Translations under genes and position numbers: made by a program
Notes under the pieces: generated by a model
Database searches by the model: none
What the model was told of the DNA's origin: nothing
The model's input: only the letters and a program-made list of their open reading frames with translations
Source: Candidatus Bathyarchaeota archaeon
GTDB taxonomy: Archaea > Thermoproteota > Bathyarchaeia > 40CM-2-53-6 > DTDX01
Assembly: GCA_018396775.1 (NCBI GenBank)
Contig: JAGTRF010000001.1
Location: 62,001 to 126,000, forward strand
DNA length: 64,000 nucleotides
Direction of reading: 5' to 3'
In this document: positions 1 to 64,000 of the stretch, one piece after another
How positions within the stretch are numbered: position 1 is the stretch's first letter
Layout: the number at the start of each line of letters is the position of its first letter

Positions 1-810
1 TATGGATATAAAGATGTAAAAGCGATAGATGTGATCGATGAAGTGGAAAGCGATGTAATAATTGAGTTAACTCCAACAAATATTAAAGATGGGCAGCCTG
101 GTTTAACTCATATAGAAGCAGCGCTTAAAAAAGCTGTTCATGTTATAACAGTTAATAAAGGTCCCTTAGCTTTAGCTTTACCAGCCTTAATGGATTTAGC
201 GAATTATAATAAAGTATTTTTAAAGTTTAGTGGAACCGTTGGAGGAGGAACGCCTGTGTTAGATTTAGCTAAAAAATGTTTAATCGGTGATAAAATTATT
301 TCAGTTAAAGGTGTATTAAATGGGACAACAAATTATATTCTTACAAAAATGCATAAAGAAGAGTTATCTATGGAGGAAGCTTTAAAAGAGGCTCAAAAAC
401 TTGGTTACGCTGAAGCAGACCCCTCTTATGATGTTGAAGGCATAGATTCTGCTTGTAAGCTTGTTATAATAGCAAATTGGATTATGAATAAAAGAATTTC
501 AATTAAAGATGTTAAAATAGAAGGAATTAGAAAAGTAACTTTAAAAGATGTAAATGAAGCTAAGAAAAGAGGAAGCTTCATTAAATTGATTGGAGAAATA
601 AATGAAGAAGCTTTTGTTAAACCTATGGAGATTTCAACTGCAAACCCGCTGTGTGTAAATGGAACTTTAAACGCGGTGTCATTTAATGCTGAAAACTCTG
701 GAGAAATCACTATTGTTGGGAAAGGAGCAGGAGGAAGAGAAACTGCAAGCGCAATAATTAGAGATTTAATAGATATTAAGTTAAATTTACTAAAGTTGTT
801 TGGGGGTTAA
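1..810 (+). CDS. hom: Homoserine dehydrogenase (5' partial)
   Basis: NAD(P)-dependent reduction of aspartate semialdehyde to homoserine, the branch point to threonine and methionine. The frame is open from base 1, so the start and the N-terminal Rossmann nucleotide-binding part lie outside the window; 269 residues are visible. Family signatures are clear: NKGPLALA, the GTVGGGTPVL segment, GVLNGTTNYIL in the substrate-binding region, and a GAGGRETASAIIRDL tail typical of the C-terminus. Aspartate kinase follows after 3 nt, so the two are very likely co-transcribed. The enzyme has no fused kinase domain and ends without an ACT domain. Confidence 0.95.
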   Translation, partial: YGYKDVKAIDVIDEVESDVIIELTPTNIKDGQPGLTHIEAALKKAVHVITVNKGPLALALPALMDLANYNKVFLKFSGTVGGGTPVLDLAKKCLIGDKIISVKGVLNGTTNYILTKMHKEELSMEEALKEAQKLGYAEADPSYDVEGIDSACKLVIIANWIMNKRISIKDVKIEGIRKVTLKDVNEAKKRGSFIKLIGEINEEAFVKPMEISTANPLCVNGTLNAVSFNAENSGEITIVGKGAGGRETASAIIRDLIDIKLNLLKLFGG

Positions 811-813
811 CTA

Positions 814-2223
814 ATGTTAATTGTAATGAAGTTTGGTGGAGCTTTAATTTCTAAGCCAGAGAAAATAAAGAAATCCATTGAAATAATTAAAAATTATGTT
901 AATAAAGGGGAAAAAATTATTGTGGTAGTTTCAGCTATTTCAAAAGTGACAGATGAATTAATTAAAGCTTCTAAAGATGCCTCTTTTTCAAATTGGGATT
1001 CACTAAAAAAAATTATTAATGCGTTAAAAAGCTTGCATTTAGATTTAGCTGAAAATACTATTCAAAACAAGAGGATTTTAAAAGAGTTAACTTTAGAGTT
1101 GGAGGGTTTAATTGAAGAGTTGAAAGAAACTTTATTTAGTGTAGCTAGGTTAAAAGAGTTAACTCCCCGCTCGAAAGATTTTATTTTATCTTTTGGAGAA
1201 AAGTTTTCTTGCGCCCTCTTTTGCGCAGCAGTTAAAGATGCAGGTTTAAAAGCTAAATGGATAACTGGAGGCGAAGCTGGAATAATTACGAATGAAGATT
1301 TTGGAAACGCTAAGCCATTATTAAATTTAAGCTCTCAAAAGTTAAAATGGAGTTTAACACCTTTAATTAATGAAAATATTATTCCAATAATAACTGGGTT
1401 TAATGGCTGCACTCCTGAAGGAGTAGTCACAACGCTTGGTAGAGGAGGATCAGATTATACAGCAACTATAATAGCTGCAGCTTTAAAAGCTGATGAAGTT
1501 ACGCTTTGGAAGGAGGTTGACGGATTAATGACTGCCGACCCTAAAATTGAACCTAAAGCAAAAACTATTCCTATAATATCTTATGCTGAGGCAAGTGAAG
1601 TAGCTTATTTTGGAGCTAAAATAATTCATCCTAGAGCTTTAAAACCTGTAATTGAAGCTGAAATACCTATTAGAATAAGAAACGCTTTTAATTCAGATAA
1701 CCCTGGAACATTAATAGTTAAAGAGCAAAAGGTTAAGCCTAAAGAAGTTGTTAAAGCAATTTCATTTATTAAAGAAGTGGGTTTAATAAATGTTTCTGGA
1801 AGCGAAATGGTTGGGACTCCTGGTGTAGCTGCTCAAGTATTTAAAATTTTAGGTGAACATGGAGTAAATATACTTATGATTTCTCAAGGCTCATCTGAAG
1901 TTAACATTTCTTTCGCTATTCCAAGAGAAAGCTTAAGCAAAGCTGTTAATTTGCTTGAGTTAAACTTGCTTGGTGGAGAGGTTGTAAAAGAGGTTTCATT
2001 TGAATCTGATATTTGTATAGTAGCGGTTGTTGGTGCTGGAATGAAAGGTACTCCTGGTGTAGCTGCTAGAGTTTTTAAAGCTGTAGCAGATAAGGGGATA
2101 AATGTTAGAATGATAGCTCAAGGGTCATCTGAGCTTAATATATCTTTTATTGTAAAGGAAACTGATGGACCTAAAGCTGTTAACGCTCTTCATGAAGAAT
2201 TTAAGCTTTATGAAGAAGGTTGA
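814..2223 (+). CDS. Aspartate kinase with two ACT domains
   Basis: Phosphorylates aspartate in the first step of the aspartate family pathway. The 469-residue protein opens with the kinase motif KFGGALIS. GRGGSDYTATIIAA and WKEVDGLMTADP follow in the amino-acid kinase domain (about residues 1-300). Two ACT repeats at the C-terminus each contain a GTPGVAA(Q/R)VFK segment, indicating allosteric control by an end product such as threonine or lysine. ATG 814 is used here; a second in-frame ATG at 826 would start directly at MKFGG, the usual family start. It lies 3 nt after hom and ends 2 nt before the convergent asparaginyl-tRNA synthetase gene. Confidence 0.95.
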   Translation: MLIVMKFGGALISKPEKIKKSIEIIKNYVNKGEKIIVVVSAISKVTDELIKASKDASFSNWDSLKKIINALKSLHLDLAENTIQNKRILKELTLELEGLIEELKETLFSVARLKELTPRSKDFILSFGEKFSCALFCAAVKDAGLKAKWITGGEAGIITNEDFGNAKPLLNLSSQKLKWSLTPLINENIIPIITGFNGCTPEGVVTTLGRGGSDYTATIIAAALKADEVTLWKEVDGLMTADPKIEPKAKTIPIISYAEASEVAYFGAKIIHPRALKPVIEAEIPIRIRNAFNSDNPGTLIVKEQKVKPKEVVKAISFIKEVGLINVSGSEMVGTPGVAAQVFKILGEHGVNILMISQGSSEVNISFAIPRESLSKAVNLLELNLLGGEVVKEVSFESDICIVAVVGAGMKGTPGVAARVFKAVADKGINVRMIAQGSSELNISFIVKETDGPKAVNALHEEFKLYEEG

Positions 2224-2224
2224 T

Positions 2225-3535
2225 TTATGGGTAAACTCTATTTATTAATCTTGGAAAAGCGATAGCATCTCTAATATGCGTTAACTTGCATATCCAAGCG
2301 AGTACTCTTTCAACCCCCATTCCAAACCCGGCATGTGGGATAGAGCCGAATTTTCTTAAATCAAGATACCATTCATAATCTTTAGGATTTAACCCATTTT
2401 CTTTTATTCTTTCAAGAAGCTCATTATAATCTTCTATTCTTACGCCGCCACCAGTAATTTCACCATAACCTTCAGGAGCAAGCAAATCAACAGATAAAGT
2501 AACTTCATGTCTTTTTGGATCTAACTTATGATAAAAAGCTTTAGCAGTTTTTGGAAAATGCGTTATAAAGAATGGTGTATTAAATTTAACAGTTAACTTT
2601 CTTTCCTGCTCATGTCCAAAGTCATCTCCCCACTTAAAAGTTACCCCATCTTTTTTAAGAATTTCTACAGCTTCATCATAGGTTATTTTAGGGAATGGGA
2701 AAGCAATATTTGCTAATTCATTAGAATCTCTTCCTAAAAGCTTTAATTCATAGCTTCTTTCTTCAGCTATTCTTTTGCAAATAAAGCTAAGCAATTCTTC
2801 CTGAGTCTTCATTAATTCATTTAAGTCGCACCAAGGTATTTCAGCTTCTAAATGCCAATATTCAGTTAAGTGCCTTCTTGTTCTAGATTTTTCAGCTCTA
2901 AAGGATGGTGCTATAGTATAGATTTTCCCTAGGCTTGCAATCGCAGCTTCCGCATAAAGCTGCCAACTTTGAGTTAAATAAGCTTTTTGATCAAAGTATT
3001 TAACTTCAAAAAGAGTAGCGCCTCCCTCGCAAGCAGCAGTTATTAATATAGGCATATGAGCATTAGTGTACCCATTGTTTTTAAACCATTCAATAGCCGC
3101 GTTTATTAAGGAATCTCTAACCTTAAGAATAGCCTGCATTTTTTCGCTTCTAATCCATAAATGACGATTATCAAGAAGAAACTCAGGTCTATGATATTTT
3201 TTAGCTATTGGGTAATCTTCTTCAGCAGTATGAAAAACTCTAATATTCTCCACAATTATTTCAAATCCTTTAGGAGCTCTAGAGTCAGCTTTAACAACTC
3301 CATCAATAATCACTGTAGATTCGATAGGAAGCTTCTCTATTGTTTTAAAAAGCTCGTCGTTTACAACGTCTTTTTTTAAAGTGCATTGAATAACACCCCC
3401 TCCATCTCTAACTAATAAAAATTGAACACCACCGCTTGAACGTTTATTATGAAGCCAACCTCTAATCTGAATTTTTTTTCCAGTGAAGGCGCCTTTAAAA
3501 ATCTTTGAGGAATCAATAAACTCTTCATTAAACAT
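2225..3535 (-). CDS. asnS: Asparaginyl-tRNA synthetase (class IIb)
   Basis: Charges tRNA-Asn. The 436-residue protein has an N-terminal OB-fold anticodon-binding domain (about 20-105) and a class II catalytic core. Motif 2 is FRAEKSRTRRHLTEYWHLE; motif 3 is HAGFGMGVERVLAW followed by IRDAIAFPR. The HAGFG form and the YLDLRKFGSIPHAG stretch favour AsnRS over archaeal AspRS, which normally has HGGWGLG there. Length is normal. A direct AsnRS suggests this organism need not rely only on the GatCAB amidotransferase route for Asn-tRNA. The gene is convergent with aspartate kinase. Confidence 0.9.
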   Translation of the reverse strand: MFNEEFIDSSKIFKGAFTGKKIQIRGWLHNKRSSGGVQFLLVRDGGGVIQCTLKKDVVNDELFKTIEKLPIESTVIIDGVVKADSRAPKGFEIIVENIRVFHTAEEDYPIAKKYHRPEFLLDNRHLWIRSEKMQAILKVRDSLINAAIEWFKNNGYTNAHMPILITAACEGGATLFEVKYFDQKAYLTQSWQLYAEAAIASLGKIYTIAPSFRAEKSRTRRHLTEYWHLEAEIPWCDLNELMKTQEELLSFICKRIAEERSYELKLLGRDSNELANIAFPFPKITYDEAVEILKKDGVTFKWGDDFGHEQERKLTVKFNTPFFITHFPKTAKAFYHKLDPKRHEVTLSVDLLAPEGYGEITGGGVRIEDYNELLERIKENGLNPKDYEWYLDLRKFGSIPHAGFGMGVERVLAWICKLTHIRDAIAFPRLINRVYP

Positions 3536-3686
3536 TTTGGTTTTACCTCAATTAAAGCTTTAACGCATCTTTTTCAACTTATTCATTCAATCTTAAATTT
3601 ATTCAACTTCACTTTTTGATTTTCACGTTAAACAGAAATAAATATTTCCTCAATATAAGAATCTATTAAATGATTTAATAAGTTGC

Positions 3687-4256
3687 GTGAAAAAAATGGA
3701 GGAGCAGGATTTAGTAAAGAAGCTTGCTAAGCTAAAAGCTTTTCTAGAGAAAAAGATTAATGAGTTAAATGAAGAAATTAACAATTTGAAGGAACTTATG
3801 GAAATAATCGATGGGTATTTAGCTGAAAAAAGCTTTAGAAAAATTGAAGCGCCCAAACTCATTGAGGAAGCTGCAGCTCCCCCTCAAGTTGTTTCTCAAA
3901 AAGGTACTCCAATAAAAACTGTGGATGGGGTGCATTTAGGGGATTTAATAGTTGAAGAGAAGAATTTGATATTAAATTTAGATCCATATATAAAATTTGA
4001 TGTTAACTCTCCACCATTGAAAGCTTTCTTAATAGCTAAAGTTCTCGAGCCGATGAGTAGAAAAGATGAGGAAGCTGTTAAATCTGGAAAAATAAACGAG
4101 AGAGATGCGTTTTCCTATAATATAGAAGAGGAAGAGGGATTTGTTAAACGCGTTTTAATAAAAAATTTCGGCGATGAAAAAAGGTTAAATGAATTAACAA
4201 ATGCTATTCGATGGACTTTAAGAAGAATGTATGAGAGAAGCTATAAAGGAGTTTAA
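3687..4256 (+). CDS. Conserved-looking protein, N-terminal coiled coil
   Basis: Function not recognised. 189 residues. Residues 5-45 are strongly heptad-like (KKINELNEEINNLKELMEII), predicting a coiled coil. A Pro/Ala linker at about 55-65 leads to a compact mixed domain (about 68-185) ending in a basic helix, RWTLRRMYERSY. No signal peptide or membrane segment, so cytoplasmic. The start is GTG 3687 or ATG 3696; no ribosome binding site is visible, consistent with a leaderless message. It stands alone, divergent from asnS. Confidence 0.75.
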   Translation: MKKMEEQDLVKKLAKLKAFLEKKINELNEEINNLKELMEIIDGYLAEKSFRKIEAPKLIEEAAAPPQVVSQKGTPIKTVDGVHLGDLIVEEKNLILNLDPYIKFDVNSPPLKAFLIAKVLEPMSRKDEEAVKSGKINERDAFSYNIEEEEGFVKRVLIKNFGDEKRLNELTNAIRWTLRRMYERSYKGV

Positions 4257-4546
4257 GTTTTCCTTTTGATTAAAGTTTAAAACCTTCAAGTCTTTCTTTT
4301 TTTACTAAAAGCGTAGCTTACCTTATTGGTTTTCAACATTCATTAAGGCTTCACACTTTCAGATGCGTATGATAATTATTTTGTTACAGTTTTACTTTTG
4401 CATTCATCGATATGAAAATCAAGTTTTACAAGCGTTAAAAGTTTGCTTCATTTAAAAGTGTTTAAATATTGTTTATTCAGAGTTTATAGAGGAAATCAAT
4501 TTTAACTATTTTATTAGGTTATAAGCGCTAAATTCAGGTAAAACTC

Positions 4547-5167
4547 TTATTTTTTCAAGCTTTTTTTAACGATTCTTCCTTTAGGAGTTTCCTCAGCAAA
4601 AATTACCGCTTGAAATTTGCTTATTTCAACATTTCTTTTATTTAACCATGCGTCTGGAGGTAAACCGGCTTTTAAGCAGCAATTGCTTAGAAACTCTTCC
4701 GCATCCATATTCCATTCTACAGCCACTTGAGGAAGAAGCAAGCCTTTAAAAAAATCTTTTTCCACAATTAATCCATCTTCCCCAATAATGATTTTTTTAG
4801 GATAATCTAATGGATTTTCAACTTCAATAAGCTGAGGTGGAGTTAAAATGCTAACCTCAATTATTATGTTTGATTCAAACTCATCTAATGTTACAGGTTT
4901 AAATCTCGGGTCGCCAGTAGCCGCTTCAATAGCAGACTCAATTGTTGCTTCAACTAAAGGCTTAACTGGCAGAGGGTAACCTATACAGCCTCTAAGCTCA
5001 TGGGTATGAAGCTTCGTTAATGTAACAAATACACCATATTTCTGCTTTATTTTTTCAGGGGCATCCTTCATAAAAGAGATCTTTCTTTTATATTTAAGCC
5101 AAGTTTTAATAGCTTCTCTTGCAACTTTAACGAGAAATTCTCCCTCTTCTAAAGAGAATTCAAACAT
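4547..5167 (-). CDS. AMMECR1-domain protein
   Basis: 206 residues spanning a whole AMMECR1 domain, with the hallmark LRGCIGYP segment at about residues 58-65. This family is conserved across archaea and eukaryotes. Its biochemical role is unsettled, and an RNA- or metal-related enzymatic activity has been suggested. The conserved Cys in RGCIG is present. It is the last gene of a compact minus-strand run (NFACT, CBS, pyrC, Mut7-C, AMMECR1), 19 nt after the Mut7-C gene. The C-terminus is Lys-rich. Confidence 0.9.
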   Translation of the reverse strand: MFEFSLEEGEFLVKVAREAIKTWLKYKRKISFMKDAPEKIKQKYGVFVTLTKLHTHELRGCIGYPLPVKPLVEATIESAIEAATGDPRFKPVTLDEFESNIIIEVSILTPPQLIEVENPLDYPKKIIIGEDGLIVEKDFFKGLLLPQVAVEWNMDAEEFLSNCCLKAGLPPDAWLNKRNVEISKFQAVIFAEETPKGRIVKKSLKK

Positions 5168-5186
5168 AAAATCAACTCCAATTTAT

Positions 5187-5684
5187 TTATCTTATTTTCC
5201 TTTCTTTAGCATTTATAGTTAATTTTTTAGCTTGAAGCAAAACTTCATTTATTTTTTTCCAATGGCTTCCCTGCCAATAAATCTTCCTGCAGTTTTGATT
5301 GCTGCAAATAAAAAATTCACTATAAAATTTAAATGTTTGAGTTGGAATCATCTCTTTAATAAGCATTTTATCAATTTTTGTTAAGGTGGAACCGCATAAA
5401 GGACACCTTGCAGATTCAGCGTTAACCTCAATTTTTAAGTTAAACTTTTTAGCAATCTCAGCTATTCTTTCAACTTCATTTTTGCCTTTAACAAGATAGG
5501 TTTCCACACCTTTAGCTGTAGCCTCCCTATATAAAGCTATGTCTGAAGTTAATAATATTCGATTTTCTTTAATTGCCTCAGTTATTAATGTTTTATCAGG
5601 GAAAATTGAATATTTAACATCGTAACCCATTAATCTTAACCATTTAGCAAGCTTTCCAAGCATACCATCAACTAGAAACTTCAT
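5187..5684 (-). CDS. Mut7-C family RNase/zinc-ribbon protein
   Basis: 165 residues. The N-terminal half is a PIN-like Mut7-C domain: it begins MKFLVDGMLGKLAKWLRL, has an Asp in LTSD, and a conserved pattern around RILLTSDIALY. The C-terminal half holds a zinc ribbon with CPLCG and CSNQNCRKIYWQGSHW. The family is predicted to act on RNA, with nuclease activity inferred from the PIN fold. Its start codon directly abuts the dihydroorotase stop codon, so the two genes are probably translationally coupled. Confidence 0.88.
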   Translation of the reverse strand: MKFLVDGMLGKLAKWLRLMGYDVKYSIFPDKTLITEAIKENRILLTSDIALYREATAKGVETYLVKGKNEVERIAEIAKKFNLKIEVNAESARCPLCGSTLTKIDKMLIKEMIPTQTFKFYSEFFICSNQNCRKIYWQGSHWKKINEVLLQAKKLTINAKERKIR

Positions 5685-7007
5685 TTAAACCTCACCTAGT
5701 ATAAACCCGCTTCCTTTTCCAGCAACTATTTCTCCATCATTCATAATTAATCTTCCAGAAACAATTGTTTTAACAGGTTTACCTACGCATTTAAAACCGT
5801 TGAAAGGAGAGTATTTAGCTTTAGAAAAAAATTTTTCACTTTCAATTTTAAACCGCTTCTTTAAGCTTATCAATGTTATATCCGCATCAAAACCTTCTTT
5901 TAATTCTCCCTTAAATTTAAGGTTGAAGATTTTTGATGGATTATAGGCTAAAAGCTTTACAATTTTCTTTAATGAAATCTCTCCTTGATTCACCTTAGTT
6001 AATAAAAGTGGTAAGGTTGTTTCTAAACCTGGAATGCCGGGGGGAATTTCCCAAAAATTTTCTTTAACTTTTTCTTTATATGCATGCGGTGCATGATCGC
6101 TTCCTATAACATCAACAAAGCCTTTAATTGTTTTATTCCATAAATCTTTTACTTCATGCTTGCTTCTTAAAGGCGGTAAAGTTAAAGCGATTCCCTTTAA
6201 TTTCAAAAGTTTTTCTTTAGTTAAGAAAAGGTGATGGGGAGAAACTTCAACAAAAAAATTGTTTCTTTTTATTTCTTTAAGACTTTTTAAAGTGGTTACA
6301 TGACAAAAATAAGCTTTAACTTTAAAATCTTTTTTAATCAAGCTTAAAGCTTTCTTTACTCCAGAAAACTCTATTTCTTTAGAGTGTGCTTTAAGAAAGC
6401 TGGGTAAATCTTTTTTTCCTTTATTTAAAAGGAGGTTTTTTATTTTATTTATTTTCTCGCCGTCTTCTCCATGAATGGTTAAAGGAATGTTTAAAAAAGC
6501 GCATTTTTTTATAGTTTCTTTTATTAAACTGTTTTTTAAATCTTCATTTTTAAAAGAATTAAAGTAAAGCTTAAAGGATTTCACGCCTAGCTTTACCATT
6601 TCATTTATTTCAAAGGGGTTCTTTGGTGGTAAAGCGTGAAAACCAACATTTACAATTATTTTGCTTTTTGCCCTCTTCATCTTCTCCTTTAACCTTTCAA
6701 TAGAATTTGTTGGGGGAATAGTATTTGGCATATCTAAAACTGTTGTGAATCCGCCAGCTGCTGCAGCGCATGTGCCGCTATAAAAATCTTCTTTATAAAA
6801 TAAATTCATATCTCTTAAGTGCACATGAGAATCTATAAGCCCTGGCAAAGCTATTAATCCTTTAGCATTAATATTTTCATCCGCCTTCGGTAAACTAGCT
6901 TTTTTTCCAATTTTCTTTATTTTACCAAAGCTTATGTGAATTCCGCCTTCAATAAACGCTTCATTTAATAGAATTTTAGCATTTAAAATATTAATAGTTT
7001 TGCTCAA
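5685..7007 (-). CDS. pyrC: Dihydroorotase
   Basis: Cyclises carbamoyl-aspartate to dihydroorotate in pyrimidine synthesis. The 440-residue amidohydrolase has the metal site HVHLRD, a likely carboxylated Lys in SFKLYFNS, His in TIHGED, His in CHVTTL and Asp in GSDHAPH. This matches class I dihydroorotases rather than allantoinase, and CTP synthase later in the window belongs to the same pathway. It starts 3 nt after the CBS gene and abuts the Mut7-C gene, inside one probable operon. Confidence 0.92.
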   Translation of the reverse strand: MSKTINILNAKILLNEAFIEGGIHISFGKIKKIGKKASLPKADENINAKGLIALPGLIDSHVHLRDMNLFYKEDFYSGTCAAAAGGFTTVLDMPNTIPPTNSIERLKEKMKRAKSKIIVNVGFHALPPKNPFEINEMVKLGVKSFKLYFNSFKNEDLKNSLIKETIKKCAFLNIPLTIHGEDGEKINKIKNLLLNKGKKDLPSFLKAHSKEIEFSGVKKALSLIKKDFKVKAYFCHVTTLKSLKEIKRNNFFVEVSPHHLFLTKEKLLKLKGIALTLPPLRSKHEVKDLWNKTIKGFVDVIGSDHAPHAYKEKVKENFWEIPPGIPGLETTLPLLLTKVNQGEISLKKIVKLLAYNPSKIFNLKFKGELKEGFDADITLISLKKRFKIESEKFFSKAKYSPFNGFKCVGKPVKTIVSGRLIMNDGEIVAGKGSGFILGEV

Positions 7008-7010
7008 TTT

Positions 7011-7571
7011 TTACTCCTGCTTGCTTAACTCACTTAAGCAATATTCGCATAAAAATTTTCCTTCATAAAACTTTAAGTTTTCAGACCAGTTGCTGCATAT
7101 GTCGCAATTCCCCATTAATGGTTCCTCGCTTTTAACGTGAAAAACTTTACTTTTTTCCATAATCACATCTATAAGAATATGAGTTATCTCAAGAATATCT
7201 TTACTAGAAATCACTCCAACAAGTTTTCCTTCAGACATAACTGGAAAACGTTTTATACCTAATTTCTTCATTTTTTTAGCAACTTCAATTAACTCTTCCT
7301 CTTTATTAACTGTGAATAAAGGTTTACTCATTACTTCTAAAGCTTTAACTTGATTTGGAAGAATGTTTTTAGAAATTATGTTTTTAACTAAATCACTTTC
7401 AGTAATTATGCCTACAGGATTCCCTAAATCATCAATTACGATAACGCTTCCAACATTTTCTTTAACCATTAAAGAACCAACTTTATCTATAGGGGTGTTC
7501 ATGCTCACTTTAATAGCAGGCATAGACATAACATCTTTAACTTTAACTTCTATCTTCTTTTTTTCAATCAT
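7011..7571 (-). CDS. Tandem CBS-domain protein with C-terminal zinc ribbon
   Basis: 186 residues: two CBS domains (about 10-65 and 75-130), which usually form a Bateman module binding adenosine nucleotides, followed by a short Cys cluster (CDICSNW and CEYC) that should bind zinc. Soluble and regulatory in character; target unknown. It starts on ATG after the NFACT gene (21 nt gap) and runs into pyrC (3 nt gap). The operon position suggests a sensor connected with nucleotide status, but that is inference. Confidence 0.85.
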   Translation of the reverse strand: MIEKKKIEVKVKDVMSMPAIKVSMNTPIDKVGSLMVKENVGSVIVIDDLGNPVGIITESDLVKNIISKNILPNQVKALEVMSKPLFTVNKEEELIEVAKKMKKLGIKRFPVMSEGKLVGVISSKDILEITHILIDVIMEKSKVFHVKSEEPLMGNCDICSNWSENLKFYEGKFLCEYCLSELSKQE

Positions 7572-7592
7572 TTTTTACGTCTTCTTCACGCT

Positions 7593-9563
7593 TTAATCTA
7601 TAATTTTTCCTTTACCACCTGGTATCAAATTTTGAATATCAACTAGATTTAAGGATTTAATTCTATCCTTAATTTTTTCTGGAGCTTTCTCAAAAAGCTT
7701 TTGAATCACTTGCTTCGCCAATTCTTTAGATTTAAATTCTCCAGGAGCTATTTCAACAAATGCTAAAGCATTCCTATTAATCGCTGATGAAGGCCCGCAA
7801 ATAATTTTCAATTCTTCATCTTCTTTAATAACGCCTATAGAAAGCTTAAGCTCAACTCCTCTAATGTAATTTCTAGAGCCGTAAATCATAAACATCCCTT
7901 TTTCAATGTACTGACCTGAAGGAGGTTTTTTGCTTATTTGATTGGGTTTTACCCAATAAACATCTACAGCTCCTAACCCTAAACTCCATGCTTTACTATA
8001 GGAAGCAGCTGCAACTGCAGCTTCTTTAATAGTGGCTTCACTAGGGGTTTTTCCTTCGCATTTTATAACAGCGAAAGGCGCGCCATGAAACTCTGGATGC
8101 AAAACTAAATCTTCACCGCATGTATAATGTTTAATTAAAATTTCGTTTGTGCTTGAATCTTTACCGATTACAACTAAAAAGTTTTCTGAGGATTTAAACC
8201 ATCTAAATTTTTCAAACCATTTTTTCTCTTTTCTCTTCTTTAACTCAAAAGGTTTTATTAATGAAGGTATTTTTTTATGAAGCGAATCGATTTCAATCTT
8301 TGTTTTTTCAATTAAGCTTTTAACATGCATTAATTTTTTCTCATATTCTTTAGCTTTCTCAAAGTTTTTTGAAGCTTCATCAAAAGGGTTAATTTTTAAA
8401 TCTACAGAAAATACTTCTCCATTAAAATTTAAAATTGCAATTAAATTTTTTAAATTTAAACCTTCAATATAATCTTTAATTAATGGAAATGTGGCTTTCA
8501 CAGTTGTTAATATTTCATTTTCATTTTTTAATCTTCTCTCTTTTAAAATTAACTCTTTAATTTGCTTTAATTCATTTGCACATTTATAAATTATTTCAGC
8601 TTTTTTTCTCGTCTTTTTTAATTGATCATTTAATTTAATAATTCTTCTTTCATGTTTAACTAAAAGGTTTTTAAGTGTTTGCAGCTTTTTCTCTAACGCA
8701 ATTTTCTGTTTAAATTCAGCTTCTTCAACAGTTATTTTAGAGAAATATTCATCTGCAGCTTCATTAAAGCCTTCTTTAAACTCTTCTTCAAAATTTGAGT
8801 AAATCTTTAATTGAAATGGTGTAACATCAACATAGTCGCCGCTAGTATTTTTCACGATGCAAGGTTTAAGGTTAGAATTTAAATTTTTAACTTCATAAAC
8901 TATTTTTTTCAATTCTTCATCTGAAAGCTCGCCTATCTTAATGTTTTCGTTTAATTCAACTCTAGCTAAAATCTCTTTTACATATTGTATTCCAACAGCT
9001 AATGTTTTTAACAAAGCATCTTTTAAGGATTCAGTTTTAAAAGCTTTTAAAGCGTTTAACTCTAAATTACATGGGTGAATGCCTGTAGATGGCGCATGCT
9101 TAAAAAGTGATCCAGGAGATATAACTCTATCTTTCATTTTAGCGTAATAAAGAGCTAAAAGAACTTTATTATCTTCGCTTGTTAAAATTAAGTTTCCCCT
9201 TTTAAAAAGCTCTGCGATTAAAAATTTTCTTTCATCTTGAGTTTTTAACTTTAAAATGATAACTCTTTCAAATTCATGCTGAGTTATATCTTCAATAGTG
9301 CTTCCTTTAATATGGTTTCTCAATTGTTTACAGAAGGTGGTAGGCTCCTTTGGTATATTTAAATCAAAGCTTGTAAGGTGGATTCTTTTTTCAATTTCAA
9401 TAATCAAATTTGCTTGATTTGGTTTTAATTTAAACAAGAATGTTTTCTCGTTTAATTGATAAACGTTATCTATTTTCTTTTTTATGATTTTCTCTCTTAA
9501 TTCTTTTACTATCGCTGAAATATCGTAACTTGTCATAGCTTTCTTTTTTTCTAATATAAACAA
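7593..9563 (-). CDS. NFACT-family protein (Rqc2/NEMF homologue)
   Basis: 656 residues with the NFACT layout: N-terminal NFACT-N with the FCKQLRNHIKGS region (about 85-100), a long helical coiled coil (about 285-440), and a C-terminal NFACT-R domain (about 450-560) with KWFEKFRWF and HPEFHGAP. Eukaryotic Rqc2 and bacterial RqcH bind stalled 60S/50S subunits and recruit tRNA for C-terminal tailing, so a role in ribosome rescue is the family expectation. It heads a five-gene minus-strand operon. The start is taken at 9563; the methionine at residue 10 (MTSYDISAI) better matches usual family N-termini and may be the true start. Confidence 0.92.
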   Translation of the reverse strand: MFILEKKKAMTSYDISAIVKELREKIIKKKIDNVYQLNEKTFLFKLKPNQANLIIEIEKRIHLTSFDLNIPKEPTTFCKQLRNHIKGSTIEDITQHEFERVIILKLKTQDERKFLIAELFKRGNLILTSEDNKVLLALYYAKMKDRVISPGSLFKHAPSTGIHPCNLELNALKAFKTESLKDALLKTLAVGIQYVKEILARVELNENIKIGELSDEELKKIVYEVKNLNSNLKPCIVKNTSGDYVDVTPFQLKIYSNFEEEFKEGFNEAADEYFSKITVEEAEFKQKIALEKKLQTLKNLLVKHERRIIKLNDQLKKTRKKAEIIYKCANELKQIKELILKERRLKNENEILTTVKATFPLIKDYIEGLNLKNLIAILNFNGEVFSVDLKINPFDEASKNFEKAKEYEKKLMHVKSLIEKTKIEIDSLHKKIPSLIKPFELKKRKEKKWFEKFRWFKSSENFLVVIGKDSSTNEILIKHYTCGEDLVLHPEFHGAPFAVIKCEGKTPSEATIKEAAVAAASYSKAWSLGLGAVDVYWVKPNQISKKPPSGQYIEKGMFMIYGSRNYIRGVELKLSIGVIKEDEELKIICGPSSAINRNALAFVEIAPGEFKSKELAKQVIQKLFEKAPEKIKDRIKSLNLVDIQNLIPGGKGKIID

Positions 9564-9620
9564 AAACCTTCACCAAAATATCGTAAAGCTTTAATTTAAT
9601 TAATATAAATTTATAAAGTT

Positions 9621-9962
9621 GTGAAATGCTTAGAAAAAGGTTGCGAGGGATTAAACTTGAAAGAGAGAAAGAAACCTGTTAGCGTTAAACGCTTTAAACC
9701 AACCACTATAGTGTATTGGTTTAGGTTTGGTTTAGCGATATTCGCTGGAATTTTATGTTATTTTCTTCAAATTAAAGGTTCAATTGGATTGGTTTTAATG
9801 GCGATTATTTATGTAATTTCATATGGAATAGTTAGAGGCGTTCTCCGCTTTAGCGAGGGGGATCTTAAAGGTAAATATAAAGGAACAATTTTAGGGTTGG
9901 GCACATATGTTTTTGTTTGGGCTTTAACTTGGATACTGCTTTACACTCTAAAGCCTTATTAA
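9621..9962 (+). CDS. Small three-helix membrane protein, EMC6-like candidate
   Basis: About 113 residues with a basic N-terminus and three predicted membrane helices (about 32-50, 55-75, 88-110). Size and helix layout resemble the small archaeal homologues of EMC6, a subunit of the ER membrane insertase complex, but this is a resemblance by eye only. GTG 9621 gives the longest frame. TTG 9657, preceded by GAGGG at a proper distance, may be the real start and would remove a Cys-containing N-terminal stub. Its 3' end overlaps the convergent 111-residue gene by 4 nt. Confidence 0.65.
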   Translation: MKCLEKGCEGLNLKERKKPVSVKRFKPTTIVYWFRFGLAIFAGILCYFLQIKGSIGLVLMAIIYVISYGIVRGVLRFSEGDLKGKYKGTILGLGTYVFVWALTWILLYTLKPY

Positions 9963-10294
9963 CTTAAGCTTTTCTTAATAAAAATTAAGTAATCTAAAAG
10001 AGCTTTAAAGTATCCTTTATCATAATCTCCATGAAGCTCGTTTTTAGCGTGAAGTGAAAACTCAGCTTTAAGCTTATTTATTTCTTTCTCATCTTTAGAT
10101 TCTACCCTCTTTAAGTAAAGCTTTTCATCATTAGATTTAAGAGTTAACATTATTCCTTCCAAAGCTTTTAAGTAACCAAAGTTTTCAGGCGATTTTTCAA
10201 TCTTCATTTTTATCTTCTCAAACTGCTCTTCAGCTTCCTTAAAATTTTTATTTAATATAAGTTGAAAAAATTTTTGAGCTTCTTGATTAACCAA
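9959..10294 (-). CDS. Small helical protein downstream of radA
   Basis: 111 residues, not recognised. Nearly all alpha-helical, charged, no membrane segment. The sequence pattern (NFKEAEEQFEKIK) loosely recalls a TPR-like helical hairpin. It begins 3 nt after the radA stop, so it is almost certainly co-transcribed with it, hinting at a link with recombination or repair. Its end overlaps the convergent membrane protein gene by 4 nt. Confidence 0.75.
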   Translation of the reverse strand: MVNQEAQKFFQLILNKNFKEAEEQFEKIKMKIEKSPENFGYLKALEGIMLTLKSNDEKLYLKRVESKDEKEINKLKAEFSLHAKNELHGDYDKGYFKALLDYLIFIKKSLS

Positions 10295-10297
10295 AAT

Positions 10298-11287
10298 TTA
10301 CCTCCTCTTTTTTAATTGATCCTCCTCAGAAATATCATTTATACCATTTTCAGTTATTTTAAATACTCTTTCCCCTTCAGGCAGGTATGTACTTGAAACC
10401 AATCTAGCTATTCTAATTTGACCGCTTGTCTTTCTTAAGAAAACTCTTGTATGCGATGTATGCGCAACTACATGTCCTCCAACAGGTTCTACACCTACAG
10501 TAAAGAATTGATCTGGCTTAGCCATAACCTGATTAGTTACAACTGCAGCAGCATTAAAAGCTCTAGCTAACCTAATTAATTTATGCATGTGATTATTTAG
10601 CTTCTGCTGTCTTTCAGCTAACATTTCTCTCCCTAAATATTCACTTCTAAAATGAGCTGTTAAAGAATCGATTATTATAAGCTTAACATTATTTTCTTTA
10701 ATTATTTTATCAGATTTTTCAAGAATAAGAATTTGATGGTCACTATTGTAAGCTTCAGAATAAATAATTTTTTGAGCAACTTGATCTGAATCAAGCCCTA
10801 AGTAATTAGACATTCTTACAATCCATTCAGGCCTAAAAGTTTGCTCTGTATCTATATAAAGCGCGCCTCCATTTAATCCTCCCTTTTCAATTGGAAGCTG
10901 AACGTTAACTGCAAGTTGATGGCAAAGAATGCTTTTTCCTACACCATATTCTCCATAAAATTCTGTGATAGTTTGAGTTTCAACCCCGCCGCCTAATAAT
11001 TCATCTAGAGATTTGCTTCCTGTAGAAAGCTTTAAAACGTTTCTTCTCATTTTAATTAATTCGTCTGCTCTTACAAAATTAAGGGCTATACTTCCTCTAG
11101 CTTCTGAAATTATTTTTGCAGCTTGTTTTTCTCCTATTCCAACAGAAGCAAGTTCTTTAATTGTTGCTGTAGCTAAAGATTCTACTGTGTGGAAGCCTAC
11201 TTCCTTAAGCTTCTCTGCTGTAGCTGGTCCTATCCCTGGAATATCCTCTATCGATTCATACCTCTTTTTCTCTTCGCTCATAAACAT
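10298..11287 (-). CDS. radA: DNA recombinase RadA
   Basis: Archaeal RecA/Rad51 homologue that forms filaments on single-stranded DNA and drives strand exchange. 329 residues: N-terminal helix-hairpin-helix domain (about 12-65, DIPGIGPATAEKLKE), then the ATPase core with Walker A GEYGVGKS (about 115), Walker B LIIIDSLTAHFRSEY, and an L2-region VTNQVMAKPDQFF. No intein. Starts at ATG 11287 or 11281. It lies 47 nt after nucS and 3 nt before the small helical gene, forming a repair-related run. Confidence 0.97.
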   Translation of the reverse strand: MFMSEEKKRYESIEDIPGIGPATAEKLKEVGFHTVESLATATIKELASVGIGEKQAAKIISEARGSIALNFVRADELIKMRRNVLKLSTGSKSLDELLGGGVETQTITEFYGEYGVGKSILCHQLAVNVQLPIEKGGLNGGALYIDTEQTFRPEWIVRMSNYLGLDSDQVAQKIIYSEAYNSDHQILILEKSDKIIKENNVKLIIIDSLTAHFRSEYLGREMLAERQQKLNNHMHKLIRLARAFNAAAVVTNQVMAKPDQFFTVGVEPVGGHVVAHTSHTRVFLRKTSGQIRIARLVSSTYLPEGERVFKITENGINDISEEDQLKKRR

Positions 11288-11334
11288 TTACCATAAGAAT
11301 TTAGGAAGATGCTAAAATATAAATATAAAGAGGC

Positions 11335-12132
11335 TTAAACCCATTCTCTTAAGCTACGCTTCTCTCTTCTATTTTTAATTATTAAAGCGCAAGCTTTAGG
11401 ATCTAATCTTTTAAACTCTATACGAAAAGCTTCAAGAAGCTTTACAGCGTTTTTAGATATTTTTGGAGCTGCAAGAATAGCGCGTAAACTTTTTGAACTA
11501 AACTTTGATATTGAATTAACATACTTCATTAACTGCGTTACAGCTTCTTTTCCAGCGACTCCACGTTTTATCTCGATTATCGTTAGGGTTCCTTTTTTAT
11601 CTATTCCATAAACATCTATAAAGCCTGGTTCAATTTTCTTCTCAAAATCAATTATTTTAAATTCATCCTCGATTAATTCAGGCTTTAATATTATAGCTTT
11701 CTTCATATCTTCTTCGCTTGCATATAAATTAAATTCCCCTTCATCTGTTAAACTTAAAACGGTTATTAATGAAATCTCAGAAAACGATACGGTTACTTCT
11801 TCTTTAATATTTCTTCTAACGCTTTTAATTTTTAATCCTTCAACGCTTGAAGAAGCTTGAAGAATGCATCCTGAAGGCTGCCAGTTTACAGGGAGATAGC
11901 CAATAGGTCTATGAATTAATAATGCGCCATCTTTTTTTATTAACACAATTCGTTCCCCAAGCTCAAGCTTAGACTCAGCTCTTCCTTTATACTCAACTCT
12001 GCATTTTCCAACTATTATAATGGTTTTTCTTAATGCTATTGCATTACTAATAGCTTCTTCAGCTGCCTTAACACTTGGCTTTTTAAGAATTAACGGTTCC
12101 CCCATAAAATTTATATTTAGCATGCAAAACAC
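11335..12132 (-). CDS. nucS: Endonuclease NucS (EndoMS)
   Basis: Mismatch- or branched-DNA-specific endonuclease that works with the sliding clamp. 265 residues: N-terminal dimerisation domain and C-terminal RecB-like PD-(D/E)XK nuclease with GFIDVYG, then IIEIKRG and an AVTQLMKY helix, giving the Asp, Glu and Lys of the catalytic core. Several Met codons crowd the N-terminus (residues 1, 4 and 10), so the exact start is uncertain. It sits directly upstream of radA on the same strand, grouping repair functions. Confidence 0.92.
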   Translation of the reverse strand: MFCMLNINFMGEPLILKKPSVKAAEEAISNAIALRKTIIIVGKCRVEYKGRAESKLELGERIVLIKKDGALLIHRPIGYLPVNWQPSGCILQASSSVEGLKIKSVRRNIKEEVTVSFSEISLITVLSLTDEGEFNLYASEEDMKKAIILKPELIEDEFKIIDFEKKIEPGFIDVYGIDKKGTLTIIEIKRGVAGKEAVTQLMKYVNSISKFSSKSLRAILAAPKISKNAVKLLEAFRIEFKRLDPKACALIIKNRREKRSLREWV

Positions 12133-12289
12133 TAAAAAAGAATTAAGCGTTATTATATAATTTCTTTAAGGTTTTAAAAGAGAAAATTATATATATTACT
12201 ACAAAACATTTTAAAGGCTTAAATTTAAAAAGCGAGTAGAAAGGTTTTTATATTGAATATGAAAACCAGATTTTTGGAAGGAGAAAAAC

Positions 12290-12532
12290 TTGGAGCCTTC
12301 AAAAAAACCATTAAATCTTCTTTTAAAAAAACTTAATGATAGAGTATGCATTAAACTAAAGAATGGAGTTGAATATGAGGGGAAAATGGTTAATTGCGAT
12401 GGATACATGAATATTGTTTTAGAAGAGGCTAGAGAATATAGAAATGGAGAGCTTTCTGCAAGTTTAGGAAGCTTAGTGCTTAGAGGAAGCAACATTCTTT
12501 ACATATGTATTTCTCAGCAAGAAAAAAGTTAA
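12290..12532 (+). CDS. Sm-like archaeal protein (Lsm)
   Basis: 80-residue Sm-fold protein expected to form a hexa- or heptameric ring that binds U-rich RNA. The Sm1 motif is seen as [22 protein letters not shown] and Sm2 as [11 protein letters not shown]. The start is TTG 12290, chosen because a strong ribosome binding site, GGAAGGAG, sits 7 nt upstream and because it keeps the full Sm1 strand order. The 3' end overlaps the convergent pyrG by 4 nt. Confidence 0.92.
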
Positions 12533-14157
12533 ATTTGCTTTATAGGGGTTTCTAAGCTTAAATTCCTTTTAAGAGCGTGAAGAATGAAACCGTAGTATGG
12601 GGGAGATGGTTTTTCTGGTCTAGACTTAAATTCAGCATGAAACTGAGTTGCAAAATGAAATGTATTTGATGGCAACTCAAGAATTTCCATTCTGGTTTCA
12701 TCTTTGCTTTTTCCAGAGAAAACTAACCCGTGCTTTTCAAGAATTGGAACATATTTTAAATTTACTTCATATCTATGTCTATGTCTTTCTATAATTAAAG
12801 TGGATTTATAAAGAGAGTGAGCAACTGTTCCAGGTTTTATAACTATTTCATGAGCTCCTAAACGCATTGTAGCACCTTTATAATTTATGTTTTTCTGCTC
12901 AGGCATTAAATCTACCACAGGATAAGAAGTTTCAGGATTTATTTCGGTGCTATTAGCATCTTTAAGAGTTATATGCCTTGCAAATTCTACAACTGCAAGT
13001 TGAAAGCCGAAGCATATGCCTAAAAATGGAATATTATTTATTCTAGCGAATTCTATAGCTTTAATTTTTCCCTCTGTCCCTCTAGAACCAAACCCGCCTG
13101 GAACTAATATTCCATCGTATTGAAAAAGCATTTTAAGATTTGAAGAGTCTTTCTCGAAAATTTCAGTTTCTATCCAATCAATTGTAACTTTTGCATCGCA
13201 CGCTGCTCCAGCATGCTTTAAAGCTTCGTTAACACTTACATAAGAATCAGCTAATTCAGCGTATTTTCCGCATAAAGCTATTTTTACTTCATATGTTGGA
13301 TTTAAAAAGCGATTAACTATTTTCTCCCATGAAGACCAATATACTTTTCCTTTAGGTAAACCAAGTTTTTCGCAAATAAAATCCCCCATTCCTTGTTTAT
13401 CAAGAATAATGGGGCATTCATACACGCATTTAACATCAGGCGCTGCAAAAACAGCTTTTTCCTCAACATTACAAAATAATGCTATTTTTCTTTTAGGTTC
13501 GTTAAGCAACGGCTTCTTGCTTCTAGCAATAATTATATCTGGTTGAATACCGATTCTTCTTAATTCTTGCACGCTATGCTGAGTTGGTTTAGTTTTTTGT
13601 TCTCCAACAACATCAAGAACTGGAACTAAAGTAACATGAACATATAAAACGTTATTTAACCCTTCTTCAATTTTCATTTGGCGGGCGGCTTCAAGGAAAG
13701 GTTGCCCTTCAATATCTCCAACAGTCCCTCCGATTTCTGTAATAACAACTTCAACACCATTTTTTTCAGCTATAAACCTAATTCTATTTTTGATTTCATC
13801 AGTTACATGAGGGATTATTTGAACGCATTTACCTAAATATTCTCCCCGCCTCTCTTTATCTATAACTGATGAATAGATTTTTCCGGTAGTTAAATTATGC
13901 TCTTTAGATAAGTTAATATCTAAAAAGCGTTCATAAGTTCCTAAATCCATATCTATTTCTCCACCATCTTCAGTAACGAATACTTCTCCATGAATTATTG
14001 GATTCATTGTTCCAGCGTCAACATTTAAGTATGGATCGATTTTAATAGTAGTAACCTTAAAGCTTCTTACTTGAAGAATTTTAGCGATAGAAGCTGTAAC
14101 TATTCCTTTACCTATTCCAGACATAACTCCGCCAGTAACAAATATGAATTTACTCAA
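12529..14157 (-). CDS. pyrG: CTP synthase
   Basis: Converts UTP to CTP with glutamine. 542 residues: N-terminal synthetase domain with the [12 protein letters not shown]-loop and [13 protein letters not shown], then a class I glutamine amidotransferase domain with VPGGFGSRG, the nucleophile Cys in GICFGFQ, and a closing HAEFKSRP segment. Full length and apparently intact. Monocistronic by spacing: upstream is the divergent hypA, downstream the convergent Lsm gene. Confidence 0.97.
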
Positions 14158-14324
14158 GGTTAACCCTCACTTTCACTTCTTAAATTGAATTTTTAAATTA
14201 TTTAAGCATAGATTTGATTGAGAATTAAATAATTTTAATTAAAGATTTACCTTGAGCTGCTTAAATTTTATTAAGGTAAATTTTTTAATGGGAAACCTAA
14301 TATCTTTACTGGAGGAAGAAAAGG

Positions 14325-14705
14325 GTGCATGAGTTTTCTACAGCCCAAATGATTATAGAGAATGTTATTAAAATTGCTGAAAAATATAATGCTAAACGCG
14401 TTGCTGAAGTAAACTTGGAGATAGGGGCTTTAACACTGTTAAACCTTGATCAGTTAACTTTCTCTCTCACTATTTTATCTGAGAAAACTATTGTTGAAGG
14501 AGCTGAATTTAAAATTAATTATGCTTCAGCAAAGTTAAAATGCTTAAACTGCGGTTATGAAAGTGTTATAAACGCTGATTCCTTTAATAATTATGATTGG
14601 CCAGAGTTTATTCTTCAGCTTAAATGCGTAAAATGTGAAAGTAGAGAAGTGGAGGTAATTGAAGGGAAAAGCTGTGTAATAAAAGATATTAAAATAAAAG
14701 TTTAA
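14325..14705 (+). CDS. hypA: HypA nickel metallochaperone
   Basis: Nickel delivery protein for [NiFe]-hydrogenase maturation. 126 residues beginning MHE, the nickel site, followed by a zinc site of C73-x2-C76 and C101-x2-C104. Start is GTG 14325, preceded by GGAGGAAG at a fitting distance, and this places the required His at residue 2. No hydrogenase or other hyp genes occur in the window, so its client is elsewhere or different. The LarA-type protein at 23,666 also depends on nickel, but no link is shown. Confidence 0.9.
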   Translation: MHEFSTAQMIIENVIKIAEKYNAKRVAEVNLEIGALTLLNLDQLTFSLTILSEKTIVEGAEFKINYASAKLKCLNCGYESVINADSFNNYDWPEFILQLKCVKCESREVEVIEGKSCVIKDIKIKV

Positions 14706-14711
14706 TTAAGC

Positions 14712-15113
14712 TTATTTTTCATTTAAAGCTTTTTTAATTGTTTCAGCTCTTTTAAACCGATATTTAATAAAAGGTTCATCTTTTTGAAGAATTTTAATAA
14801 CAAGGTTTAAGTCTTTTAATTTGATAAGCTTATCAACATATATGCTTCTATCTAACAATTCGCCTCTTTTTCTATACTCTGTAACAATTACGCCTTTAGC
14901 CTCAAGATAATCGATTGCTTCATTCATTAAATCTAAGTTTAAAGCTTCTTCCTTCATAAAGTTATAAAATTTCATTAAATCTTCTGGAAGCTCTGTTTTC
15001 CAGCATACACCATAATAAACTGTTAAAACTCTAATTATATTTGCTGCTAGCTTAGTTAATTCGCTTTCATTTTCTGAAGCTAAAACCTTAATTACTTCGC
15101 TTTCTTCATTCAC
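14712..15113 (-). CDS. Small helical protein, possible winged-helix
   Basis: 133 residues, not recognised. Helical, with a segment (about 70-100: DYLEAKGVIVTEYRK...DRSIYV) that could be a recognition helix and wing of a winged-helix fold; this is speculative. Its start overlaps the FAD oxidoreductase stop by 4 nt, and that gene in turn overlaps the subtilase, so it closes a tightly coupled run of four genes. No signal peptide. Confidence 0.65.
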   Translation of the reverse strand: MNEESEVIKVLASENESELTKLAANIIRVLTVYYGVCWKTELPEDLMKFYNFMKEEALNLDLMNEAIDYLEAKGVIVTEYRKRGELLDRSIYVDKLIKLKDLNLVIKILQKDEPFIKYRFKRAETIKKALNEK

Positions 15114-16351
15114 TTTAACTTTCCCTCTTTTAGTATTTCTTCAAACTCTTCTTCAAAAAGGTGTCTTCTCCATTTATTTATATTAATTTGCTGCTTAATT
15201 AACTCTTTTATTAAATCAGTTTTTTCAGCTTTTCCTACAAGCAACGCGCCAGCAATTTTTTCATCTTTTAAAACAAGCTTTAAATATAATCCTTTATTTA
15301 ATTCATTTTTAACTAAAAATTCATATATACTCTCGTTAGATGGGTTTGTTAATCCTATTGAAGCTATGGGAATGCCGAAAATAAATTCTATATTAGCTGG
15401 AACCCCTAAATAGTTTTTCTTATCTTGAGCAACAATATTGAAACCTGCTATTTCCCCCTGCTCTAATGCTGAAGACCAAGAAGTGTAAATTAAATACTGA
15501 GCGTTTAAAGGATTATAAACTTGAGCAGCATCTCCAGCTGCATAAATATCTTGCACACTCGTCTCCATATATTCATTCGTTAAAACACCTTTATCAGTTT
15601 TAACTTCAGTTTCTTTAAGAAATTTTATTGCAGGTTTCACACCTATTGCTACAATTAATAGTTGACACCTTATTTTTCGTCCTTTAGATGTTTCAACCTC
15701 TGAAACTGCTTCGTTTTCACCTTTAATTTCAACCAACTCTTCATTAAAGTTAACTTCAACGCCTCTTTCCTCTAATTTAGATTTTATAAAATTTGAAACT
15801 TCAAAATCAAACATTTGAGGGGAAAGCCTTGAACCTCTCTGGAGAATATGAACTTTTAAACCTTTTTCAGAGAACGCCTCAGCCATATTTAACCCAAGTA
15901 ATCCTCCACCAACAATTGTAGCTTCTTCAACTTTCTCCATATACTCTTTAATAGCTTTAGCATCATCTAAAGTTCTTAATGTAAACACGCCTTTTAAATT
16001 TAGGTTTGTCCATTCACCTGTTATTGGAGCCGCTCCTGAAGCAATTAACAATTTATCATATTTCATTTTTTCTTTTGAATTCAATAAAATTTCTTTTTCC
16101 TTTACAAGAATTTTCTCTACAGCTTTACCTAAAACTTGGTTTATCTCATTTTTTAAGTAAAACTCAGGTTTTTTAGCTTTAAGTTTTTCTTCAGAAAATC
16201 TGCCAGCAATAAACCAAGGTAAATTTCTTCTAAAATAGAATGAATGTTTTTCTTCAGATATTAATGTTAATTCAGATTTATCATCAATTTTTCTAATTGT
16301 TTCAGCAGCTTTTACACCTGAAGGCCCATTACCAATAATTACAATTTTCAT
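15110..16351 (-). CDS. FAD/NAD(P)-dependent oxidoreductase
   Basis: 413-residue pyridine-nucleotide disulfide reductase-fold protein of the NADH oxidase / NirB-N / rubredoxin-reductase group. It has the FAD-binding GNGPSGVKAAETI at residue 7, the NAD-binding VGGGLLGLNMAEAF near 150, and DIYAAGDAAQV near 270. No redox-active CxxC or the peroxiredoxin-type Cys is seen, so the electron acceptor is unclear. It overlaps the subtilase stop by 4 nt (ATGA) and the next gene by 4 nt, suggesting coupled translation, which is surprising for a cytoplasmic flavoprotein beside secreted proteins. Confidence 0.85.
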   Translation of the reverse strand: MKIVIIGNGPSGVKAAETIRKIDDKSELTLISEEKHSFYFRRNLPWFIAGRFSEEKLKAKKPEFYLKNEINQVLGKAVEKILVKEKEILLNSKEKMKYDKLLIASGAAPITGEWTNLNLKGVFTLRTLDDAKAIKEYMEKVEEATIVGGGLLGLNMAEAFSEKGLKVHILQRGSRLSPQMFDFEVSNFIKSKLEERGVEVNFNEELVEIKGENEAVSEVETSKGRKIRCQLLIVAIGVKPAIKFLKETEVKTDKGVLTNEYMETSVQDIYAAGDAAQVYNPLNAQYLIYTSWSSALEQGEIAGFNIVAQDKKNYLGVPANIEFIFGIPIASIGLTNPSNESIYEFLVKNELNKGLYLKLVLKDEKIAGALLVGKAEKTDLIKELIKQQININKWRRHLFEEEFEEILKEGKLK

Positions 16352-18927
16352 GAATTAATCCTTCTTCTTATTGATGTTAAGTGAATTATAAGTATTGCGA
16401 TAAAGCTGATTATGAATGATTCAAGCTTGAAACCTGGGATTGCAGCTGAATTTAAACGCGCTTCAATTGATTTAACTATATTGCTGCTTGAGGCGACTAC
16501 ACGAATCTTATATGATGATGGAGGTGTAGCTGGAGATGTGCGTATCATCAAGAGTGTTGAAGCATTTGGTTTTATTGATTGAGGATTAAATTGAGCTGTT
16601 GAGTTAGGAGGTAAATCAAAAGCGTTAAAGGTTACTTCTGAATTAAAACCATTTATAGATGAAACAAAAATCGTATAATTAATTGTTTGTCCTGGAAAGA
16701 AATATTGAGCTTGAGGGGAAATGGATAAAGAAAAATCTTTTTCTATATTTATTTCAGGTTTAAAGTAAGCTATAAGAGTTTTACTTCCATCAACAAAAAC
16801 TGTTAGATTTATTGAGTTTATTCTTCCAAATCCATAGTTATCCCATTCAAGCCAAGAAACATCAGGTGGAATTGAAGTAACAGTTAACTTAGCTGTTGAA
16901 TTGTAGTCAGCTGAAACTTGAAATATCGGTTCTTTTTCAACGCTTTTTTCTAAACCATCTTCAAAATAATTAATTAAAATTTTAGCTTTAACCTCGCTAG
17001 AAGGCTCTTTAGGATATTGATAATCATTTAAATGCGCGTGAATTGTTAAAAAAGCTTTTCTACCTATATTAAAAGCTTCTAAAAGTTTAAAATAAGCTAT
17101 AACAATTTTATCCCCATTCATAAATAAAGTTAACTCTTGAGTTTTCACTCTACCAATTCCATAATCATCCCACTCAACTAAAGAGTAGTTGGTTAACTCT
17201 GAAGTTATTTTTAAAGAAACTTCGGTTCCATAATCAATGAAAATTTTTGATATAGGTTTAACAATTTCGCTTCGAGTTAAACCACCGCTCATATAAGTAA
17301 TCATGATTTCAATATTTAATTCTTCTGAAGGTTCATTTGGATATTGAAACTCTATTGAATGCGCATGAACTTCTAAGGTTTTCTTTTCTTTAATTAAATT
17401 ATATGCTTTAAAAGCATCTATTACACCTGCCCCATAAATGTTATCTTTTCCAGAAGCACCTTTATCAATTGCGCTTTCTTCTAAAATTAATTGAATTTGA
17501 TCTGGAGTAAGATTTGGGTTAATGCTTAATAAAAGAGCTGCAACACCAGCTACATGAGGGGCAGAAGCTGATGTTCCAAAAAAATTTGATGAACCATAGG
17601 AAGAAGTTGATACACCATCTGGTCCGGTTAAATCAGGTTTAATTCTTCCATCATCTGTTGGCCCTCTTGAACTGAAGCTTTCTATATCTTTTGTAGCGAA
17701 GAAAACTGCGCCAACAGTTAAGCTTCCCTTAGCTTCAGCTGGACAAGTTAAGCTTTCAGACTCCACGTAATGCTCTAACTCAAAATCGAAATTGAATAAG
17801 TGAAGCTTAACATCTCTCTCGCCTCCAGCTTTTTCAATTACAATTCTATAAACGCTGGTTTTAGGTGAAATAAAAAAGATTTCTTCAATTGGTGGTTGAA
17901 AACCAGTTTGAGGGTTATTAGAGTAAGCTACTAAATTAGAAAATTCATCTAAAAGATAAAGATCGTAATCTATGCTTGAGTAAGGCCAATCGTTCCAGCT
18001 TAAAAAAACCCTTATAGCAGAGCCTTTATAAGCTAAAAACTCATTGGTTTCATCTTTTAAATAAAACTCATGGAAACCATCTTTATCTTCATCTTTAAAG
18101 CTTCCACTCCAATGTTCTAAAGCTTCGTTTCCAGCTGCAGTAACAAATAAAACGCCTTTATCTCTAGCTTCATCAACAGCCTCATCTATATAACTTGTTC
18201 CATCATAAGGACCAACGTTAACAAATCCAATTGAACAAGAAATTACTTTAACACCAATATTTACAGCGTATTCTAAGGCTGCTAAAAACTCTATATCTGT
18301 CTCAAAGTTAAATAAATAAAGCTTTGCTTTAGGCGCTACATCAATTAAAATTTCTGCGCAAGCTGTTCCATGATGAAGGTTTTCTGATGAACCTCCAGTA
18401 ATATCTTTATCAGCTCTAAAAGATTTATATTCAACAATATTAGATTGAATTTCAGGGTTTAAAACATCAAATCCTAAATCTATAATTGCAACTTTAACGT
18501 TTTCTCCCAAAACACCTTGCGAATGAAGAAGACTTGCTTGAATAGAGTTAACGCCTTCACTTTGAATAGCAAATGGAATAGCTTTACTTGGCAATTTAAC
18601 AAAGCGTATAAAGGATGAATTAAGAATTTTAGGAAGAAGATTAATAGGGATTCTTCCTTGAATCAAATTTTTATAGCAAGCTTCTAAAACCACATTACTT
18701 TCTAATAACTTTGCTAAATCGTCTTCATCATTCAACTCAAAAACTAACTTAATCGATTCGCTTCCTTTATTTAATGTTAGATTTTGATTTAAGCCATTTT
18801 TTATAGGTAAAATAAGATTTTCTAAATCTATTTTGCTTCCAACTTTATTTTCATTATTTTCCAGCGAAGGTTTAAAGGATAATAAAATAGTTAAAATTAG
18901 GATTAACGCTAAAGTTCTAAGCTTCAT
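16348..18927 (-). CDS. Secreted, membrane-anchored subtilisin-like protease (S8)
   Basis: 859 residues. Signal peptide (1-18), a prodomain-like segment (about 58-125), and an S8 catalytic domain with Asp150 in AIIDLGFDV, His186 in HHGTA, the oxyanion Asn in TAAGNE and Ser in GTSASAPHVAG (about 450). A long insertion with CARDB/PPC-like character lies between the Asn and Ser regions. After it come two tandem repeats of about 100 residues (each starting HAH and ending IAYFK with a VEWD/LEWD core), an Ig-like domain, and a C-terminal membrane helix plus RRR tail. So it probably sits on the outer face of the cytoplasmic membrane. It is 13 nt downstream of a gene for a separate prodomain-like protein. 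Confidence 0.9.
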   Translation of the reverse strand: MKLRTLALILILTILLSFKPSLENNENKVGSKIDLENLILPIKNGLNQNLTLNKGSESIKLVFELNDEDDLAKLLESNVVLEACYKNLIQGRIPINLLPKILNSSFIRFVKLPSKAIPFAIQSEGVNSIQASLLHSQGVLGENVKVAIIDLGFDVLNPEIQSNIVEYKSFRADKDITGGSSENLHHGTACAEILIDVAPKAKLYLFNFETDIEFLAALEYAVNIGVKVISCSIGFVNVGPYDGTSYIDEAVDEARDKGVLFVTAAGNEALEHWSGSFKDEDKDGFHEFYLKDETNEFLAYKGSAIRVFLSWNDWPYSSIDYDLYLLDEFSNLVAYSNNPQTGFQPPIEEIFFISPKTSVYRIVIEKAGGERDVKLHLFNFDFELEHYVESESLTCPAEAKGSLTVGAVFFATKDIESFSSRGPTDDGRIKPDLTGPDGVSTSSYGSSNFFGTSASAPHVAGVAALLLSINPNLTPDQIQLILEESAIDKGASGKDNIYGAGVIDAFKAYNLIKEKKTLEVHAHSIEFQYPNEPSEELNIEIMITYMSGGLTRSEIVKPISKIFIDYGTEVSLKITSELTNYSLVEWDDYGIGRVKTQELTLFMNGDKIVIAYFKLLEAFNIGRKAFLTIHAHLNDYQYPKEPSSEVKAKILINYFEDGLEKSVEKEPIFQVSADYNSTAKLTVTSIPPDVSWLEWDNYGFGRINSINLTVFVDGSKTLIAYFKPEINIEKDFSLSISPQAQYFFPGQTINYTIFVSSINGFNSEVTFNAFDLPPNSTAQFNPQSIKPNASTLLMIRTSPATPPSSYKIRVVASSSNIVKSIEARLNSAAIPGFKLESFIISFIAILIIHLTSIRRRINS

Positions 18928-18940
18928 TTAACTCTTCCTT

Positions 18941-19357
18941 TCAAACTAAATTCTTCATTAAAATCGGTTCTTTAGGTGTTCGAATAAATTTAACTAAAGG
19001 CGAGTTAGATAAGGATTCAAGATTATTTATAGGAACTAATGCTTGAACCATATTTTTGTAACGTTTTTCTATAACTACACCGTAACCTTCTGGGACCTCT
19101 GCCTGCTCGTTTACAAGCTCTATTACAACTCTTACTTTTCCCTCTTCATAAAATATTCTATTTGCTTCAGCAAAACTTTCTACATTTTCACCTTTAGAGT
19201 AGACTTCAATTAATTTTTGGAGAGAAGCCTCTAATTTTTCAGGTTTTTTACTGCTTTTAAAAGGTGTAAAAAAAGATTTTTGAGCGATAATCACGCTAAT
19301 CGCTAATGAAGCTAAAATAGCGATTAACAAACCATATTTTAAAAATTTTCTCAACAC
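18941..19357 (-). CDS. Secreted stand-alone subtilase-prodomain-like protein
   Basis: 138 residues: a basic start and one hydrophobic helix (about 8-25) as signal or anchor, then a folded part (about 74-131). The folded part aligns with the prodomain of the neighbouring subtilase: VRVVIELVNE against IKLVFELNDE, YKNMVQALVPINNL against YKNLIQGRIPINLL, and LVKFIRTPKEP against FIRFVKLPSKA. It has no catalytic domain. Inhibitor_I9-like prodomains act as folding chaperones and inhibitors, so a trans-acting inhibitor or foldase for the protease encoded 13 nt downstream is the natural reading. This is inference from similarity and operon position. Confidence 0.8.
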   Translation of the reverse strand: MLRKFLKYGLLIAILASLAISVIIAQKSFFTPFKSSKKPEKLEASLQKLIEVYSKGENVESFAEANRIFYEEGKVRVVIELVNEQAEVPEGYGVVIEKRYKNMVQALVPINNLESLSNSPLVKFIRTPKEPILMKNLV

Positions 19358-19457
19358 TTACTATCTCCTATAAACCCTCAAAACAAATTTTATAAAAGTT
19401 TAAGAATAAAAGCTTTTCATAAAAGCTTGAACTCCAAAAGAAAAATTTAAAAGCTAA

Positions 19458-19466
19458 CTTTAAATA
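19458..19466 (+). promoter_or_regulatory. TATA-like box of the tRNA-Pro gene
   Basis: CTTTAAATA centred about 26 nt before the first base of the mature tRNA, the expected spacing for an archaeal promoter whose transcript starts at or very near the tRNA 5' end. Confidence 0.6.
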
Positions 19467-19487
19467 TCTAGAAAAAATAGCGGAAAA

Positions 19488-19614
19488 GGGGCTGTCGGCT
19501 AGATCTCAGCCTTAAAAAGGCTGTGAAGCAAATCTGGTCTAGGCTACGTGGCTTGGGAATTGAAATCGTCAAGAACCCACGTGATCGCCGGTTCAAATCC
19601 GGCCAGCCCCACCA
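19488..19614 (+). tRNA. tRNA-Pro (anticodon UGG) with two apparent introns
   Basis: Acceptor GGGGCTG (19488-19494) pairs with CAGCCCC (19604-19610), followed by A73 and an encoded CCA (19612-19614). T-arm GCCGG-TTCAAAT-CCGGC is perfect and the variable loop is TGATC. D-stem GGCT/GGCT pairs through two G-U and two G-C pairs. The anticodon stem is CGTGG/CCACG with C32, T33, TGG as anticodon and G37. Between G37 and C38 lie 18 extra nt (19558-19575). CTTG pairs with CAAG and the 3-nt bulges GGA and AAC place cuts exactly at 37/38, the canonical bulge-helix arrangement. The D-loop carries about 29 extra nt (near 19503-19535, ends ambiguous because ATCT is repeated) able to form a CAGCC/GGCTG hairpin. 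Confidence 0.85.
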
Positions 19615-19679
19615 TGATTTTGGGGGGCGGGTCCTAAATATCGATTTTATGGTTTTAAAAAGAATTTGGAAATTCTTTA

Positions 19680-19809
19680 ATGCCTGAAAAAGCTAAATAT
19701 GCTTTTTTGCTTGAAGATGAGCGGGTTAGGCTTTGGTTTAAGAATTTAGCGAGGCTTTAAAATAACGGCTGATATATGCCTTAGAAATAAAGGCGATAAA
19801 AACCCTTAA
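19680..19809 (+). pseudogene. Integrase relic A (N-terminal fragment)
   Basis: Translation from ATG 19680 gives a stretch rich in DERVRLWFKNLAR; after a frame change at 19752 it continues GFKITADICLRNKG. Together this matches the N-terminal SAM-like domain of an archaeal tyrosine integrase, also seen in relic B at 20,733. The sequence from 19,615 (bases just after the tRNA CCA) to 19,690 is also similar to 25,265-25,335 before relic C, marking a shared upstream region. The catalytic domain is absent. Its place directly after a tRNA fits integration at the tRNA 3' end. Confidence 0.6.
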
Positions 19810-19987
19810 CCAGCTTACTCGGCTCAAAATCAGCCTTGTTGACGGATTAAACTATGGTTTAACGCTATGCCAGTCAATCACCAAAATTTTTCTTTAAGCT
19901 TATTTTTGGCTAATAATCGTATTTTATAAGTTTTACTAAATTATTTAGGGCTTCAATTTAATAAAAGAATTCAGTAGTTAGAGCAAA
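19810..19987. other. AT-rich remnant between integrase relic A and vapBC
   Basis: About 180 bp with no supported gene. It includes GGCTCAAAATCAGCC-like imperfect inverted sequence near 19,830 and otherwise looks like decayed element DNA. Confidence 0.4.
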
Positions 19988-19996
19988 CTTTAAATA
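19988..19996 (+). promoter_or_regulatory. TATA-like box of vapB copy A
   Basis: CTTTAAATA lies about 36 nt before ATG 20029 and only about 18 nt before the alternative ATG 20011. A start near 20,018-20,022 would exclude ATG 20011 and give a very short leader, supporting ATG 20029. The same box and the following ACAAATATGCATTT are kept in the inverted relic copy near 27,290. Confidence 0.5.
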
Positions 19997-20028
19997 CTTG
20001 TTAGACAAATATGCATTTGGTGAATTGT

Positions 20029-20253
20029 ATGAATATAACTATTAGAAAGGTTAATGAAGCGATTTTTAAAAAGTTTAAAGCAAAAGCTGTAGAAGAAGGG
20101 ATGAAAATTGGCGAGGCTTTAACTCAAGCTATGGTGCTTTGGATTAAGCAAAGAAGCTTAAAGCCTAAAGTAGGCCTTTTGGATATTAAGCCATTTAATT
20201 GGGGCGATAAAGAAGTCAGCTTAAAGGTTGATAAGATTTTATATGGAGATTGA
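20029..20253 (+). CDS. VapB-like antitoxin (copy A)
   Basis: 75 residues from ATG 20029 (MNITIRKVNE), with the longer ATG 20011 judged unlikely from the promoter position. The N-terminal strand and two helices (FKKFKAKAVEEGMKIGEALTQAM) resemble a ribbon-helix-helix DNA-binding domain; the C-terminal tail should wrap the toxin. The PIN toxin gene follows after 3 nt. A shortened inverted copy lies at 27,146-27,253. Confidence 0.75.
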   Translation: MNITIRKVNEAIFKKFKAKAVEEGMKIGEALTQAMVLWIKQRSLKPKVGLLDIKPFNWGDKEVSLKVDKILYGD

Positions 20254-20256
20254 ATA

Positions 20257-20664
20257 ATGATCCTTCTTGATTCAAGCTTTATTATAGCTTATTCAAATGA
20301 AGTTGATGAAAATCATAATAAAGCTTTTCAAATTGCAAAGGATATAGATTTAGGCATATATGGAGCGCCGGTCATTACAGATTATATTTTTGACGAAGTT
20401 GTTACAGTTATGTTAATAAAAGTAAAGAATTTAATGAAAGTTATAGAACTAGGAGAAGCGCTGCTGAATGCAACAATTCTTCTTGAAGTGGATAAAGATT
20501 CATTTAACTTAGCATGGGATGTTTTTAAAGCTCAGTTAAAGCCAAGCTTAAGCTTTACTGATTGCACTAGTATAGCATTATGCAGAATCAATGGAATATC
20601 AAATATAGCAACCTTTGATAAAAAATTTTATGAATTAGGCGAGTTTAAAGTTGTTGGATTTTAA
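20257..20664 (+). CDS. VapC-type PIN-domain toxin (copy A)
   Basis: 135-residue PIN domain RNase. Acidic residues expected for metal binding are present: Asp in ILLDSSFI, Asp/Glu in DYIFDEVVT, Asp in SFTDCTSIA and Asp in ATFDKKF. All four positions appear intact, so the toxin is probably active. It pairs with the antitoxin gene 3 nt upstream. Its 3' end runs into DNA containing integrase relic B. Confidence 0.85.
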   Translation: MILLDSSFIIAYSNEVDENHNKAFQIAKDIDLGIYGAPVITDYIFDEVVTVMLIKVKNLMKVIELGEALLNATILLEVDKDSFNLAWDVFKAQLKPSLSFTDCTSIALCRINGISNIATFDKKFYELGEFKVVGF

Positions 20665-20732
20665 ATTCTTTTCTGAAGTTGTAAAATTCATTTACTTAGA
20701 TAAGCATCTTTTAAGCTTATTTAAGCTTTTGT

Positions 20733-20887
20733 TAGGAATTTGGCTAGGGGGCTTCAAGATAACGGCCGACGTATGTCTCAGAAGGCTTGGAGCCTTTTGT
20801 CAAAGCCTAGATTTAACTCCTAAATGTTTAATCGAGTTAAGCGAGAAAGAAATAACTAATGTTTTATTGAGTTTCGTTGATAAAATG
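20733..20887 (+). pseudogene. Integrase relic B (N-terminal fragment)
   Basis: GFKITADVCLRRLGAFC followed by LTPKCLIELSEKEI matches the N-terminal domain of the same integrase as relic A, but better preserved. Upstream, the expected WFKNLAR is scrambled, with an extra G in the AGGGGG run putting NLAR out of frame. After VDKM at 20,887 the similarity stops. A 107-codon open frame from 20,651 crosses the relic, but it starts inside vapC and is not a believable gene. Confidence 0.6.
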
Positions 20888-20973
20888 GATTTTTTAAAAT
20901 TTTTTAAAAATTTTAAAAATTATGAAGGAATTTTTAAAGCTTTATTCCCTATTTCCATTAAGGTGATGTTATG

Positions 20974-22329
20974 ATGATAAGAAATAAAGAGGAACTACTT
21001 TCTCATGGTATTATAAAAGGAAGGGAGATAGCTTTAGATATAATTGAACATTCTATTGGAGCTGTGAATTCTTATGAAACTACAAAAAGGTTCATTCATA
21101 TAGACGGTGAAGAACTAGTTATTAATAATAATTTAAAATATAAACTTTCAGATATAAAAAATATATATGTGATAGGAGCGGGGAAAGCTACTTTTCCTAT
21201 AGCGCAAGCATTAGAAGAAGTTTTAGGAGATAAAATTAAAAAGGGAGCTGTTAATGTTAAAAAAGGTGAAAAACGTAGGTTAAAATATATAAATGTTAGG
21301 GAAGCCGGTCATCCTATACCTGATGAAGATGGTTTAGAAGGGGCAAAGGAAATTGTTAAAATAGTTAAAGAGGCTAAAGGAGGGGATCTTGTATTTTGCG
21401 CTATAACTGGAGGGGCTTCAGCTTTACTACCTTTACCTGCTGAAGGTATAAGTTTAGAGGATAAAAAGAAGGTTACAGATCTTCTTTTAAAATGTGGAGC
21501 TGCAATAGATGAAATAAATGTTGTTAGAAATCATATGTCTGCTATAAAGGGTGGAAAACTTGCTATGCTTATTCACCCTGGTGAAATAATTAACCTTATA
21601 GTTATAGATGAAGTGACTGGTCTTCCATGGGGACCAACAGTTCCAGATTTAACAACCTTTAATGATGCCATTCATGTTCTTAAAAAATATAATTTATGGA
21701 GAAAGGTTCCCGACTCTATAAAAGAATATTTTAAAAAGGGGTTAAATAACCCAGATTTAGAAACTCCAAAGCCTAAAGACTTTAAAGATTTAAAAATTCA
21801 TAATATAATATTAGCTGATAATAAAATTATGTGTGATTCAGCTAAAAAAAGAGCTGAAGAATTAGGGTTTAACTCATTAATTTTATCTACTATGGTGGAA
21901 GGGGAAAGTAAGGAGCTAGGGATAGGTTTAGCAAGTATCGCAAAAGAAGTGGAGAAGTATAGTAGACCTATTAAACCACCTTGTTGTTTAATATTAGGTG
22001 GAGAAACCACTGTTAAAATAAAGGGAAAATGTGGTAAAGGTGGTCCAAGCCAAGAATTTGTTTTAGGGGCTTCATTAAAAATATCTGAAAGCGAAAAAAT
22101 AGTTGTCGCCTCTATAGATACTGATGGTACTGATGGCCCAACAGATATTGCTGGAGGAATAGTAGATGGTTATACCTTAAAAAGAGCTAAAGAAAAAGGG
22201 ATAGATGTTTTTAAAAATTTAATTAAGCATAACTCTTCTAACGTGTTAATTAATCTTCAAGATGCTATATTTATGGAGCCGACCGAAACAAATGTAATGG
22301 ATTTAATAATCGCAATTGTTTTAGATTAA
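20974..22329 (+). CDS. Glycerate 2-kinase (MOFRL family)
   Basis: Expected to phosphorylate D-glycerate at C2 to give 2-phosphoglycerate. About 451 residues; both domains of the family are present: the N-terminal part with VIGAGKAT, TGGASALLPLPAEG and VRNHMSAIKGGKLA, and the C-terminal MOFRL part with GGETTVKIKG and IDTDGTDGPTDIAGG. The usual GPTGTNVNDL near the end is EPTETNVMDL here, so substrate use may differ. ATG 20974 is preferred over 20971 because AGGTGA (20961-20966) is 7 nt upstream. The enolase-like gene follows after 18 nt; 2-phosphoglycerate is enolase's substrate, so the pairing makes biochemical sense. Confidence 0.88.
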   Translation: MIRNKEELLSHGIIKGREIALDIIEHSIGAVNSYETTKRFIHIDGEELVINNNLKYKLSDIKNIYVIGAGKATFPIAQALEEVLGDKIKKGAVNVKKGEKRRLKYINVREAGHPIPDEDGLEGAKEIVKIVKEAKGGDLVFCAITGGASALLPLPAEGISLEDKKKVTDLLLKCGAAIDEINVVRNHMSAIKGGKLAMLIHPGEIINLIVIDEVTGLPWGPTVPDLTTFNDAIHVLKKYNLWRKVPDSIKEYFKKGLNNPDLETPKPKDFKDLKIHNIILADNKIMCDSAKKRAEELGFNSLILSTMVEGESKELGIGLASIAKEVEKYSRPIKPPCCLILGGETTVKIKGKCGKGGPSQEFVLGASLKISESEKIVVASIDTDGTDGPTDIAGGIVDGYTLKRAKEKGIDVFKNLIKHNSSNVLINLQDAIFMEPTETNVMDLIIAIVLD

Positions 22330-22347
22330 ATTGGAGGCTAAAAAATA

Positions 22348-23622
22348 ATGCATTATAAAATTAAAGAAGTTAAAGCTAGGGAAATACTCGATTGTAGAGG
22401 AAACCCGACAATTGAAGTTGAAGTTATAACAGAAGATGAAGTTTCTGAAATGGCAAGTGTTCCAAGTGGAAAATCTAAGGGGACCCATGAGGCTTTAGAA
22501 CTTAGAGATGGAGAAAAAAGATATCAAGGAAAGGGTGTTCTTAAAGCTGTTAAAAATATAAATGAAATCATAGCACCTAAATTAAAAGGAAAAGATGTAA
22601 CCAAACAAAGGGAAATTGATGAACTATTATGTGAGATTGATGGAACTGAAAATAAATCAAAAATAGGCGCTAATGCGATTACTGGAGTTTCTCTTGCTAT
22701 AGCGAAAGTTGCTAGTAAAGCTTTAGGCATACCTCTTTATAGATATATTGGTGGAGTAAACTCGTATGTTTTACCTGTTCCAGTTTTAGATCTTATAGAA
22801 GGGGGAATGCTTGCTGCTACTGATCTTGATTTTCAAGAACATCAAGTAATGCCTATTGGAGCTAAAAGTTTTTCAGAAGCTATAAGAATTGGAATGGAGG
22901 TTTACTATGAATTAGGAAAAATTTTAATAAAAAAGTATGGTAAACACTCTTTAAATGTAGGAGTAGAAGGAGGTTATACACCTTTAGGAATGAATGACCC
23001 AAGAGAAGCTTTTAAAACTGAATTAAAAGCTATAGAAGAACTTGGATATGAAAAGCAATTCGTGCTTAGTTTAGATGCTGCTGCCACTCATTTATATGAT
23101 AGAAAAAAAGGGAAATATAATTTAATGGGAAAAGAGATTACTCGAGGAAAGCTTATAGATTTTTATGAGGATTTGGCTTCAACATACCCTATTCAATCGA
23201 TTGAAGATCCATTGGAAGAAGAGGATTTTGAAGGCTTTGCAGAATTAACAAAAACTTTAAATATTCAAATAATAGGTGATGATCTTTTTACTACAAATAT
23301 TAAGCGATTAAAGAAAGGAATTGAAATGGGAGCTGCAAACGCTATTTTATTAAAAGTTAATCAAATAGGAACTCTTAGTGAAGCTTTAGATGTTGCTCAA
23401 TTAGCTTTTAGAAGTCATTATAGCGTACAAGTATCTGAAAGATCAGGTCAAACTGAAGATACATGGCTAGCGGATTTAACTGTTGGATTAAATGCTGGGC
23501 AAATAAAAACCGGAGTAACCCGAAGTGAAAGAACAGCACAATATAATCGCCTGCTTAGAATTGAAGAAGAACTTGGAAAATTAGCAAAATACGCTGGAAA
23601 AAACTTTCGGCAGCTATTCTAA
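22348..23622 (+). CDS. Enolase-like protein with altered active site
   Basis: 424-residue enolase-family protein, full length. Kept: metal ligands Asp243, Glu286, Asp311; the general acid/base pair Glu207 and Lys336; Glu164; Arg365; Lys387 in GQIKTG. Changed: the position of yeast His159 is Leu155 (EGGMLAA instead of NGGxHAG); yeast His373 is Glu364 (SERSG instead of SHRSG); the catalytic loop SGASTG is SGKSKG (40-45); GDEGG is GVEGG. This combination suggests a paralogue with changed substrate or rate, not the housekeeping enzyme. Ribosome binding site TTGGAGGC lies 9 nt before ATG. It is co-directional with the glycerate 2-kinase and convergent with the LarA-type gene. Confidence 0.85.
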   Translation: MHYKIKEVKAREILDCRGNPTIEVEVITEDEVSEMASVPSGKSKGTHEALELRDGEKRYQGKGVLKAVKNINEIIAPKLKGKDVTKQREIDELLCEIDGTENKSKIGANAITGVSLAIAKVASKALGIPLYRYIGGVNSYVLPVPVLDLIEGGMLAATDLDFQEHQVMPIGAKSFSEAIRIGMEVYYELGKILIKKYGKHSLNVGVEGGYTPLGMNDPREAFKTELKAIEELGYEKQFVLSLDAAATHLYDRKKGKYNLMGKEITRGKLIDFYEDLASTYPIQSIEDPLEEEDFEGFAELTKTLNIQIIGDDLFTTNIKRLKKGIEMGAANAILLKVNQIGTLSEALDVAQLAFRSHYSVQVSERSGQTEDTWLADLTVGLNAGQIKTGVTRSERTAQYNRLLRIEEELGKLAKYAGKNFRQLF

Positions 23623-23665
23623 TAACTATTCACTACTTTTTTAAGCGTTTAAAATGAAGGAGAAG

Positions 23666-24934
23666 TTATTTATTTCTTGTAAGCTTAGGAATAACTCCTG
23701 TTGCATATGGTAAGGCTATAACCTCTGCGCATCTTTCCTGACTCCTAAAGGCCATGTTTAAAGCAGTTTTTATAGAGCTTACTACCGTCAGAAATTTAAT
23801 TCTTTTAAGCTGAGGTTGGGATGAAACAACTATGAGTTTACACTTCTTTAATACCCTAGCTAGTAAATAGCAATGGTCAAACTCAGGTTTAAAATCTTCC
23901 CTTTTAATTTTTTCAATTAAATCATTTAATGATGATGCTTTTTTTAACCAATAGCTAAATAAATGTGGACCTATTCCATCTCTACTTTCAGTAAGTAAAA
24001 TGATAGTGCCTCCTTTTTTTACAATTAACTCAGCTGCTATAATGGATTTAACGGACTGATAAAAATCACGATCTAAAGGATAGCCTGAAGATGTTATAAC
24101 TATATCTGCTTGTTGGTTAACTTTAGCAGTCGCATAATGTTTATAAAATTCAACACCGTTATAGTAAGCTTCTAAAAAATCGCCTGCAACTACCTTTGTA
24201 ATTTCTTTTCTCTTATTAAGCGCCACATTAACCATAAAGTCGATTCCAACCATTCGTGCGGCTTCAACCATATCTTCATGAATTGGGTTTCCATTTAAAA
24301 TGCCAATTTTAGCTTTAAAATGCTCGAAAAATTCCGGTCTATGATTCCATTTAATAGTGTTAATGCCAGAAACTCCAGGAAGAATGCTTTTTCTTCCACC
24401 AGTAAAGCCTGCAAATTCATGAGGTTCTATATACCCTGTTATAATTTTTACATCAGCATTGGTTACTAAAGTATTCACTTCAACAGGAGTCCCCCTTGAT
24501 GTATCACCTATATATTTAATTTTCTTTTTATTAAGCGGCTCATGATTCAAAACTTTAATTTTTTCTAAAATCTTCTTCCCAAGCATCTGCTTAAGTTCTA
24601 TCTTAGTATTAGGTGTATGCATACCAAGAGCAACTAAAATTTTTATATCTCTTACAGCTAAATTATATAATTCATCTAGTATACAGGAAACGATTTTCCT
24701 ATTTGGAACTGGACGTGTTTTATCGCTAATAACGATCACAACTTTACTATGAGGTTTAACAACCTCATTAAGAGGTAAAGTGTTTATAGGATTTTGCAAT
24801 GCTTTTTTTATTCCTTCCGCCTCGTTTGCAAGGCCTTTAAGACTTTTCATTTTTAAAACTTGAAGTAAATTACTTTTTGGGATTCTCACTATAACTTCTT
24901 TCTGTCCAAAAGGAAATTTTATTAGATCTCTCAA
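23666..24934 (-). CDS. larA: LarA-family nickel-dependent hydroxyacid racemase
   Basis: 422-residue DUF2088/LarA protein. The four key residues of the Lactobacillus enzyme (His108, His174, Lys184, His200) appear at His106, His172, Lys182 and His198, all with the same offset of two, in GMHTP, EPHEFAGF, GGRKSILPG and KWNHRP. It should therefore bind the nickel-pincer nucleotide. LarA homologues racemise or epimerise various 2-hydroxyacids, so lactate is not certain. The larB/C/E cofactor genes are not in the window. Convergent with the enolase-like gene (43 bp apart), it belongs to the same block flanked by integrase relics. Confidence 0.85.
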   Translation of the reverse strand: MRDLIKFPFGQKEVIVRIPKSNLLQVLKMKSLKGLANEAEGIKKALQNPINTLPLNEVVKPHSKVVIVISDKTRPVPNRKIVSCILDELYNLAVRDIKILVALGMHTPNTKIELKQMLGKKILEKIKVLNHEPLNKKKIKYIGDTSRGTPVEVNTLVTNADVKIITGYIEPHEFAGFTGGRKSILPGVSGINTIKWNHRPEFFEHFKAKIGILNGNPIHEDMVEAARMVGIDFMVNVALNKRKEITKVVAGDFLEAYYNGVEFYKHYATAKVNQQADIVITSSGYPLDRDFYQSVKSIIAAELIVKKGGTIILLTESRDGIGPHLFSYWLKKASSLNDLIEKIKREDFKPEFDHCYLLARVLKKCKLIVVSSQPQLKRIKFLTVVSSIKTALNMAFRSQERCAEVIALPYATGVIPKLTRNK

Positions 24935-25000
24935 AATACTCCCTTCTTATTCTAAGATAAAAGATAATTAAAAACTTAGTAGTGTAAAATAAAGGTATCT

Positions 25001-25250
25001 TTACTTACTTTTTAAAGCTAGAATCACTTCATTACTAAAAACTTCGATGGTCTCTACTCCATTTACAAAGGAGAGACGAAGATTAGTAACATCAATATTC
25101 ATGCAGCTTTTGATTTTTTCAACTATATGTTCTGAAGAGCTAACAAAATAATCACTAATAAACTCATCGAGTTTTATTTATAACTTTTGCATATGATAAG
25201 GCTAATTTTTCAGCTTTCTCATTTGTTTTCGCTAAAACAACAATACTATG
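25001..25250 (-). pseudogene. Broken unidentified gene
   Basis: Reading the minus strand from about 25,250, one frame gives VVLAKTNEKAEKLALSYAKV. After one frame change around 25,165 another gives DEFISDYFVSSSEHIVEKIK and continues to a stop at 25,001. The two parts read as one protein C-terminus interrupted by a small indel. Family not recognised. It lies between larA and integrase relic C. Confidence 0.4.
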
Positions 25251-25253
25251 GAT

Positions 25254-25615
25254 CCGCACTAATTTTGGAAGCGGATCCTAAAAATTGATTTTATACTTTT
25301 TTTAAAAAATTTGAAAGTTTTTACATGCTTAGACGGGCTAAGTGTACTTTGTACTTATTTGCTTGTTTAAGGGTGAAGAGTTCAAAGGAAATTATATAGC
25401 CTTAACGCTTAAAGCTGTTAAATCTTGGCTTAAATTTAATGGCGTTAACTCAACAATTGGAATTAAAATAAACGGTATTGACGATCCGTTGACTTTGGCT
25501 AAGTAAAGAGCGCCTACACAAGAAGAATTGGCTTGAAAAATATTTAGCTGAAGGATGGCAATTTATATAAGCATATTACCAAGCCAAAGAATATTAATAA
25601 GAAGGATTTAAAATA
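25254..25615 (+). pseudogene. Integrase relic C (central and C-terminal pieces)
   Basis: From 25,375 one frame reads YIALTLKAVKSWLKFNGV, then GIDDPLTLAK, an in-frame stop at 25,504, then RAPTQEEL: the core-binding to catalytic linker of the integrase. A second frame from about 25,533 gives LEKYLAEGWQF and LPSQRILIRR, like the C-terminal end of such integrases. The catalytic domain between is deleted. The leader (25,254-25,340) matches the DNA right after tRNA-Pro and contains an 8-bp inverted repeat, GGATCCGC/GCGGATCC (25,251-25,279). Confidence 0.55.
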
Positions 25616-25631
25616 AGCTTAGAGAAGGGTT

Positions 25632-26204
25632 TTGTTGAATGAAAAGAAATTGAAGGAGCAAGTTGAGGAATTAGCTAAATTCATTCTTTTTTGGAGTGGA
25701 GTTGTAATTTTTGTCTTTGGTTTAAAAATGATTTTTGATAGTTTATGGCCGATATTCGAAGGTTGGTATGGAATTAACTTCCCTAAAGAAGCTGGAGTAT
25801 ATCCTGGAGTTACATTGGAGTGGGGTTCCATAGTGGCAGCATATACTCCTTCCGCTATTGTTGGATGCGCTGTTTCGATTATAGGCATTTTCATAATGAT
25901 GAATGGAAAAACGGGACTAAAGGGGGAAAGTGAACCATTAGCTAAGTTCATTCTCTTCTGGATTGGTGTAATCGCTTTAACAATTGGGTTAAGCGATTTT
26001 CTTTATGGTTTGTTAAATGTTATAATTGGGCGGTGGCATGAGATTAATTTTCCTACAGAAGTTTGGGTTCCACCTGAAATTCCAAGAGGTTTATGGTTCC
26101 CTCATTTAAGATACAACATGCCTTACATATTTGTTGGATTCATTATCTTGATGATGGGCGTTTTCATGATGAAGAATGGACAAAGAAAATTTGGGAAAGC
26201 CTAA
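25632..26204 (+). CDS. Membrane protein with internal duplication
   Basis: 190 residues, not recognised. Two similar halves, each with two hydrophobic helices: AKFILFWSGVVIFVFGL ... GINFPKEAGVYPG ... IIGIFIMMNGK in the first, and AKFILFWIGVIALTIGL ... EINFPTEVWVPP ... LMMGVFMMKNG in the second. Four membrane helices with two matching external loops are predicted. Start is TTG 25632 or 25635 with AGAAGGG nearby. Its promoter would lie in integrase relic C, so it may have travelled with the element. Confidence 0.7.
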   Translation: MLNEKKLKEQVEELAKFILFWSGVVIFVFGLKMIFDSLWPIFEGWYGINFPKEAGVYPGVTLEWGSIVAAYTPSAIVGCAVSIIGIFIMMNGKTGLKGESEPLAKFILFWIGVIALTIGLSDFLYGLLNVIIGRWHEINFPTEVWVPPEIPRGLWFPHLRYNMPYIFVGFIILMMGVFMMKNGQRKFGKA

Positions 26205-26312
26205 ATAGAGCAAATGGTAATTTTATAAGTATTAAGGAATATGAAGATTTAAATAATGAGTATTAAAGCGAAGGAAGTTGAAAACCTTAAGATTCCTTCT
26301 TAAACTTTTATG

Positions 26313-26598
26313 TTATATATGTTTAGTTAAAGTTTTAATAAGTTTTTCTTTTCTTTTATAAGCTTCTTCATTTATTAGCGTAATAAGCTTGTTTGCAACC
26401 TCTTTATAAGGCTCAATAGCCTTGCTTATCGCGTAATCAAGAAATTCATGCTTTAAAGCTTCTAAAGCCTTATCCAAATTTTCCTCATAAACATAAATAA
26501 CGTTATTTTTAACTTCACCAGCTAACTTCCCATTATCGCAAGGAACCCATTCAACTTTAAGCTCATAACCTAACTCAAGCCTTTTTTAAAGGCTGCAT
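26313..26598 (-). pseudogene. Small acidic protein gene with a one-base frame break
   Basis: From 26,579 the minus strand encodes ELGYELKVEWVPCDNGKLAG, then VIYVYEENLDKALEALKHEF and further helices to a stop at 26,313, about 88 codons. The frame lacks its own start. ATG 26598 lies 19 nt upstream, and removing one A from the A6 run at 26,582-26,587 would join them as MQPLKRLELGYEL. It is either freshly broken, a sequencing error, or slippage. The helical HEFLDY-containing layout resembles small proteins seen in archaeal accessory regions, but no function is known. Confidence 0.55.
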
Positions 26599-26739
26599 AT
26601 TGCTTTAGGAATCAATTTAAGCGACCAACCTAAATCATTTAAAGCGGAGAATCCGAGAAAAGATACGCATGGATGCGGAAGAACATGAAGAGAATGCTTA
26701 AGAGGAGTTAAAATATTTAAGGCAAATAGCAACCTTAGT

Positions 26740-27030
26740 TTATATTTTTTCTCGCGCTAAATACTCGATTAATGCTATTTTCTTTTCTATTTCACGAGTT
26801 ACATGAGCAGCTCTACTGAAAATACCATGAAAAGCTAATCCAATAGCCCAACCTGCTAACGGCCATACAAACCATATTTTTCCTGGGCTTGTCCATAGGT
26901 TAACGAATATGAGGAAAGCATTCACAATAATATATGCAGTTAAGTGTGCTAGAAATCCCTCTTTCGCTTCTTTTACTTCAGCTTCTTTCCAAGCTTTTTT
27001 AAAATCCTCTAAAGATATCTCTTTTTTCAT
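26740..27030 (-). CDS. 2TM-domain protein
   Basis: 96 residues matching the small 2TM-domain family: a charged N-terminus, an FLAHLTAYIIVNAFLIFVNL helix, a WPLAGWAIGLAFHGIF helix and a basic amphipathic tail. Probably a cytoplasmic-membrane protein; function unknown. ATG start; no neighbours on its strand close enough for an operon. Confidence 0.75.
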   Translation of the reverse strand: MKKEISLEDFKKAWKEAEVKEAKEGFLAHLTAYIIVNAFLIFVNLWTSPGKIWFVWPLAGWAIGLAFHGIFSRAAHVTREIEKKIALIEYLAREKI

Positions 27031-27070
27031 AGTTTAACTTACCTTAAAGATGCTATTTAAGCCTTTCTTA

Positions 27071-27253
27071 ACCAGCTTTATTATGACTTTCGTCGTCTTC
27101 ACTTGAATAAGTTATAATAAAGCTTGAATCAAGAAGAATCATATATTAATTGCCATATAAAATATTGTCAACCTTTAAGTTGGCTTTTTCTATAGCTTTA
27201 GCCTTAAACTTTTTGAAGATTATTTCATCAATTTTCCTAATAGTTATATTCAT
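27071..27253 (-). pseudogene. Decayed inverted copy of vapBC (copy B)
   Basis: Minus-strand ATG 27253 begins MNITIRKIDE, followed by FKKFKAKAIEKA and then jumps to NLKVDNILYGN and a stop at 27,146. Compared with copy A (20,029) about 39 codons are deleted from the middle of the antitoxin. The toxin begins at ATG 27142 as MILLDSSFIITYS but stops after 23 codons at 27,071. The upstream TATA box and ACAAATATGCATTT are also shared. This is an unambiguous inverted duplicate of 19,985-20,330. Confidence 0.85.
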
Positions 27254-27586
27254 ACAATTTACAAAATGCATATTTGTTTAAGCATTTAAAGTTATCTTTA
27301 AAATAAAAGTGTCAATCACTCTGTTGAGCGAGGGTTCATTTCAAAGTGCTTTCACAATTTTGATTCAAACATTGAACTGTTTTGATGTTTTGTTAAAAGA
27401 AGAGATTGAAGTAAATTATGAGACCAAATTGAAAATGTGATTGTATAAATGATTAAAAATCCAGGATGGAATTAATTTGCAACGCAATTTGTGGATGAGT
27501 AAGGAGTAAAAGTGTTGCTAAAGATGGAAGTTTTGTTGGTAAGTTAATAGTATTTAAAGCTTTTAAAAGTGGAATTTTTAGTAAAC
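27254..27586. other. Intergenic region without recognisable gene
   Basis: About 330 bp. The first 45 bp hold the promoter copy of the vapBC relic. The rest has scattered stops in all frames and no recognisable similarity. Confidence 0.4.
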
Positions 27587-27595
27587 TTTATATTA
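27587..27595 (+). promoter_or_regulatory. TATA-like box of vapBC pair 2
   Basis: TTTATATTA centred about 26 nt before ATG 27617, so the transcript would be leaderless. Confidence 0.5.
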
Positions 27596-27616
27596 CGCCA
27601 TTATTGGTAAACTTAA

Positions 27617-27859
27617 ATGGCGGTCATATTGAGTGGTTACACCACTATATCCACTAAAGTTCCTTTAGAGGTTAAGGAGAAACTTAAAAAGCTGGGTTTA
27701 AAACCATCAAAAGTTTTAAGAAAAGCGATTGAAGACGCTATTATGGAGGAGGAAGTTAAAAGGCTGAAAGAAAGCATAGAGGCTTTAAAGCCTATACTAG
27801 CCAAGATTCCAATAGAGGATATTGTGAAGTCTATTAGAGAGGATAGAGAAAAACGATGA
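27617..27859 (+). CDS. VapB-like antitoxin (pair 2)
   Basis: 80 residues. N-terminal strand plus helices (TTISTKVPLEVKEKLKKLGL, KPSKVLRKAIEDAI) match a ribbon-helix-helix/CopG-type DNA-binding domain; the basic C-terminal helix should contact the toxin. Start ATG 27617 fits a leaderless promoter. Its end overlaps the toxin gene by 4 nt (ATGA), typical of translationally coupled vapBC. Confidence 0.8.
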   Translation: MAVILSGYTTISTKVPLEVKEKLKKLGLKPSKVLRKAIEDAIMEEEVKRLKESIEALKPILAKIPIEDIVKSIREDREKR

Positions 27860-28254
27860 GTTATCTTTTCGATTCTTCCGCGATATTTAAGGCGATAGTG
27901 AGGAATACTGTTGAAGTTTTATCTAAAAATTACACGATAGAGTTAGCTAGATATGAGTTATGCAACATTCTATGGAAGGAGAGCATCCTTTATGGGAGAG
28001 TTAACTGTAACGAAGCTAAGAAGTTGATGGAACTTGTTAAGAGTGCGCTTAGCCTTATGAAAGTCTTTGGCATTGAATGCCACGAGGAAGAAGTGATTAC
28101 TGCAGCTGAAAAATTGCAGTTAACTTTTTACGATGCTTCTTATGTTTTTTATGCTAAAAAAATGAATTTAACGTTAATAACAGAAGATGAGAAAATAATA
28201 AATAAAGCGAAACCTTATATTAAAACCTTAAAACTAAATGATGTGGTTCCATAA
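27856..28254 (+). CDS. VapC-type PIN-domain toxin (pair 2)
   Basis: 132-residue PIN domain with Asp in YLFDSSAI, Glu in RYELCNILWKE, Asp in TFYDASYVFYAK and Asp in LITEDEKI; the catalytic acidic set is complete. Coupled by a 4-nt overlap to its antitoxin. Sequence type differs clearly from copy A, so this is an independent TA lineage. Confidence 0.85.
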   Translation: MSYLFDSSAIFKAIVRNTVEVLSKNYTIELARYELCNILWKESILYGRVNCNEAKKLMELVKSALSLMKVFGIECHEEEVITAAEKLQLTFYDASYVFYAKKMNLTLITEDEKIINKAKPYIKTLKLNDVVP

Positions 28255-28636
28255 AAAAATAGAAGCATAAAACCTAAAGCATCTCTTTCTTCTGAACTAT
28301 TTAATCGTTAGATTATTCGTATAAACATTTGAATTGATAGTTAATTTTTGTAGGCATCACTTTCTCTCATGTGTAATGCAGTTGAAATGTTTAATACATA
28401 AATTTTAAGGTTTCAAAATTAGATAAGCATAGTTTTATAAATACATCAACCTTCCTTATATGATGAAGCTAACCTTTTAAATACCTTTTTAAGCGTTAAC
28501 TTTTGTTTTTAAATAGATTTTTGATTCTTTCTTTTAATAATGCTGAGTAAATAAACAGCTTCTCATTTATATAATTCTTCCCTTCAGCTTGTGAATAACT
28601 TAGGGGCTGGCTAATTTTTCAGAAAGTTTAAAATTT
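28255..28636. other. Intergenic region without recognisable gene
   Basis: About 380 bp between two vapBC pairs. Very AT-rich; TATA-like stretches near 28,620-28,632 probably serve the next antitoxin. No coding-like frame seen. Confidence 0.4.
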
Positions 28637-28876
28637 ATGTTTAAACATAAATTTTATTTAGTGTCTATCTTGACTAAAACAATAACTATAAGGGATGAAG
28701 TTTATAGGAAGTTGTTAATGATTAAGGGAGAAAAAGAAAGCTTCAGTCAACTGTTTGAAAGGCTTGTGGAAGGGGTGAGTCCTCTCGAAACCTTAAAGAA
28801 TCTCAAGGGATGCGTTGAGTTTAAGGATAAGGAAAAGATGCTCTCGGAGCTTCACGCCTTTAGAACAGGGCGTTAA
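28637..28876 (+). CDS. VapB-like antitoxin (pair 3, DUF217-like)
   Basis: Up to 79 residues. The core TITIRDEVYRKLLMIKGEKE followed by SFSQLFERLVEG is typical of the DUF217/VapB antitoxins of archaea. The first dozen residues from ATG 28637 are hydrophobic and untypical. GTG 28661 (MSILTKTITI) or TTG 28670 (MTKTITI) are more likely starts. The toxin gene starts 2 nt downstream. Confidence 0.8.
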   Translation: MFKHKFYLVSILTKTITIRDEVYRKLLMIKGEKESFSQLFERLVEGVSPLETLKNLKGCVEFKDKEKMLSELHAFRTGR

Positions 28877-28878
28877 AC

Positions 28879-29259
28879 ATGATAATATTAGATACAGATA
28901 TCCTAATCGAAATATTGGACAAAAAATCTAAAGCAGGCGATGAAGCTTTAAAAAGGATTCTTGAAAGTGGCGAGGACATAGGCATAACGGCCATAAACCT
29001 ACATGAAATACTGTACGCCCTTCAAAAATACGCTAAACCAGTAAAAGAAGTTTTGCAACTTCCTGTACTAAACTTCACAAAGAGGGATGCTAATCTATCA
29101 GCCAGAATAGAGTTGGAAGCTGAAAGCAGGGAGATGCCGATATGCGGAATGGACGCTATGATAGCCGCTATAACCATTAACAATGGAGCAAGCCTTTACA
29201 CATTAGATTTACACCACTTCCAGCCTCTAAAAGCCCTTGGACTCAAGCTTTTCCAATAA
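28879..29259 (+). CDS. VapC-type PIN-domain toxin (pair 3)
   Basis: 126-residue PIN domain. Acidic residues: Asp in IILDTDILIE, Glu in LHEILYAL, Asp in CGMDAMIAA and Asp in YTLDLHHF, so the active site looks complete. Belongs with the DUF217-type antitoxin 2 nt upstream, the usual partner of this VapC subtype. Confidence 0.87.
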   Translation: MIILDTDILIEILDKKSKAGDEALKRILESGEDIGITAINLHEILYALQKYAKPVKEVLQLPVLNFTKRDANLSARIELEAESREMPICGMDAMIAAITINNGASLYTLDLHHFQPLKALGLKLFQ

Positions 29260-29598
29260 TACATTAATGCTCATAATTTGTTTCTCTTGGTCTGAAACCT
29301 CAAGTTGACACTCTGATCTTTGAATTATCATCTATTGGTACCATCAAAGAACGTAAATCTTTTCCTTCGCCTTCAGTAGCAAGCCCCCATCAAGCCCTTA
29401 TGTAAAGCTGAAAACATAAAAAATAACTACGTGATTAAACTCTAATAAAATTCATTTATGTTTTTTGGATGGAGTTTAAACTTAAAGGCACTATTCCAGC
29501 GCTATACGCTTCATTATCGCTTTTTAAATAACTCTTCAACCATTTAAGATTAACAGAGTTATGAATGCAAATAAAGCTTCTCGCTTATCTTCTCCCTT
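29260..29598. other. Intergenic region, possible decayed coding DNA
   Basis: About 340 bp. The minus strand shows short coding-like pieces, such as SYLKSDNEAYSAGIVPLSLN near 29,480-29,540, broken by stops. Too degraded to name. No repeat or RNA gene seen. Confidence 0.3.
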
Positions 29599-30021
29599 TT
29601 ATTCTCTACCTCTTTTATTAAATATAATGAAAGAAAGTATTTTTTCATCTATAAATTTTGCAATTTCAGGGTTTACAATGCTATAAAAAATCCATTTTCC
29701 TCTTCTTTTGCTTTTAACTAATCCTGCAATCTCAAGAATTTTAAGGTGATGCGAAATAGTAGGTTGCGTCATATTTAAGGCAACCATTAATTCGCAAACA
29801 CACATTTCTCTAATGCTTAAAAGCTTAACAATTTTCAACCTAGCTGAATCAGATAAAGCTTTAAAAACTCTGCTTTGAAGCTTAACCAAACCCTCATCAA
29901 TTGTTTTTTTCACTAGCTTTTTAAGTTTAACAGTGTATTTTAAAGCATTTTTTGAATCGCATAACCCTGAATTCACTAAGCGTTTAACTCTTCCAATTAA
30001 CTTTTGCACATTTTCCACCAA
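29599..30021 (-). CDS. arsR: ArsR-family metal/arsenic-responsive repressor
   Basis: 140 residues: a helical N-terminal extension (about 1-45) and an ArsR winged helix with FKALSDSARLKIVKLL, the metalloid-sensing pattern MCVCEL on the alpha-3 helix, and the recognition helix MTQPTISHHLKILE. Two Cys in CVC match As(III)-binding ArsR proteins. Start is TTG 30021. It lies 37 nt downstream of the ACR3 gene on the same strand, with a short inverted repeat in between that could be its operator. Confidence 0.9.
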   Translation of the reverse strand: MVENVQKLIGRVKRLVNSGLCDSKNALKYTVKLKKLVKKTIDEGLVKLQSRVFKALSDSARLKIVKLLSIREMCVCELMVALNMTQPTISHHLKILEIAGLVKSKRRGKWIFYSIVNPEIAKFIDEKILSFIIFNKRGRE

Positions 30022-30032
30022 TTTTAAATTAG

Positions 30033-30046
30033 AACATAAATATGTT
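30033..30046. promoter_or_regulatory. Inverted repeat upstream of arsR, candidate ArsR operator
   Basis: AACATA-AA-TATGTT, a 6-bp inverted repeat with a 2-bp centre, 12 nt before the arsR start. The half-site AACATA recurs at 31,176-31,181, next to the TATA box before acr3. Self-regulation by ArsR at both sites is inferred. Confidence 0.4.
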
Positions 30047-30058
30047 TAAAGTTTTATT

Positions 30059-31123
30059 TTACAAATGTTTTGGAATATCGAATTCATTAAATAAACGTTT
30101 TCTAGCCCAAAGCGAAACGTTAACCAAGCTTATCATTACTGGAACTTCTATTAGTGGTCCTATAACTGTTGCAAAAGCTTGACCTGAATTTATTCCGAAA
30201 ACAGCTATTGCAGTAGCGATTGCTAACTCAAAATTGTTGCTTGCAGCTGTAAAAGAAAGCGTTGCTGTTTCAGGGTATGAAAAACCTAAAGCCCAAGAAA
30301 TAATAAAAGATGAAATAAACATTATTAAAAAGTATAATACAAGCGGAATAGCGATTCTTATAACATCATAAGGTAAAGCAATAATATATTCACCCTTCAT
30401 AGAGAACATTACAATAATTGTAAATAAAAGACCGATTAAAGCTGTTGGGCTAAGTTTAATAATAAATTTTCCTTCATACCATTCTTTCCCCATTCTTTTT
30501 ATTAAAAAGAATCTTGTCGCTATACCCGCTATAAAAGGTATTCCTAAAAATATGAAGACGCTTCTTGCAATATCCAGTATAGAGATGTTTATTATGTTAA
30601 TTTCAGATGGTTTTATCCATGATGAAAGTATAGTGACAAAGAAGTATGCGTAAAAAGAGTAAAGCAATATTTGAAATATAGAGTTAAGCGCGACAAGCAC
30701 TGCGCAATATTCGTTATCGCCTTTAGCAAGCAAATTCCAAATTAAAACCATAGCTATGCAACGCGCTAAACCAACTATGAGTATTCCAACTCTATATTCA
30801 GGTAGGTCTGAAAGAAAAAGCCAAGCAAGCGAAAACATTAAGAACGGTCCTATAACCCAATTTAAAAATAAAGAAACGCTAAACATTCTCCATGCTTTAG
30901 CAACTTTACCAAGCTCTTCATACTTAACTTTAGCAAGCGGAGGATACATCATCCATAAAAGCCCTATAGCTATTGGTAAAGAAACCGTATCTATACGCAT
31001 TTTATCAAGAATTATAGCTAGCTTTGGAAATACCGCTCCTAAACCAACCCCAGCAGCCATCGCTAAGAAAATCCATAACGTTAAAAATCTATCTAGCAAA
31101 GAAAGCTTCAGTTTTTCACTCAA
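30059..31123 (-). CDS. acr3: Arsenite efflux transporter ACR3
   Basis: 354 residues, about ten membrane helices, of the ACR3 (bile/arsenite/riboflavin transporter) family. The family signature [13 protein letters not shown] with its essential Cys is present, followed by [16 protein letters not shown]. It exports As(III) across the cytoplasmic membrane. Start is TTG 31123, with AGGTG 7 nt upstream. It leads a two-gene operon with arsR. No arsenate reductase gene is next to it. Confidence 0.92.
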
Positions 31124-31165
31124 CGCATCACACCTAACTTTAACAAATAACTGTTTTTAAAACTT

Positions 31166-31199
31166 CCTATATATAAACATATCGATAAATTTAAATATG
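31166..31199 (-). promoter_or_regulatory. Promoter of the acr3-arsR operon with operator-like half-sites
   Basis: On the minus strand a TTTATATATAGG box (31,166-31,177) lies about 45 nt before the TTG start. The AACATA half-site (31,176-31,181) overlaps it and TATG (31,196-31,199) lies on its far side, resembling the inverted repeat near arsR. Confidence 0.4.
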
Positions 31200-31996
31200 A
31201 ATATTTCACCATCTATGCTAGTAGCTTAAATATTGTTACAATAAAGTTATTGATTTTGATGAAAAACGTTTTCTTTAATAGGAAGCTTCTGCCTTAAAAC
31301 ATTTATAATAAGAAGCTTAACGATTCTCTCTAAATGGATAAAAGAAGATGAACATATTTTTGCAGCCTTTAAAATTCGAGAAGTCGATTACAACATGATG
31401 CTTTTCGAGTTCCATAAAAGCGTAGAGTTCTTTCACAGATAGTTAAAATCTTCATAGCTTAGTAATGCTACTGTATGAATAAAGATTAACACCTATAGCC
31501 TTCAAGTAGTAGTTTTTTGTTGTCCTTAAGAAGCTAGTGAAACATTTACTTAACAAGTTGAGAGTAATGATACCTCTTACCTCAAATATAAACTTCTTGC
31601 AAAATTCAGCTGTATGTCTTTAAGTTTAAGCATACACTTGAAATAATGTCTAACATATGTTCAGCGGAAGACACGCTTCCTGAAATTAATAAGTCTTTTA
31701 ACTCTTTTTTATCGCTTAGTTTTTTAAATTACATACTTCCATAACCAATATATCTTGAGCTAATGCTATAGTTTTATGCAACCTTTTTTTAACTTCTTAT
31801 TTAAAGGTATTATTACCATAAGATAGAATTAACCATTCTTATATATAAATATAAGTTTCGTTAATCTTAATTATTATAAGATTATATTAAACTACAATTT
31901 ATAGTAAAATTATATCAGTTGATTTATCTGAAATTAAAAAGAGAAAAATGCTCTTATCCTTATTCTTAAAAAATAAAAATGTAAAAAAGCAGTTTA
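31200..31996. other. Long gene-poor region with decayed coding pieces
   Basis: About 800 bp. On the plus strand around 31,335-31,440 one frame reads WIKEDEHIFAAFKIREVDYN and stops soon after. On the minus strand around 31,605-31,790 pieces read LHKTIALAQDILVMEV and, one frame away, KELKDLLISGSVSSAEHMLD. Both look like broken genes of unknown family. The rest is AT-rich with no recognisable feature. Confidence 0.35.
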
Positions 31997-33586
31997 TTAA
32001 TCGAGTCTGAAGAACTTCTTGAACCATTCACCTATTCTTTCGAAAGCAGCCATAATATAGTCGCCGATGGATGTTGGTCCTGTTTGGGCAAAGGGAACCG
32101 TAACCCCAGTAGACTCCTCGTCTCCATAGTTCCATCCACCATAAGCCATGTATTCAACTCTAGCGTTAAGATTTATTGTACCCTCGATTGATCCAATCGG
32201 GAATGTATACTCAAATGTGTAGGTTGCAGTTCGTTCTACAGATTCATCTTGTGTGAACCGGTTTTCATCAATACATATGAGCCTAACATATGTCCACCAT
32301 GTAGAACCATAACCATCAGACTGCGCAGGACCATCGCTGTCAGACCTTGTTACGACAATTCTTAGGCCTGTTTCTATAGGTAGAAAGTATCTAACGTGAA
32401 GCGTTATCTGGATGCGGTCTATCGACGCGTTTACTCGACCTCCAGTTACGCTTAGGTATTCAGCGGTCATAGAGTCGATTACTGCATAGTAGTTTGGTCT
32501 CCGGATTGATATATTGTAGAATTTAAGCCAACCAGGGTCTGTATGCTGCCATCCAGCACCTTTATCAAACCTAACCAAGCCTTGGCCTTGAAGTGAATAT
32601 GTGGTTGCGTTAATATAGCGTACCCTACCTGAAGGAGCTCTAGCTTTAAAAGTATATTCTTTCACACCTGAACCAGTGACAGCGTCACGAATTGTGTCGC
32701 TGACTGGAGGCATGGTAGCGTTATTTGAATGAATGATTTCCAGAGTAGCTGATCCAGGAAACTTGTAAGCGACCGCAATAACCACGTTGAACCAATCTCC
32801 CTCATTAACCTCGGATGGTTCAGGATAAATATTCTCTATAACCGCATAATATGTTTCAACCGTGAACTTAAGCTCTTTAAAGTTATACTTGGGGTATGGC
32901 GTTGGATCGTTATGTTCTCGATTCGGATCTGCAATAAAGACTAGAGTATGCGAGCCTTTGGTTGCGATCCAAGTTTTTTGCACGGTAATATCTTGAAAGG
33001 ATGGTTGCGGAGAAAACGTTAAAGATTCGCTTGAGTAAAGCTTATTATCGAGAAGGCAGGCGACGCCTACGGTTAACGAGTGTTTACTGTTTGTGCTTCT
33101 TAAAGCGATTCTAGCGTGAAACGTAACCTGCTCGTCTTCCACAGGCGCTGATGGCTCGATCCAAACCTTTTCTATATCCCAATCCGTCTTAATCGGTTCA
33201 ATCACTTGGTATTGTACGGTAGCTGTGTCCACTAGCATTGGTGTTTGTCCTTGAGGTTGAAGATAAAGTTTAAGACCAAGCGTATAAACGCCAGGTGTTG
33301 AAGGAGCTTGAAGCATTAATGCAACTGCGGTTGTACCAGAACCTGTAAGCATTACCTTGCCGCTGTGATACGGTGGGCTTTCTATCCAGAAAGCGCAGGG
33401 CGTAGCTGCCATATAATGGAAAGCAACTGTTAGGCTGTAGACTTGGTTTGTGTAAACGGTATATGGGTTTGGCGGTATTATTTTGCCGTTGTATGCGGCT
33501 GAAACCGAGTTAATTACGCTTAATAAACTTATAGTAACTAAGGCTGCTACGCAAATAATCTTTAAATTCAATTTAAGCTTACTCAA
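31997..33586 (-). CDS. Secreted protein with CARDB/Ig-like domains
   Basis: 529 residues. Signal peptide (about 1-30, ending SVSA), then several beta-rich CARDB- or Ig-like domains, recognisable by repeated phrases such as WIEPSAPVEDEQVTFHARIA and IYPEPSEVNEGDWFNVVIAV. No membrane anchor; it ends in a short aromatic amphipathic helix (RIGEWFKKFFRLD) that might attach to the membrane. It starts 7 nt after the larger Ig-like protein, so both are one transcription unit and may act together on the cell surface. Exact function unknown. Confidence 0.75.
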   Translation of the reverse strand: MSKLKLNLKIICVAALVTISLLSVINSVSAAYNGKIIPPNPYTVYTNQVYSLTVAFHYMAATPCAFWIESPPYHSGKVMLTGSGTTAVALMLQAPSTPGVYTLGLKLYLQPQGQTPMLVDTATVQYQVIEPIKTDWDIEKVWIEPSAPVEDEQVTFHARIALRSTNSKHSLTVGVACLLDNKLYSSESLTFSPQPSFQDITVQKTWIATKGSHTLVFIADPNREHNDPTPYPKYNFKELKFTVETYYAVIENIYPEPSEVNEGDWFNVVIAVAYKFPGSATLEIIHSNNATMPPVSDTIRDAVTGSGVKEYTFKARAPSGRVRYINATTYSLQGQGLVRFDKGAGWQHTDPGWLKFYNISIRRPNYYAVIDSMTAEYLSVTGGRVNASIDRIQITLHVRYFLPIETGLRIVVTRSDSDGPAQSDGYGSTWWTYVRLICIDENRFTQDESVERTATYTFEYTFPIGSIEGTINLNARVEYMAYGGWNYGDEESTGVTVPFAQTGPTSIGDYIMAAFERIGEWFKKFFRLD

Positions 33587-33592
33587 TATTAT

Positions 33593-36454
33593 TCAACTCT
33601 TTTCTTCTAGTTTAGGTTGTTTAGCCCCGCATTTAGGGCAGTAATCCACACCAGAAGCCAGCTTGGCTCCACATTCAACGCAAAATGCTTTAGCTCTTTT
33701 AGCCTTAATCCTTTTAAAAGCGAAGAATCCGCTACTGAATATTGCAGCTAAGATAAGCGCTAGAAATATAGCGGCTAAATAATCTATCGTCTTCTCTACG
33801 CTTGATTTGATATAACTACCTTCAACCCAGAGTGTAACCGGAACCCGTTTATCTTTTACTCCAGAGTCTGAGATAACTATCGTATATGCGCCTGGTGTAA
33901 CATTTTTGTTTAATTCTAAAATTAGATTTGATTGAAAGTTTGGGGTTGAAGCTTGGGGTTCAAACCGCCATTCAACACCTTTAGGTACACCTAACGCCAT
34001 GAGATTAATGATCTTACTGTAACCTGTGTTAGATTCAGCTGTTACTGTAAACTTTACTTTTTCACCAGGTTTAGCTCTGATAGAGTTAGGGTTAATAGAT
34101 AGAGCATAATCTGGACCCTGCTCAATGATGAGAGTTATAGGCTTATATCTTTCCTTGCCTCCACCTGAAGCTTTAATAACCATCGAGTATAAGCCAACTG
34201 GAAGATTCTTCGCCACCGTTAAGGTTAAGGTTGAAGTATATCTTGGGATTCCAGAAGGCGGATCAAAATAATATGAGACGCCGATTGGAACGCCAATCAA
34301 CTCAAGTTGTATTGGTTCAGGCACGCCTGAGACTATGTTAACAGTAATATTATAAGTTGCTAGATTGTGGGCGATCTGCTCGGTTGGAATTGCAGTCACA
34401 TAATAATCAAATTCCTCCTCAGCTTGATGTTCATCTATTTGGTACCCCTTAGGCAATCTTGGAGCTTCTGCTACAATAAACCTTAACTCGCGAACATTAT
34501 TTTCACGATTAGGATCATTATAATTATGATCTGGATCAACCTCCCATTTGATTGTATGCTGACCCAGCGTTGGCATCCAATAAGGCGATGAAACTGCTAG
34601 AAATGACATGCCCTCCTCAAATGTTACCATGCCTCGAAGCCGCTCGCCTCCATCTATAGAGTAGGATACCCCAACTATCTGTGGGAGTGGATCATGAGTA
34701 GTAAGCCTTATCCTAGCTATGAAGGTGACACCAACCCCAAGAAATGGCTCTACTGGCGACGTTAAAACATCCGTAATTGACCAATCAGAAGCTCCACTAG
34801 GTATACTTCCCCCTTCTCCAACCAATATGTTGAATTCGCGAGAATCTCCATGCGATAAACTCTCATAAACTTCACCACTACCATACTGATAGTAAACTTC
34901 AGCTCTTAACGTCCAGCGGCCATCAGCTGGCAGAAAACTGCGTGGGGGTATCCTAAAACCTTCAACAGTGCAGCTAAAAACACCTGGTATAGAATCGCTT
35001 TGTTCACGCGAATAATATATATATCCATCTGCAATTACGGAATCCCTATTTATACCTGATATATCAAGTATCTTAACATAAAATCTTCCTTGTCGAGCTA
35101 AATTCCACTCGAACTCCACATGAATTCTAAAATCCTGTCCCGGAGTTACCTGTTGAATGGGTTCAACCCCTTGCAAGGGGAGGATAAGCACGCTGGTTAT
35201 TCTACAATAATGCTGTGCTTCTGTTCTAGATCCAACAGTTACAGAAGCTTCCTTTTGATCAAAAATATGGATAGTGTCCATACGACACACAAGCGCGACC
35301 AGATGCATAACCCCCTCTTCAGAAGACGCTGGAATTTGGAATTCTTCATTGAATAAACCACTATTCTGAACGTATCCTAGGTCATGTGAATATTCATGTT
35401 CATCATCAACTCTTAAATTAACAGCGATTGGAATACCTCCCGCTTCTACTACTCGATACCCTCCTGCAACATTAACATTTATAGATTGACCGGGTTCAAC
35501 CTCTTCCGGTTCAACCGAAACGCGCTCAATCCATGCATTGTTGACATCTATATAGAGAACTGGTATATTGAAGTTTACACTATCTGATTGAACCCTGCAT
35601 CCTTCAACATTCTCTTCCTCAGCGTATACATAAAAAACCAGATCTAAATCATAACTTCTTTCTGCGTCAGGAGCTTTTATCCTAATATCTATCTCGTCAG
35701 AAACCGCGCGGTAGACTGCGCCTCTTCGATGCTCCCATTGGCGAGGAAAATAATCATCACCAAGCCGAAACCATTCCATCGGTTCGAGAGGAGCAATTGT
35801 ATAACTGCTTCCAACCTGAATTTTTATATAACAAGGTAAAATGGTTGGAGGTTCACGTCTTGGCATCAATCTAGGGCACACTTCATATTTAATATGAACT
35901 AGAATATCATCCAGCGGATTCACAGATTCACCTTCACCTTCTGCAGGAACCCAGTAAGCATCAACAATATCAACGTATAATTCAGTCATATCAGAGATTA
36001 GAGAGTAAAAGCTAAGCCTTTGACCTGTTTCTTGAATGGAAGCCCATAAAATCCTTCTAGAAAGATGACGGTTTTCAGGGTCTTGTTCTATACCATGCCC
36101 TAAAACTTCGTTGCGTGTAGGAGGATTAACCGTTAAAGTTAATTGCCATTCTCCCTCAACTATTGAGGGGTCCTCACGTTGCACAGTATGGTGACTGGGG
36201 CCGCCAACCTGCTCATTATCAATATTAAGTATAACAACTGTTAAATCCAACCTGCCGGTTGCATGATATATGCCATGCACTGTAACTGTGAAAGTTTGCC
36301 GGTTATTAACAATTCTCGGCGAGACATCCACGCTATCAAGCCTAACCTGAGGTTGAGCTTTAACTAGTTGAAAATTTAACTGAACCGTTGCAGAAGTTAT
36401 AGTTAATAGAAAAAAACTTATAACCATTAAGAATTTCCAAACTTTGAATCGCAT
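33593..36454 (-). CDS. Large surface protein, Ig-like repeats, TM and zinc ribbon
   Basis: 953 residues. N-terminal signal (about 10-30), about seven beta-sandwich modules with CARDB-type phrases (VSVEPEEVEPGQSINVNVAG, LTSPVEPFLGVGVTFIARI), two NPCBM/alpha-gal-like Ig repeats (LELIGVPIGVSYYFDPPSGI and MALGVPKGVEWRFEPQAS), then a membrane helix (about 890-912). The C-terminal tail is a double-CxxC zinc ribbon (CVECG and CPKCG) that should lie in the cytoplasm. A zinc ribbon behind a surface domain is unusual and may bind a cytosolic partner. It is followed after 6 nt by the 529-residue secreted protein. Confidence 0.8.
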   Translation of the reverse strand: MRFKVWKFLMVISFFLLTITSATVQLNFQLVKAQPQVRLDSVDVSPRIVNNRQTFTVTVHGIYHATGRLDLTVVILNIDNEQVGGPSHHTVQREDPSIVEGEWQLTLTVNPPTRNEVLGHGIEQDPENRHLSRRILWASIQETGQRLSFYSLISDMTELYVDIVDAYWVPAEGEGESVNPLDDILVHIKYEVCPRLMPRREPPTILPCYIKIQVGSSYTIAPLEPMEWFRLGDDYFPRQWEHRRGAVYRAVSDEIDIRIKAPDAERSYDLDLVFYVYAEEENVEGCRVQSDSVNFNIPVLYIDVNNAWIERVSVEPEEVEPGQSINVNVAGGYRVVEAGGIPIAVNLRVDDEHEYSHDLGYVQNSGLFNEEFQIPASSEEGVMHLVALVCRMDTIHIFDQKEASVTVGSRTEAQHYCRITSVLILPLQGVEPIQQVTPGQDFRIHVEFEWNLARQGRFYVKILDISGINRDSVIADGYIYYSREQSDSIPGVFSCTVEGFRIPPRSFLPADGRWTLRAEVYYQYGSGEVYESLSHGDSREFNILVGEGGSIPSGASDWSITDVLTSPVEPFLGVGVTFIARIRLTTHDPLPQIVGVSYSIDGGERLRGMVTFEEGMSFLAVSSPYWMPTLGQHTIKWEVDPDHNYNDPNRENNVRELRFIVAEAPRLPKGYQIDEHQAEEEFDYYVTAIPTEQIAHNLATYNITVNIVSGVPEPIQLELIGVPIGVSYYFDPPSGIPRYTSTLTLTVAKNLPVGLYSMVIKASGGGKERYKPITLIIEQGPDYALSINPNSIRAKPGEKVKFTVTAESNTGYSKIINLMALGVPKGVEWRFEPQASTPNFQSNLILELNKNVTPGAYTIVISDSGVKDKRVPVTLWVEGSYIKSSVEKTIDYLAAIFLALILAAIFSSGFFAFKRIKAKRAKAFCVECGAKLASGVDYCPKCGAKQPKLEEKS

Positions 36455-37038
36455 TTAAACCTACCTATCCAAGATTTTGGAATTGTTATTTACGTTCTTT
36501 CGGTTGATCAGCATTCAGAACAAATTGATTGTTAACCAGTTTGTTCTTCACGCTAATCCTTCATAGCTCACAAACTGAATCCTTTAGCTCATGAGCTCTA
36601 AATAAATATAATCTAAAAAGTTTATAAAACTTTCCTTTTTTACTTTGAATTTTTAAGCATTCACTTGGGCGTCACTTTCCACAAGGAAGAGTAAAGTTGT
36701 CAATAGTCTGCTTTACTCAAGGCTCCTTAACGTAAACAATTGTTAGAACCTGCTTACGTTTTTAGCTTTAATTATCTGCTTTCATAAAATCGCCTAAAGG
36801 CTTAAGGCATTAATACTCGAGAAAGTTATTAACAACATAACTTTTCTTAAGAAGCTTCATTTTGGTTTTAGATTTCGGATCAGAAGATTTTTTTTCCTTC
36901 CTTTTAAGTATTTTACCGATGAATTTACCATAGAAAAAATAGTTTTTATAGCCTTTATTTTAAGGTAAATTTACTTGCAAATAACAATAGCTTACGAATG
37001 TTAACTTGAATTTTCTTTAGAAAAAGAAAGAGAGGTTT
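36455..37038. other. Intergenic region without recognisable gene
   Basis: About 580 bp between the surface-protein operon and the DUF350 gene. TATA-like runs near 36,600-36,635 may drive the operon, with a long leader if so. No credible coding frame, RNA gene or repeat was seen. Confidence 0.4.
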
Positions 37039-37506
37039 TTATCCGAATATCGCTGCGATAAGGCTTTCCACTCCTCTAGCAACAATAGTAGATATAGCGA
37101 TGACGATAGCAGCCATTATAATGCCTATAGCTATGTTACCGTTTTTAAGCTCAACCCACTCGTTAATACCTTTAGTTAATTTTCCAAGAGTTGAAATACC
37201 TATATACTGCATAACCATAGCAAGAATTAATGCTATAACAAGCTGAATAAATCCAATAGCAATACCAACTATATTTAAAGTTCTAAATAATCCAATAATT
37301 CCCGGTCCTACGATAATAGCAACAGATATGAATATACCTGCCATATATATTGCAGCTGCTATATTTCCTTTTCTTATTTCTTCCCATTCATCAATTTCCT
37401 TAGTAACTTTTCCAAGAACCCAAGAAGCAATGTAAAGGCCTACAACAGCGAAAACTATGCCTAAAACCAGCCTTAAGAAAGCTAAACCAATTAAAATAGG
37501 ACTCAT
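37039..37506 (-). CDS. DUF350-like membrane protein
   Basis: 155 residues, four membrane helices in two similar halves. Each half ends with a polar turn, KEIDEWEEIRKGNIAAAI in the first and KGINEWVELKNGNIAIGI in the second, the DUF350 signature (charged segment then GN). Function unknown. ATG start 37506. It stands alone. Confidence 0.75.
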   Translation of the reverse strand: MSPILIGLAFLRLVLGIVFAVVGLYIASWVLGKVTKEIDEWEEIRKGNIAAAIYMAGIFISVAIIVGPGIIGLFRTLNIVGIAIGFIQLVIALILAMVMQYIGISTLGKLTKGINEWVELKNGNIAIGIIMAAIVIAISTIVARGVESLIAAIFG

Positions 37507-38078
37507 AAATACCGCCTATATAAATATAATTAGGAATAAGGATATATAAGTTTTTGGTTAAGCTTCCATTCTGTAGCTTTTTCACAGCCATTCAACAAGC
37601 AATAAAAGGCTTAATTTTATCCAATACTTCAAATTCTTTCACTTTAATATTACTTCTGTTTACTTTTAAGTTTAAAGAAGTTAGCTTTCACTCTTTCATC
37701 AAAACTATTTGAAGCAGGCTTGCAGAAAAACCCTCTTTCTGGTTAATTTTAAAGGTAAAATTTTAATTTTTTTCAATTCTAAAAAATAAGCTTAAAAACC
37801 ACTCTAAAGTTAAGGGGTTTCCCTTCTAGAAGATTCTAGTTTTTATACCGCTTCTATAGGCTAAATAATTTCGGTTAATTAAGCAATTTATGGCAAAGAG
37901 TTAAAATTGATTTTTCTACAAGCCTGATTGAAGCTTGATTTAGCTTAAATAAACCTTTTTACATTTAAACTTCAATTTTTCCGCATAAAATTAAGCTTAT
38001 TTAAAATATTTAAATAATTAAGGTTATATAGGGATACATTAATTAATAATCTTAAAAGCAAAATTTTGGTGCAAAGCA
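37507..38078. other. Intergenic region upstream of the propeller array
   Basis: About 570 bp, AT-rich, no recognisable gene. A TATA-like GGTTATATAG at 38,022-38,031 lies about 50 nt before the first propeller gene and is the best promoter candidate for it. Confidence 0.4.
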
Positions 38079-39938
38079 TTGTGGAATTCAAGAAACTGGT
38101 TTACTCTAAAGTCTAATAATTATATTTTCTTTATATTAAGCGTTTTCTCTGTTTTAATCTTGTTTGTTCCTTTAGAAAGTTTATTTCTTAAATTTTTTAT
38201 TTTTAACTTAAGCTTTTCTTCAGCTTTAATTCTATTTAAAAAAAATGCTTTAAAAAAACCAAAATATTTAATTATTTTATTTCTTCCTTTAATTTTATCT
38301 TTAAGCCTTCTTATGCCCGCTAGCAAAGCTGCTTTAATTACTGAATACTCGGTGCCAATCGATTATAGACCTCATGGCGTAGCTGTAAGCGGAGGCAACA
38401 TTTGGTTTACAGCTCAATTCGCAAATAAAATTTGCATGCTTTCAGGCTCAACTATATATGAATGGAATGTACCCGAACCTGGGAGCGAGCCATATGAAAT
38501 AGCTGTAGACTCTGAAGGCCAAGTTTGGTTTACAGAATACCACGGCGACAGAATAGGGCGATTCAAAAACCCAGTATTTGCTGAATTCAAGCTTACTTCT
38601 GGGAGCTCTCCAACGGGTATAGCTATAGATAAAAATGTAAGCTTTCCAAATGTTTGGTTTACAGAATTTGGACGCGATTATATAGGGAAAATCTACTTTA
38701 ACACTACAGGCGGTTATTGGGTTATAGTTGAATATGAAGTTCCGACAACTTCAACTGCTGGACCTATGGATATTGCTGTAAGTCCAATAGACAGTTTAGT
38801 TTGGTTTACAGAATATCACGCGAATAAAATTTGCTCTTTTAACCCTTGGACACTTGTATTTAAAGAGTATAGCTTACCAGGTTTAAGCAGTGGCCCATGG
38901 CACCCTAGAGAGATAATTGTTGATGATAATGGGTTCGTATGGTTTAGTTTTGACAGCGACACTTCTTTAAGCTATGATAAAATTGGTAAATTGAATCCTT
39001 GGTCAGGGGAATTAACATTTTATGATATTCCAACTCAAGGCGCTGGACCTAGAAGCTTAATTATAGATAAAGATGGCGCAATCTGGTTTAGTGAATACGA
39101 TAAAGGAAAAATAGGGCGATTAAACCCTGTAACTCAATATATAACAGAGTTTACGCTATCTGACCCTTCATGCAAACCATGGGGTATAGCTATAGACGCC
39201 TCTAAAAATCCGCCAATATGGTTTACTGAATGGACAGGAAACAAAATTGGGCGAGTTGACCCAACAACAGGAACCACTATATCAACGGTAACAACGATAA
39301 CATCAGCAACAACAACTCCAGCGATCGCTGGAACTGGAATGCAAAGCGGAGCGGCACCAGTGCGCGCAACAATCTACTCTACAACAACTGGAAGCCCGAC
39401 AGCAACTTTTACCACCGCCGCTGGAACAAGTTCAACTAACCGTTATGCTACTTCAACTGTAAGCGTTAATACTGAAACTATTTTTGTTATTCCAACAACA
39501 ATCACAACAACCACAACTTCTTTCATATCTCACATCAGTTCCACTTCAACAACTTTAACAGCTACTTTAACAACTTATGTTTCAACAGTTTCTAAAACCA
39601 CTTCAACAACTATTACTACAATATTTTATACTCCAGTTGGAACAGAAACAGTTATAACTACTAAGGGACTTGTATTCACAGATATTGTAGCCACAACAAC
39701 TATAAGCGAGTTCGCAGCCACCTCTTATAGCTTTAAAACAACAACTTTACCATTCTATACAAGCTATATAACGTCAACCATAACAGAGTTAACAACCTTA
39801 TATACAACATCAACTTTAACAATGATATCTTATGCAACTGTAACAACAACCATAACTTTACCGTTGATTTTAGCTTCTATTTTCGCTATGCTTTTAATTT
39901 ACTATAAAAGAAAAAGAGTAAATAATGGGGGAAAATAA
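38079..39938 (+). CDS. Surface beta-propeller protein 1 (Vgb-like, Thr-rich stalk)
   Basis: 619 residues. N-terminal hydrophobic helices (about 14-85) ending SKAA, then a seven-bladed propeller (about 88-405). Each blade carries a WFT(E/A/D)-like strand end followed by an NKI(G/C) turn, the pattern of virginiamycin B lyase-type propellers. A Thr/Ser-rich region (about 405-590), probably glycosylated, is followed by a membrane helix and a basic tail (YYKRKRV). So the propeller is displayed outside on a stalk. Start TTG 38079. Lyase activity should not be assumed: the fold is shared by many binding proteins. The next propeller gene starts 2 nt after its stop. Confidence 0.85.
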   Translation: MWNSRNWFTLKSNNYIFFILSVFSVLILFVPLESLFLKFFIFNLSFSSALILFKKNALKKPKYLIILFLPLILSLSLLMPASKAALITEYSVPIDYRPHGVAVSGGNIWFTAQFANKICMLSGSTIYEWNVPEPGSEPYEIAVDSEGQVWFTEYHGDRIGRFKNPVFAEFKLTSGSSPTGIAIDKNVSFPNVWFTEFGRDYIGKIYFNTTGGYWVIVEYEVPTTSTAGPMDIAVSPIDSLVWFTEYHANKICSFNPWTLVFKEYSLPGLSSGPWHPREIIVDDNGFVWFSFDSDTSLSYDKIGKLNPWSGELTFYDIPTQGAGPRSLIIDKDGAIWFSEYDKGKIGRLNPVTQYITEFTLSDPSCKPWGIAIDASKNPPIWFTEWTGNKIGRVDPTTGTTISTVTTITSATTTPAIAGTGMQSGAAPVRATIYSTTTGSPTATFTTAAGTSSTNRYATSTVSVNTETIFVIPTTITTTTTSFISHISSTSTTLTATLTTYVSTVSKTTSTTITTIFYTPVGTETVITTKGLVFTDIVATTTISEFAATSYSFKTTTLPFYTSYITSTITELTTLYTTSTLTMISYATVTTTITLPLILASIFAMLLIYYKRKRVNNGGK

Positions 39939-39940
39939 AA

Positions 39941-42372
39941 ATGAAGTTTTTAAAAACATTAACTTTTTTAACTTTACTTCTTGCTTTTTTAATTTACTCA
40001 GTTTTAACTCAAGGATTGTTAAGCGCCTCTTCACTATTAATAATTTTTAACATACCTGTATTATGGTTAATTTTATTTAAAAAGAATAAATTTAAAACAA
40101 TTTTACCAAAAGCAGCGATTATAAGCGTTATGCTCAGCCTTATAATTTTATCAAACTTTAAACCCGCCTACCCATATATTATAAGCGAAGTCTCTCTTCC
40201 TCAAATTCAATACGGCGTTGAATCAAGGCCATTAAACATAATAGTTGGTGAAGGTGGGAATCTATATTTTACAGAGCAATACGGTGGAAAAATAGGTCAA
40301 TTAAATCCTTTATCGAATGAAATTACAGAATGGAGTATACCGTCCAATTTACTAACAAGCGAACCATGGGATCTTAATTATATCTCTGGAGGCGAAATAT
40401 TCTTTACGGATTACCGCCAAAATAAAATAATAAAGCTTACATTAAGCAATCAGATTACGCAATGGGATATTCCAACTCCAAATTCTGGTCCACGAGGAAT
40501 ATTTGCCAAATCCTCAAATGAAATTTGGTTTACAGAGTTTTTAGCTGGTAAAATCGCTAAACTTAACATTGCCTCTTCTCCAAATAAATTTTATGAGTAT
40601 TCACTTCCTTCAGGCAGTCAACCAAACGACATAGTTGTTGTTAGTGATAAAGTTTGGGTTACAGATTTTGGAAGAGATAAAATAACTTGTTTAGATTCAA
40701 CTACAGGAGAAATAATTGAATATTCACTTCCAACTGGAAGTAAACCTTACGGGATAACACTCGATCCTAATGGAATGATTTGGTTTACGCTTTATGGCAG
40801 AAACATGATTGGAAAATTAAACCCATGGAATAGAGAAGTTACAGAGTATAAACCTATTCCAACAGCTAACAGTCAACCAACAGGAATAACCATAGATGAC
40901 GCTACAGGCAATATTTGGTTTACTGAATCTGCTGGGCATAAAATAGGTAAATATGTTCCAGGAGAAAACATGTTTTATGAATATCCAACTTTAACAAGCT
41001 CTTCAACACCAATGGGTATAACGCTTTATCGAGACTCCAATAATAAACTTTATGTTTGGTTTACTGAATGGGCAGCTAATAAGTTAGGGGAAATAATTGA
41101 AGGAGAAAATACTGGGCCAACAACAACCATAACTACATCTCAACTTACAACAGTTGCAACTGGAAAATATAGCGTTGCAACAAGTAAAACTACGCTAACA
41201 TCAAGTGAAGGAGGCGATACTCCTTCACCCAACCCCATCTTGCCTAATGAGTATTCCGTAGAAACTACTACAACAACTTTAACTAATACAGCGTTTAAGC
41301 TTTCAACTTCAACTATGGCTACTTCAATGAATTATATTACGGAGGTTATGCATACAAGCGTGACTGTTACTTCAACCTCTACAACCTATGTTTCCACAAT
41401 ATCCTTAACAACAACTACAACTTCAACTTCTTATTCAACCTCTTATACCGGCACAAGCTCAATCACTTATACAACAACTTTGCATGAAACAGTTTATACT
41501 TCAACTATGAGTTTAACTTCAAGCACTACGCAAACGCTTCCTTCCACGCTTAAAACAACAGTTTGGTTTACTAGTTATAAAAGCACAATTCCGACCACGT
41601 TTTTACAACTTATAAAAGCACAGTTTACTCTACAAATGTTTATACTGTTTATTCAACCTCCACCTTAACAGTTACAACAGCTAGCATAACTATTTCGCCG
41701 ACGACAACTTTACCTATAAACACTAGCTGCTTCATAGCTTTAGCTGCTTATAATTCAAGCTTAGCTGAGCCTGTGCAGGTTCTTAGAAGTTTTAGAGATA
41801 ATTTGGTTTTAAAAACTTTCGCTGGAGGAAGCTTTATGAAAGTTTTTAACGCTTGGTATTACAGTTTTAGCCCTGAAATTGCAAGCTTCATATCTAAATC
41901 CCCAACGGAAATCGTTGGAAGCAGAGACGGCTATCATATTTTAATTGCAAGCTTCATATCTAAATTCCCAACCCTTAAGCTTTTAACTAGAATCTTTATT
42001 TATCCGCTTATAGGAATTTTAACTTTAGCTTCTTTAGCTTATCGTTTATTCGCTTTTAACCCAGAATTAGCCATAACAATAACTGGCTTAATCGCTAGCG
42101 GGTTTATAGGCATAGTTTACTTTACGCCTATAACCCTGCTTACGATTTACCCGTTAAAGCATAAAGCCCTTAAAAATAAAAGGAAAATTTTAACTTACGC
42201 GTTTACATTTTGGTTGATAAGCTTTCCTATGATGATTATTGCTGAAGCTTTTAAAGCTGAGTTAATAATGAAAATAGCTTCTTCAATGCTTGTTTTAACC
42301 ACTATAACGCTTTCAGCTGTTGGATTAAGCTTTATCTTATTAAAATTCATTAAAAACAGGTTTTTCCGTTGA
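39941..42372 (+). pseudogene. Surface beta-propeller protein 2, frameshifted
   Basis: The first frame (39,941-41,668) gives an N-terminal membrane region, a seven-bladed propeller (blade ends YFTE, FFTD, WFTE, WVTD, WFTL, WFTE, WFTE) and the start of a Thr-rich stalk. At the T5 run 41,600-41,604 the Thr-rich pattern jumps to another frame (TYKSTVYSTNVYTVYSTSTL). That frame continues without a stop through 41,773-42,372, which adds four membrane helices. One gain or a loss of two T would restore a single protein of about 810 residues. Its C-terminal multi-helix region differs from the single anchor of its neighbours. It may be inactive, phase-variable or a read error. Confidence 0.8.
41878..41972 (+). 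repeat. 29-bp direct repeat within propeller gene 2
   Basis: ATTGCAAGCTTCATATCTAA... occurs at 41,878-41,906 and again at 41,944-41,972 with one mismatch in 29 bp. The offset of 66 bp keeps the frame (IASFISK twice). Origin unknown; it lies just after the Thr-rich stalk. Confidence 0.75.
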
Positions 42373-42513
42373 AAAACAAAGAAATTAACAGAATCCTTTA
42401 CAAATATAAACTAATTTTTATTCAATTTTTTAAAGAATAATATTAAATAAGCTTTACATTAAATAACGAATTAAAAATATCAGGTTTTAAAAAGAGGCAG
42501 GTAAAATTCAAAA

Positions 42514-45500
42514 ATGATAAACCTAAATAAAATAACAAGTAAATCTTCATTAATAATTTTAGCTTTAGCCTCTTCAATACCAGTTTTATCCTTAACAAAC
42601 CTTTTAAAACAGGCTTCAATCCCATTAACCTTAATCCTTGCAATAACCTTAATTGAAGCTTTGCTCTCTAAAAAAGAAAATCTGAAAACAAACCTGAAAA
42701 AAGCCTCTATAGCCTTATCGCTAATTCTTTTAATTCTTTTCTTATCGATTTCCAGCTCTAAAGCAGCTGTATTCACAGAATACAATTTACCTTCAGGTTC
42801 ATCGCCAATAAACCTAGCTTTAGACAGCGAGTCGCATGTTTGGTTTACAAATTATGGCTCTGATAAAATAGGTATGCTTATTCCAGGAACTGTAGGCGCA
42901 TATAGGATTGATGAGTTTACTTTAAATTCAGGAAGTAAACCTTGGGGAATTGCATGCGAAACTGTTGATAGCGATAAACGAATTTGGTTTACAGAATACT
43001 CCACACGTAAAATAGGTGTAATAATGGAAGACTCACTAAAAGAATTTTCTCTACCATCTGATAACGCTGGTCCAAGAGGAATAACTGTAGGGGGAAGCAG
43101 TGGGGAAATTTGGTTTACAGAATTTAATATAGGCGCTATTGGAGTTTTAGAATATGCTGATGCAAGCAGCGATATTACAGAGTATTTCCTTCCAGACTCA
43201 AATTCTCAACCATTATCAATAATATATGTTAATGGTAAAGTTTGGTTTACAGAGTATCAAGGCGATAGAATAGGATGCTTTGATACGGCAACAGAAGAGC
43301 TTAAAGAGTGGCCTTTAATTTCAGGTAGTCGTCCATGGGGAATTTCTGTAGACAGCTATGGAAACATTTGGTTTAGTGAATCTGGAAGAAATAGAATTGC
43401 GAAGCTTAATCCATACACAAATGAAATAACTGAATACCTTATCCCCACTCCTGGAAGCGGGGTAAGAGGAATAGTTGTTGATCAATATAACAATATATGG
43501 TTTGCTGAGCATGATGCAAATAAAATAGGCAGGCTTACACCAGGCTCCAATATTATTGTAGAATTTGCTAGAAGCGGGGGCGCTCCCACAGGAATAACAT
43601 TAGCTACAATGGATTCTGCTCCTCCAACTGAGAATGGAATGATTTGGTTTGCTGACGAGGCGGGAGATAGAATTGGAAGAATAGATCCAACAAAAGCCAT
43701 AACCACAACAACCGTAAACACTATTTCTAGAGCTTTAACTATTTCTAGTACGGCCACTACTGTAGGTTCATCTGAGATGACATCTACAAATGAAAGTGAT
43801 GATGTCACTCCATCTCTTAAAAATATTGCAGAGATATCAGCTACCACATCTATGACTACAACTTCATATACAATTAGTGAAACTTCTAGTGTGCTTAAAA
43901 CATCTTATGTTGAAACATCAATAATTTATGCTAGTTACTCCGCCACAACCACGTCAACTTCAACAAGTTATTATACGACTGTAACAGCAACCACAAGCGT
44001 AACTTATACATCAAAGGTAACTCAAACATCTACTTATTCAACAACAGTTACTGTAACAATGCCAAGTTATGTAGGAACTGTAACAACCGTTCAAACTGTA
44101 ACTCAAACATTAGTGACTACAACAACTGCTACAACTTTTCCATTTATAATTAAAGATCAGGTTAAAACCAATTCCTTTAATCCTGCTTTAATCGCCTTAG
44201 GAATTTTAGCTTTAACCTCTTTAACCGTAGGGAAATTTGCAAGGAAACCTAAAAAACTCTTTATTAAAAAATCTTTAATTTTAGCTGCTGCAACAGCTAT
44301 GGTTATATTATTAACCTTTAATTCAGCTAAAGCAGCGGTTATAACTGAATGGAGTCTTCCTCCAGATTCAACTTCACCTTACGGAATAACATTTGATGAT
44401 CAATCACCTTATCGCGTTTGGTTTACAGAGTATGGAGGCAATAAAATAGGTAGGTTAAACTATATTACAGGAGAAATTTTTGAAATTAAATTGCCAAGCG
44501 GAAGCAGGCCTTGGGGAATAGCTTTTGAAAAAGCTAGAAAAGAAATTTGGTTCACAATGAGTGGTCGCCATAAAATAGGCGTAATTACAAATTATGGCGC
44601 TGGTGCTGTTCAAGAAATACCTGTTATTTCTGATAGTTACGGAGAAGGTCCAAGAGGAATAGCTATTCAAGAATACGTGAATGGAACAAATTATCCATAT
44701 ATTTGGTTTACCTTATATAGCGCAAATAGAATCGGCAGGCTAGATCCATATTACAGTGAAAAAATAACTTATTGGCTATTAGATAGCGATTCAGGGCCTC
44801 AATCTATAATTTTCGTTCAAGATACAGGAGTTTGGTTTACAGCTCATGTAGGAGAGTATATTGGAAACTTAAATCCTGCTACTGGAGAAATTAAAAAATG
44901 GTCCACCGCTTTTGCTTCTAAACCTTGGGATTTAACAGCCGACTCTTTCGGAAACATCTGGTTTACAATTCCTGATGATGATAAAATAGGTAAATTAAAT
45001 CCATATTCTGGAGAATTAATACTTTATAAAGTTCCAACTTCGGGAAGCAAACCTTACAGTATAACCGTAGACTCTCAAGGCTATGTATGGTTTACTGAAC
45101 ATGGTCAAAATAGAATAGGACGCTTTTCTCCAGATGATTTAACCTTTACAGAATTTGCTAGAACAACTAGTGGAGCACCATGGGGAATAGCAGTATCTTC
45201 GGATAATAAAATATGGTTTACAGATGATGCTGTAAATAAAATATGCAGATTTGATCCATCAATGGCTTTAACAACTACAACTCTCACCTATATTTCGACA
45301 GCTTCAAAAACAACATCCACACTTACTCCAGATTCAGCTACAGCAGCTCCAATAACAGATTCAAAAACTATTACTGATGTTGCAACAACTTTAACTACAG
45401 CTCCAGCAACCACAACAACCACTTATGGCGTTACAGAAACTGTTAACGTTCTTCAAACATCTTCAACATCAACAATTATAAATTATAGTACGGAAACAAT

Positions 45501-45798
45501 AATTGTTTTAGGCACTTCAACAAGTTATTCTTCAACAACAGTAGCTACAACAACTGAAACAACAATAAAAACTGAAATGATAACATTTACAAGCACAACA
45601 TTCACTCCAGCTACAAAAACAAACACTGCAACAACCACTACAACAACTATAGCTACAGCTACTGAAACAACGACTGTAGGCTTTATGATTCCAGGTTATC
45701 AACCATTAACTATAATCGCTGGATTAATCTTAAGCGCAACCTTTATAATAGCTGTTAAAACCATAGCTAAAAGAAAGCAACTTAAACCTCGTATTTAA
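42514..45798 (+). CDS. Surface protein with two beta-propellers (fusion)
   Basis: 1094 residues in two homologous halves. Each has a hydrophobic lead ending in SKAA or SAKAA, a seven-bladed Vgb-like propeller (about 85-395 and 612-915) and a Thr-rich stalk (about 395-545 and 915-1060). Between the halves are two membrane helices separated by a short basic loop (FARKPKKLFIKK). A last helix with KRKQLKPRI tail anchors the C-terminus. The layout is that of two genes like the preceding ones fused by loss of a stop. Both propellers would be outside the cell. It is preceded by a 140-bp gap with its own AT-rich upstream region. Confidence 0.87.
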   Translation: MINLNKITSKSSLIILALASSIPVLSLTNLLKQASIPLTLILAITLIEALLSKKENLKTNLKKASIALSLILLILFLSISSSKAAVFTEYNLPSGSSPINLALDSESHVWFTNYGSDKIGMLIPGTVGAYRIDEFTLNSGSKPWGIACETVDSDKRIWFTEYSTRKIGVIMEDSLKEFSLPSDNAGPRGITVGGSSGEIWFTEFNIGAIGVLEYADASSDITEYFLPDSNSQPLSIIYVNGKVWFTEYQGDRIGCFDTATEELKEWPLISGSRPWGISVDSYGNIWFSESGRNRIAKLNPYTNEITEYLIPTPGSGVRGIVVDQYNNIWFAEHDANKIGRLTPGSNIIVEFARSGGAPTGITLATMDSAPPTENGMIWFADEAGDRIGRIDPTKAITTTTVNTISRALTISSTATTVGSSEMTSTNESDDVTPSLKNIAEISATTSMTTTSYTISETSSVLKTSYVETSIIYASYSATTTSTSTSYYTTVTATTSVTYTSKVTQTSTYSTTVTVTMPSYVGTVTTVQTVTQTLVTTTTATTFPFIIKDQVKTNSFNPALIALGILALTSLTVGKFARKPKKLFIKKSLILAAATAMVILLTFNSAKAAVITEWSLPPDSTSPYGITFDDQSPYRVWFTEYGGNKIGRLNYITGEIFEIKLPSGSRPWGIAFEKARKEIWFTMSGRHKIGVITNYGAGAVQEIPVISDSYGEGPRGIAIQEYVNGTNYPYIWFTLYSANRIGRLDPYYSEKITYWLLDSDSGPQSIIFVQDTGVWFTAHVGEYIGNLNPATGEIKKWSTAFASKPWDLTADSFGNIWFTIPDDDKIGKLNPYSGELILYKVPTSGSKPYSITVDSQGYVWFTEHGQNRIGRFSPDDLTFTEFARTTSGAPWGIAVSSDNKIWFTDDAVNKICRFDPSMALTTTTLTYISTASKTTSTLTPDSATAAPITDSKTITDVATTLTTAPATTTTTYGVTETVNVLQTSSTSTIINYSTETIIVLGTSTSYSSTTVATTTETTIKTEMITFTSTTFTPATKTNTATTTTTTIATATETTTVGFMIPGYQPLTIIAGLILSATFIIAVKTIAKRKQLKPRI

Positions 45799-45866
45799 TT
45801 TTTTATTCTCAAAAAACCGCTATTCCTAAAATGCCTTAAAGCTTACGAAGAATTTATTGTAAACCT
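45799..45866. other. Junction between the propeller array and debris field
   Basis: Short AT-rich stretch after the fused propeller gene. No terminator hairpin was recognised, only T-rich DNA. Confidence 0.3.
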
Positions 45867-46125
45867 CTATTTAATAAAAAGCACATTTTCTATATTTTTA
45901 AAGTGTTCGTCTCCAGTTATTATTTTAGTGTTTTTAATTAATCCTGTTGCATAAACTATTGAATCTGTTAAACTCCAGCCTTTAATTTTCTTTTTCATAA
46001 AAACATCTATTTCAGCAGAGTTTACGGCTATAGCCGCCTAATGATATAAAAGCACTTTCTTTAATAAAGATTCTTTGCTTTCAGTTTTAAGTGTTTTCGC
46101 GTATATTTTCGCTAGACAAAATCAT
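45867..46125 (-). pseudogene. VapC/PIN toxin relic
   Basis: Minus-strand frames give YAKTLKTESKESLLKK, AEIDVFMKKKIKGW, then SLTDSIVYATGLI and ITGDEHFKNIENVLFIK to a stop at 45,867. These are the C-terminal two thirds of a PIN toxin. The N-terminal third is gone, the frame is broken near 46,040 and no antitoxin is present. Confidence 0.7.
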
Positions 46126-46264
46126 AGACGTTAATTTTTCTTCTAAACTTTCAATTATTGGTTTAATCTTTTAGCTAAAAAATTAGCAACCTTTATTTAA
46201 GGCTTTTAAATGCTATACTGTCTTTAAAACTTCGTTGGCAAACCTAGAAAAAGAGGGCTTAAGG

Positions 46265-46537
46265 GAGTAGAAGCTTACGATTCTGAAGAGCTTAGAATTA
46301 AGGAAAAGAGGTATATATAAAGCCTATTTTATAAAAGGCGTAAACCAAAGAAGTAAAGCGATTATAACCTATAGAAAAAGCTCACAGCTGGTTAAAACAG
46401 CATAGAAGGCTTAAAGTAAGGCGCGATAGACTTAAGTGTTCCATCAAACCTTCATAAACCTCGCATGCACTTTAATACGCTATAAAAAGGCTAAAAAAGA
46501 GAAGAAAGTTTTGAAACACGCTCTAAATAAGCCTTAG
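46265..46537 (+). pseudogene. IS5-family transposase relic (C-terminal part)
   Basis: In successive frames: EAYDSEELRIKEKR, then AHSWLKQHRRLKVRRDRLK, then FINLACTLIRYKKAKKE and a stop at 46,537. This is the order and pattern of the C-terminal part of IS5-type DDE transposases (a YDS segment, a WL..HRRL.VR.DR helix, F..LAC.LI). At least two frameshifts and the missing N-terminus make it non-functional. No terminal inverted repeats were found. Confidence 0.65.
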
Positions 46538-46603
46538 ACAATCATAAAGTTTATAGCTAAACCATTAAAAGCCCCTTATAGCTCTACAATTTGAATCTAC
46601 CAG

Positions 46604-46616
46604 AAAATATAAATAT
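46604..46616 (+). promoter_or_regulatory. TATA-like box of the frameshifted vapBC pair
   Basis: AAATATAAATATA lies about 27 nt before ATG 46637 and about 39 nt before ATG 46649, fitting an archaeal promoter with a leaderless or very short leader. Confidence 0.45.
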
Positions 46617-46636
46617 AACATCTATGTAATACATTT

Positions 46637-46852
46637 ATGGTGTATAATATGCCTGTTAAAACAACTGTTATATTAAAGGATGAAATATATGAATATCTTA
46701 TTAAAAAGTTTGGTAAACGAAAAATTTCTGAGGCAATAAATAAAGCGCTTATGAAACAATTGTTTAAACCGCCTAAAAGCATGTTTGGCGTTGATCCTTG
46801 GCTTACGATAAAAGGTCTTAGAGATGAGGAAGAACCTCATGAAGCTTCTTGA
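46637..46852 (+). CDS. VapB-like antitoxin next to a broken toxin
   Basis: Up to 71 residues. KTTVILKDEIYEYLIKKFG and RKISEAINKALMKQLF form a ribbon-helix-helix. ATG 46649 (MPVKTTVILK) fits the family better than ATG 46637. It is intact although its toxin is frameshifted. The toxin ATG overlaps the antitoxin end by 14 nt. Confidence 0.75.
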   Translation: MVYNMPVKTTVILKDEIYEYLIKKFGKRKISEAINKALMKQLFKPPKSMFGVDPWLTIKGLRDEEEPHEAS

Positions 46853-47202
46853 TTCCTTTGCATGGATAGAATATTTTATAGGTTCAAAAAAGGGGAGCTA
46901 AAGTAAGGAATTGCATAGAAAGCAGCGAGCCAATATATGTTCCTTCAATTTGCCTTACAGAAATAAAATCAAGATATTTAAGAGAAGGGAAAAATCCAAC
47001 AGAGAGAATTAAACTAATTATTGAAAGAAGCTTTATTATACCGTTAAATATTGAAATAGCTCTTTTAGCTGCAGAGATAAAGCAAAAATATAAACTTCAT
47101 ACAGTAGGTGCGATAATATATGCTACATCTAAATATAAAAATTTAACATTGATTACAGGAGATCAACATTTTAGAGATTTACCAAATGTTGAAATGATTT
47201 AA
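46839..47202 (+). pseudogene. Frameshifted VapC-type PIN toxin
   Basis: MKLLDSFAWIEYFIGSKKG is followed by a stop because of an extra G in the G4 run at 46,892-46,895. With one G fewer the frame continues through VPSICLTEIKSRYLREG, HTVGAIIYATS and LTLITGDQHF to 47,202. The third acidic position, normally Asp in TVDAIIYATA, is Gly here, so the toxin would be impaired even without the frameshift. The intact antitoxin upstream now stands alone. Confidence 0.8.
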
Positions 47203-47249
47203 CATTAATTCAATTTTTAAAAGAAACAAAATTAAAAATTTAATACAAT

Positions 47250-47590
47250 ATAGGGATAGTACTTTCAGGTGAAAGAGACTCTAAAGCTTCAATAATACTT
47301 GATGAACTTGTTAAACTTAGAGAAAAAAAGTTATAGATGCGCTAAAAGAACTGGGCATAAAGATTAAGCTTGCTTCAAAAACCTTCATTAAGGCGATGCC
47401 TTATAAGCTTTATAGCAAAACTGAAAAAGTTTTAACAAACGATTTATGGCGTATTATTAAGCCTTTTCTTTCTAAAGCCTCTAGGAACACTTGGAAGACC
47501 TATAAGTCAAATAGGAAGCTTTTGCTTGACATAAAGATTTTGAAGCAAGCTCTTAACATAAATATGAATATATTTTTTGTTCTCTTATAA
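47250..47590 (+). pseudogene. Broken gene of unknown family
   Basis: SGERDSKASIILDELVKLRE is joined, after a frame change in the A7 run at 47,322-47,329, to VIDALKELGIKIKLASKTFI, then KVLTNDLWRIIKPFLSKASR and more to a stop at 47,590. An open frame from ATG 47396 is only the last part of this. Basic and helical; not recognised. No start or ribosome binding site is seen. Confidence 0.45.
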
Positions 47591-47703
47591 ATGTTAAATT
47601 CTTAATTCCTTATGTAAATAGAACTCTGCAAAATCTTTCAAGCTTGAATTTCAGAAAAATTTATTAAATCGAAAATAAAAAATTTATTCGGTGAATTCAA
47701 TAA

Positions 47704-47937
47704 ATGATAGAAAGTCGAGTTGGATCGAAAGGGGAATTGTTTCCTCCAAAAAAAATTAGAGAAAAGTTAGGGCTTAAACCTCATGCAAAAGTTATTTACA
47801 GGGTTGAGGAAGGAAAGCTTATTGTTGAGCCTATCTCAAGCCTTGAAGATGTGTTAGAAGAACCAGCGGCTATCGAAATAACTCTTGAGGGCTTTCATAA
47901 ATTTAGAAAAGAATTATCAAAGAAGGCTGAATCTTGA
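47704..47937 (+). CDS. AbrB/MazE-type antitoxin
   Basis: 77 residues with an N-terminal SpoVT/AbrB swapped-hairpin beta-barrel: RVGSKGELFPPKKIREKLGL, KPHAKVIYRVEEGKLIVEPI. Such domains bind operator DNA and the toxin. Start ATG 47704. The PIN toxin gene overlaps its end by 4 nt (TTGA). Confidence 0.82.
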   Translation: MIESRVGSKGELFPPKKIREKLGLKPHAKVIYRVEEGKLIVEPISSLEDVLEEPAAIEITLEGFHKFRKELSKKAES

Positions 47938-48392
47938 AGCTTCTTTTAGATACAACATATCTTTTGCCTGCGATTGGTATAACTATTAAAAATTTACCAA
48001 AAAATATGTTAATTGAATTAATGCGAAAAGATAATCAAATATTTATAAGCGAAATAAGCATTTTCGAGCTTTCAGCTAAAGGCGCTAAATATATTATTGA
48101 AGGAAACTTGCTTATAGATAGAGTAATTAAAGGTATAAAAGCTATAACTTATAATGAGGCTATAACAAAGATCTCTGTTCATGAAGCAACTGTGTTGCTT
48201 AAAGCCTTTAAACTTAGAAAATTCCTTGATGATTTTATAGATTGTCTCATTCTTTCATCTGCTTTAAACTTTTGCGACGTTTTAATAACTGAAGATATTG
48301 AAATCCACAATTTAACTAAAAATAAAGAATTTAATAAACTTCTCGCATCTATAAATCCAAAATTTAAAATTCAAAAAACACCTGAAATATAA
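47934..48392 (+). CDS. VapC-type PIN-domain toxin (AbrB-paired)
   Basis: 152 residues. PIN acidic residues: Asp in LLLDTTYLLP, Glu in SIFELSAKG, Asp in FLDDFIDCLI and Asp in LITEDIEI, so the active site seems complete. Start TTG 47934 overlaps the antitoxin stop, a coupled arrangement. Convergent with the DUF4143 ATPase gene, 26 bp apart. Confidence 0.82.
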   Translation: MKLLLDTTYLLPAIGITIKNLPKNMLIELMRKDNQIFISEISIFELSAKGAKYIIEGNLLIDRVIKGIKAITYNEAITKISVHEATVLLKAFKLRKFLDDFIDCLILSSALNFCDVLITEDIEIHNLTKNKEFNKLLASINPKFKIQKTPEI

Positions 48393-48418
48393 AAAATAAA
48401 TTTATTTACCAGAAATAT

Positions 48419-49912
48419 TTATAAATGATGTTTAGATTTCTCTATTAAAGCTAAAAATAAAGAAGCTGGAGCTATTATAATGTTATCTTTTATTTTAAAG
48501 CTATCTTTGCTTAAAATAATATAAGTTTTAACTTGATTTAGTTTTATAATTTTTTCTTCAACTTCAGGTTTATATTTAACCTCTACGCCTAAAAAATCTG
48601 AAGCTCTTTTAAAAATAAAATCTATTTCCCCTCTTTTATCATAGTAAAACCAAAGAAAATTTGAGCTAGGATTAATTAAAGGGGCTTCTTTTATGCTTGA
48701 AAGAGAAGAAAATGCTATAGACTCTAGTATTGTTGAAATTTTTTCTTCATGCTTTAAAATCTCCTCTGTAACTTCAAATCCGTTTTTACCTTCTAGCCAA
48801 CTGTAAATCGAGTAAAAAATAAATGGGTCAACAAAATAAATTTTCTTGTTACCCTTTATTCTTCTCCTTTTTCTTTCAAAATCGTAAGAGTAAAGAATTT
48901 TTATTAAAAATGAATCTTCAAAAATCTTTAAGTAGTCTATAATAGTATTAACAGAAACTCCCTCAACTGTATCTTTTACAAGCGTTCTAAAATCGTATGA
49001 AGAACCAAGCCTTTTAATAACTCCATTAAAGATTTGTTTTGCAACTTCCTCAGATTTTCCACGTTTTAAAAGATCGCTCATCACCACATTAATTACAGTT
49101 TCATAACTTCTTTCTTCAACTTTTTTATTTTTAACATAATCTTCTATCGGTTTTGGAAAACCCCCCACTCTTATAAAAGAATTTAATAAAAAATCTAATG
49201 TATCTTTAAAAGGTAAAAGAGCATTAAGCTTTTCTTCAATATCTTTAAGCTCTTCTTCAAGAGTTAAAAAGTTTCTATTTAACTTTTCTTTTAAAAGCTT
49301 AATGCTACGCTTCACTTCTTGATCTAAAGTAAGAAAATCAATTGATGCGTCATCAAGATTTTTAATGAATTCTCTAAAGCTTAACGGTTTTAGAAAGTAT
49401 CTATTTCCTTCTATATGTCGACCAGGAAGAAACTCTATTTCTTTAACGCCTAAAGGCGAACCTGTTAAAAAAAGAGCAATCTTCTTAAGCTTTCCTTCAT
49501 CAACAAAGCTTTTTACTTCAAAAGGCCAATCTTGAACATAGCTTACTTCATCCAACAATATATAACCTTTTTCAAATCTTCTTAACTTCTCAAAAAAGAA
49601 GTCTATAACCTTTCTTAATTCTTTTCTTGATCTTGAAAGCAAAGAATCGCATGAAAAATAGCAAATTGCAAGCGGATCCTCTTTTTCAATTTTAATCAAA
49701 TTCCTAATAAGCAATTTGGCTAAGGTGGTTTTTCCAGCTTGTCTTGGACCAGAAATCGAGTAAATATTATTAGGCTTAAATGAAGGAAGAACTCTTTTAA
49801 TCTTAAATGCTGAATTTTCATAAGCTCTTAAATATTCATCATATCTTTCAAATTCAAACTCTTTTCCTTTCCACCAAGGATTTTGCTCAACTATTTTTGA
49901 AACTTCTACCAT
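48419..49912 (-). CDS. AAA+ ATPase with DUF4143 domain
   Basis: 497 residues: Walker A GPRQAGKTTLAKLL (about 56), Walker B YILLDEVSYVQDW, an arginine-rich sensor region, and a DUF4143 C-terminal part with GEIDFIF and GVEVKYK, resembling a restriction-endonuclease-like fold. Members are common in archaeal and bacterial accessory regions, with no settled role. ATG 49912 lies about 25 nt from a TATA-like box, so leaderless. The box is bracketed by two nearly identical 23-bp repeats (see separate entry). Confidence 0.85.
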   Translation of the reverse strand: MVEVSKIVEQNPWWKGKEFEFERYDEYLRAYENSAFKIKRVLPSFKPNNIYSISGPRQAGKTTLAKLLIRNLIKIEKEDPLAICYFSCDSLLSRSRKELRKVIDFFFEKLRRFEKGYILLDEVSYVQDWPFEVKSFVDEGKLKKIALFLTGSPLGVKEIEFLPGRHIEGNRYFLKPLSFREFIKNLDDASIDFLTLDQEVKRSIKLLKEKLNRNFLTLEEELKDIEEKLNALLPFKDTLDFLLNSFIRVGGFPKPIEDYVKNKKVEERSYETVINVVMSDLLKRGKSEEVAKQIFNGVIKRLGSSYDFRTLVKDTVEGVSVNTIIDYLKIFEDSFLIKILYSYDFERKRRRIKGNKKIYFVDPFIFYSIYSWLEGKNGFEVTEEILKHEEKISTILESIAFSSLSSIKEAPLINPSSNFLWFYYDKRGEIDFIFKRASDFLGVEVKYKPEVEEKIIKLNQVKTYIILSKDSFKIKDNIIIAPASLFLALIEKSKHHL

Positions 49913-49967
49913 ATTGTTAACTTAAGTAAACAAAATATTTAAATATTGTTAATTTAAGTAAACAAAA
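49913..49967 (-). promoter_or_regulatory. Duplicated operator-like repeat around the DUF4143 promoter
   Basis: ATTGTTAACTTAAGTAAACA with three more A residues (49,913-49,935) and a copy with one change (49,945-49,967) are 32 bp apart, about three helical turns. The central GTTAACTTAAGTAAAC is nearly palindromic, with GTT/AAC ends and a TTAA core. Between the repeats lies TATTTAAAT (49,936-49,944), the likely TATA box. One repeat covers the expected transcription start, the other the BRE side, a classic repressor layout. Confidence 0.6.
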
Positions 49968-50223
49968 AATTAATTAGCATAAATTCGCTCTTCTAAAAAA
50001 AGCATTAAAGCTGATATATTAATTTATTTAAAGCATAGAGCTTTACGCTTAATAATTCATTAAGGCTAAATAGTGGAAGAAGAATTAAAAGAAAATCTAC
50101 ACACGTTTAACCATAAAGCTTTCATTAAATTCTAAAATTTTTAGGGTAATTAAAATGATTTTCAGCGTTTAATTAATTTGTTAGAAAACTCTTAATTAAA
50201 CTATAGCATAAAATTCATTTTAA

Positions 50224-50232
50224 AGAGGAGGG
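50224..50232 (+). promoter_or_regulatory. Strong Shine-Dalgarno site
   Basis: GAGGAGGGG a few bases before ATG 50236, the strongest such match in the window. It supports the start of the small RHH protein. Confidence 0.6.
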
Positions 50233-50235
50233 GAT

Positions 50236-50457
50236 ATGACGTCAAGACGTCAAAACGTTAAAACGAAAAACTCAATAAAAAGAAGAATTGCAATTCTTGA
50301 AAAAGCTTTAATGCGAAAAAAGAGGGTAAGAGTTACGCTTCGCATAGACGCTGATCTTTGGTTAAAAATTAGAAAGCTTGCCTTTAATGCAGGAAAAAGC
50401 ATTAATAGATATGTAATCGATGAAATTATAAAGCCTTTCCTAGAAGGTAAAGATTAA
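50236..50457 (+). CDS. Small ribbon-helix-helix protein
   Basis: 73 residues: a very basic N-terminus (about 1-33), then VRVTLRIDADLWLKIRKLAF and a GKSINRYVIDEIIKPFL helix, the layout of an Arc/CopG-type ribbon-helix-helix DNA-binding domain. No toxin gene is adjacent, so it is more likely a regulator of an element or plasmid-type CopG protein. The start is fixed by a strong Shine-Dalgarno sequence. Its DNA target is unknown; the repeats at 49,913-49,967, about 270 bp away, are one candidate. Confidence 0.75.
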   Translation: MTSRRQNVKTKNSIKRRIAILEKALMRKKRVRVTLRIDADLWLKIRKLAFNAGKSINRYVIDEIIKPFLEGKD

Positions 50458-50767
50458 GCTATCACTATATCGCTTCTCTTTATGGAAACGGCTTTCCCAA
50501 AAAAGCTTTAATTTTTTATTTAAATTACTGCTAAGGCTAAGCTTATTTATAGTTATTTCCTTGATATACCATAGTGAAAGTTATTAAAGCCAAAAGATTA
50601 AAGCAAGCTTATATAAAGGTAACGAATTAAAAAATGGCTTCGTTAATTCGCTAACCATCTTTATTTTTAAATTTAAATCCTCCTATTCATAAAAAACTGT
50701 TTTATTTTACTTAATTATTTTTTTATAGTTTTAAACATTAAAACTTGAATTAAAAGAGGAAGCTTAA
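50458..50767. other. Intergenic region upstream of the purine operon
   Basis: 310 bp, AT-rich. No gene recognised. TTTTTTTATAG near 50,728-50,738 may be the promoter of purS. GAGGAAG lies before its TTG start. Confidence 0.4.
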
Positions 50768-51238
50768 TTGATTTGGGTAGTTAGGATAAGCTATAAAGAT
50801 GAAAAGCTTGACCCTTTAGGGAGAATTTTAAAAAATGATATTTTAGATTTAGGGTTTTCAAGTTTAGAATCCATTCGTTCTATGCCTACTTACTGGATTG
50901 AAGGTGAAACCTCAAGAATTGAACTTAAAAAAATATGCGAAGAACTTTTAGTTGATAAAATAATTCAAGATTATTGGGTTAACGAGGAAACTGAATGGAG
51001 CTTAAGTTTTAATTGGATTATTGAAGTAAGCTTTAAGCTTGGCGTAACTGATCCTGTCGCTGAAAGCGTTAAAAAAGGAATAGAAACTCTTGGAATCTTC
51101 AGCGTTAAATCCGTGAAAACTGGAACAACTTATCTTTTAAAAGGAAAGCTTTCAAAAAATGATATAGAAACCATCTCCAATAAATGCTTAGCTAACCCTA
51201 TAATTCATAACTATAAAATTACTGAAGTGATGAGTTAA
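50768..51238 (+). CDS. purS: PurS with two tandem domains
   Basis: FGAM synthase subunit PurS. The usual protein is about 80 residues; this one has 156, made of two PurS-like domains. The first runs about 1-75 (VVRISYKDEKLDPLGRILKN ... GFSSLESIRSMPTYWIEGE), the second about 80-155 (IIEVSFKLGVTDPVAESVKK ... GIFSVKSVKTGTTYLLKGK). PurS normally dimerises in the PurLQS complex, so a fused dimer is plausible. Start TTG 50768 with GAGGAAG upstream. Its stop overlaps the purL start by 1-2 nt, so both are coupled. Confidence 0.85.
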   Translation: MIWVVRISYKDEKLDPLGRILKNDILDLGFSSLESIRSMPTYWIEGETSRIELKKICEELLVDKIIQDYWVNEETEWSLSFNWIIEVSFKLGVTDPVAESVKKGIETLGIFSVKSVKTGTTYLLKGKLSKNDIETISNKCLANPIIHNYKITEVMS

Positions 51239-53604
51239 TGAAAGTTGAAGAAATAAGCATTCTTGAAGCAAATGATGAAAAGCTTATAGAAATAAGCGAG
51301 AAACATATGCTTTCATTAAGCTTAGAAGAAATGAAGGCTATACAAAAATATTTTAAAAAGAAAAAAAGAAACCCAACAGATGTGGAATTAAATACAATAG
51401 CTCAAACATGGTCTGAGCATTGCTTTCATAAAACCTTTAAAGGAACAATAATTTTTAAAGGTAAAAAAATAAACAATTTATTAAAATCTTATATAATGAA
51501 GGTTACTGAAAAACTTAAAAAACCTTGGTGCCTCATCGTTTTTTCTGATAACGCTGGAATAGTAAAGTTTAATGAAGAATACAGCATAGCTTTTAAAGTT
51601 GAAACACATAATCACCCAACTGCTTTAGATCCTTATGGTGGAGCTGGAACAGGAACAGGAGGCGTTTTTAGGGATATAATGGGTGTAAGCGCTAAACCAA
51701 TTCTCTCTACAAATGTTTTATTTTTTGGGCCAATAGATTACCCTTATGAAAAGCTTCCTAAAGGAGTTATGCATCCTAAAAGAGTTATGAAAGGTGCTGT
51801 AGCTGGGATAAGGGATTATGGAAATAAAATGGGGATTCCAACAGCTAATGGAGCTATAGGTTTTGATGAAGGATATTTGTGCAATCCTTTAGTTTACGCT
51901 GGTTGCGTTGGAATCCTGCCAACAAAAAAATACGTTAAAAACCCTAAACCAGGCGATTTAATCCTTCTTGTTGGCGGGAAAACAGGTAGAGATGGAATTC
52001 ACGGTGTAACATTTGCTTCTTTAGAGTTAACTTCTGAATCAGAGCAAGTGGCTATTGGAGCTGTTCAAATAGGAAACCCAATAATTGAAAAAAAGGTTTT
52101 AGATGCGTTAATTAAAGCTAGAGATAAAGAAAAAAGGCCTTTGTACTCAGCTGTTACGGATTGTGGTGGAGGAGGATTATCTTCAGCTATAGGTGAAATG
52201 GGAAAGAATCTAGGTGCAATAGTTGATTTAGATAAGGTTCCATTAAAATACGCTGGTTTAGCTCCATGGGAAATTTGGATATCTGAATCTCAAGAAAGAA
52301 TGATTTTAGCTGTTCCAAAAAGAAGCTTGAAAAAAATAATGAAGGTTTTTAATGATGAAGAATGCGAAGCTACAGTTATCGGTGAATTTACAAATAATCG
52401 TAAGTTAACCTTAAGGTTTAACGGTGAAATCGTTGGAGAATTAGATATGAATTTTCTTCATAAAGGAGTGCCTAAAGTAAAACGGGTTGCTAAATGGGAG
52501 AAAATTATTTATCCAGAACCGAAGCTTAAAGAAAAAAAAGATTTTACCGATGATTTAAAAAGAATTTTAAGCGATCCTAATGTTGCTAGTAAAGAATGGG
52601 TTATTCGCCAATATGATCATGAAGTTCAAGCTCACACAATTATTAAACCTTTATGTGGAGTTAACGATGGTCCAAGCGATGCTTGCGTTTTAAAACCTTT
52701 AGAAAACAGTTGGAGAGGAATAGTTGTTTCTAATGGAGTTAACCCAAGATACTCTATCGACCCATATAATATGGCTCTTTCAGCTATCGATGAAGCTATA
52801 AGAAATAATGTTTGCTGCGGCGGTAGAAGAATAGCGCTTTTAGATAACTTTAGCTGGGGAAACCCTGAAAAAGAAGATAGGCTTGGTCAATTGGTTTACG
52901 CGGTTAAAGGCTGTTATGATGGCGCATTAGGTTTTGAAACACCATTTATATCTGGAAAAGACAGTTTATATAATGAATATACGCTTAATAATAAAGAATC
53001 CTTTTCTATACCACCAACATTAGTTATATCAGCTTTAGGCTTAATACCTGACGTTAGAAAAGCTGTTTCAATGGATGCTAAAGAAATAAATGATTCAATC
53101 TATATTATTGGAGAAACAAAAGATGAATTAGGAGGATCATATTATTATAAGCTTTATAATTCTAAAGGAGGATCTGTTCCATCAGTTAACCCAAGAAAAG
53201 CTAAAAAAGCTTATGACTCGCTTATAAAAGCTATCGATAAAGGTTTAGTTAAAGCTTGTCATGATTGCTCGGAAGGGGGACTAGCTGTTGCAGCTGCTGA
53301 AATGGCTTTTGCAGGAGATTTAGGAATGGAAATTCAATTAAAAAATGTTCCAGCATTAAATTTAAATAGAAACGATAAAATCCTATTTTCTGAATCTAAC
53401 AGCAGAATTCTAGTGGAAGTTCCTGAATCAAAAGAGGAAGCTTTTAAAAAAGTTATGAAAAACAATGTTTACGCTAAAATAGGTAAAATTACGAATACAA
53501 AAATCTTTGTAATTTATGGTTTAAATGATTACCCAGTAATTGAAGATAAAATTGATTCTTTAAAAGAAGCTTGGAAAAAACCATTCAACTGGTGGAGCGT
53601 TTAA
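51238..53604 (+). CDS. purL: Phosphoribosylformylglycinamidine synthase, PurL subunit
   Basis: ATP-dependent conversion of FGAR to FGAM with ammonia from PurQ. 788 residues, small-type PurL: WSEHCFHKTFKG near residue 60, the ATP-binding HNHPTALDPYGGAGTGTGG stretch, TDCGGGGLSSAIGEMG and CHDCSEGGLAVAAAEMA from the two AIRS-like halves. Full length. It lies between purS and purQ with overlaps or near-overlaps on both sides, so the three subunits come from one message. Confidence 0.96.
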   Translation: MKVEEISILEANDEKLIEISEKHMLSLSLEEMKAIQKYFKKKKRNPTDVELNTIAQTWSEHCFHKTFKGTIIFKGKKINNLLKSYIMKVTEKLKKPWCLIVFSDNAGIVKFNEEYSIAFKVETHNHPTALDPYGGAGTGTGGVFRDIMGVSAKPILSTNVLFFGPIDYPYEKLPKGVMHPKRVMKGAVAGIRDYGNKMGIPTANGAIGFDEGYLCNPLVYAGCVGILPTKKYVKNPKPGDLILLVGGKTGRDGIHGVTFASLELTSESEQVAIGAVQIGNPIIEKKVLDALIKARDKEKRPLYSAVTDCGGGGLSSAIGEMGKNLGAIVDLDKVPLKYAGLAPWEIWISESQERMILAVPKRSLKKIMKVFNDEECEATVIGEFTNNRKLTLRFNGEIVGELDMNFLHKGVPKVKRVAKWEKIIYPEPKLKEKKDFTDDLKRILSDPNVASKEWVIRQYDHEVQAHTIIKPLCGVNDGPSDACVLKPLENSWRGIVVSNGVNPRYSIDPYNMALSAIDEAIRNNVCCGGRRIALLDNFSWGNPEKEDRLGQLVYAVKGCYDGALGFETPFISGKDSLYNEYTLNNKESFSIPPTLVISALGLIPDVRKAVSMDAKEINDSIYIIGETKDELGGSYYYKLYNSKGGSVPSVNPRKAKKAYDSLIKAIDKGLVKACHDCSEGGLAVAAAEMAFAGDLGMEIQLKNVPALNLNRNDKILFSESNSRILVEVPESKEEAFKKVMKNNVYAKIGKITNTKIFVIYGLNDYPVIEDKIDSLKEAWKKPFNWWSV

Positions 53605-53606
53605 TC

Positions 53607-54389
53607 ATGAGCAAAGTGAAAGTAGCTGTTTTTAGAGTTGCTGGAACAAACTGCGAAATTGAAACAGCTTACGCCTTTAAGCTTGCTGGAGCTAAACCAG
53701 AAATAATTCATATGAATGAATTTTATAAAAAAAGAAAAAGCCTTGAAGGTTACCAAATTCTAGTTTTTCCAGGCGGATTCTCTTATGGAGATGATATAGC
53801 TGCAGCTAAGCTTTGGGCAAATGAAATAAAATATAAACTTAAAGAAATCAAGCATTTCGCTGAAGAAGGAAAACCTATTATAGGAATCTGCAATGGTTTT
53901 CAAGTTTTAGTTAAAACAGGTTTGCTTCCAGGTTTCGAGAAATCAATAAAGCAAGAAGCTACATTAGCCTTCAACGATATAGGGTTATATCATGATAGAT
54001 GGGTTTATTTAAAGCCTGAAAGCAAAAAATGCATTTTTACAAAAAACTTAAACAAAACAATTTTTCTGCCAGTAGCCCATGCTGAAGGAAAATTTATAAT
54101 AAATGAAGATAGCTTAAGAAAACTTGAAGAAAATGATCAAATAGTTTTCAGGTATGTAGATAATAAAGGTGAGTTAGCTGGTTTTCCCTGGAATCCAAAC
54201 GGCTCAATAAGCAATATAGCTGGAATATGCAATCCTGAAGGAAACATTTTAGGGTTAATGCCTCATCCAGAAAGATACCTTCATAAATGGATGCATCCAT
54301 TATGGACAAAGCTTAATTCATTACCCATAGAAGGAGACGGATTAATTATATTTAAAAACGCTGTTGAATACGCTTCAATAAAGTTTTAG
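53607..54389 (+). CDS. purQ: Phosphoribosylformylglycinamidine synthase, PurQ subunit
   Basis: Glutaminase subunit that feeds ammonia to PurL. 260 residues from ATG 53607 (MSKVKVAVFRVAGTNCEIE). A longer frame from 53,571 starts inside purL and lacks family similarity. Class I amidotransferase motifs are FPGGFSYGDD, nucleophile Cys in GICNGFQVL, and His-Glu in HPERYLHKWMHP. It begins 2 nt after purL. Confidence 0.95.
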   Translation: MSKVKVAVFRVAGTNCEIETAYAFKLAGAKPEIIHMNEFYKKRKSLEGYQILVFPGGFSYGDDIAAAKLWANEIKYKLKEIKHFAEEGKPIIGICNGFQVLVKTGLLPGFEKSIKQEATLAFNDIGLYHDRWVYLKPESKKCIFTKNLNKTIFLPVAHAEGKFIINEDSLRKLEENDQIVFRYVDNKGELAGFPWNPNGSISNIAGICNPEGNILGLMPHPERYLHKWMHPLWTKLNSLPIEGDGLIIFKNAVEYASIKF

Positions 54390-54464
54390 CTCCTCGCGTT
54401 TACAGCAACAAAAAACCACAATTTTTATAAGGTTTTATGCTTCACATTCAGTTAGTGAAAGATA

Positions 54465-55223
54465 TTGGTTGAAGCTCTTTCTAAAGAAGAGAAAACTAAA
54501 ATTTTAAAAGCTTTAGAAAAAGATCTTGAGTTTAGATATGCTGTCGCCGGATTACTTGGATTAGATGAGATTATAAAAAGACTCGATAAAATTGAGGAAA
54601 ACATCGAACGACTTTGGCTTGAAGTTAAAGCTTTAAGAGAGGGACAAGAAAAACTTTGGGAGAATCAGAATAAGCTATGGGAGGAAGTTAAGGCGTTAAG
54701 AGAAGGACAAAACAAGCTTTGGGAGAATCAGAATAAGCTATGGGAGGAAGTTAAAGCTTTAAGAGAAGGACAAAACAAGCTATGGGAGGAAGTTAAAGGG
54801 CTTCGCTTTAATTTTAAGCAGCTTGGGGAAGCTTTAGGAATGGGGTTAGAACATTACACAGCAGCTTTCTTAGAGAAATATCTTACTGAAAAAGGTTGGC
54901 CTGAAGAAAAAATAAATGTTAAAGTTGATATTGGATTTATGTATGAGAATAAATTTACTGAAGTTAACTTATTTAACGAAGAGCCTTTAATGGTGGGTGA
55001 AACCACTACATATTTAGCCTCTGCTAAAGACGCAGAAAAAGAAATAAATAAGCTTCTAGAAAGAGTGGAGATTATTCAAAAAATTTATGGGAAAAAAGTG
55101 GAATTGTTAACCTTAACTGTAATGAATGTAGAAAGGGAAGCAGCTGAAAAACTTGAAGAACTTGCTAGAAAATACAATATATTACTTGTAACTGGAAAGG
55201 AAATAGAGCCTTTCATAAAGTAA
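54465..55223 (+). CDS. Coiled-coil DUF3782-like protein, nuclease-like C-terminus
   Basis: 252 residues. A helical lead (1-45), a strongly repetitive coiled coil (about 46-120) made of 14-residue units of the type NKLWEEVKALREGQ with shorter variants, and a C-terminal domain (about 125-250) with the shape of a PD-(D/E)XK nuclease: VDIGFMYENKFTEVNLF, then PLMVGETTTYLAS. This is the layout of DUF3782 proteins seen in crenarchaeal-type genomes; role unknown. Start TTG 54465. Confidence 0.7.
   Translation: MVEALSKEEKTKILKALEKDLEFRYAVAGLLGLDEIIKRLDKIEENIERLWLEVKALREGQEKLWENQNKLWEEVKALREGQNKLWENQNKLWEEVKALREGQNKLWEEVKGLRFNFKQLGEALGMGLEHYTAAFLEKYLTEKGWPEEKINVKVDIGFMYENKFTEVNLFNEEPLMVGETTTYLASAKDAEKEINKLLERVEIIQKIYGKKVELLTLTVMNVEREAAEKLEELARKYNILLVTGKEIEPFIK
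54655..54801 (+). repeat. In-frame 42/63-bp tandem repeats in coiled coil
   Basis: Near-identical units AAGCTATGGGAGGAAGTTAA and following bases recur, giving NKLWEEVKALREGQ copies interleaved with NKLWEN. Copies differ by few bases, so expansion is recent. Repeat number could vary between strains. Confidence 0.7.
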
Positions 55224-55346
55224 GAATGGCTTCTCTTTTCTATTACAATAAAATAAAAAAGCATTTCATCATCAACTTAATATTCTGTTATTAATAGAAA
55301 CTTATAACCTAAGCTTAGCGCAGTAATTACTTCAGTATTTCCCTTA

Positions 55347-56522
55347 TTACTCTATTCTTTTAAGAAGCTTTTTTATTGCTACCTTTGTTTTCTCTCTAAA
55401 TATTGTGTAAATAAAGAAGCTTAACCAAATTATTTGTCTAAACGCAGCTATCCATTGAACCGGGCTTGAAGCTATTAATGGATTACCTAAATTTAACTCT
55501 GGTGTAAACCATAACACAATTATTAATGAATTTAAAACTTCGCTTAAATATATTAATATTGAAGGTAAAAATGAAGTTAAAACATAGAATGGAAGAAGCA
55601 TTAAAGCCATTTGAGGTGTAACAACATAGTTTCCGAAAAGCCAAGCTAAATTCATTAAAAAGCTTCTTTCAATAATTCTTTCAGTTTTAGAGTTATATGT
55701 TTTCTTGCTTGTTTCTAAAAGCGCTTTATAAACTAAATAAATTAAAACCGCTAAAGCAACGTAATGTGCTTTAGGATCCATTTGGTTAAAAAAGAAAATT
55801 AACCATGAATCTTCAATTCCCCAAGAAGCATGATAAAGCCATGTTTGAAGCCATCCATTAAAATTTAAAGTTATGAAAGGTAGGTTTAAAGCGGTGAACA
55901 CTCCTAAAGTTGTTAAAGCTAAAATAAATCTTTCTTTCCAGCTTTTAACTTCAACCATGTAAACTGGTAAAAGCAGAATTGGGTAAATTTTACCAGCCAC
56001 TCCTAAGCCCACAGCTGCAGCAGCCTTCAACTTTTTTTCATTTAAAAAGAAGTAAAGCGATAAAACTGTGAAGAACACCGCTATTATATCCCAGTTGTAA
56101 ACAATAAACATTATAAAAGATGGCATTATAATAAAATATTTCCAAATTCTAGCTTTTTCAGCGTTAATAAATGCTGCAAGCTTATAAACAAATATTACTG
56201 TGCCTATAGTGAAGAAGTAAAGTGCAAAACCCATTAATAAAGTGTAATATGTCATAGCTAAAGAGAAACTTGAAGCTAAGCTTCTACCAGCAAAACTGCA
56301 TAAATAAACAAGCATACCAACTATCACTGGATACTCAAAAACATATTGAATATATGGAATTGCATGCATGCCTTGACCTATTCCCTCTCTCCAGAAAACA
56401 CTTATTATATCACTATAGTGGTTTGGTATAATGTTAGGCATATGCTCCCAAACACTAAACGAAAAAATCATTGTTGAAGCAATTAAAACTTCAATTAAAT
56501 TTTTATCTATTTTCTTAACCAT
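55347..56522 (-). CDS. Membrane glycosyltransferase (GT87/DUF2029-like)
   Basis: 391 residues with about ten membrane helices. The early acidic loop HYSDIISVFWREG, an YNWDIIAVFFTVLSLYFF segment and GKIYPILLLPVYM resemble the polyprenol-phosphate-mannose-dependent GT87/DUF2029 family. It would transfer a sugar from a lipid carrier on the outer membrane face, and surface glycoproteins encoded in this window are possible targets (inference). ATG 56522 start; transcribed alone. Confidence 0.75.
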   Translation of the reverse strand: MVKKIDKNLIEVLIASTMIFSFSVWEHMPNIIPNHYSDIISVFWREGIGQGMHAIPYIQYVFEYPVIVGMLVYLCSFAGRSLASSFSLAMTYYTLLMGFALYFFTIGTVIFVYKLAAFINAEKARIWKYFIIMPSFIMFIVYNWDIIAVFFTVLSLYFFLNEKKLKAAAAVGLGVAGKIYPILLLPVYMVEVKSWKERFILALTTLGVFTALNLPFITLNFNGWLQTWLYHASWGIEDSWLIFFFNQMDPKAHYVALAVLIYLVYKALLETSKKTYNSKTERIIERSFLMNLAWLFGNYVVTPQMALMLLPFYVLTSFLPSILIYLSEVLNSLIIVLWFTPELNLGNPLIASSPVQWIAAFRQIIWLSFFIYTIFREKTKVAIKKLLKRIE

Positions 56523-56655
56523 GGTTTTTCAACGCTTTAATTTTCAATTAATTAACATTTTTATTGCATTTACATTATTTATAACGTTTTTTCTAAAAAA
56601 GTTTTTAAGCAAATAAACCTTTACTAAAAGAAATAAAATAGGAGATTTAAATTTA

Positions 56656-57132
56656 ATGAGGCATTCATTAAAAACTGGATTCAGCTTTGGTTTAACTTCA
56701 GGTGTAATTACAACTTTAGGTTTAATGGTTGGCCTTCACTCAGGTACACATTCAAAACTAGCTGTTATAGGAGGCGTATTAACTATAGCTATAGCTGACG
56801 CATTCTCCGATGCTTTAGGCATTCATGTTTCTGAAGAATCTGAGGCGAAGCATGCTTCTAAAGAAATTTGGGAATCAACCTTTTCAACTTTTACTTCGAA
56901 ATTTATTTTCGCTTTAACATTTCTTATTCCTATTCTGTTTTTTCCCCTTTCACACGCTATTATAATATGTGTGGCTTGGGGTTTAGCGCTTATAGCCACT
57001 TTCAGTTTTTATATGGCTAAAGAACAAAAGGTTAAATGCTGGAAAGTGGTAAGCGAACATTTAATAATAACCTTGATAGTGGTTGTTATAAGCCATTATA
57101 TTGGCGAGTGGATCTCCTTAACATTTAGTTAA
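56656..57132 (+). CDS. VIT1/CCC1-like membrane protein
   Basis: 158 residues, four to five membrane helices. FGLTSGVITTLGLMVGL at the start and ADAFSDALGIHVSEESE match the N-terminal half of the VIT1/CCC1 iron/manganese transporter family, but the protein is shorter than the typical 220-250 residues, and the cytosolic metal-binding arm is reduced. Metal specificity cannot be read. AGGAGAT lies upstream of ATG. Confidence 0.75.
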   Translation: MRHSLKTGFSFGLTSGVITTLGLMVGLHSGTHSKLAVIGGVLTIAIADAFSDALGIHVSEESEAKHASKEIWESTFSTFTSKFIFALTFLIPILFFPLSHAIIICVAWGLALIATFSFYMAKEQKVKCWKVVSEHLIITLIVVVISHYIGEWISLTFS

Positions 57133-57150
57133 AGAATTAACTGGTTTATT

Positions 57151-57576
57151 TTATTTACTAATTAAAAACATAGCTATTATAGCGAGAATCACTCCAAAAC
57201 CTTGTGTTAAACCAATTTTTTCTTTAAGCAAAATTGCAGATAATAAAATTGTAATTAAAGGGTATAAAGCTGTAAATGGAATTACTAAAGAAGCTTTTCC
57301 CTCTTCAAGAGCTATATAAACAGCAACAGCCCCAAATAAACAAGTAACTCCAGAAGCTAAAGCATAAAATGAACCTTTATTTAAAATCGTTAAAGCTGTA
57401 GAAAAACTCTTCATTAATGTGATGGTTAAAATTAATGCAGATAAAGCTACTCCTAAAGCAAAAAAGATTGTTGAGCGACTCCATCCTATGCTATTTGCTG
57501 CTAATTTACTGGTGTAACCCCAAAAACCCCAAAGAATTAACCCTATTAAAGACCAAAACACCCAATTTGAAACCAA
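57151..57576 (-). CDS. Single-repeat EamA-type transporter
   Basis: 141 residues with about five helices, one EamA unit: WSLIGLILWGFWGYTSKL at the start and LVIPFTALYPLITILLSAIL near the end. Two such units are fused in typical DMT permeases, so this half-size protein probably dimerises. Substrate unknown. Convergent with the VIT1-like gene, 18 bp apart. Confidence 0.78.
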   Translation of the reverse strand: MVSNWVFWSLIGLILWGFWGYTSKLAANSIGWSRSTIFFALGVALSALILTITLMKSFSTALTILNKGSFYALASGVTCLFGAVAVYIALEEGKASLVIPFTALYPLITILLSAILLKEKIGLTQGFGVILAIIAMFLISK

Positions 57577-57662
57577 TTTATTAAGCCTCCTACAATAAAA
57601 TGAAGAAACCCAAAATATAAATTAATGTTTAAACTTCTTTGGAAATTCATCTAAAATTTTAG

Positions 57663-57930
57663 TTACTTTTTTACATCATTCCTCAAAAACTTTCCCTCAT
57701 CCGTTTTTTTAACTAGCTCTAATGGAATCGGGTTATATTCATATATACATCTCTCTTCCTAATTGGATTTCCAACTCTAACAGCTAAGCCTTTAGCTACT
57801 AAATCTTGAAGAAGCTTTTGAGCTGTTGAGCTGTTGATCTATCTTGATTATTTTTTTAGCAAAAGCTCCAACCTAGACGCTTCTTAACCCTAAAGATACA
57901 TTTCATTAATTTTTTCATTAAAAATCATAT
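57663..57930 (-). pseudogene. Winged-helix regulator relic
   Basis: Minus-strand frames read STAQKLLQDLVAKGLAVRVG and KRDVY, then, one frame away, EYNPIPLELVKKTDEGKF to a stop at 57,663. Upstream pieces (LELLLKK, IFNEKINEMYL) lie in other frames. This is the pattern of an archaeal winged-helix regulator of the TrmB/MarR type with several frame breaks. Confidence 0.5.
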
Positions 57931-58043
57931 TTGTTTATTCAATTTTGGCTTCAAAAAAACTGAAAAAGCTTTTAAAATTATTTATCATAAAAGATAGCTT
58001 TATTAAATAGAAGCGAATCCTCACTCTTAAATAGGGGTTACTA

Positions 58044-58922
58044 TTGAAAATAAGTTATTTTGCTTCTTGCACGCTTATAATTTTAATTTGGGCAGGTTCC
58101 TTTATTTTTATTAGAGTTGGATTAAAAGATTTTCCACCGATAACTTTAGCCTTATTAAGATTCGCTTCAGCTTCCCCATTTTTATTAGCTTTCTCTCTAT
58201 TCAATAGAAATGAAAAAATTTTTAGTTTAAAAGCTAAATTTATAGAATTAAACATTTTAGCTTTAACAGGTGTCTCTCTTCTTTATATTTTTCAATTTTA
58301 CTCTTTAAAATTTATTTCTGCAGCTGCAGGCTCTATAATAATAAATTCAACAGTAATCTTCATGGCTTTGCTTTCCGCTTTATTTCTTAAAGAGAAATTA
58401 AATAAAAGAAAAGTTTCAGGGATTTTAATAGCCTTCGCTGGTGTTTCAATTCTTGTTTCAAATGGGGGAGAAGCCTTAAATTTTTCGTCAAATCAGTTTT
58501 TAGGCGGCGTTTTAATGCTTGGAGCAGCTTTATGCTGGGCTATCTACTCTGTTTTAAGCAAGAAAGTTTTGCAATTTAACTCAAGCTTAACTGTAACTAC
58601 AGCAACTTTTGGTTTAGGAACTCTCCATTTGCTTCCTGCAGCTTTTATTTTAGAAAACCCGGTTAAAGCAGTTTTTGAATCTTCAAAAACTGGTTGGCTT
58701 AGCGTTTTTTATTTAGCTTTTTTAAGCTCAGCTTTAGCTTACTTTTTATGGAATAAAATTTTGGTTAAGGTTGAAGTAGCTAAGGTTGGCGCAACTCTTT
58801 ACGCTATACCTGTTCCAACAATGATTTTCGGATACATTTTTTTAAATGAAGCTATAACAAAAATAACTTTAATAGGCGCTTTACTGGTGATTTTCGGGGT
58901 TTATTTAACTGAATCAGCATGA
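58044..58922 (+). CDS. DMT-superfamily permease (EamA, two repeats)
   Basis: 292 residues, ten membrane helices in two EamA units (about 1-140 and 150-290), seen by FIRVGLKDFPPITLALLRFA and the second-unit start LMLGAALCWAIYSVLSKKVL. Substrate not inferable. Start TTG 58044. Its 3' end overlaps the convergent TBP gene by 22 bp. Confidence 0.87.
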   Translation: MKISYFASCTLIILIWAGSFIFIRVGLKDFPPITLALLRFASASPFLLAFSLFNRNEKIFSLKAKFIELNILALTGVSLLYIFQFYSLKFISAAAGSIIINSTVIFMALLSALFLKEKLNKRKVSGILIAFAGVSILVSNGGEALNFSSNQFLGGVLMLGAALCWAIYSVLSKKVLQFNSSLTVTTATFGLGTLHLLPAAFILENPVKAVFESSKTGWLSVFYLAFLSSALAYFLWNKILVKVEVAKVGATLYAIPVPTMIFGYIFLNEAITKITLIGALLVIFGVYLTESA

Positions 58923-59461
58923 AACACTGTTAACGATTCTAGTTTTTCTAAAGCTTTTTTGATTAAAGCTTCTTTTCTTCCTCCAACATAAATAATTTTT
59001 CCATTAGAAAAAATTAATGCTATGCATAACTCTTCAATTTTATATATTAATGCTGGAAATTGATCCGGTTCATAAATAGCTCCTTTCAAGTTTTCCGCTA
59101 ACTCTTCTAAATTTAATTTAACATTAAACTCGCTTACAGCAACTATGTTTTGAACTTCAATTTTAACTTGATTTAAAATTACTATACCATTATTTTTTAA
59201 TTCTTCAATTAATCGTAAAATAGCTTTTTTAGCTTTGGTTTCTGATTTAGCTCCAGTGCATAATATTTTTCCAGAGTTAAAAATCATAAGAGTTGCTTTA
59301 CAGTTTTTATCTCTATAAATTAATCCTGGAAAACGTTCAGGAATATAGTTAGAATGCAAAATTTTTGAGAGAGCTTGCAAATCTAAAGGTTGAGTTAAAG
59401 AAGCTGAAGCAACAACATTCTCTATTCTAAACATTTTTCCCCGCAAATAATATAATTGCAT
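58901..59461 (-). CDS. tbp: TATA-binding protein
   Basis: General transcription factor that binds TATA boxes with TFB. 186 residues with the two pseudo-symmetric TBP repeats: ENVVASASL ... YIPERFPGLIYR ... ATLMIFNSGKILCTGAKS, and QNIVAVSEF ... YEPDQFPALIYK ... IALIFSNGKIIYVGGRK. The start is ATG 59461 or, more like the family, ATG 59434 (MFRIENVV). The last 22 bp overlap the convergent permease gene. Confidence 0.95.
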   Translation of the reverse strand: MQLYYLRGKMFRIENVVASASLTQPLDLQALSKILHSNYIPERFPGLIYRDKNCKATLMIFNSGKILCTGAKSETKAKKAILRLIEELKNNGIVILNQVKIEVQNIVAVSEFNVKLNLEELAENLKGAIYEPDQFPALIYKIEELCIALIFSNGKIIYVGGRKEALIKKALEKLESLTVFHADSVK

Positions 59462-59583
59462 GAATTAAACTTAAAAAGCTTATTTAAAGAAGTTAATCTT
59501 AATTTTTTTAAAGGCTAAATGGTTGAGAGCAACTTAATTTTTAAGCAAGAGTTTTAAATGGGATATAAGTTAAAATTTATTTT

Positions 59584-60399
59584 ATGGAAGCGTTAATTAA
59601 GGATAAGCCTTTAATAATAAAGCTTGGCGGCTCCTTAATTACAGATAAAAATGAAGCTTTTTCAGCTAGAGAATTGCTTATAAATGATCTTTGCTTAGAA
59701 ATATCTAAAATAAAACATAAAATTATTGTTGTTCATGGAGCCGGTTCCTTTGGTCATCCAATAGCTAAAAAATATGATTTGCATTTAGGGTTTAAAAATA
59801 AAGAGCAGCTTAAAGGTTTTATAGAAACAAAAATAAAGCTTCAATTGTTAAATAAAATGATTATAGATTATTTAATAAAATATAATGTTTTAGCTTTAGC
59901 TTTTCCCCCATCAACTTTTATCTTAGCTGAAAATAGGAAAATTAAAAAAATAACCATTAAACCTTTAGTAAACGCTTTAAAGCTGGGGTTTACGCCTGTT
60001 TTGCATGGAGATATAATGTTTGATGAAGCTTTAGGCTTCTCAATAGTTTCTGGAGATCAAATAATCGCTAATTTAGCTCCAAAAGTTAAAGCTGAAAAAG
60101 TTATTTTTGGATGCGATGTTGATGGAGTTTTTACATCTGATCCGAAAAAAGATCCTGAAGCAAAACTGATTCCTATAATAAATTCAGAAAACTTTAAAAA
60201 CGTTTTAAAAATGATTGAGCAGCTTAAAGTTGCTGATGTAACTGGTGGAATGAAAGGCAAGCTTATAGAATGCTTAAGCTTAGCTAAAAAAGGAATTGAA
60301 TCAGTAATAATAAATTTAACTAAACCTGAGAATTTAACTGCTTTTCTAAATGGAAAACCAATTCCATGCACTAGATTTAAACCATTTAAAACGATATAG
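59584..60399 (+). CDS. Isopentenyl phosphate kinase
   Basis: Phosphorylates isopentenyl phosphate to isopentenyl diphosphate in the archaeal mevalonate variant. 271-residue amino-acid-kinase-fold protein: IIKLGGSLITDK at the start, VVHGAGSFGHP with the catalytic His, LHGDIMFDE and VTGGMKGKL. It shares the window end with a polyprenyl diphosphate synthase (62,265) that uses its product. DUF763 follows after 26 nt. Confidence 0.92.
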   Translation: MEALIKDKPLIIKLGGSLITDKNEAFSARELLINDLCLEISKIKHKIIVVHGAGSFGHPIAKKYDLHLGFKNKEQLKGFIETKIKLQLLNKMIIDYLIKYNVLALAFPPSTFILAENRKIKKITIKPLVNALKLGFTPVLHGDIMFDEALGFSIVSGDQIIANLAPKVKAEKVIFGCDVDGVFTSDPKKDPEAKLIPIINSENFKNVLKMIEQLKVADVTGGMKGKLIECLSLAKKGIESVIINLTKPENLTAFLNGKPIPCTRFKPFKTI

Positions 60400-60425
60400 T
60401 TAAATTATTAATTCATATTATTTTT

Positions 60426-61589
60426 ATGGTTGAAGAAAGCTTGAGTAAAGTTGGAGTTGCTGATTTAACGCTTCATTCAGGGTATGCTCCAGCTTGGTTA
60501 ATTAATAGAATGATTAAGTTAGCTCGCAGCTTGCTTTTAATAATGGTTGATGAATATGGTTTAAACGGTATTCTTAATAGATTATCGAATCCATTCTTTT
60601 TTCAAGCTTGCTCAAATGTTTTAGGTTTTGATTGGGATAGCAGCGGCTCAACTACTGTTACTTGCGGTGTTTTAAAGCAAGCTTTAAAAGAAGTTGATTT
60701 AGGGCTTAAAGTTGCAGGTGGAAAAGGTAAATACTCTCTTTTAACGCCTAAAGAAATTGATGAAATAGGCTGCTTGCTTAATTTATCCAGCGATGAAACA
60801 TTTAAAATAAAATATGCAAGCAGAATGGTTGCTAAAATAGATAATGCGGCTATTCAAGCAGGTTATCAATTATATCACCACTCAATTTTTATTTCTAAAG
60901 AAGGAGATTGGACTGTAATACAGCAAGGAATGAACCCTGAATTTAAAGCAGCTAGAAGATACCATTGGTTTTCAAGCGTTATAAAAAGTTTTATTGTTGA
61001 GCCTCATCGAGGAATTATAAGCGATAAAATTCATGATAAAGCATTAAATATGACTGCTAAAGAAAGTGAGGAAGCTAGAAAAATATCAGTTGAATTAATT
61101 AATGAAGGCGTTAATAGATTAAAGCGAATATATGCTTCTTTAACGCCTCAAAAACCTTTAACTGAATTTATGTTCAAGCTGAAAGATGATTTGGAACTAA
61201 GCGTTTATAATGCTTACTCTCTAAAGCTTAAAGATTTTGATTGGAAAATTATAGAGAAAGCTCATCAGCTTGAGCCTCAAAACTATGAAGAGCTTTTAGC
61301 TATTCAAGGAGTTGGCCCATCAACTATTAGAGGTTTAGCTTTGATTTCAGAGCTTGTTTTTGGGGCCTCCCCAAGCTGGAAAGACCCTGCAAAATATTGT
61401 TTTGCGTTTGGCGGTAAAGATGGTGTGCCATTTCCAATAGATAAAAAAGCTATGGATGAAGCTATAAAGTTTTTAGAGGAAGCTGTAAACAAAGCTAAGT
61501 TAGGTGATAAAGAGCGTTATAATGCTTTAAGAAAGCTTGCAGAATGGCGGATGAAACTAGAATATCAAAGCTTTAACGCGCGTTTATAA
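60426..61589 (+). CDS. DUF763 protein
   Basis: 387 residues covering a full DUF763: GVADLTLHSGYAPAWLINRM at the start and WTVIQQGMNPEFKAARRYHW in the middle, with an HhH-like IQGVGPSTIRGLALISELV at about 290-310. The family is widespread in archaea, function unknown; the HhH-like segment suggests nucleic acid contact. 26 nt after the kinase gene, so probably co-transcribed. Confidence 0.88.
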   Translation: MVEESLSKVGVADLTLHSGYAPAWLINRMIKLARSLLLIMVDEYGLNGILNRLSNPFFFQACSNVLGFDWDSSGSTTVTCGVLKQALKEVDLGLKVAGGKGKYSLLTPKEIDEIGCLLNLSSDETFKIKYASRMVAKIDNAAIQAGYQLYHHSIFISKEGDWTVIQQGMNPEFKAARRYHWFSSVIKSFIVEPHRGIISDKIHDKALNMTAKESEEARKISVELINEGVNRLKRIYASLTPQKPLTEFMFKLKDDLELSVYNAYSLKLKDFDWKIIEKAHQLEPQNYEELLAIQGVGPSTIRGLALISELVFGASPSWKDPAKYCFAFGGKDGVPFPIDKKAMDEAIKFLEEAVNKAKLGDKERYNALRKLAEWRMKLEYQSFNARL

Positions 61590-61685
61590 CTTTCACATAG
61601 TTAATTTTAGTTTAAAAAAATAATCCTAAAGATTTATTAATGTATCTTTAGTATCTTTTTCTTAGGGAAAGAGGTGATAATATAA

Positions 61686-61907
61686 ATGTTTTTAGTGATA
61701 TACTCTGCGCCTAAAGTTTCAGAGCAAGCTAAAAGAATAAAATTTTATAGAAATCTTAGAAAAGCTATAGCTGAAGTTAAAGCTGAAAAAAGCACTAATA
61801 ATGTGATTAAAGTTAAAGACAGGGAAGTAGCTTTAAACCTTAAAAAAATTGTGGCTAAAAATGGGGGTAAAGCAGAGGTTTATAGAGTTCTTCAAGAAGT
61901 AGCTTAA
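61686..61907 (+). CDS. Small ferredoxin-fold-like protein A (paralogue pair)
   Basis: 73 residues, not recognised by name. Strand-helix-strand-strand-helix-strand pattern: FLVIYSAP, AKRIKFYRNLRKAI, NNVIKVKD, NLKKIVAKNG, AEVYRVLQ. It aligns along its whole length with the convergent neighbour. The fold pattern and size resemble a Cas2/VapD-like ferredoxin fold, but no CRISPR locus is near and catalytic residues are not evident. GAGGTGA precedes ATG 61686. Confidence 0.75.
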   Translation: MFLVIYSAPKVSEQAKRIKFYRNLRKAIAEVKAEKSTNNVIKVKDREVALNLKKIVAKNGGKAEVYRVLQEVA

Positions 61908-62134
61908 ACTTTAGCAGCTTTATATAAATGAGATTTTCCATATTGCTTAGCTAAACCGTGAATTATTTGAGCTAAATCTTTATTCGGCGTTACTATAACG
62001 CTTCTTCCTGTCCACTTCCACCTTATTTTTTTAGCATCAAGCTCTCTATGAACAGCTCTGTAGAAAGCTCTACGTTTTGAAGCAGGTTCAACTGGAATGT
62101 CATATTCAACTATCCAAACATTTTTTTCAGACAT
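61904..62134 (-). CDS. Small ferredoxin-fold-like protein B (paralogue pair)
   Basis: 76 residues: VWIVEYDIPVEP, ASKRRAFYRAVHRELDA, RSVIVTPN, AQIIHGLAKQYGK, SHLYKAAKV. The first strand with EYDIP and the basic helix resemble Cas2-type proteins, whose Asp in YDIP is catalytic. Here this Asp is present, whereas protein A has Ser. It is convergent with protein A and their stop codons overlap. Own promoter upstream at about 62,160-62,180 (TATATATAA-like). Confidence 0.75.
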   Translation of the reverse strand: MSEKNVWIVEYDIPVEPASKRRAFYRAVHRELDAKKIRWKWTGRSVIVTPNKDLAQIIHGLAKQYGKSHLYKAAKV

Positions 62135-62264
62135 TTAATCACACCTATATGTAGCTTTAATATAACACTTATATATAAACTTTTCCTTTTTTTACCTAAA
62201 TTCTTGAGCGATTGTTATTTTTAAGAGAAAATTTATAAATTAAAAGTTTAAAATACTTTAAGGG

Positions 62265-63275
62265 ATGTTTATGAGCGAGATTACTGATTTAGTTTCATTA
62301 GGGAAAATGGTTGACCCAGTAATGCTAAGCTATATTGATAAAGGAGCTGATGCGCGTTTTATCCCTGTTTTAAAACATCAAATTCTCGCTGGCGGAAAAA
62401 GAATTAGAGCAGTATTAACAATTTTAAGCTGCGAAGCAGCTGGAGGAGACGCATCAAATGCTTTAAAATCAGCTGCTTTAATAGAGCTTATTCACAATTA
62501 TTCCTTAATAATGGATGATATAATTGATCATGGAGAAGTTAGAAGAGGGAAACCAACTGTTAGAGCTAAATATTCTGATGTTATGGCTATTTTAGCTGGA
62601 ATGTTTTATAGAGAAGTTTTAGATGAAATAGTTGATGATTGCCCGAAACCGGTTGAAATGAGAAAGCTAATGATAAACGCTATAAAAGAAACGATTGAAG
62701 GTGAAAGATTAGATATTCTTTTTGAGCAGGCTGGTAGAGAGGAAGATTACATTAAAAAGCATAGATATAAAAATGTATCTTTAAAGCTTTACTTTAAAAT
62801 GATTAGTAAAAAAACAGCTGCTTTAATTAAGGCTGCATGCATTGCTGGAGGCTTAGCTGCTAATGCTTCAAGCTTAATACTTGATGCTTTAAAAGCTTTT
62901 GGTTGGAATATTGGTTTAGCGTTTCAAGTTGTTGATGATATTTTAGATATTTATGGCGAGAAAACAGGTAAAGAAAAAGGTAAAGATATAATTGAGCATA
63001 AGCTTGGAAATATTGCAATTTTATTTTCATTAAGAAATTTAAGTGGGAAAGAGAAAATTGAATTGGTTAATATTTTAAGAAAACCTAAAGTTTCAAGAAT
63101 AGACTTAAATAAAGCTTTAAAGTTAATTGAAAAAACTGAAGCTAGAGATAAAGCTTATGATTTAGGGCGAAGCTTTATTAATGAAGGGAAAAAAGCTCTT
63201 TTAAGCCTTCAAGATAGCGAAGCTAAATCTAAGCTTTTAAGCTTAGCAGACTTCATTTTAAATAGAGCTTATTAA
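62265..63275 (+). CDS. Polyprenyl diphosphate synthase (GGPP synthase-like)
   Basis: Condenses isopentenyl diphosphate to long-chain prenyl diphosphates for archaeal ether lipids. 336 residues: GGKRIRAVLTILSCEAAG, first Asp-rich motif DDIID (followed by HGEVRRGKPTV), second DDILD. Chain length cannot be read with certainty. ATG 62265 or 62271. Its end overlaps the convergent tyrA by 23 bp. Confidence 0.93.
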   Translation: MFMSEITDLVSLGKMVDPVMLSYIDKGADARFIPVLKHQILAGGKRIRAVLTILSCEAAGGDASNALKSAALIELIHNYSLIMDDIIDHGEVRRGKPTVRAKYSDVMAILAGMFYREVLDEIVDDCPKPVEMRKLMINAIKETIEGERLDILFEQAGREEDYIKKHRYKNVSLKLYFKMISKKTAALIKAACIAGGLAANASSLILDALKAFGWNIGLAFQVVDDILDIYGEKTGKEKGKDIIEHKLGNIAILFSLRNLSGKEKIELVNILRKPKVSRIDLNKALKLIEKTEARDKAYDLGRSFINEGKKALLSLQDSEAKSKLLSLADFILNRAY

Positions 63276-64000
63276 ATTTAGCCATGCATTTAACTATTTT
63301 TTCAACGTCTTCATCACTCATGTTTTGGAAGGCGTTAACAACGTTTAAAAACTTTCTTCTAGCTTTAAAACCATAAACATTTCTTTTTTGAATATCTAAT
63401 ACAACATTTATGTTTTCGCTTAACCTTTTTAACTGCTTTAAAGTTTTCTCAAAAAATGTTGTAGAAAAATTGGTTAATTCATTTATTGAAGCGAAATCTT
63501 CTAAAGCAAAAGCTAAGCATATATACGCGTAATGATGAATTACTTGAATAGCAGCCATTTTTTCATCATGATCCTTTAAAGAAGTTTCAATTAAGTTTAA
63601 GCCTTTCCACCTTAAATATTCAAGCATAGCATTAGTTAATTCTCCTTCTTTAACCTTAATAAAAGCCATATTTTTATCTTTAAAGCTTTTCACTCTTGAA
63701 CCGAAAAGGGGGTGAAGGCTTAAATACTCTAAACTTGAAGGAATTAAACTTAATATTTTATCTACAACACCAATTTTTACTGAAGAAACATCTATAAGTA
63801 AACCCTTCTCCATTTTAGCAGCAGCTTCAACAGCAGCTTCAATTATATTCTCTATTGGAACAGAAACTATTGTTATATCAACTGTTTTTATTAAGCTTAA
63901 ATCTCCAGCTTTAACGTCTAAAGCTTTAGAGGCTTTTTCAGCTTTCTTTAAATTTCTGCTGCAAATAAATATTTCTCCTCCAGAATCTTTAAGAAGCTTA
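63253..64000 (-). CDS. tyrA: Prephenate dehydrogenase (5' partial)
   Basis: Tyrosine pathway enzyme converting prephenate to 4-hydroxyphenylpyruvate. The frame is open to the window end and about 248 residues are visible. The Rossmann part ends with DITIVSVPIENIIEAA and KGLLIDVSSVK, followed by YLSLHPLFGSRVKSF, the typical HPLFG/HPMFG of TyrA, and a helical dimerisation domain. The N-terminal nucleotide-binding start lies outside the window. Its end overlaps the polyprenyl synthase gene by 23 bp. Confidence 0.88.
   Translation of the reverse strand, partial: KLLKDSGGEIFICSRNLKKAEKASKALDVKAGDLSLIKTVDITIVSVPIENIIEAAVEAAAKMEKGLLIDVSSVKIGVVDKILSLIPSSLEYLSLHPLFGSRVKSFKDKNMAFIKVKEGELTNAMLEYLRWKGLNLIETSLKDHDEKMAAIQVIHHYAYICLAFALEDFASINELTNFSTTFFEKTLKQLKRLSENINVVLDIQKRNVYGFKARRKFLNVVNAFQNMSDEDVEKIVKCMAKFNKLYLK

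Follow-up and report, generated by a model that had tools for sequence, protein, structure and literature searches.

The question raised by this locus is whether positions 19,488–19,614 on the forward strand of the window (the whole 64,000-nucleotide stretch of Candidatus Bathyarchaeota archaeon DNA analyzed here) encode a working tRNA-Pro(UGG) with introns in both the D-loop and the anticodon loop, as had been proposed in a sequence-only reading. The features assigned to it are listed below, with the basis of the assignment in brackets.

19,488–19,614, plus strand: tRNA-Pro(UGG) gene with encoded CCA and two introns.
19,459–19,466, plus strand: putative TATA-box-like element TTTAAATA, 22–29 bases upstream of the mature 5' end (from sequence).
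19,488–19,502, plus strand: exon 1, with the acceptor 5' strand GGGGCTG, T8 and C9, the D-stem 5' strand GGCT, and A14 and G15 (decoding, ortholog comparison).
19,503–19,532, plus strand: D-loop intron of 30 nt at position 15/16 (absent from uninterrupted orthologs; boundaries and motif shared by six further genomes).
19,533–19,557, plus strand: exon 2, with the rest of the D-loop TCTGGTCTA, the D-stem 3' strand GGCT, A26, the anticodon stem strand CGTGG, C32 and T33, the anticodon TGG, and G37 (decoding).
19,558–19,575, plus strand: anticodon-loop intron of 18 nt at position 37/38 (motif fit, ortholog comparison).
19,576–19,614, plus strand: exon 3, with C38, the anticodon stem strand CCACG, the variable loop TGATC, the T-arm GCCGG-TTCAAAT-CCGGC, the acceptor strand CAGCCCC, the discriminator A, and the encoded CCA (decoding).

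Removal of both introns gives a 76-nt tRNA-Pro(UGG), plus CCA, that folds as a cloverleaf with T33 followed by the TGG anticodon, A14, G18G19, A21, a G15-C48 pair, and a TTCRA T-loop. Its D-stem is weak, with two G-U pairs, and is likewise weak in the uninterrupted orthologs. The tRNA-Pro(UGG) genes of G178, which belongs to the same class, and of G261 and G282, which belong to the same phylum, have no intron, and the predicted product of the window gene is identical to the G261 and G282 genes at 74 of the 76 positions, the two differing bases forming one compensating acceptor-stem pair, C-G to U-A. This agreement bears out the identification of a tRNA-Pro(UGG) with introns in the two loops. 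A purpose-built tRNA decoder, to which intron positions were not supplied, also chose the same two introns. Upstream of the gene, the same-genus ortholog has AATTTAAAAGCTAACTTTTAATA, which resembles TTTAAATA, at the equivalent place.

The 18-nt intron at 37/38, described in the sequence-only reading, was confirmed at 19,558–19,575. It forms a strict bulge-helix-bulge motif (hBHBh') except that the inner helix is weak and short: the outer helix h is the 5-bp anticodon stem CGTGG/CCACG, the central helix H pairs exonic CTTG (19,552–19,555) with intronic CAAG, and the 3-nt bulges are GG|A and AA|C. When the intron letters were shuffled with the splice sites fixed, the motif score was matched by approximately 0.4% of the shuffles. 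Nearly every ortholog of the order has an intron at this site; G178, G261, and G282 do not.

The D-loop insertion lies where the earlier reading had placed it, and its ends were corrected, from approximately 29 nt between 19,504 and 19,534 to 30 nt at 19,503–19,532, a shift of at most two bases. Comparison with orthologs indicated that the intron ends at A19532 and that the exon resumes at T19533, since the segment from the D-arm through the anticodon in G261 and G282, GGCTAGTCTGGTCTAGGCTACGTGGCTTGGG, is the window gene minus 19,503–19,532. Six genomes of the order (G029, G030, G031, G034, G036, and G037) have the 37/38 intron only, and the D-loop junction reads GGCTAG-TCTGGTCTA in all of them. 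The boundaries do not slide, because the first base of the intron is A and the next exon base is T, and the last base of the intron is A and the preceding exon base is G, which fixes the intron as 30 nt at 15/16. In its motif, exonic GGCT (19,497–19,500) and intronic AGCA (19,527–19,530) form the central helix H with three of four pairs and a G-A mismatch, the splice bulges are AG|A and AA|T, and the intronic helix h' is TC-CAGCC/GGCTG-GA, with seven pairs and one mismatch; the CAGCC/GGCTG pairing recognized in the earlier reading is part of this helix. That reading had been unable to fit a strict bulge-helix-bulge, rightly so, as no strict hBHBh' fit of the window's D-loop intron scored well. 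With the G-A mismatch in H and no outer helix, the motif is of the relaxed HBh' form. Its score was reached in none of 20,000 shuffles of the intron letters with the splice sites fixed (<0.005%). Because such shuffles rarely reach the observed motif scores, the introns are not attributable to chance.

To this can be added the comparison of the 15/16 inserts in seven genomes of the order, which are 30 nt long in the window's own genome (G000), 30 nt in the same-genus genome (G001), 33 nt in G026, 19 nt in G027, 24 nt in G021, 48 nt in G032, and 44 nt in G033. All seven start AG|A, with A following CTAG, and end with AA or AC before the exon, and their interiors are divergent. In each, the exonic GGCT or TGCT forms 3–4 bp with the 3' part of the intron, where the partner is AGCA, GGCA, GGCG, GGCC, GGTC, or GGTT, and the central helix H is paired at four of four positions in G026, G027, G021, G032, and G033, compared with three of four in the window gene. 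The inner helix varies in sequence and is largely paired, being CAGCC/GGCTG in the window, TCGCAGCCC/GGGCTGCGA in G026, and TTTC/GAAA in G027. Shuffled 15/16 introns matched the observed score in <0.005% (window) to 0.5% of trials, although the genomes are related and these values, not being independent, should not be combined.

A real D-loop intron in another register, for example one of 28 nt at 19,504–19,531 that would leave a D-loop two bases longer, is very improbable. On the motif alone, this register, shortened by one base at either end, does score slightly higher, with a motif-pairing score of 18.7. However, it would give AGAATCTGGTCTA, which occurs in no uninterrupted ortholog, whereas the 30-nt register gives AGTCTGGTCTA, which is identical to the uninterrupted genes, and in G026 and G027 it is the 30-nt register that pairs every base of the central helix.

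It is very improbable that only the 37/38 intron is removed and that the D-loop insertion stays as an enlarged D-arm of a working tRNA. The insertion is a stable hairpin inside an alternative D-arm helix, and its motif is not a strict bulge-helix-bulge, both of which would suit its retention; the minimum-energy fold of the precursor has a different D-arm pairing that is 4.9 kcal/mol better than the splicing-competent fold. On the other hand, the flanking exon letters are equal in orthologs with and without the insertion, the splice-site letters and the 3–4 bp helix are constant although the insertion ranges from 19 to 48 nt with a divergent interior, and the predicted spliced form occurs as natural uninterrupted genes elsewhere.

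The earlier reading had also raised the possibility of a dead copy. ARAGORN did not detect any tRNA in the window, nor was there an Rfam match at the gathering score. Matches to the tmRNA and permuted-tmRNA models were discarded as weak, with 18.7 and 20 bits, respectively, against a cut-off of 47 and most of the signal in the tRNA-like 3' half. A pattern search of the 1.33-Mb, 98.5% complete genome, which would overlook genes whose arm letters differ or whose introns are long, revealed no second tRNA-Pro(UGG); across the class, absences in the tRNA-Pro pattern searches are uninformative for the same reason. That a decaying or dead gene lies here and another tRNA-Pro(UGG) does the work is hardly credible, even with the standard finders missing it, because the pattern search yielded this one copy only and conservation of the gene extends across the order, with all stems intact, 94% identity to the same-genus ortholog with every difference intronic, and heavy use of CCA, the commonest proline codon in the long ORFs of the window (249 of 556).

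The locus is, therefore, very probably the one functional tRNA-Pro(UGG) gene of the genome, with a predicted precursor that carries two introns, is cut by the splicing endonuclease, and is joined by RtcB. The gene would be transcribed with both introns, and the archaeal tRNA-splicing endonuclease would cut the strict motif at 37/38 and the relaxed HBh' motif at 15/16, probably with the participation of an alpha subunit that is missing from the assembly. An RtcB-type ligase would then join the exons, and the resulting 76-nt tRNA-Pro(UGG) with its encoded CCA may read CCA and, by wobble, other proline codons.

As for the machinery, RtcB was found in the window's genome, and two endonuclease genes (Pfam PF01974) were found in seven of nine genomes (G001, G026, G027, G021, G033, G030, and G010), the pair in G010 being partial, at a contig end. 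In the same-genus genome, the alpha-type protein can be aligned end to end with solved catalytic chains of the crenarchaeal type (E 1e-42 to 1e-46). Its Y/H/K residues are conserved and, as assigned from the alignment, so is the lysine corresponding to K44 of the Crenarchaea-specific loop, a loop that reportedly allows relaxed motifs to be cleaved (PMC6379350). Searches of the window's assembly with PF01974 and by further means did not find an alpha subunit and detected the beta type only (C1:151546-151773). A simple contig-end gap as the reason lacks support, because the DNA of the alpha-gene region of G001 matches this assembly only at two separate, contig-internal places.

In the neighborhood, approximately 400 bases downstream of the tRNA gene, an 80-aa ORF and, immediately after it, a gene for a PIN-domain protein (PF01850, E 4e-11) occupy 20,011–20,664 on the plus strand, a VapBC toxin-antitoxin layout. 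On the minus strand, at 16,348–19,357, there is a subtilase gene (PF00082) preceded by a 138-aa ORF that resembles a related N-terminal fragment. The same-genus genome has, instead of the subtilase gene, one for an oxidoreductase nearer the tRNA gene.

Introns in the D-arm are found beyond this gene. The decoder, which is heuristic, allows one intron per arm, and gives approximate counts, identified 33 plausible tRNA genes in the window's genome, and about eight of them, in addition to tRNA-Pro(UGG), have D-arm introns with good scores, including tRNA-Leu(GCG) at 15/16, tRNA-Ile(GAU), tRNA-Ser(UGA), and two tRNA-Ala. With D-arm introns also published in Caldiarchaeum (PMC3293823), the view that D-loop introns are known mainly from Thermoproteales was too narrow. 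The tRNA-Leu(GCG) gene (G000:C3:64950-65250) has a short 15/16 intron ACTTACAGCGGGAA, in which intronic CGGG pairs with exonic CCCG, and a long insertion of approximately 47 nt at 37/38. A tRNA-Thr(GGU)-like gene (G000:C3:44800-45050) has an insert of approximately 23–25 nt close behind the acceptor stem, near positions 8–12, and another at 37/38.

Judged by CTP synthase, the nearest named relatives of the window's genome are mostly Bathyarchaeota MAGs, with 70% identity at best, which makes the lineage Bathyarchaeia-like. In relatives, the D-arm intron of tRNA-Pro(UGG) varies in place. Most f2 genomes have one that fits 22/23 instead of 15/16, also with a bulge-helix-bulge, and G021, G032, and G033 have three introns, at 15/16, 22/23, and 37/38, so that the rarity ascribed in the sequence-only reading to two introns in one tRNA was overstated. 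An insert compatible with 15/16 is also present in G510, a genome from outside the class. Large late D-arm inserts with no 37/38 intron were observed in G405, G483, and G444, of another family of the phylum. We tentatively suggest, as a possibility that falls somewhat short of an even chance, that D-arm introns may have been gained and lost recurrently, at 15/16 and 22/23, in the tRNA-Pro(UGG) of this Bathyarchaeia-like order, two families of which have three-intron genes, and that 15/16, used also in G510 and in the tRNA-Leu of the window's genome, could be an undescribed shared entry site. The versions of one tRNA with zero, one, two, and three introns represent a natural series for archaeal intron gain and loss outside Thermoproteales. 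Moreover, tRNA counts in such genomes are too low without intron modeling, as is illustrated by this tRNA-Pro(UGG), which neither ARAGORN nor Rfam at its gathering score detected.

A search with partial coverage of the literature found no report on tRNA introns in Bathyarchaeia, and tRNAs with up to three introns and with D-arm introns have already been published (PMC4090602, PMC8450103, PMC3293823). The relaxed-motif endonuclease of Aeropyrum pernix, an (alpha-beta)2 enzyme with the Crenarchaea-specific loop (PDB 3AJV/3P1Z; PMC6379350), is comparable in that the G001 alpha subunit aligns with it over the full length, with a lysine at the K44 place, and differs in that the window's assembly yielded no alpha subunit. 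The tRNA-Thr(GGU) of Caldiarchaeum subterraneum, with introns at 24/25 and 45/46 (PMC3293823), is similar in having D-arm and multiple introns outside Thermoproteales, but it is another isoacceptor and the positions are different. Pyrobaculum islandicum tRNA-Pro(UGG), with introns at 25/26, 37/38, and 56/57 (PMC4090602), is the same isoacceptor and likewise combines canonical and non-canonical introns with relaxed bulge-helix-bulge forms, whereas the non-canonical site of the window gene is at 15/16 in the D-loop and its lineage is Bathyarchaeia-like; the text of that review does not name 15/16 as an intron position, although its list closes with 'etc.' The two-intron tRNA-Pro(UGG) of the window thus belongs to a known kind, that of the multi-intron tRNAs, of which the three-intron tRNA-Pro(UGG) of Pyrobaculum is a described member.
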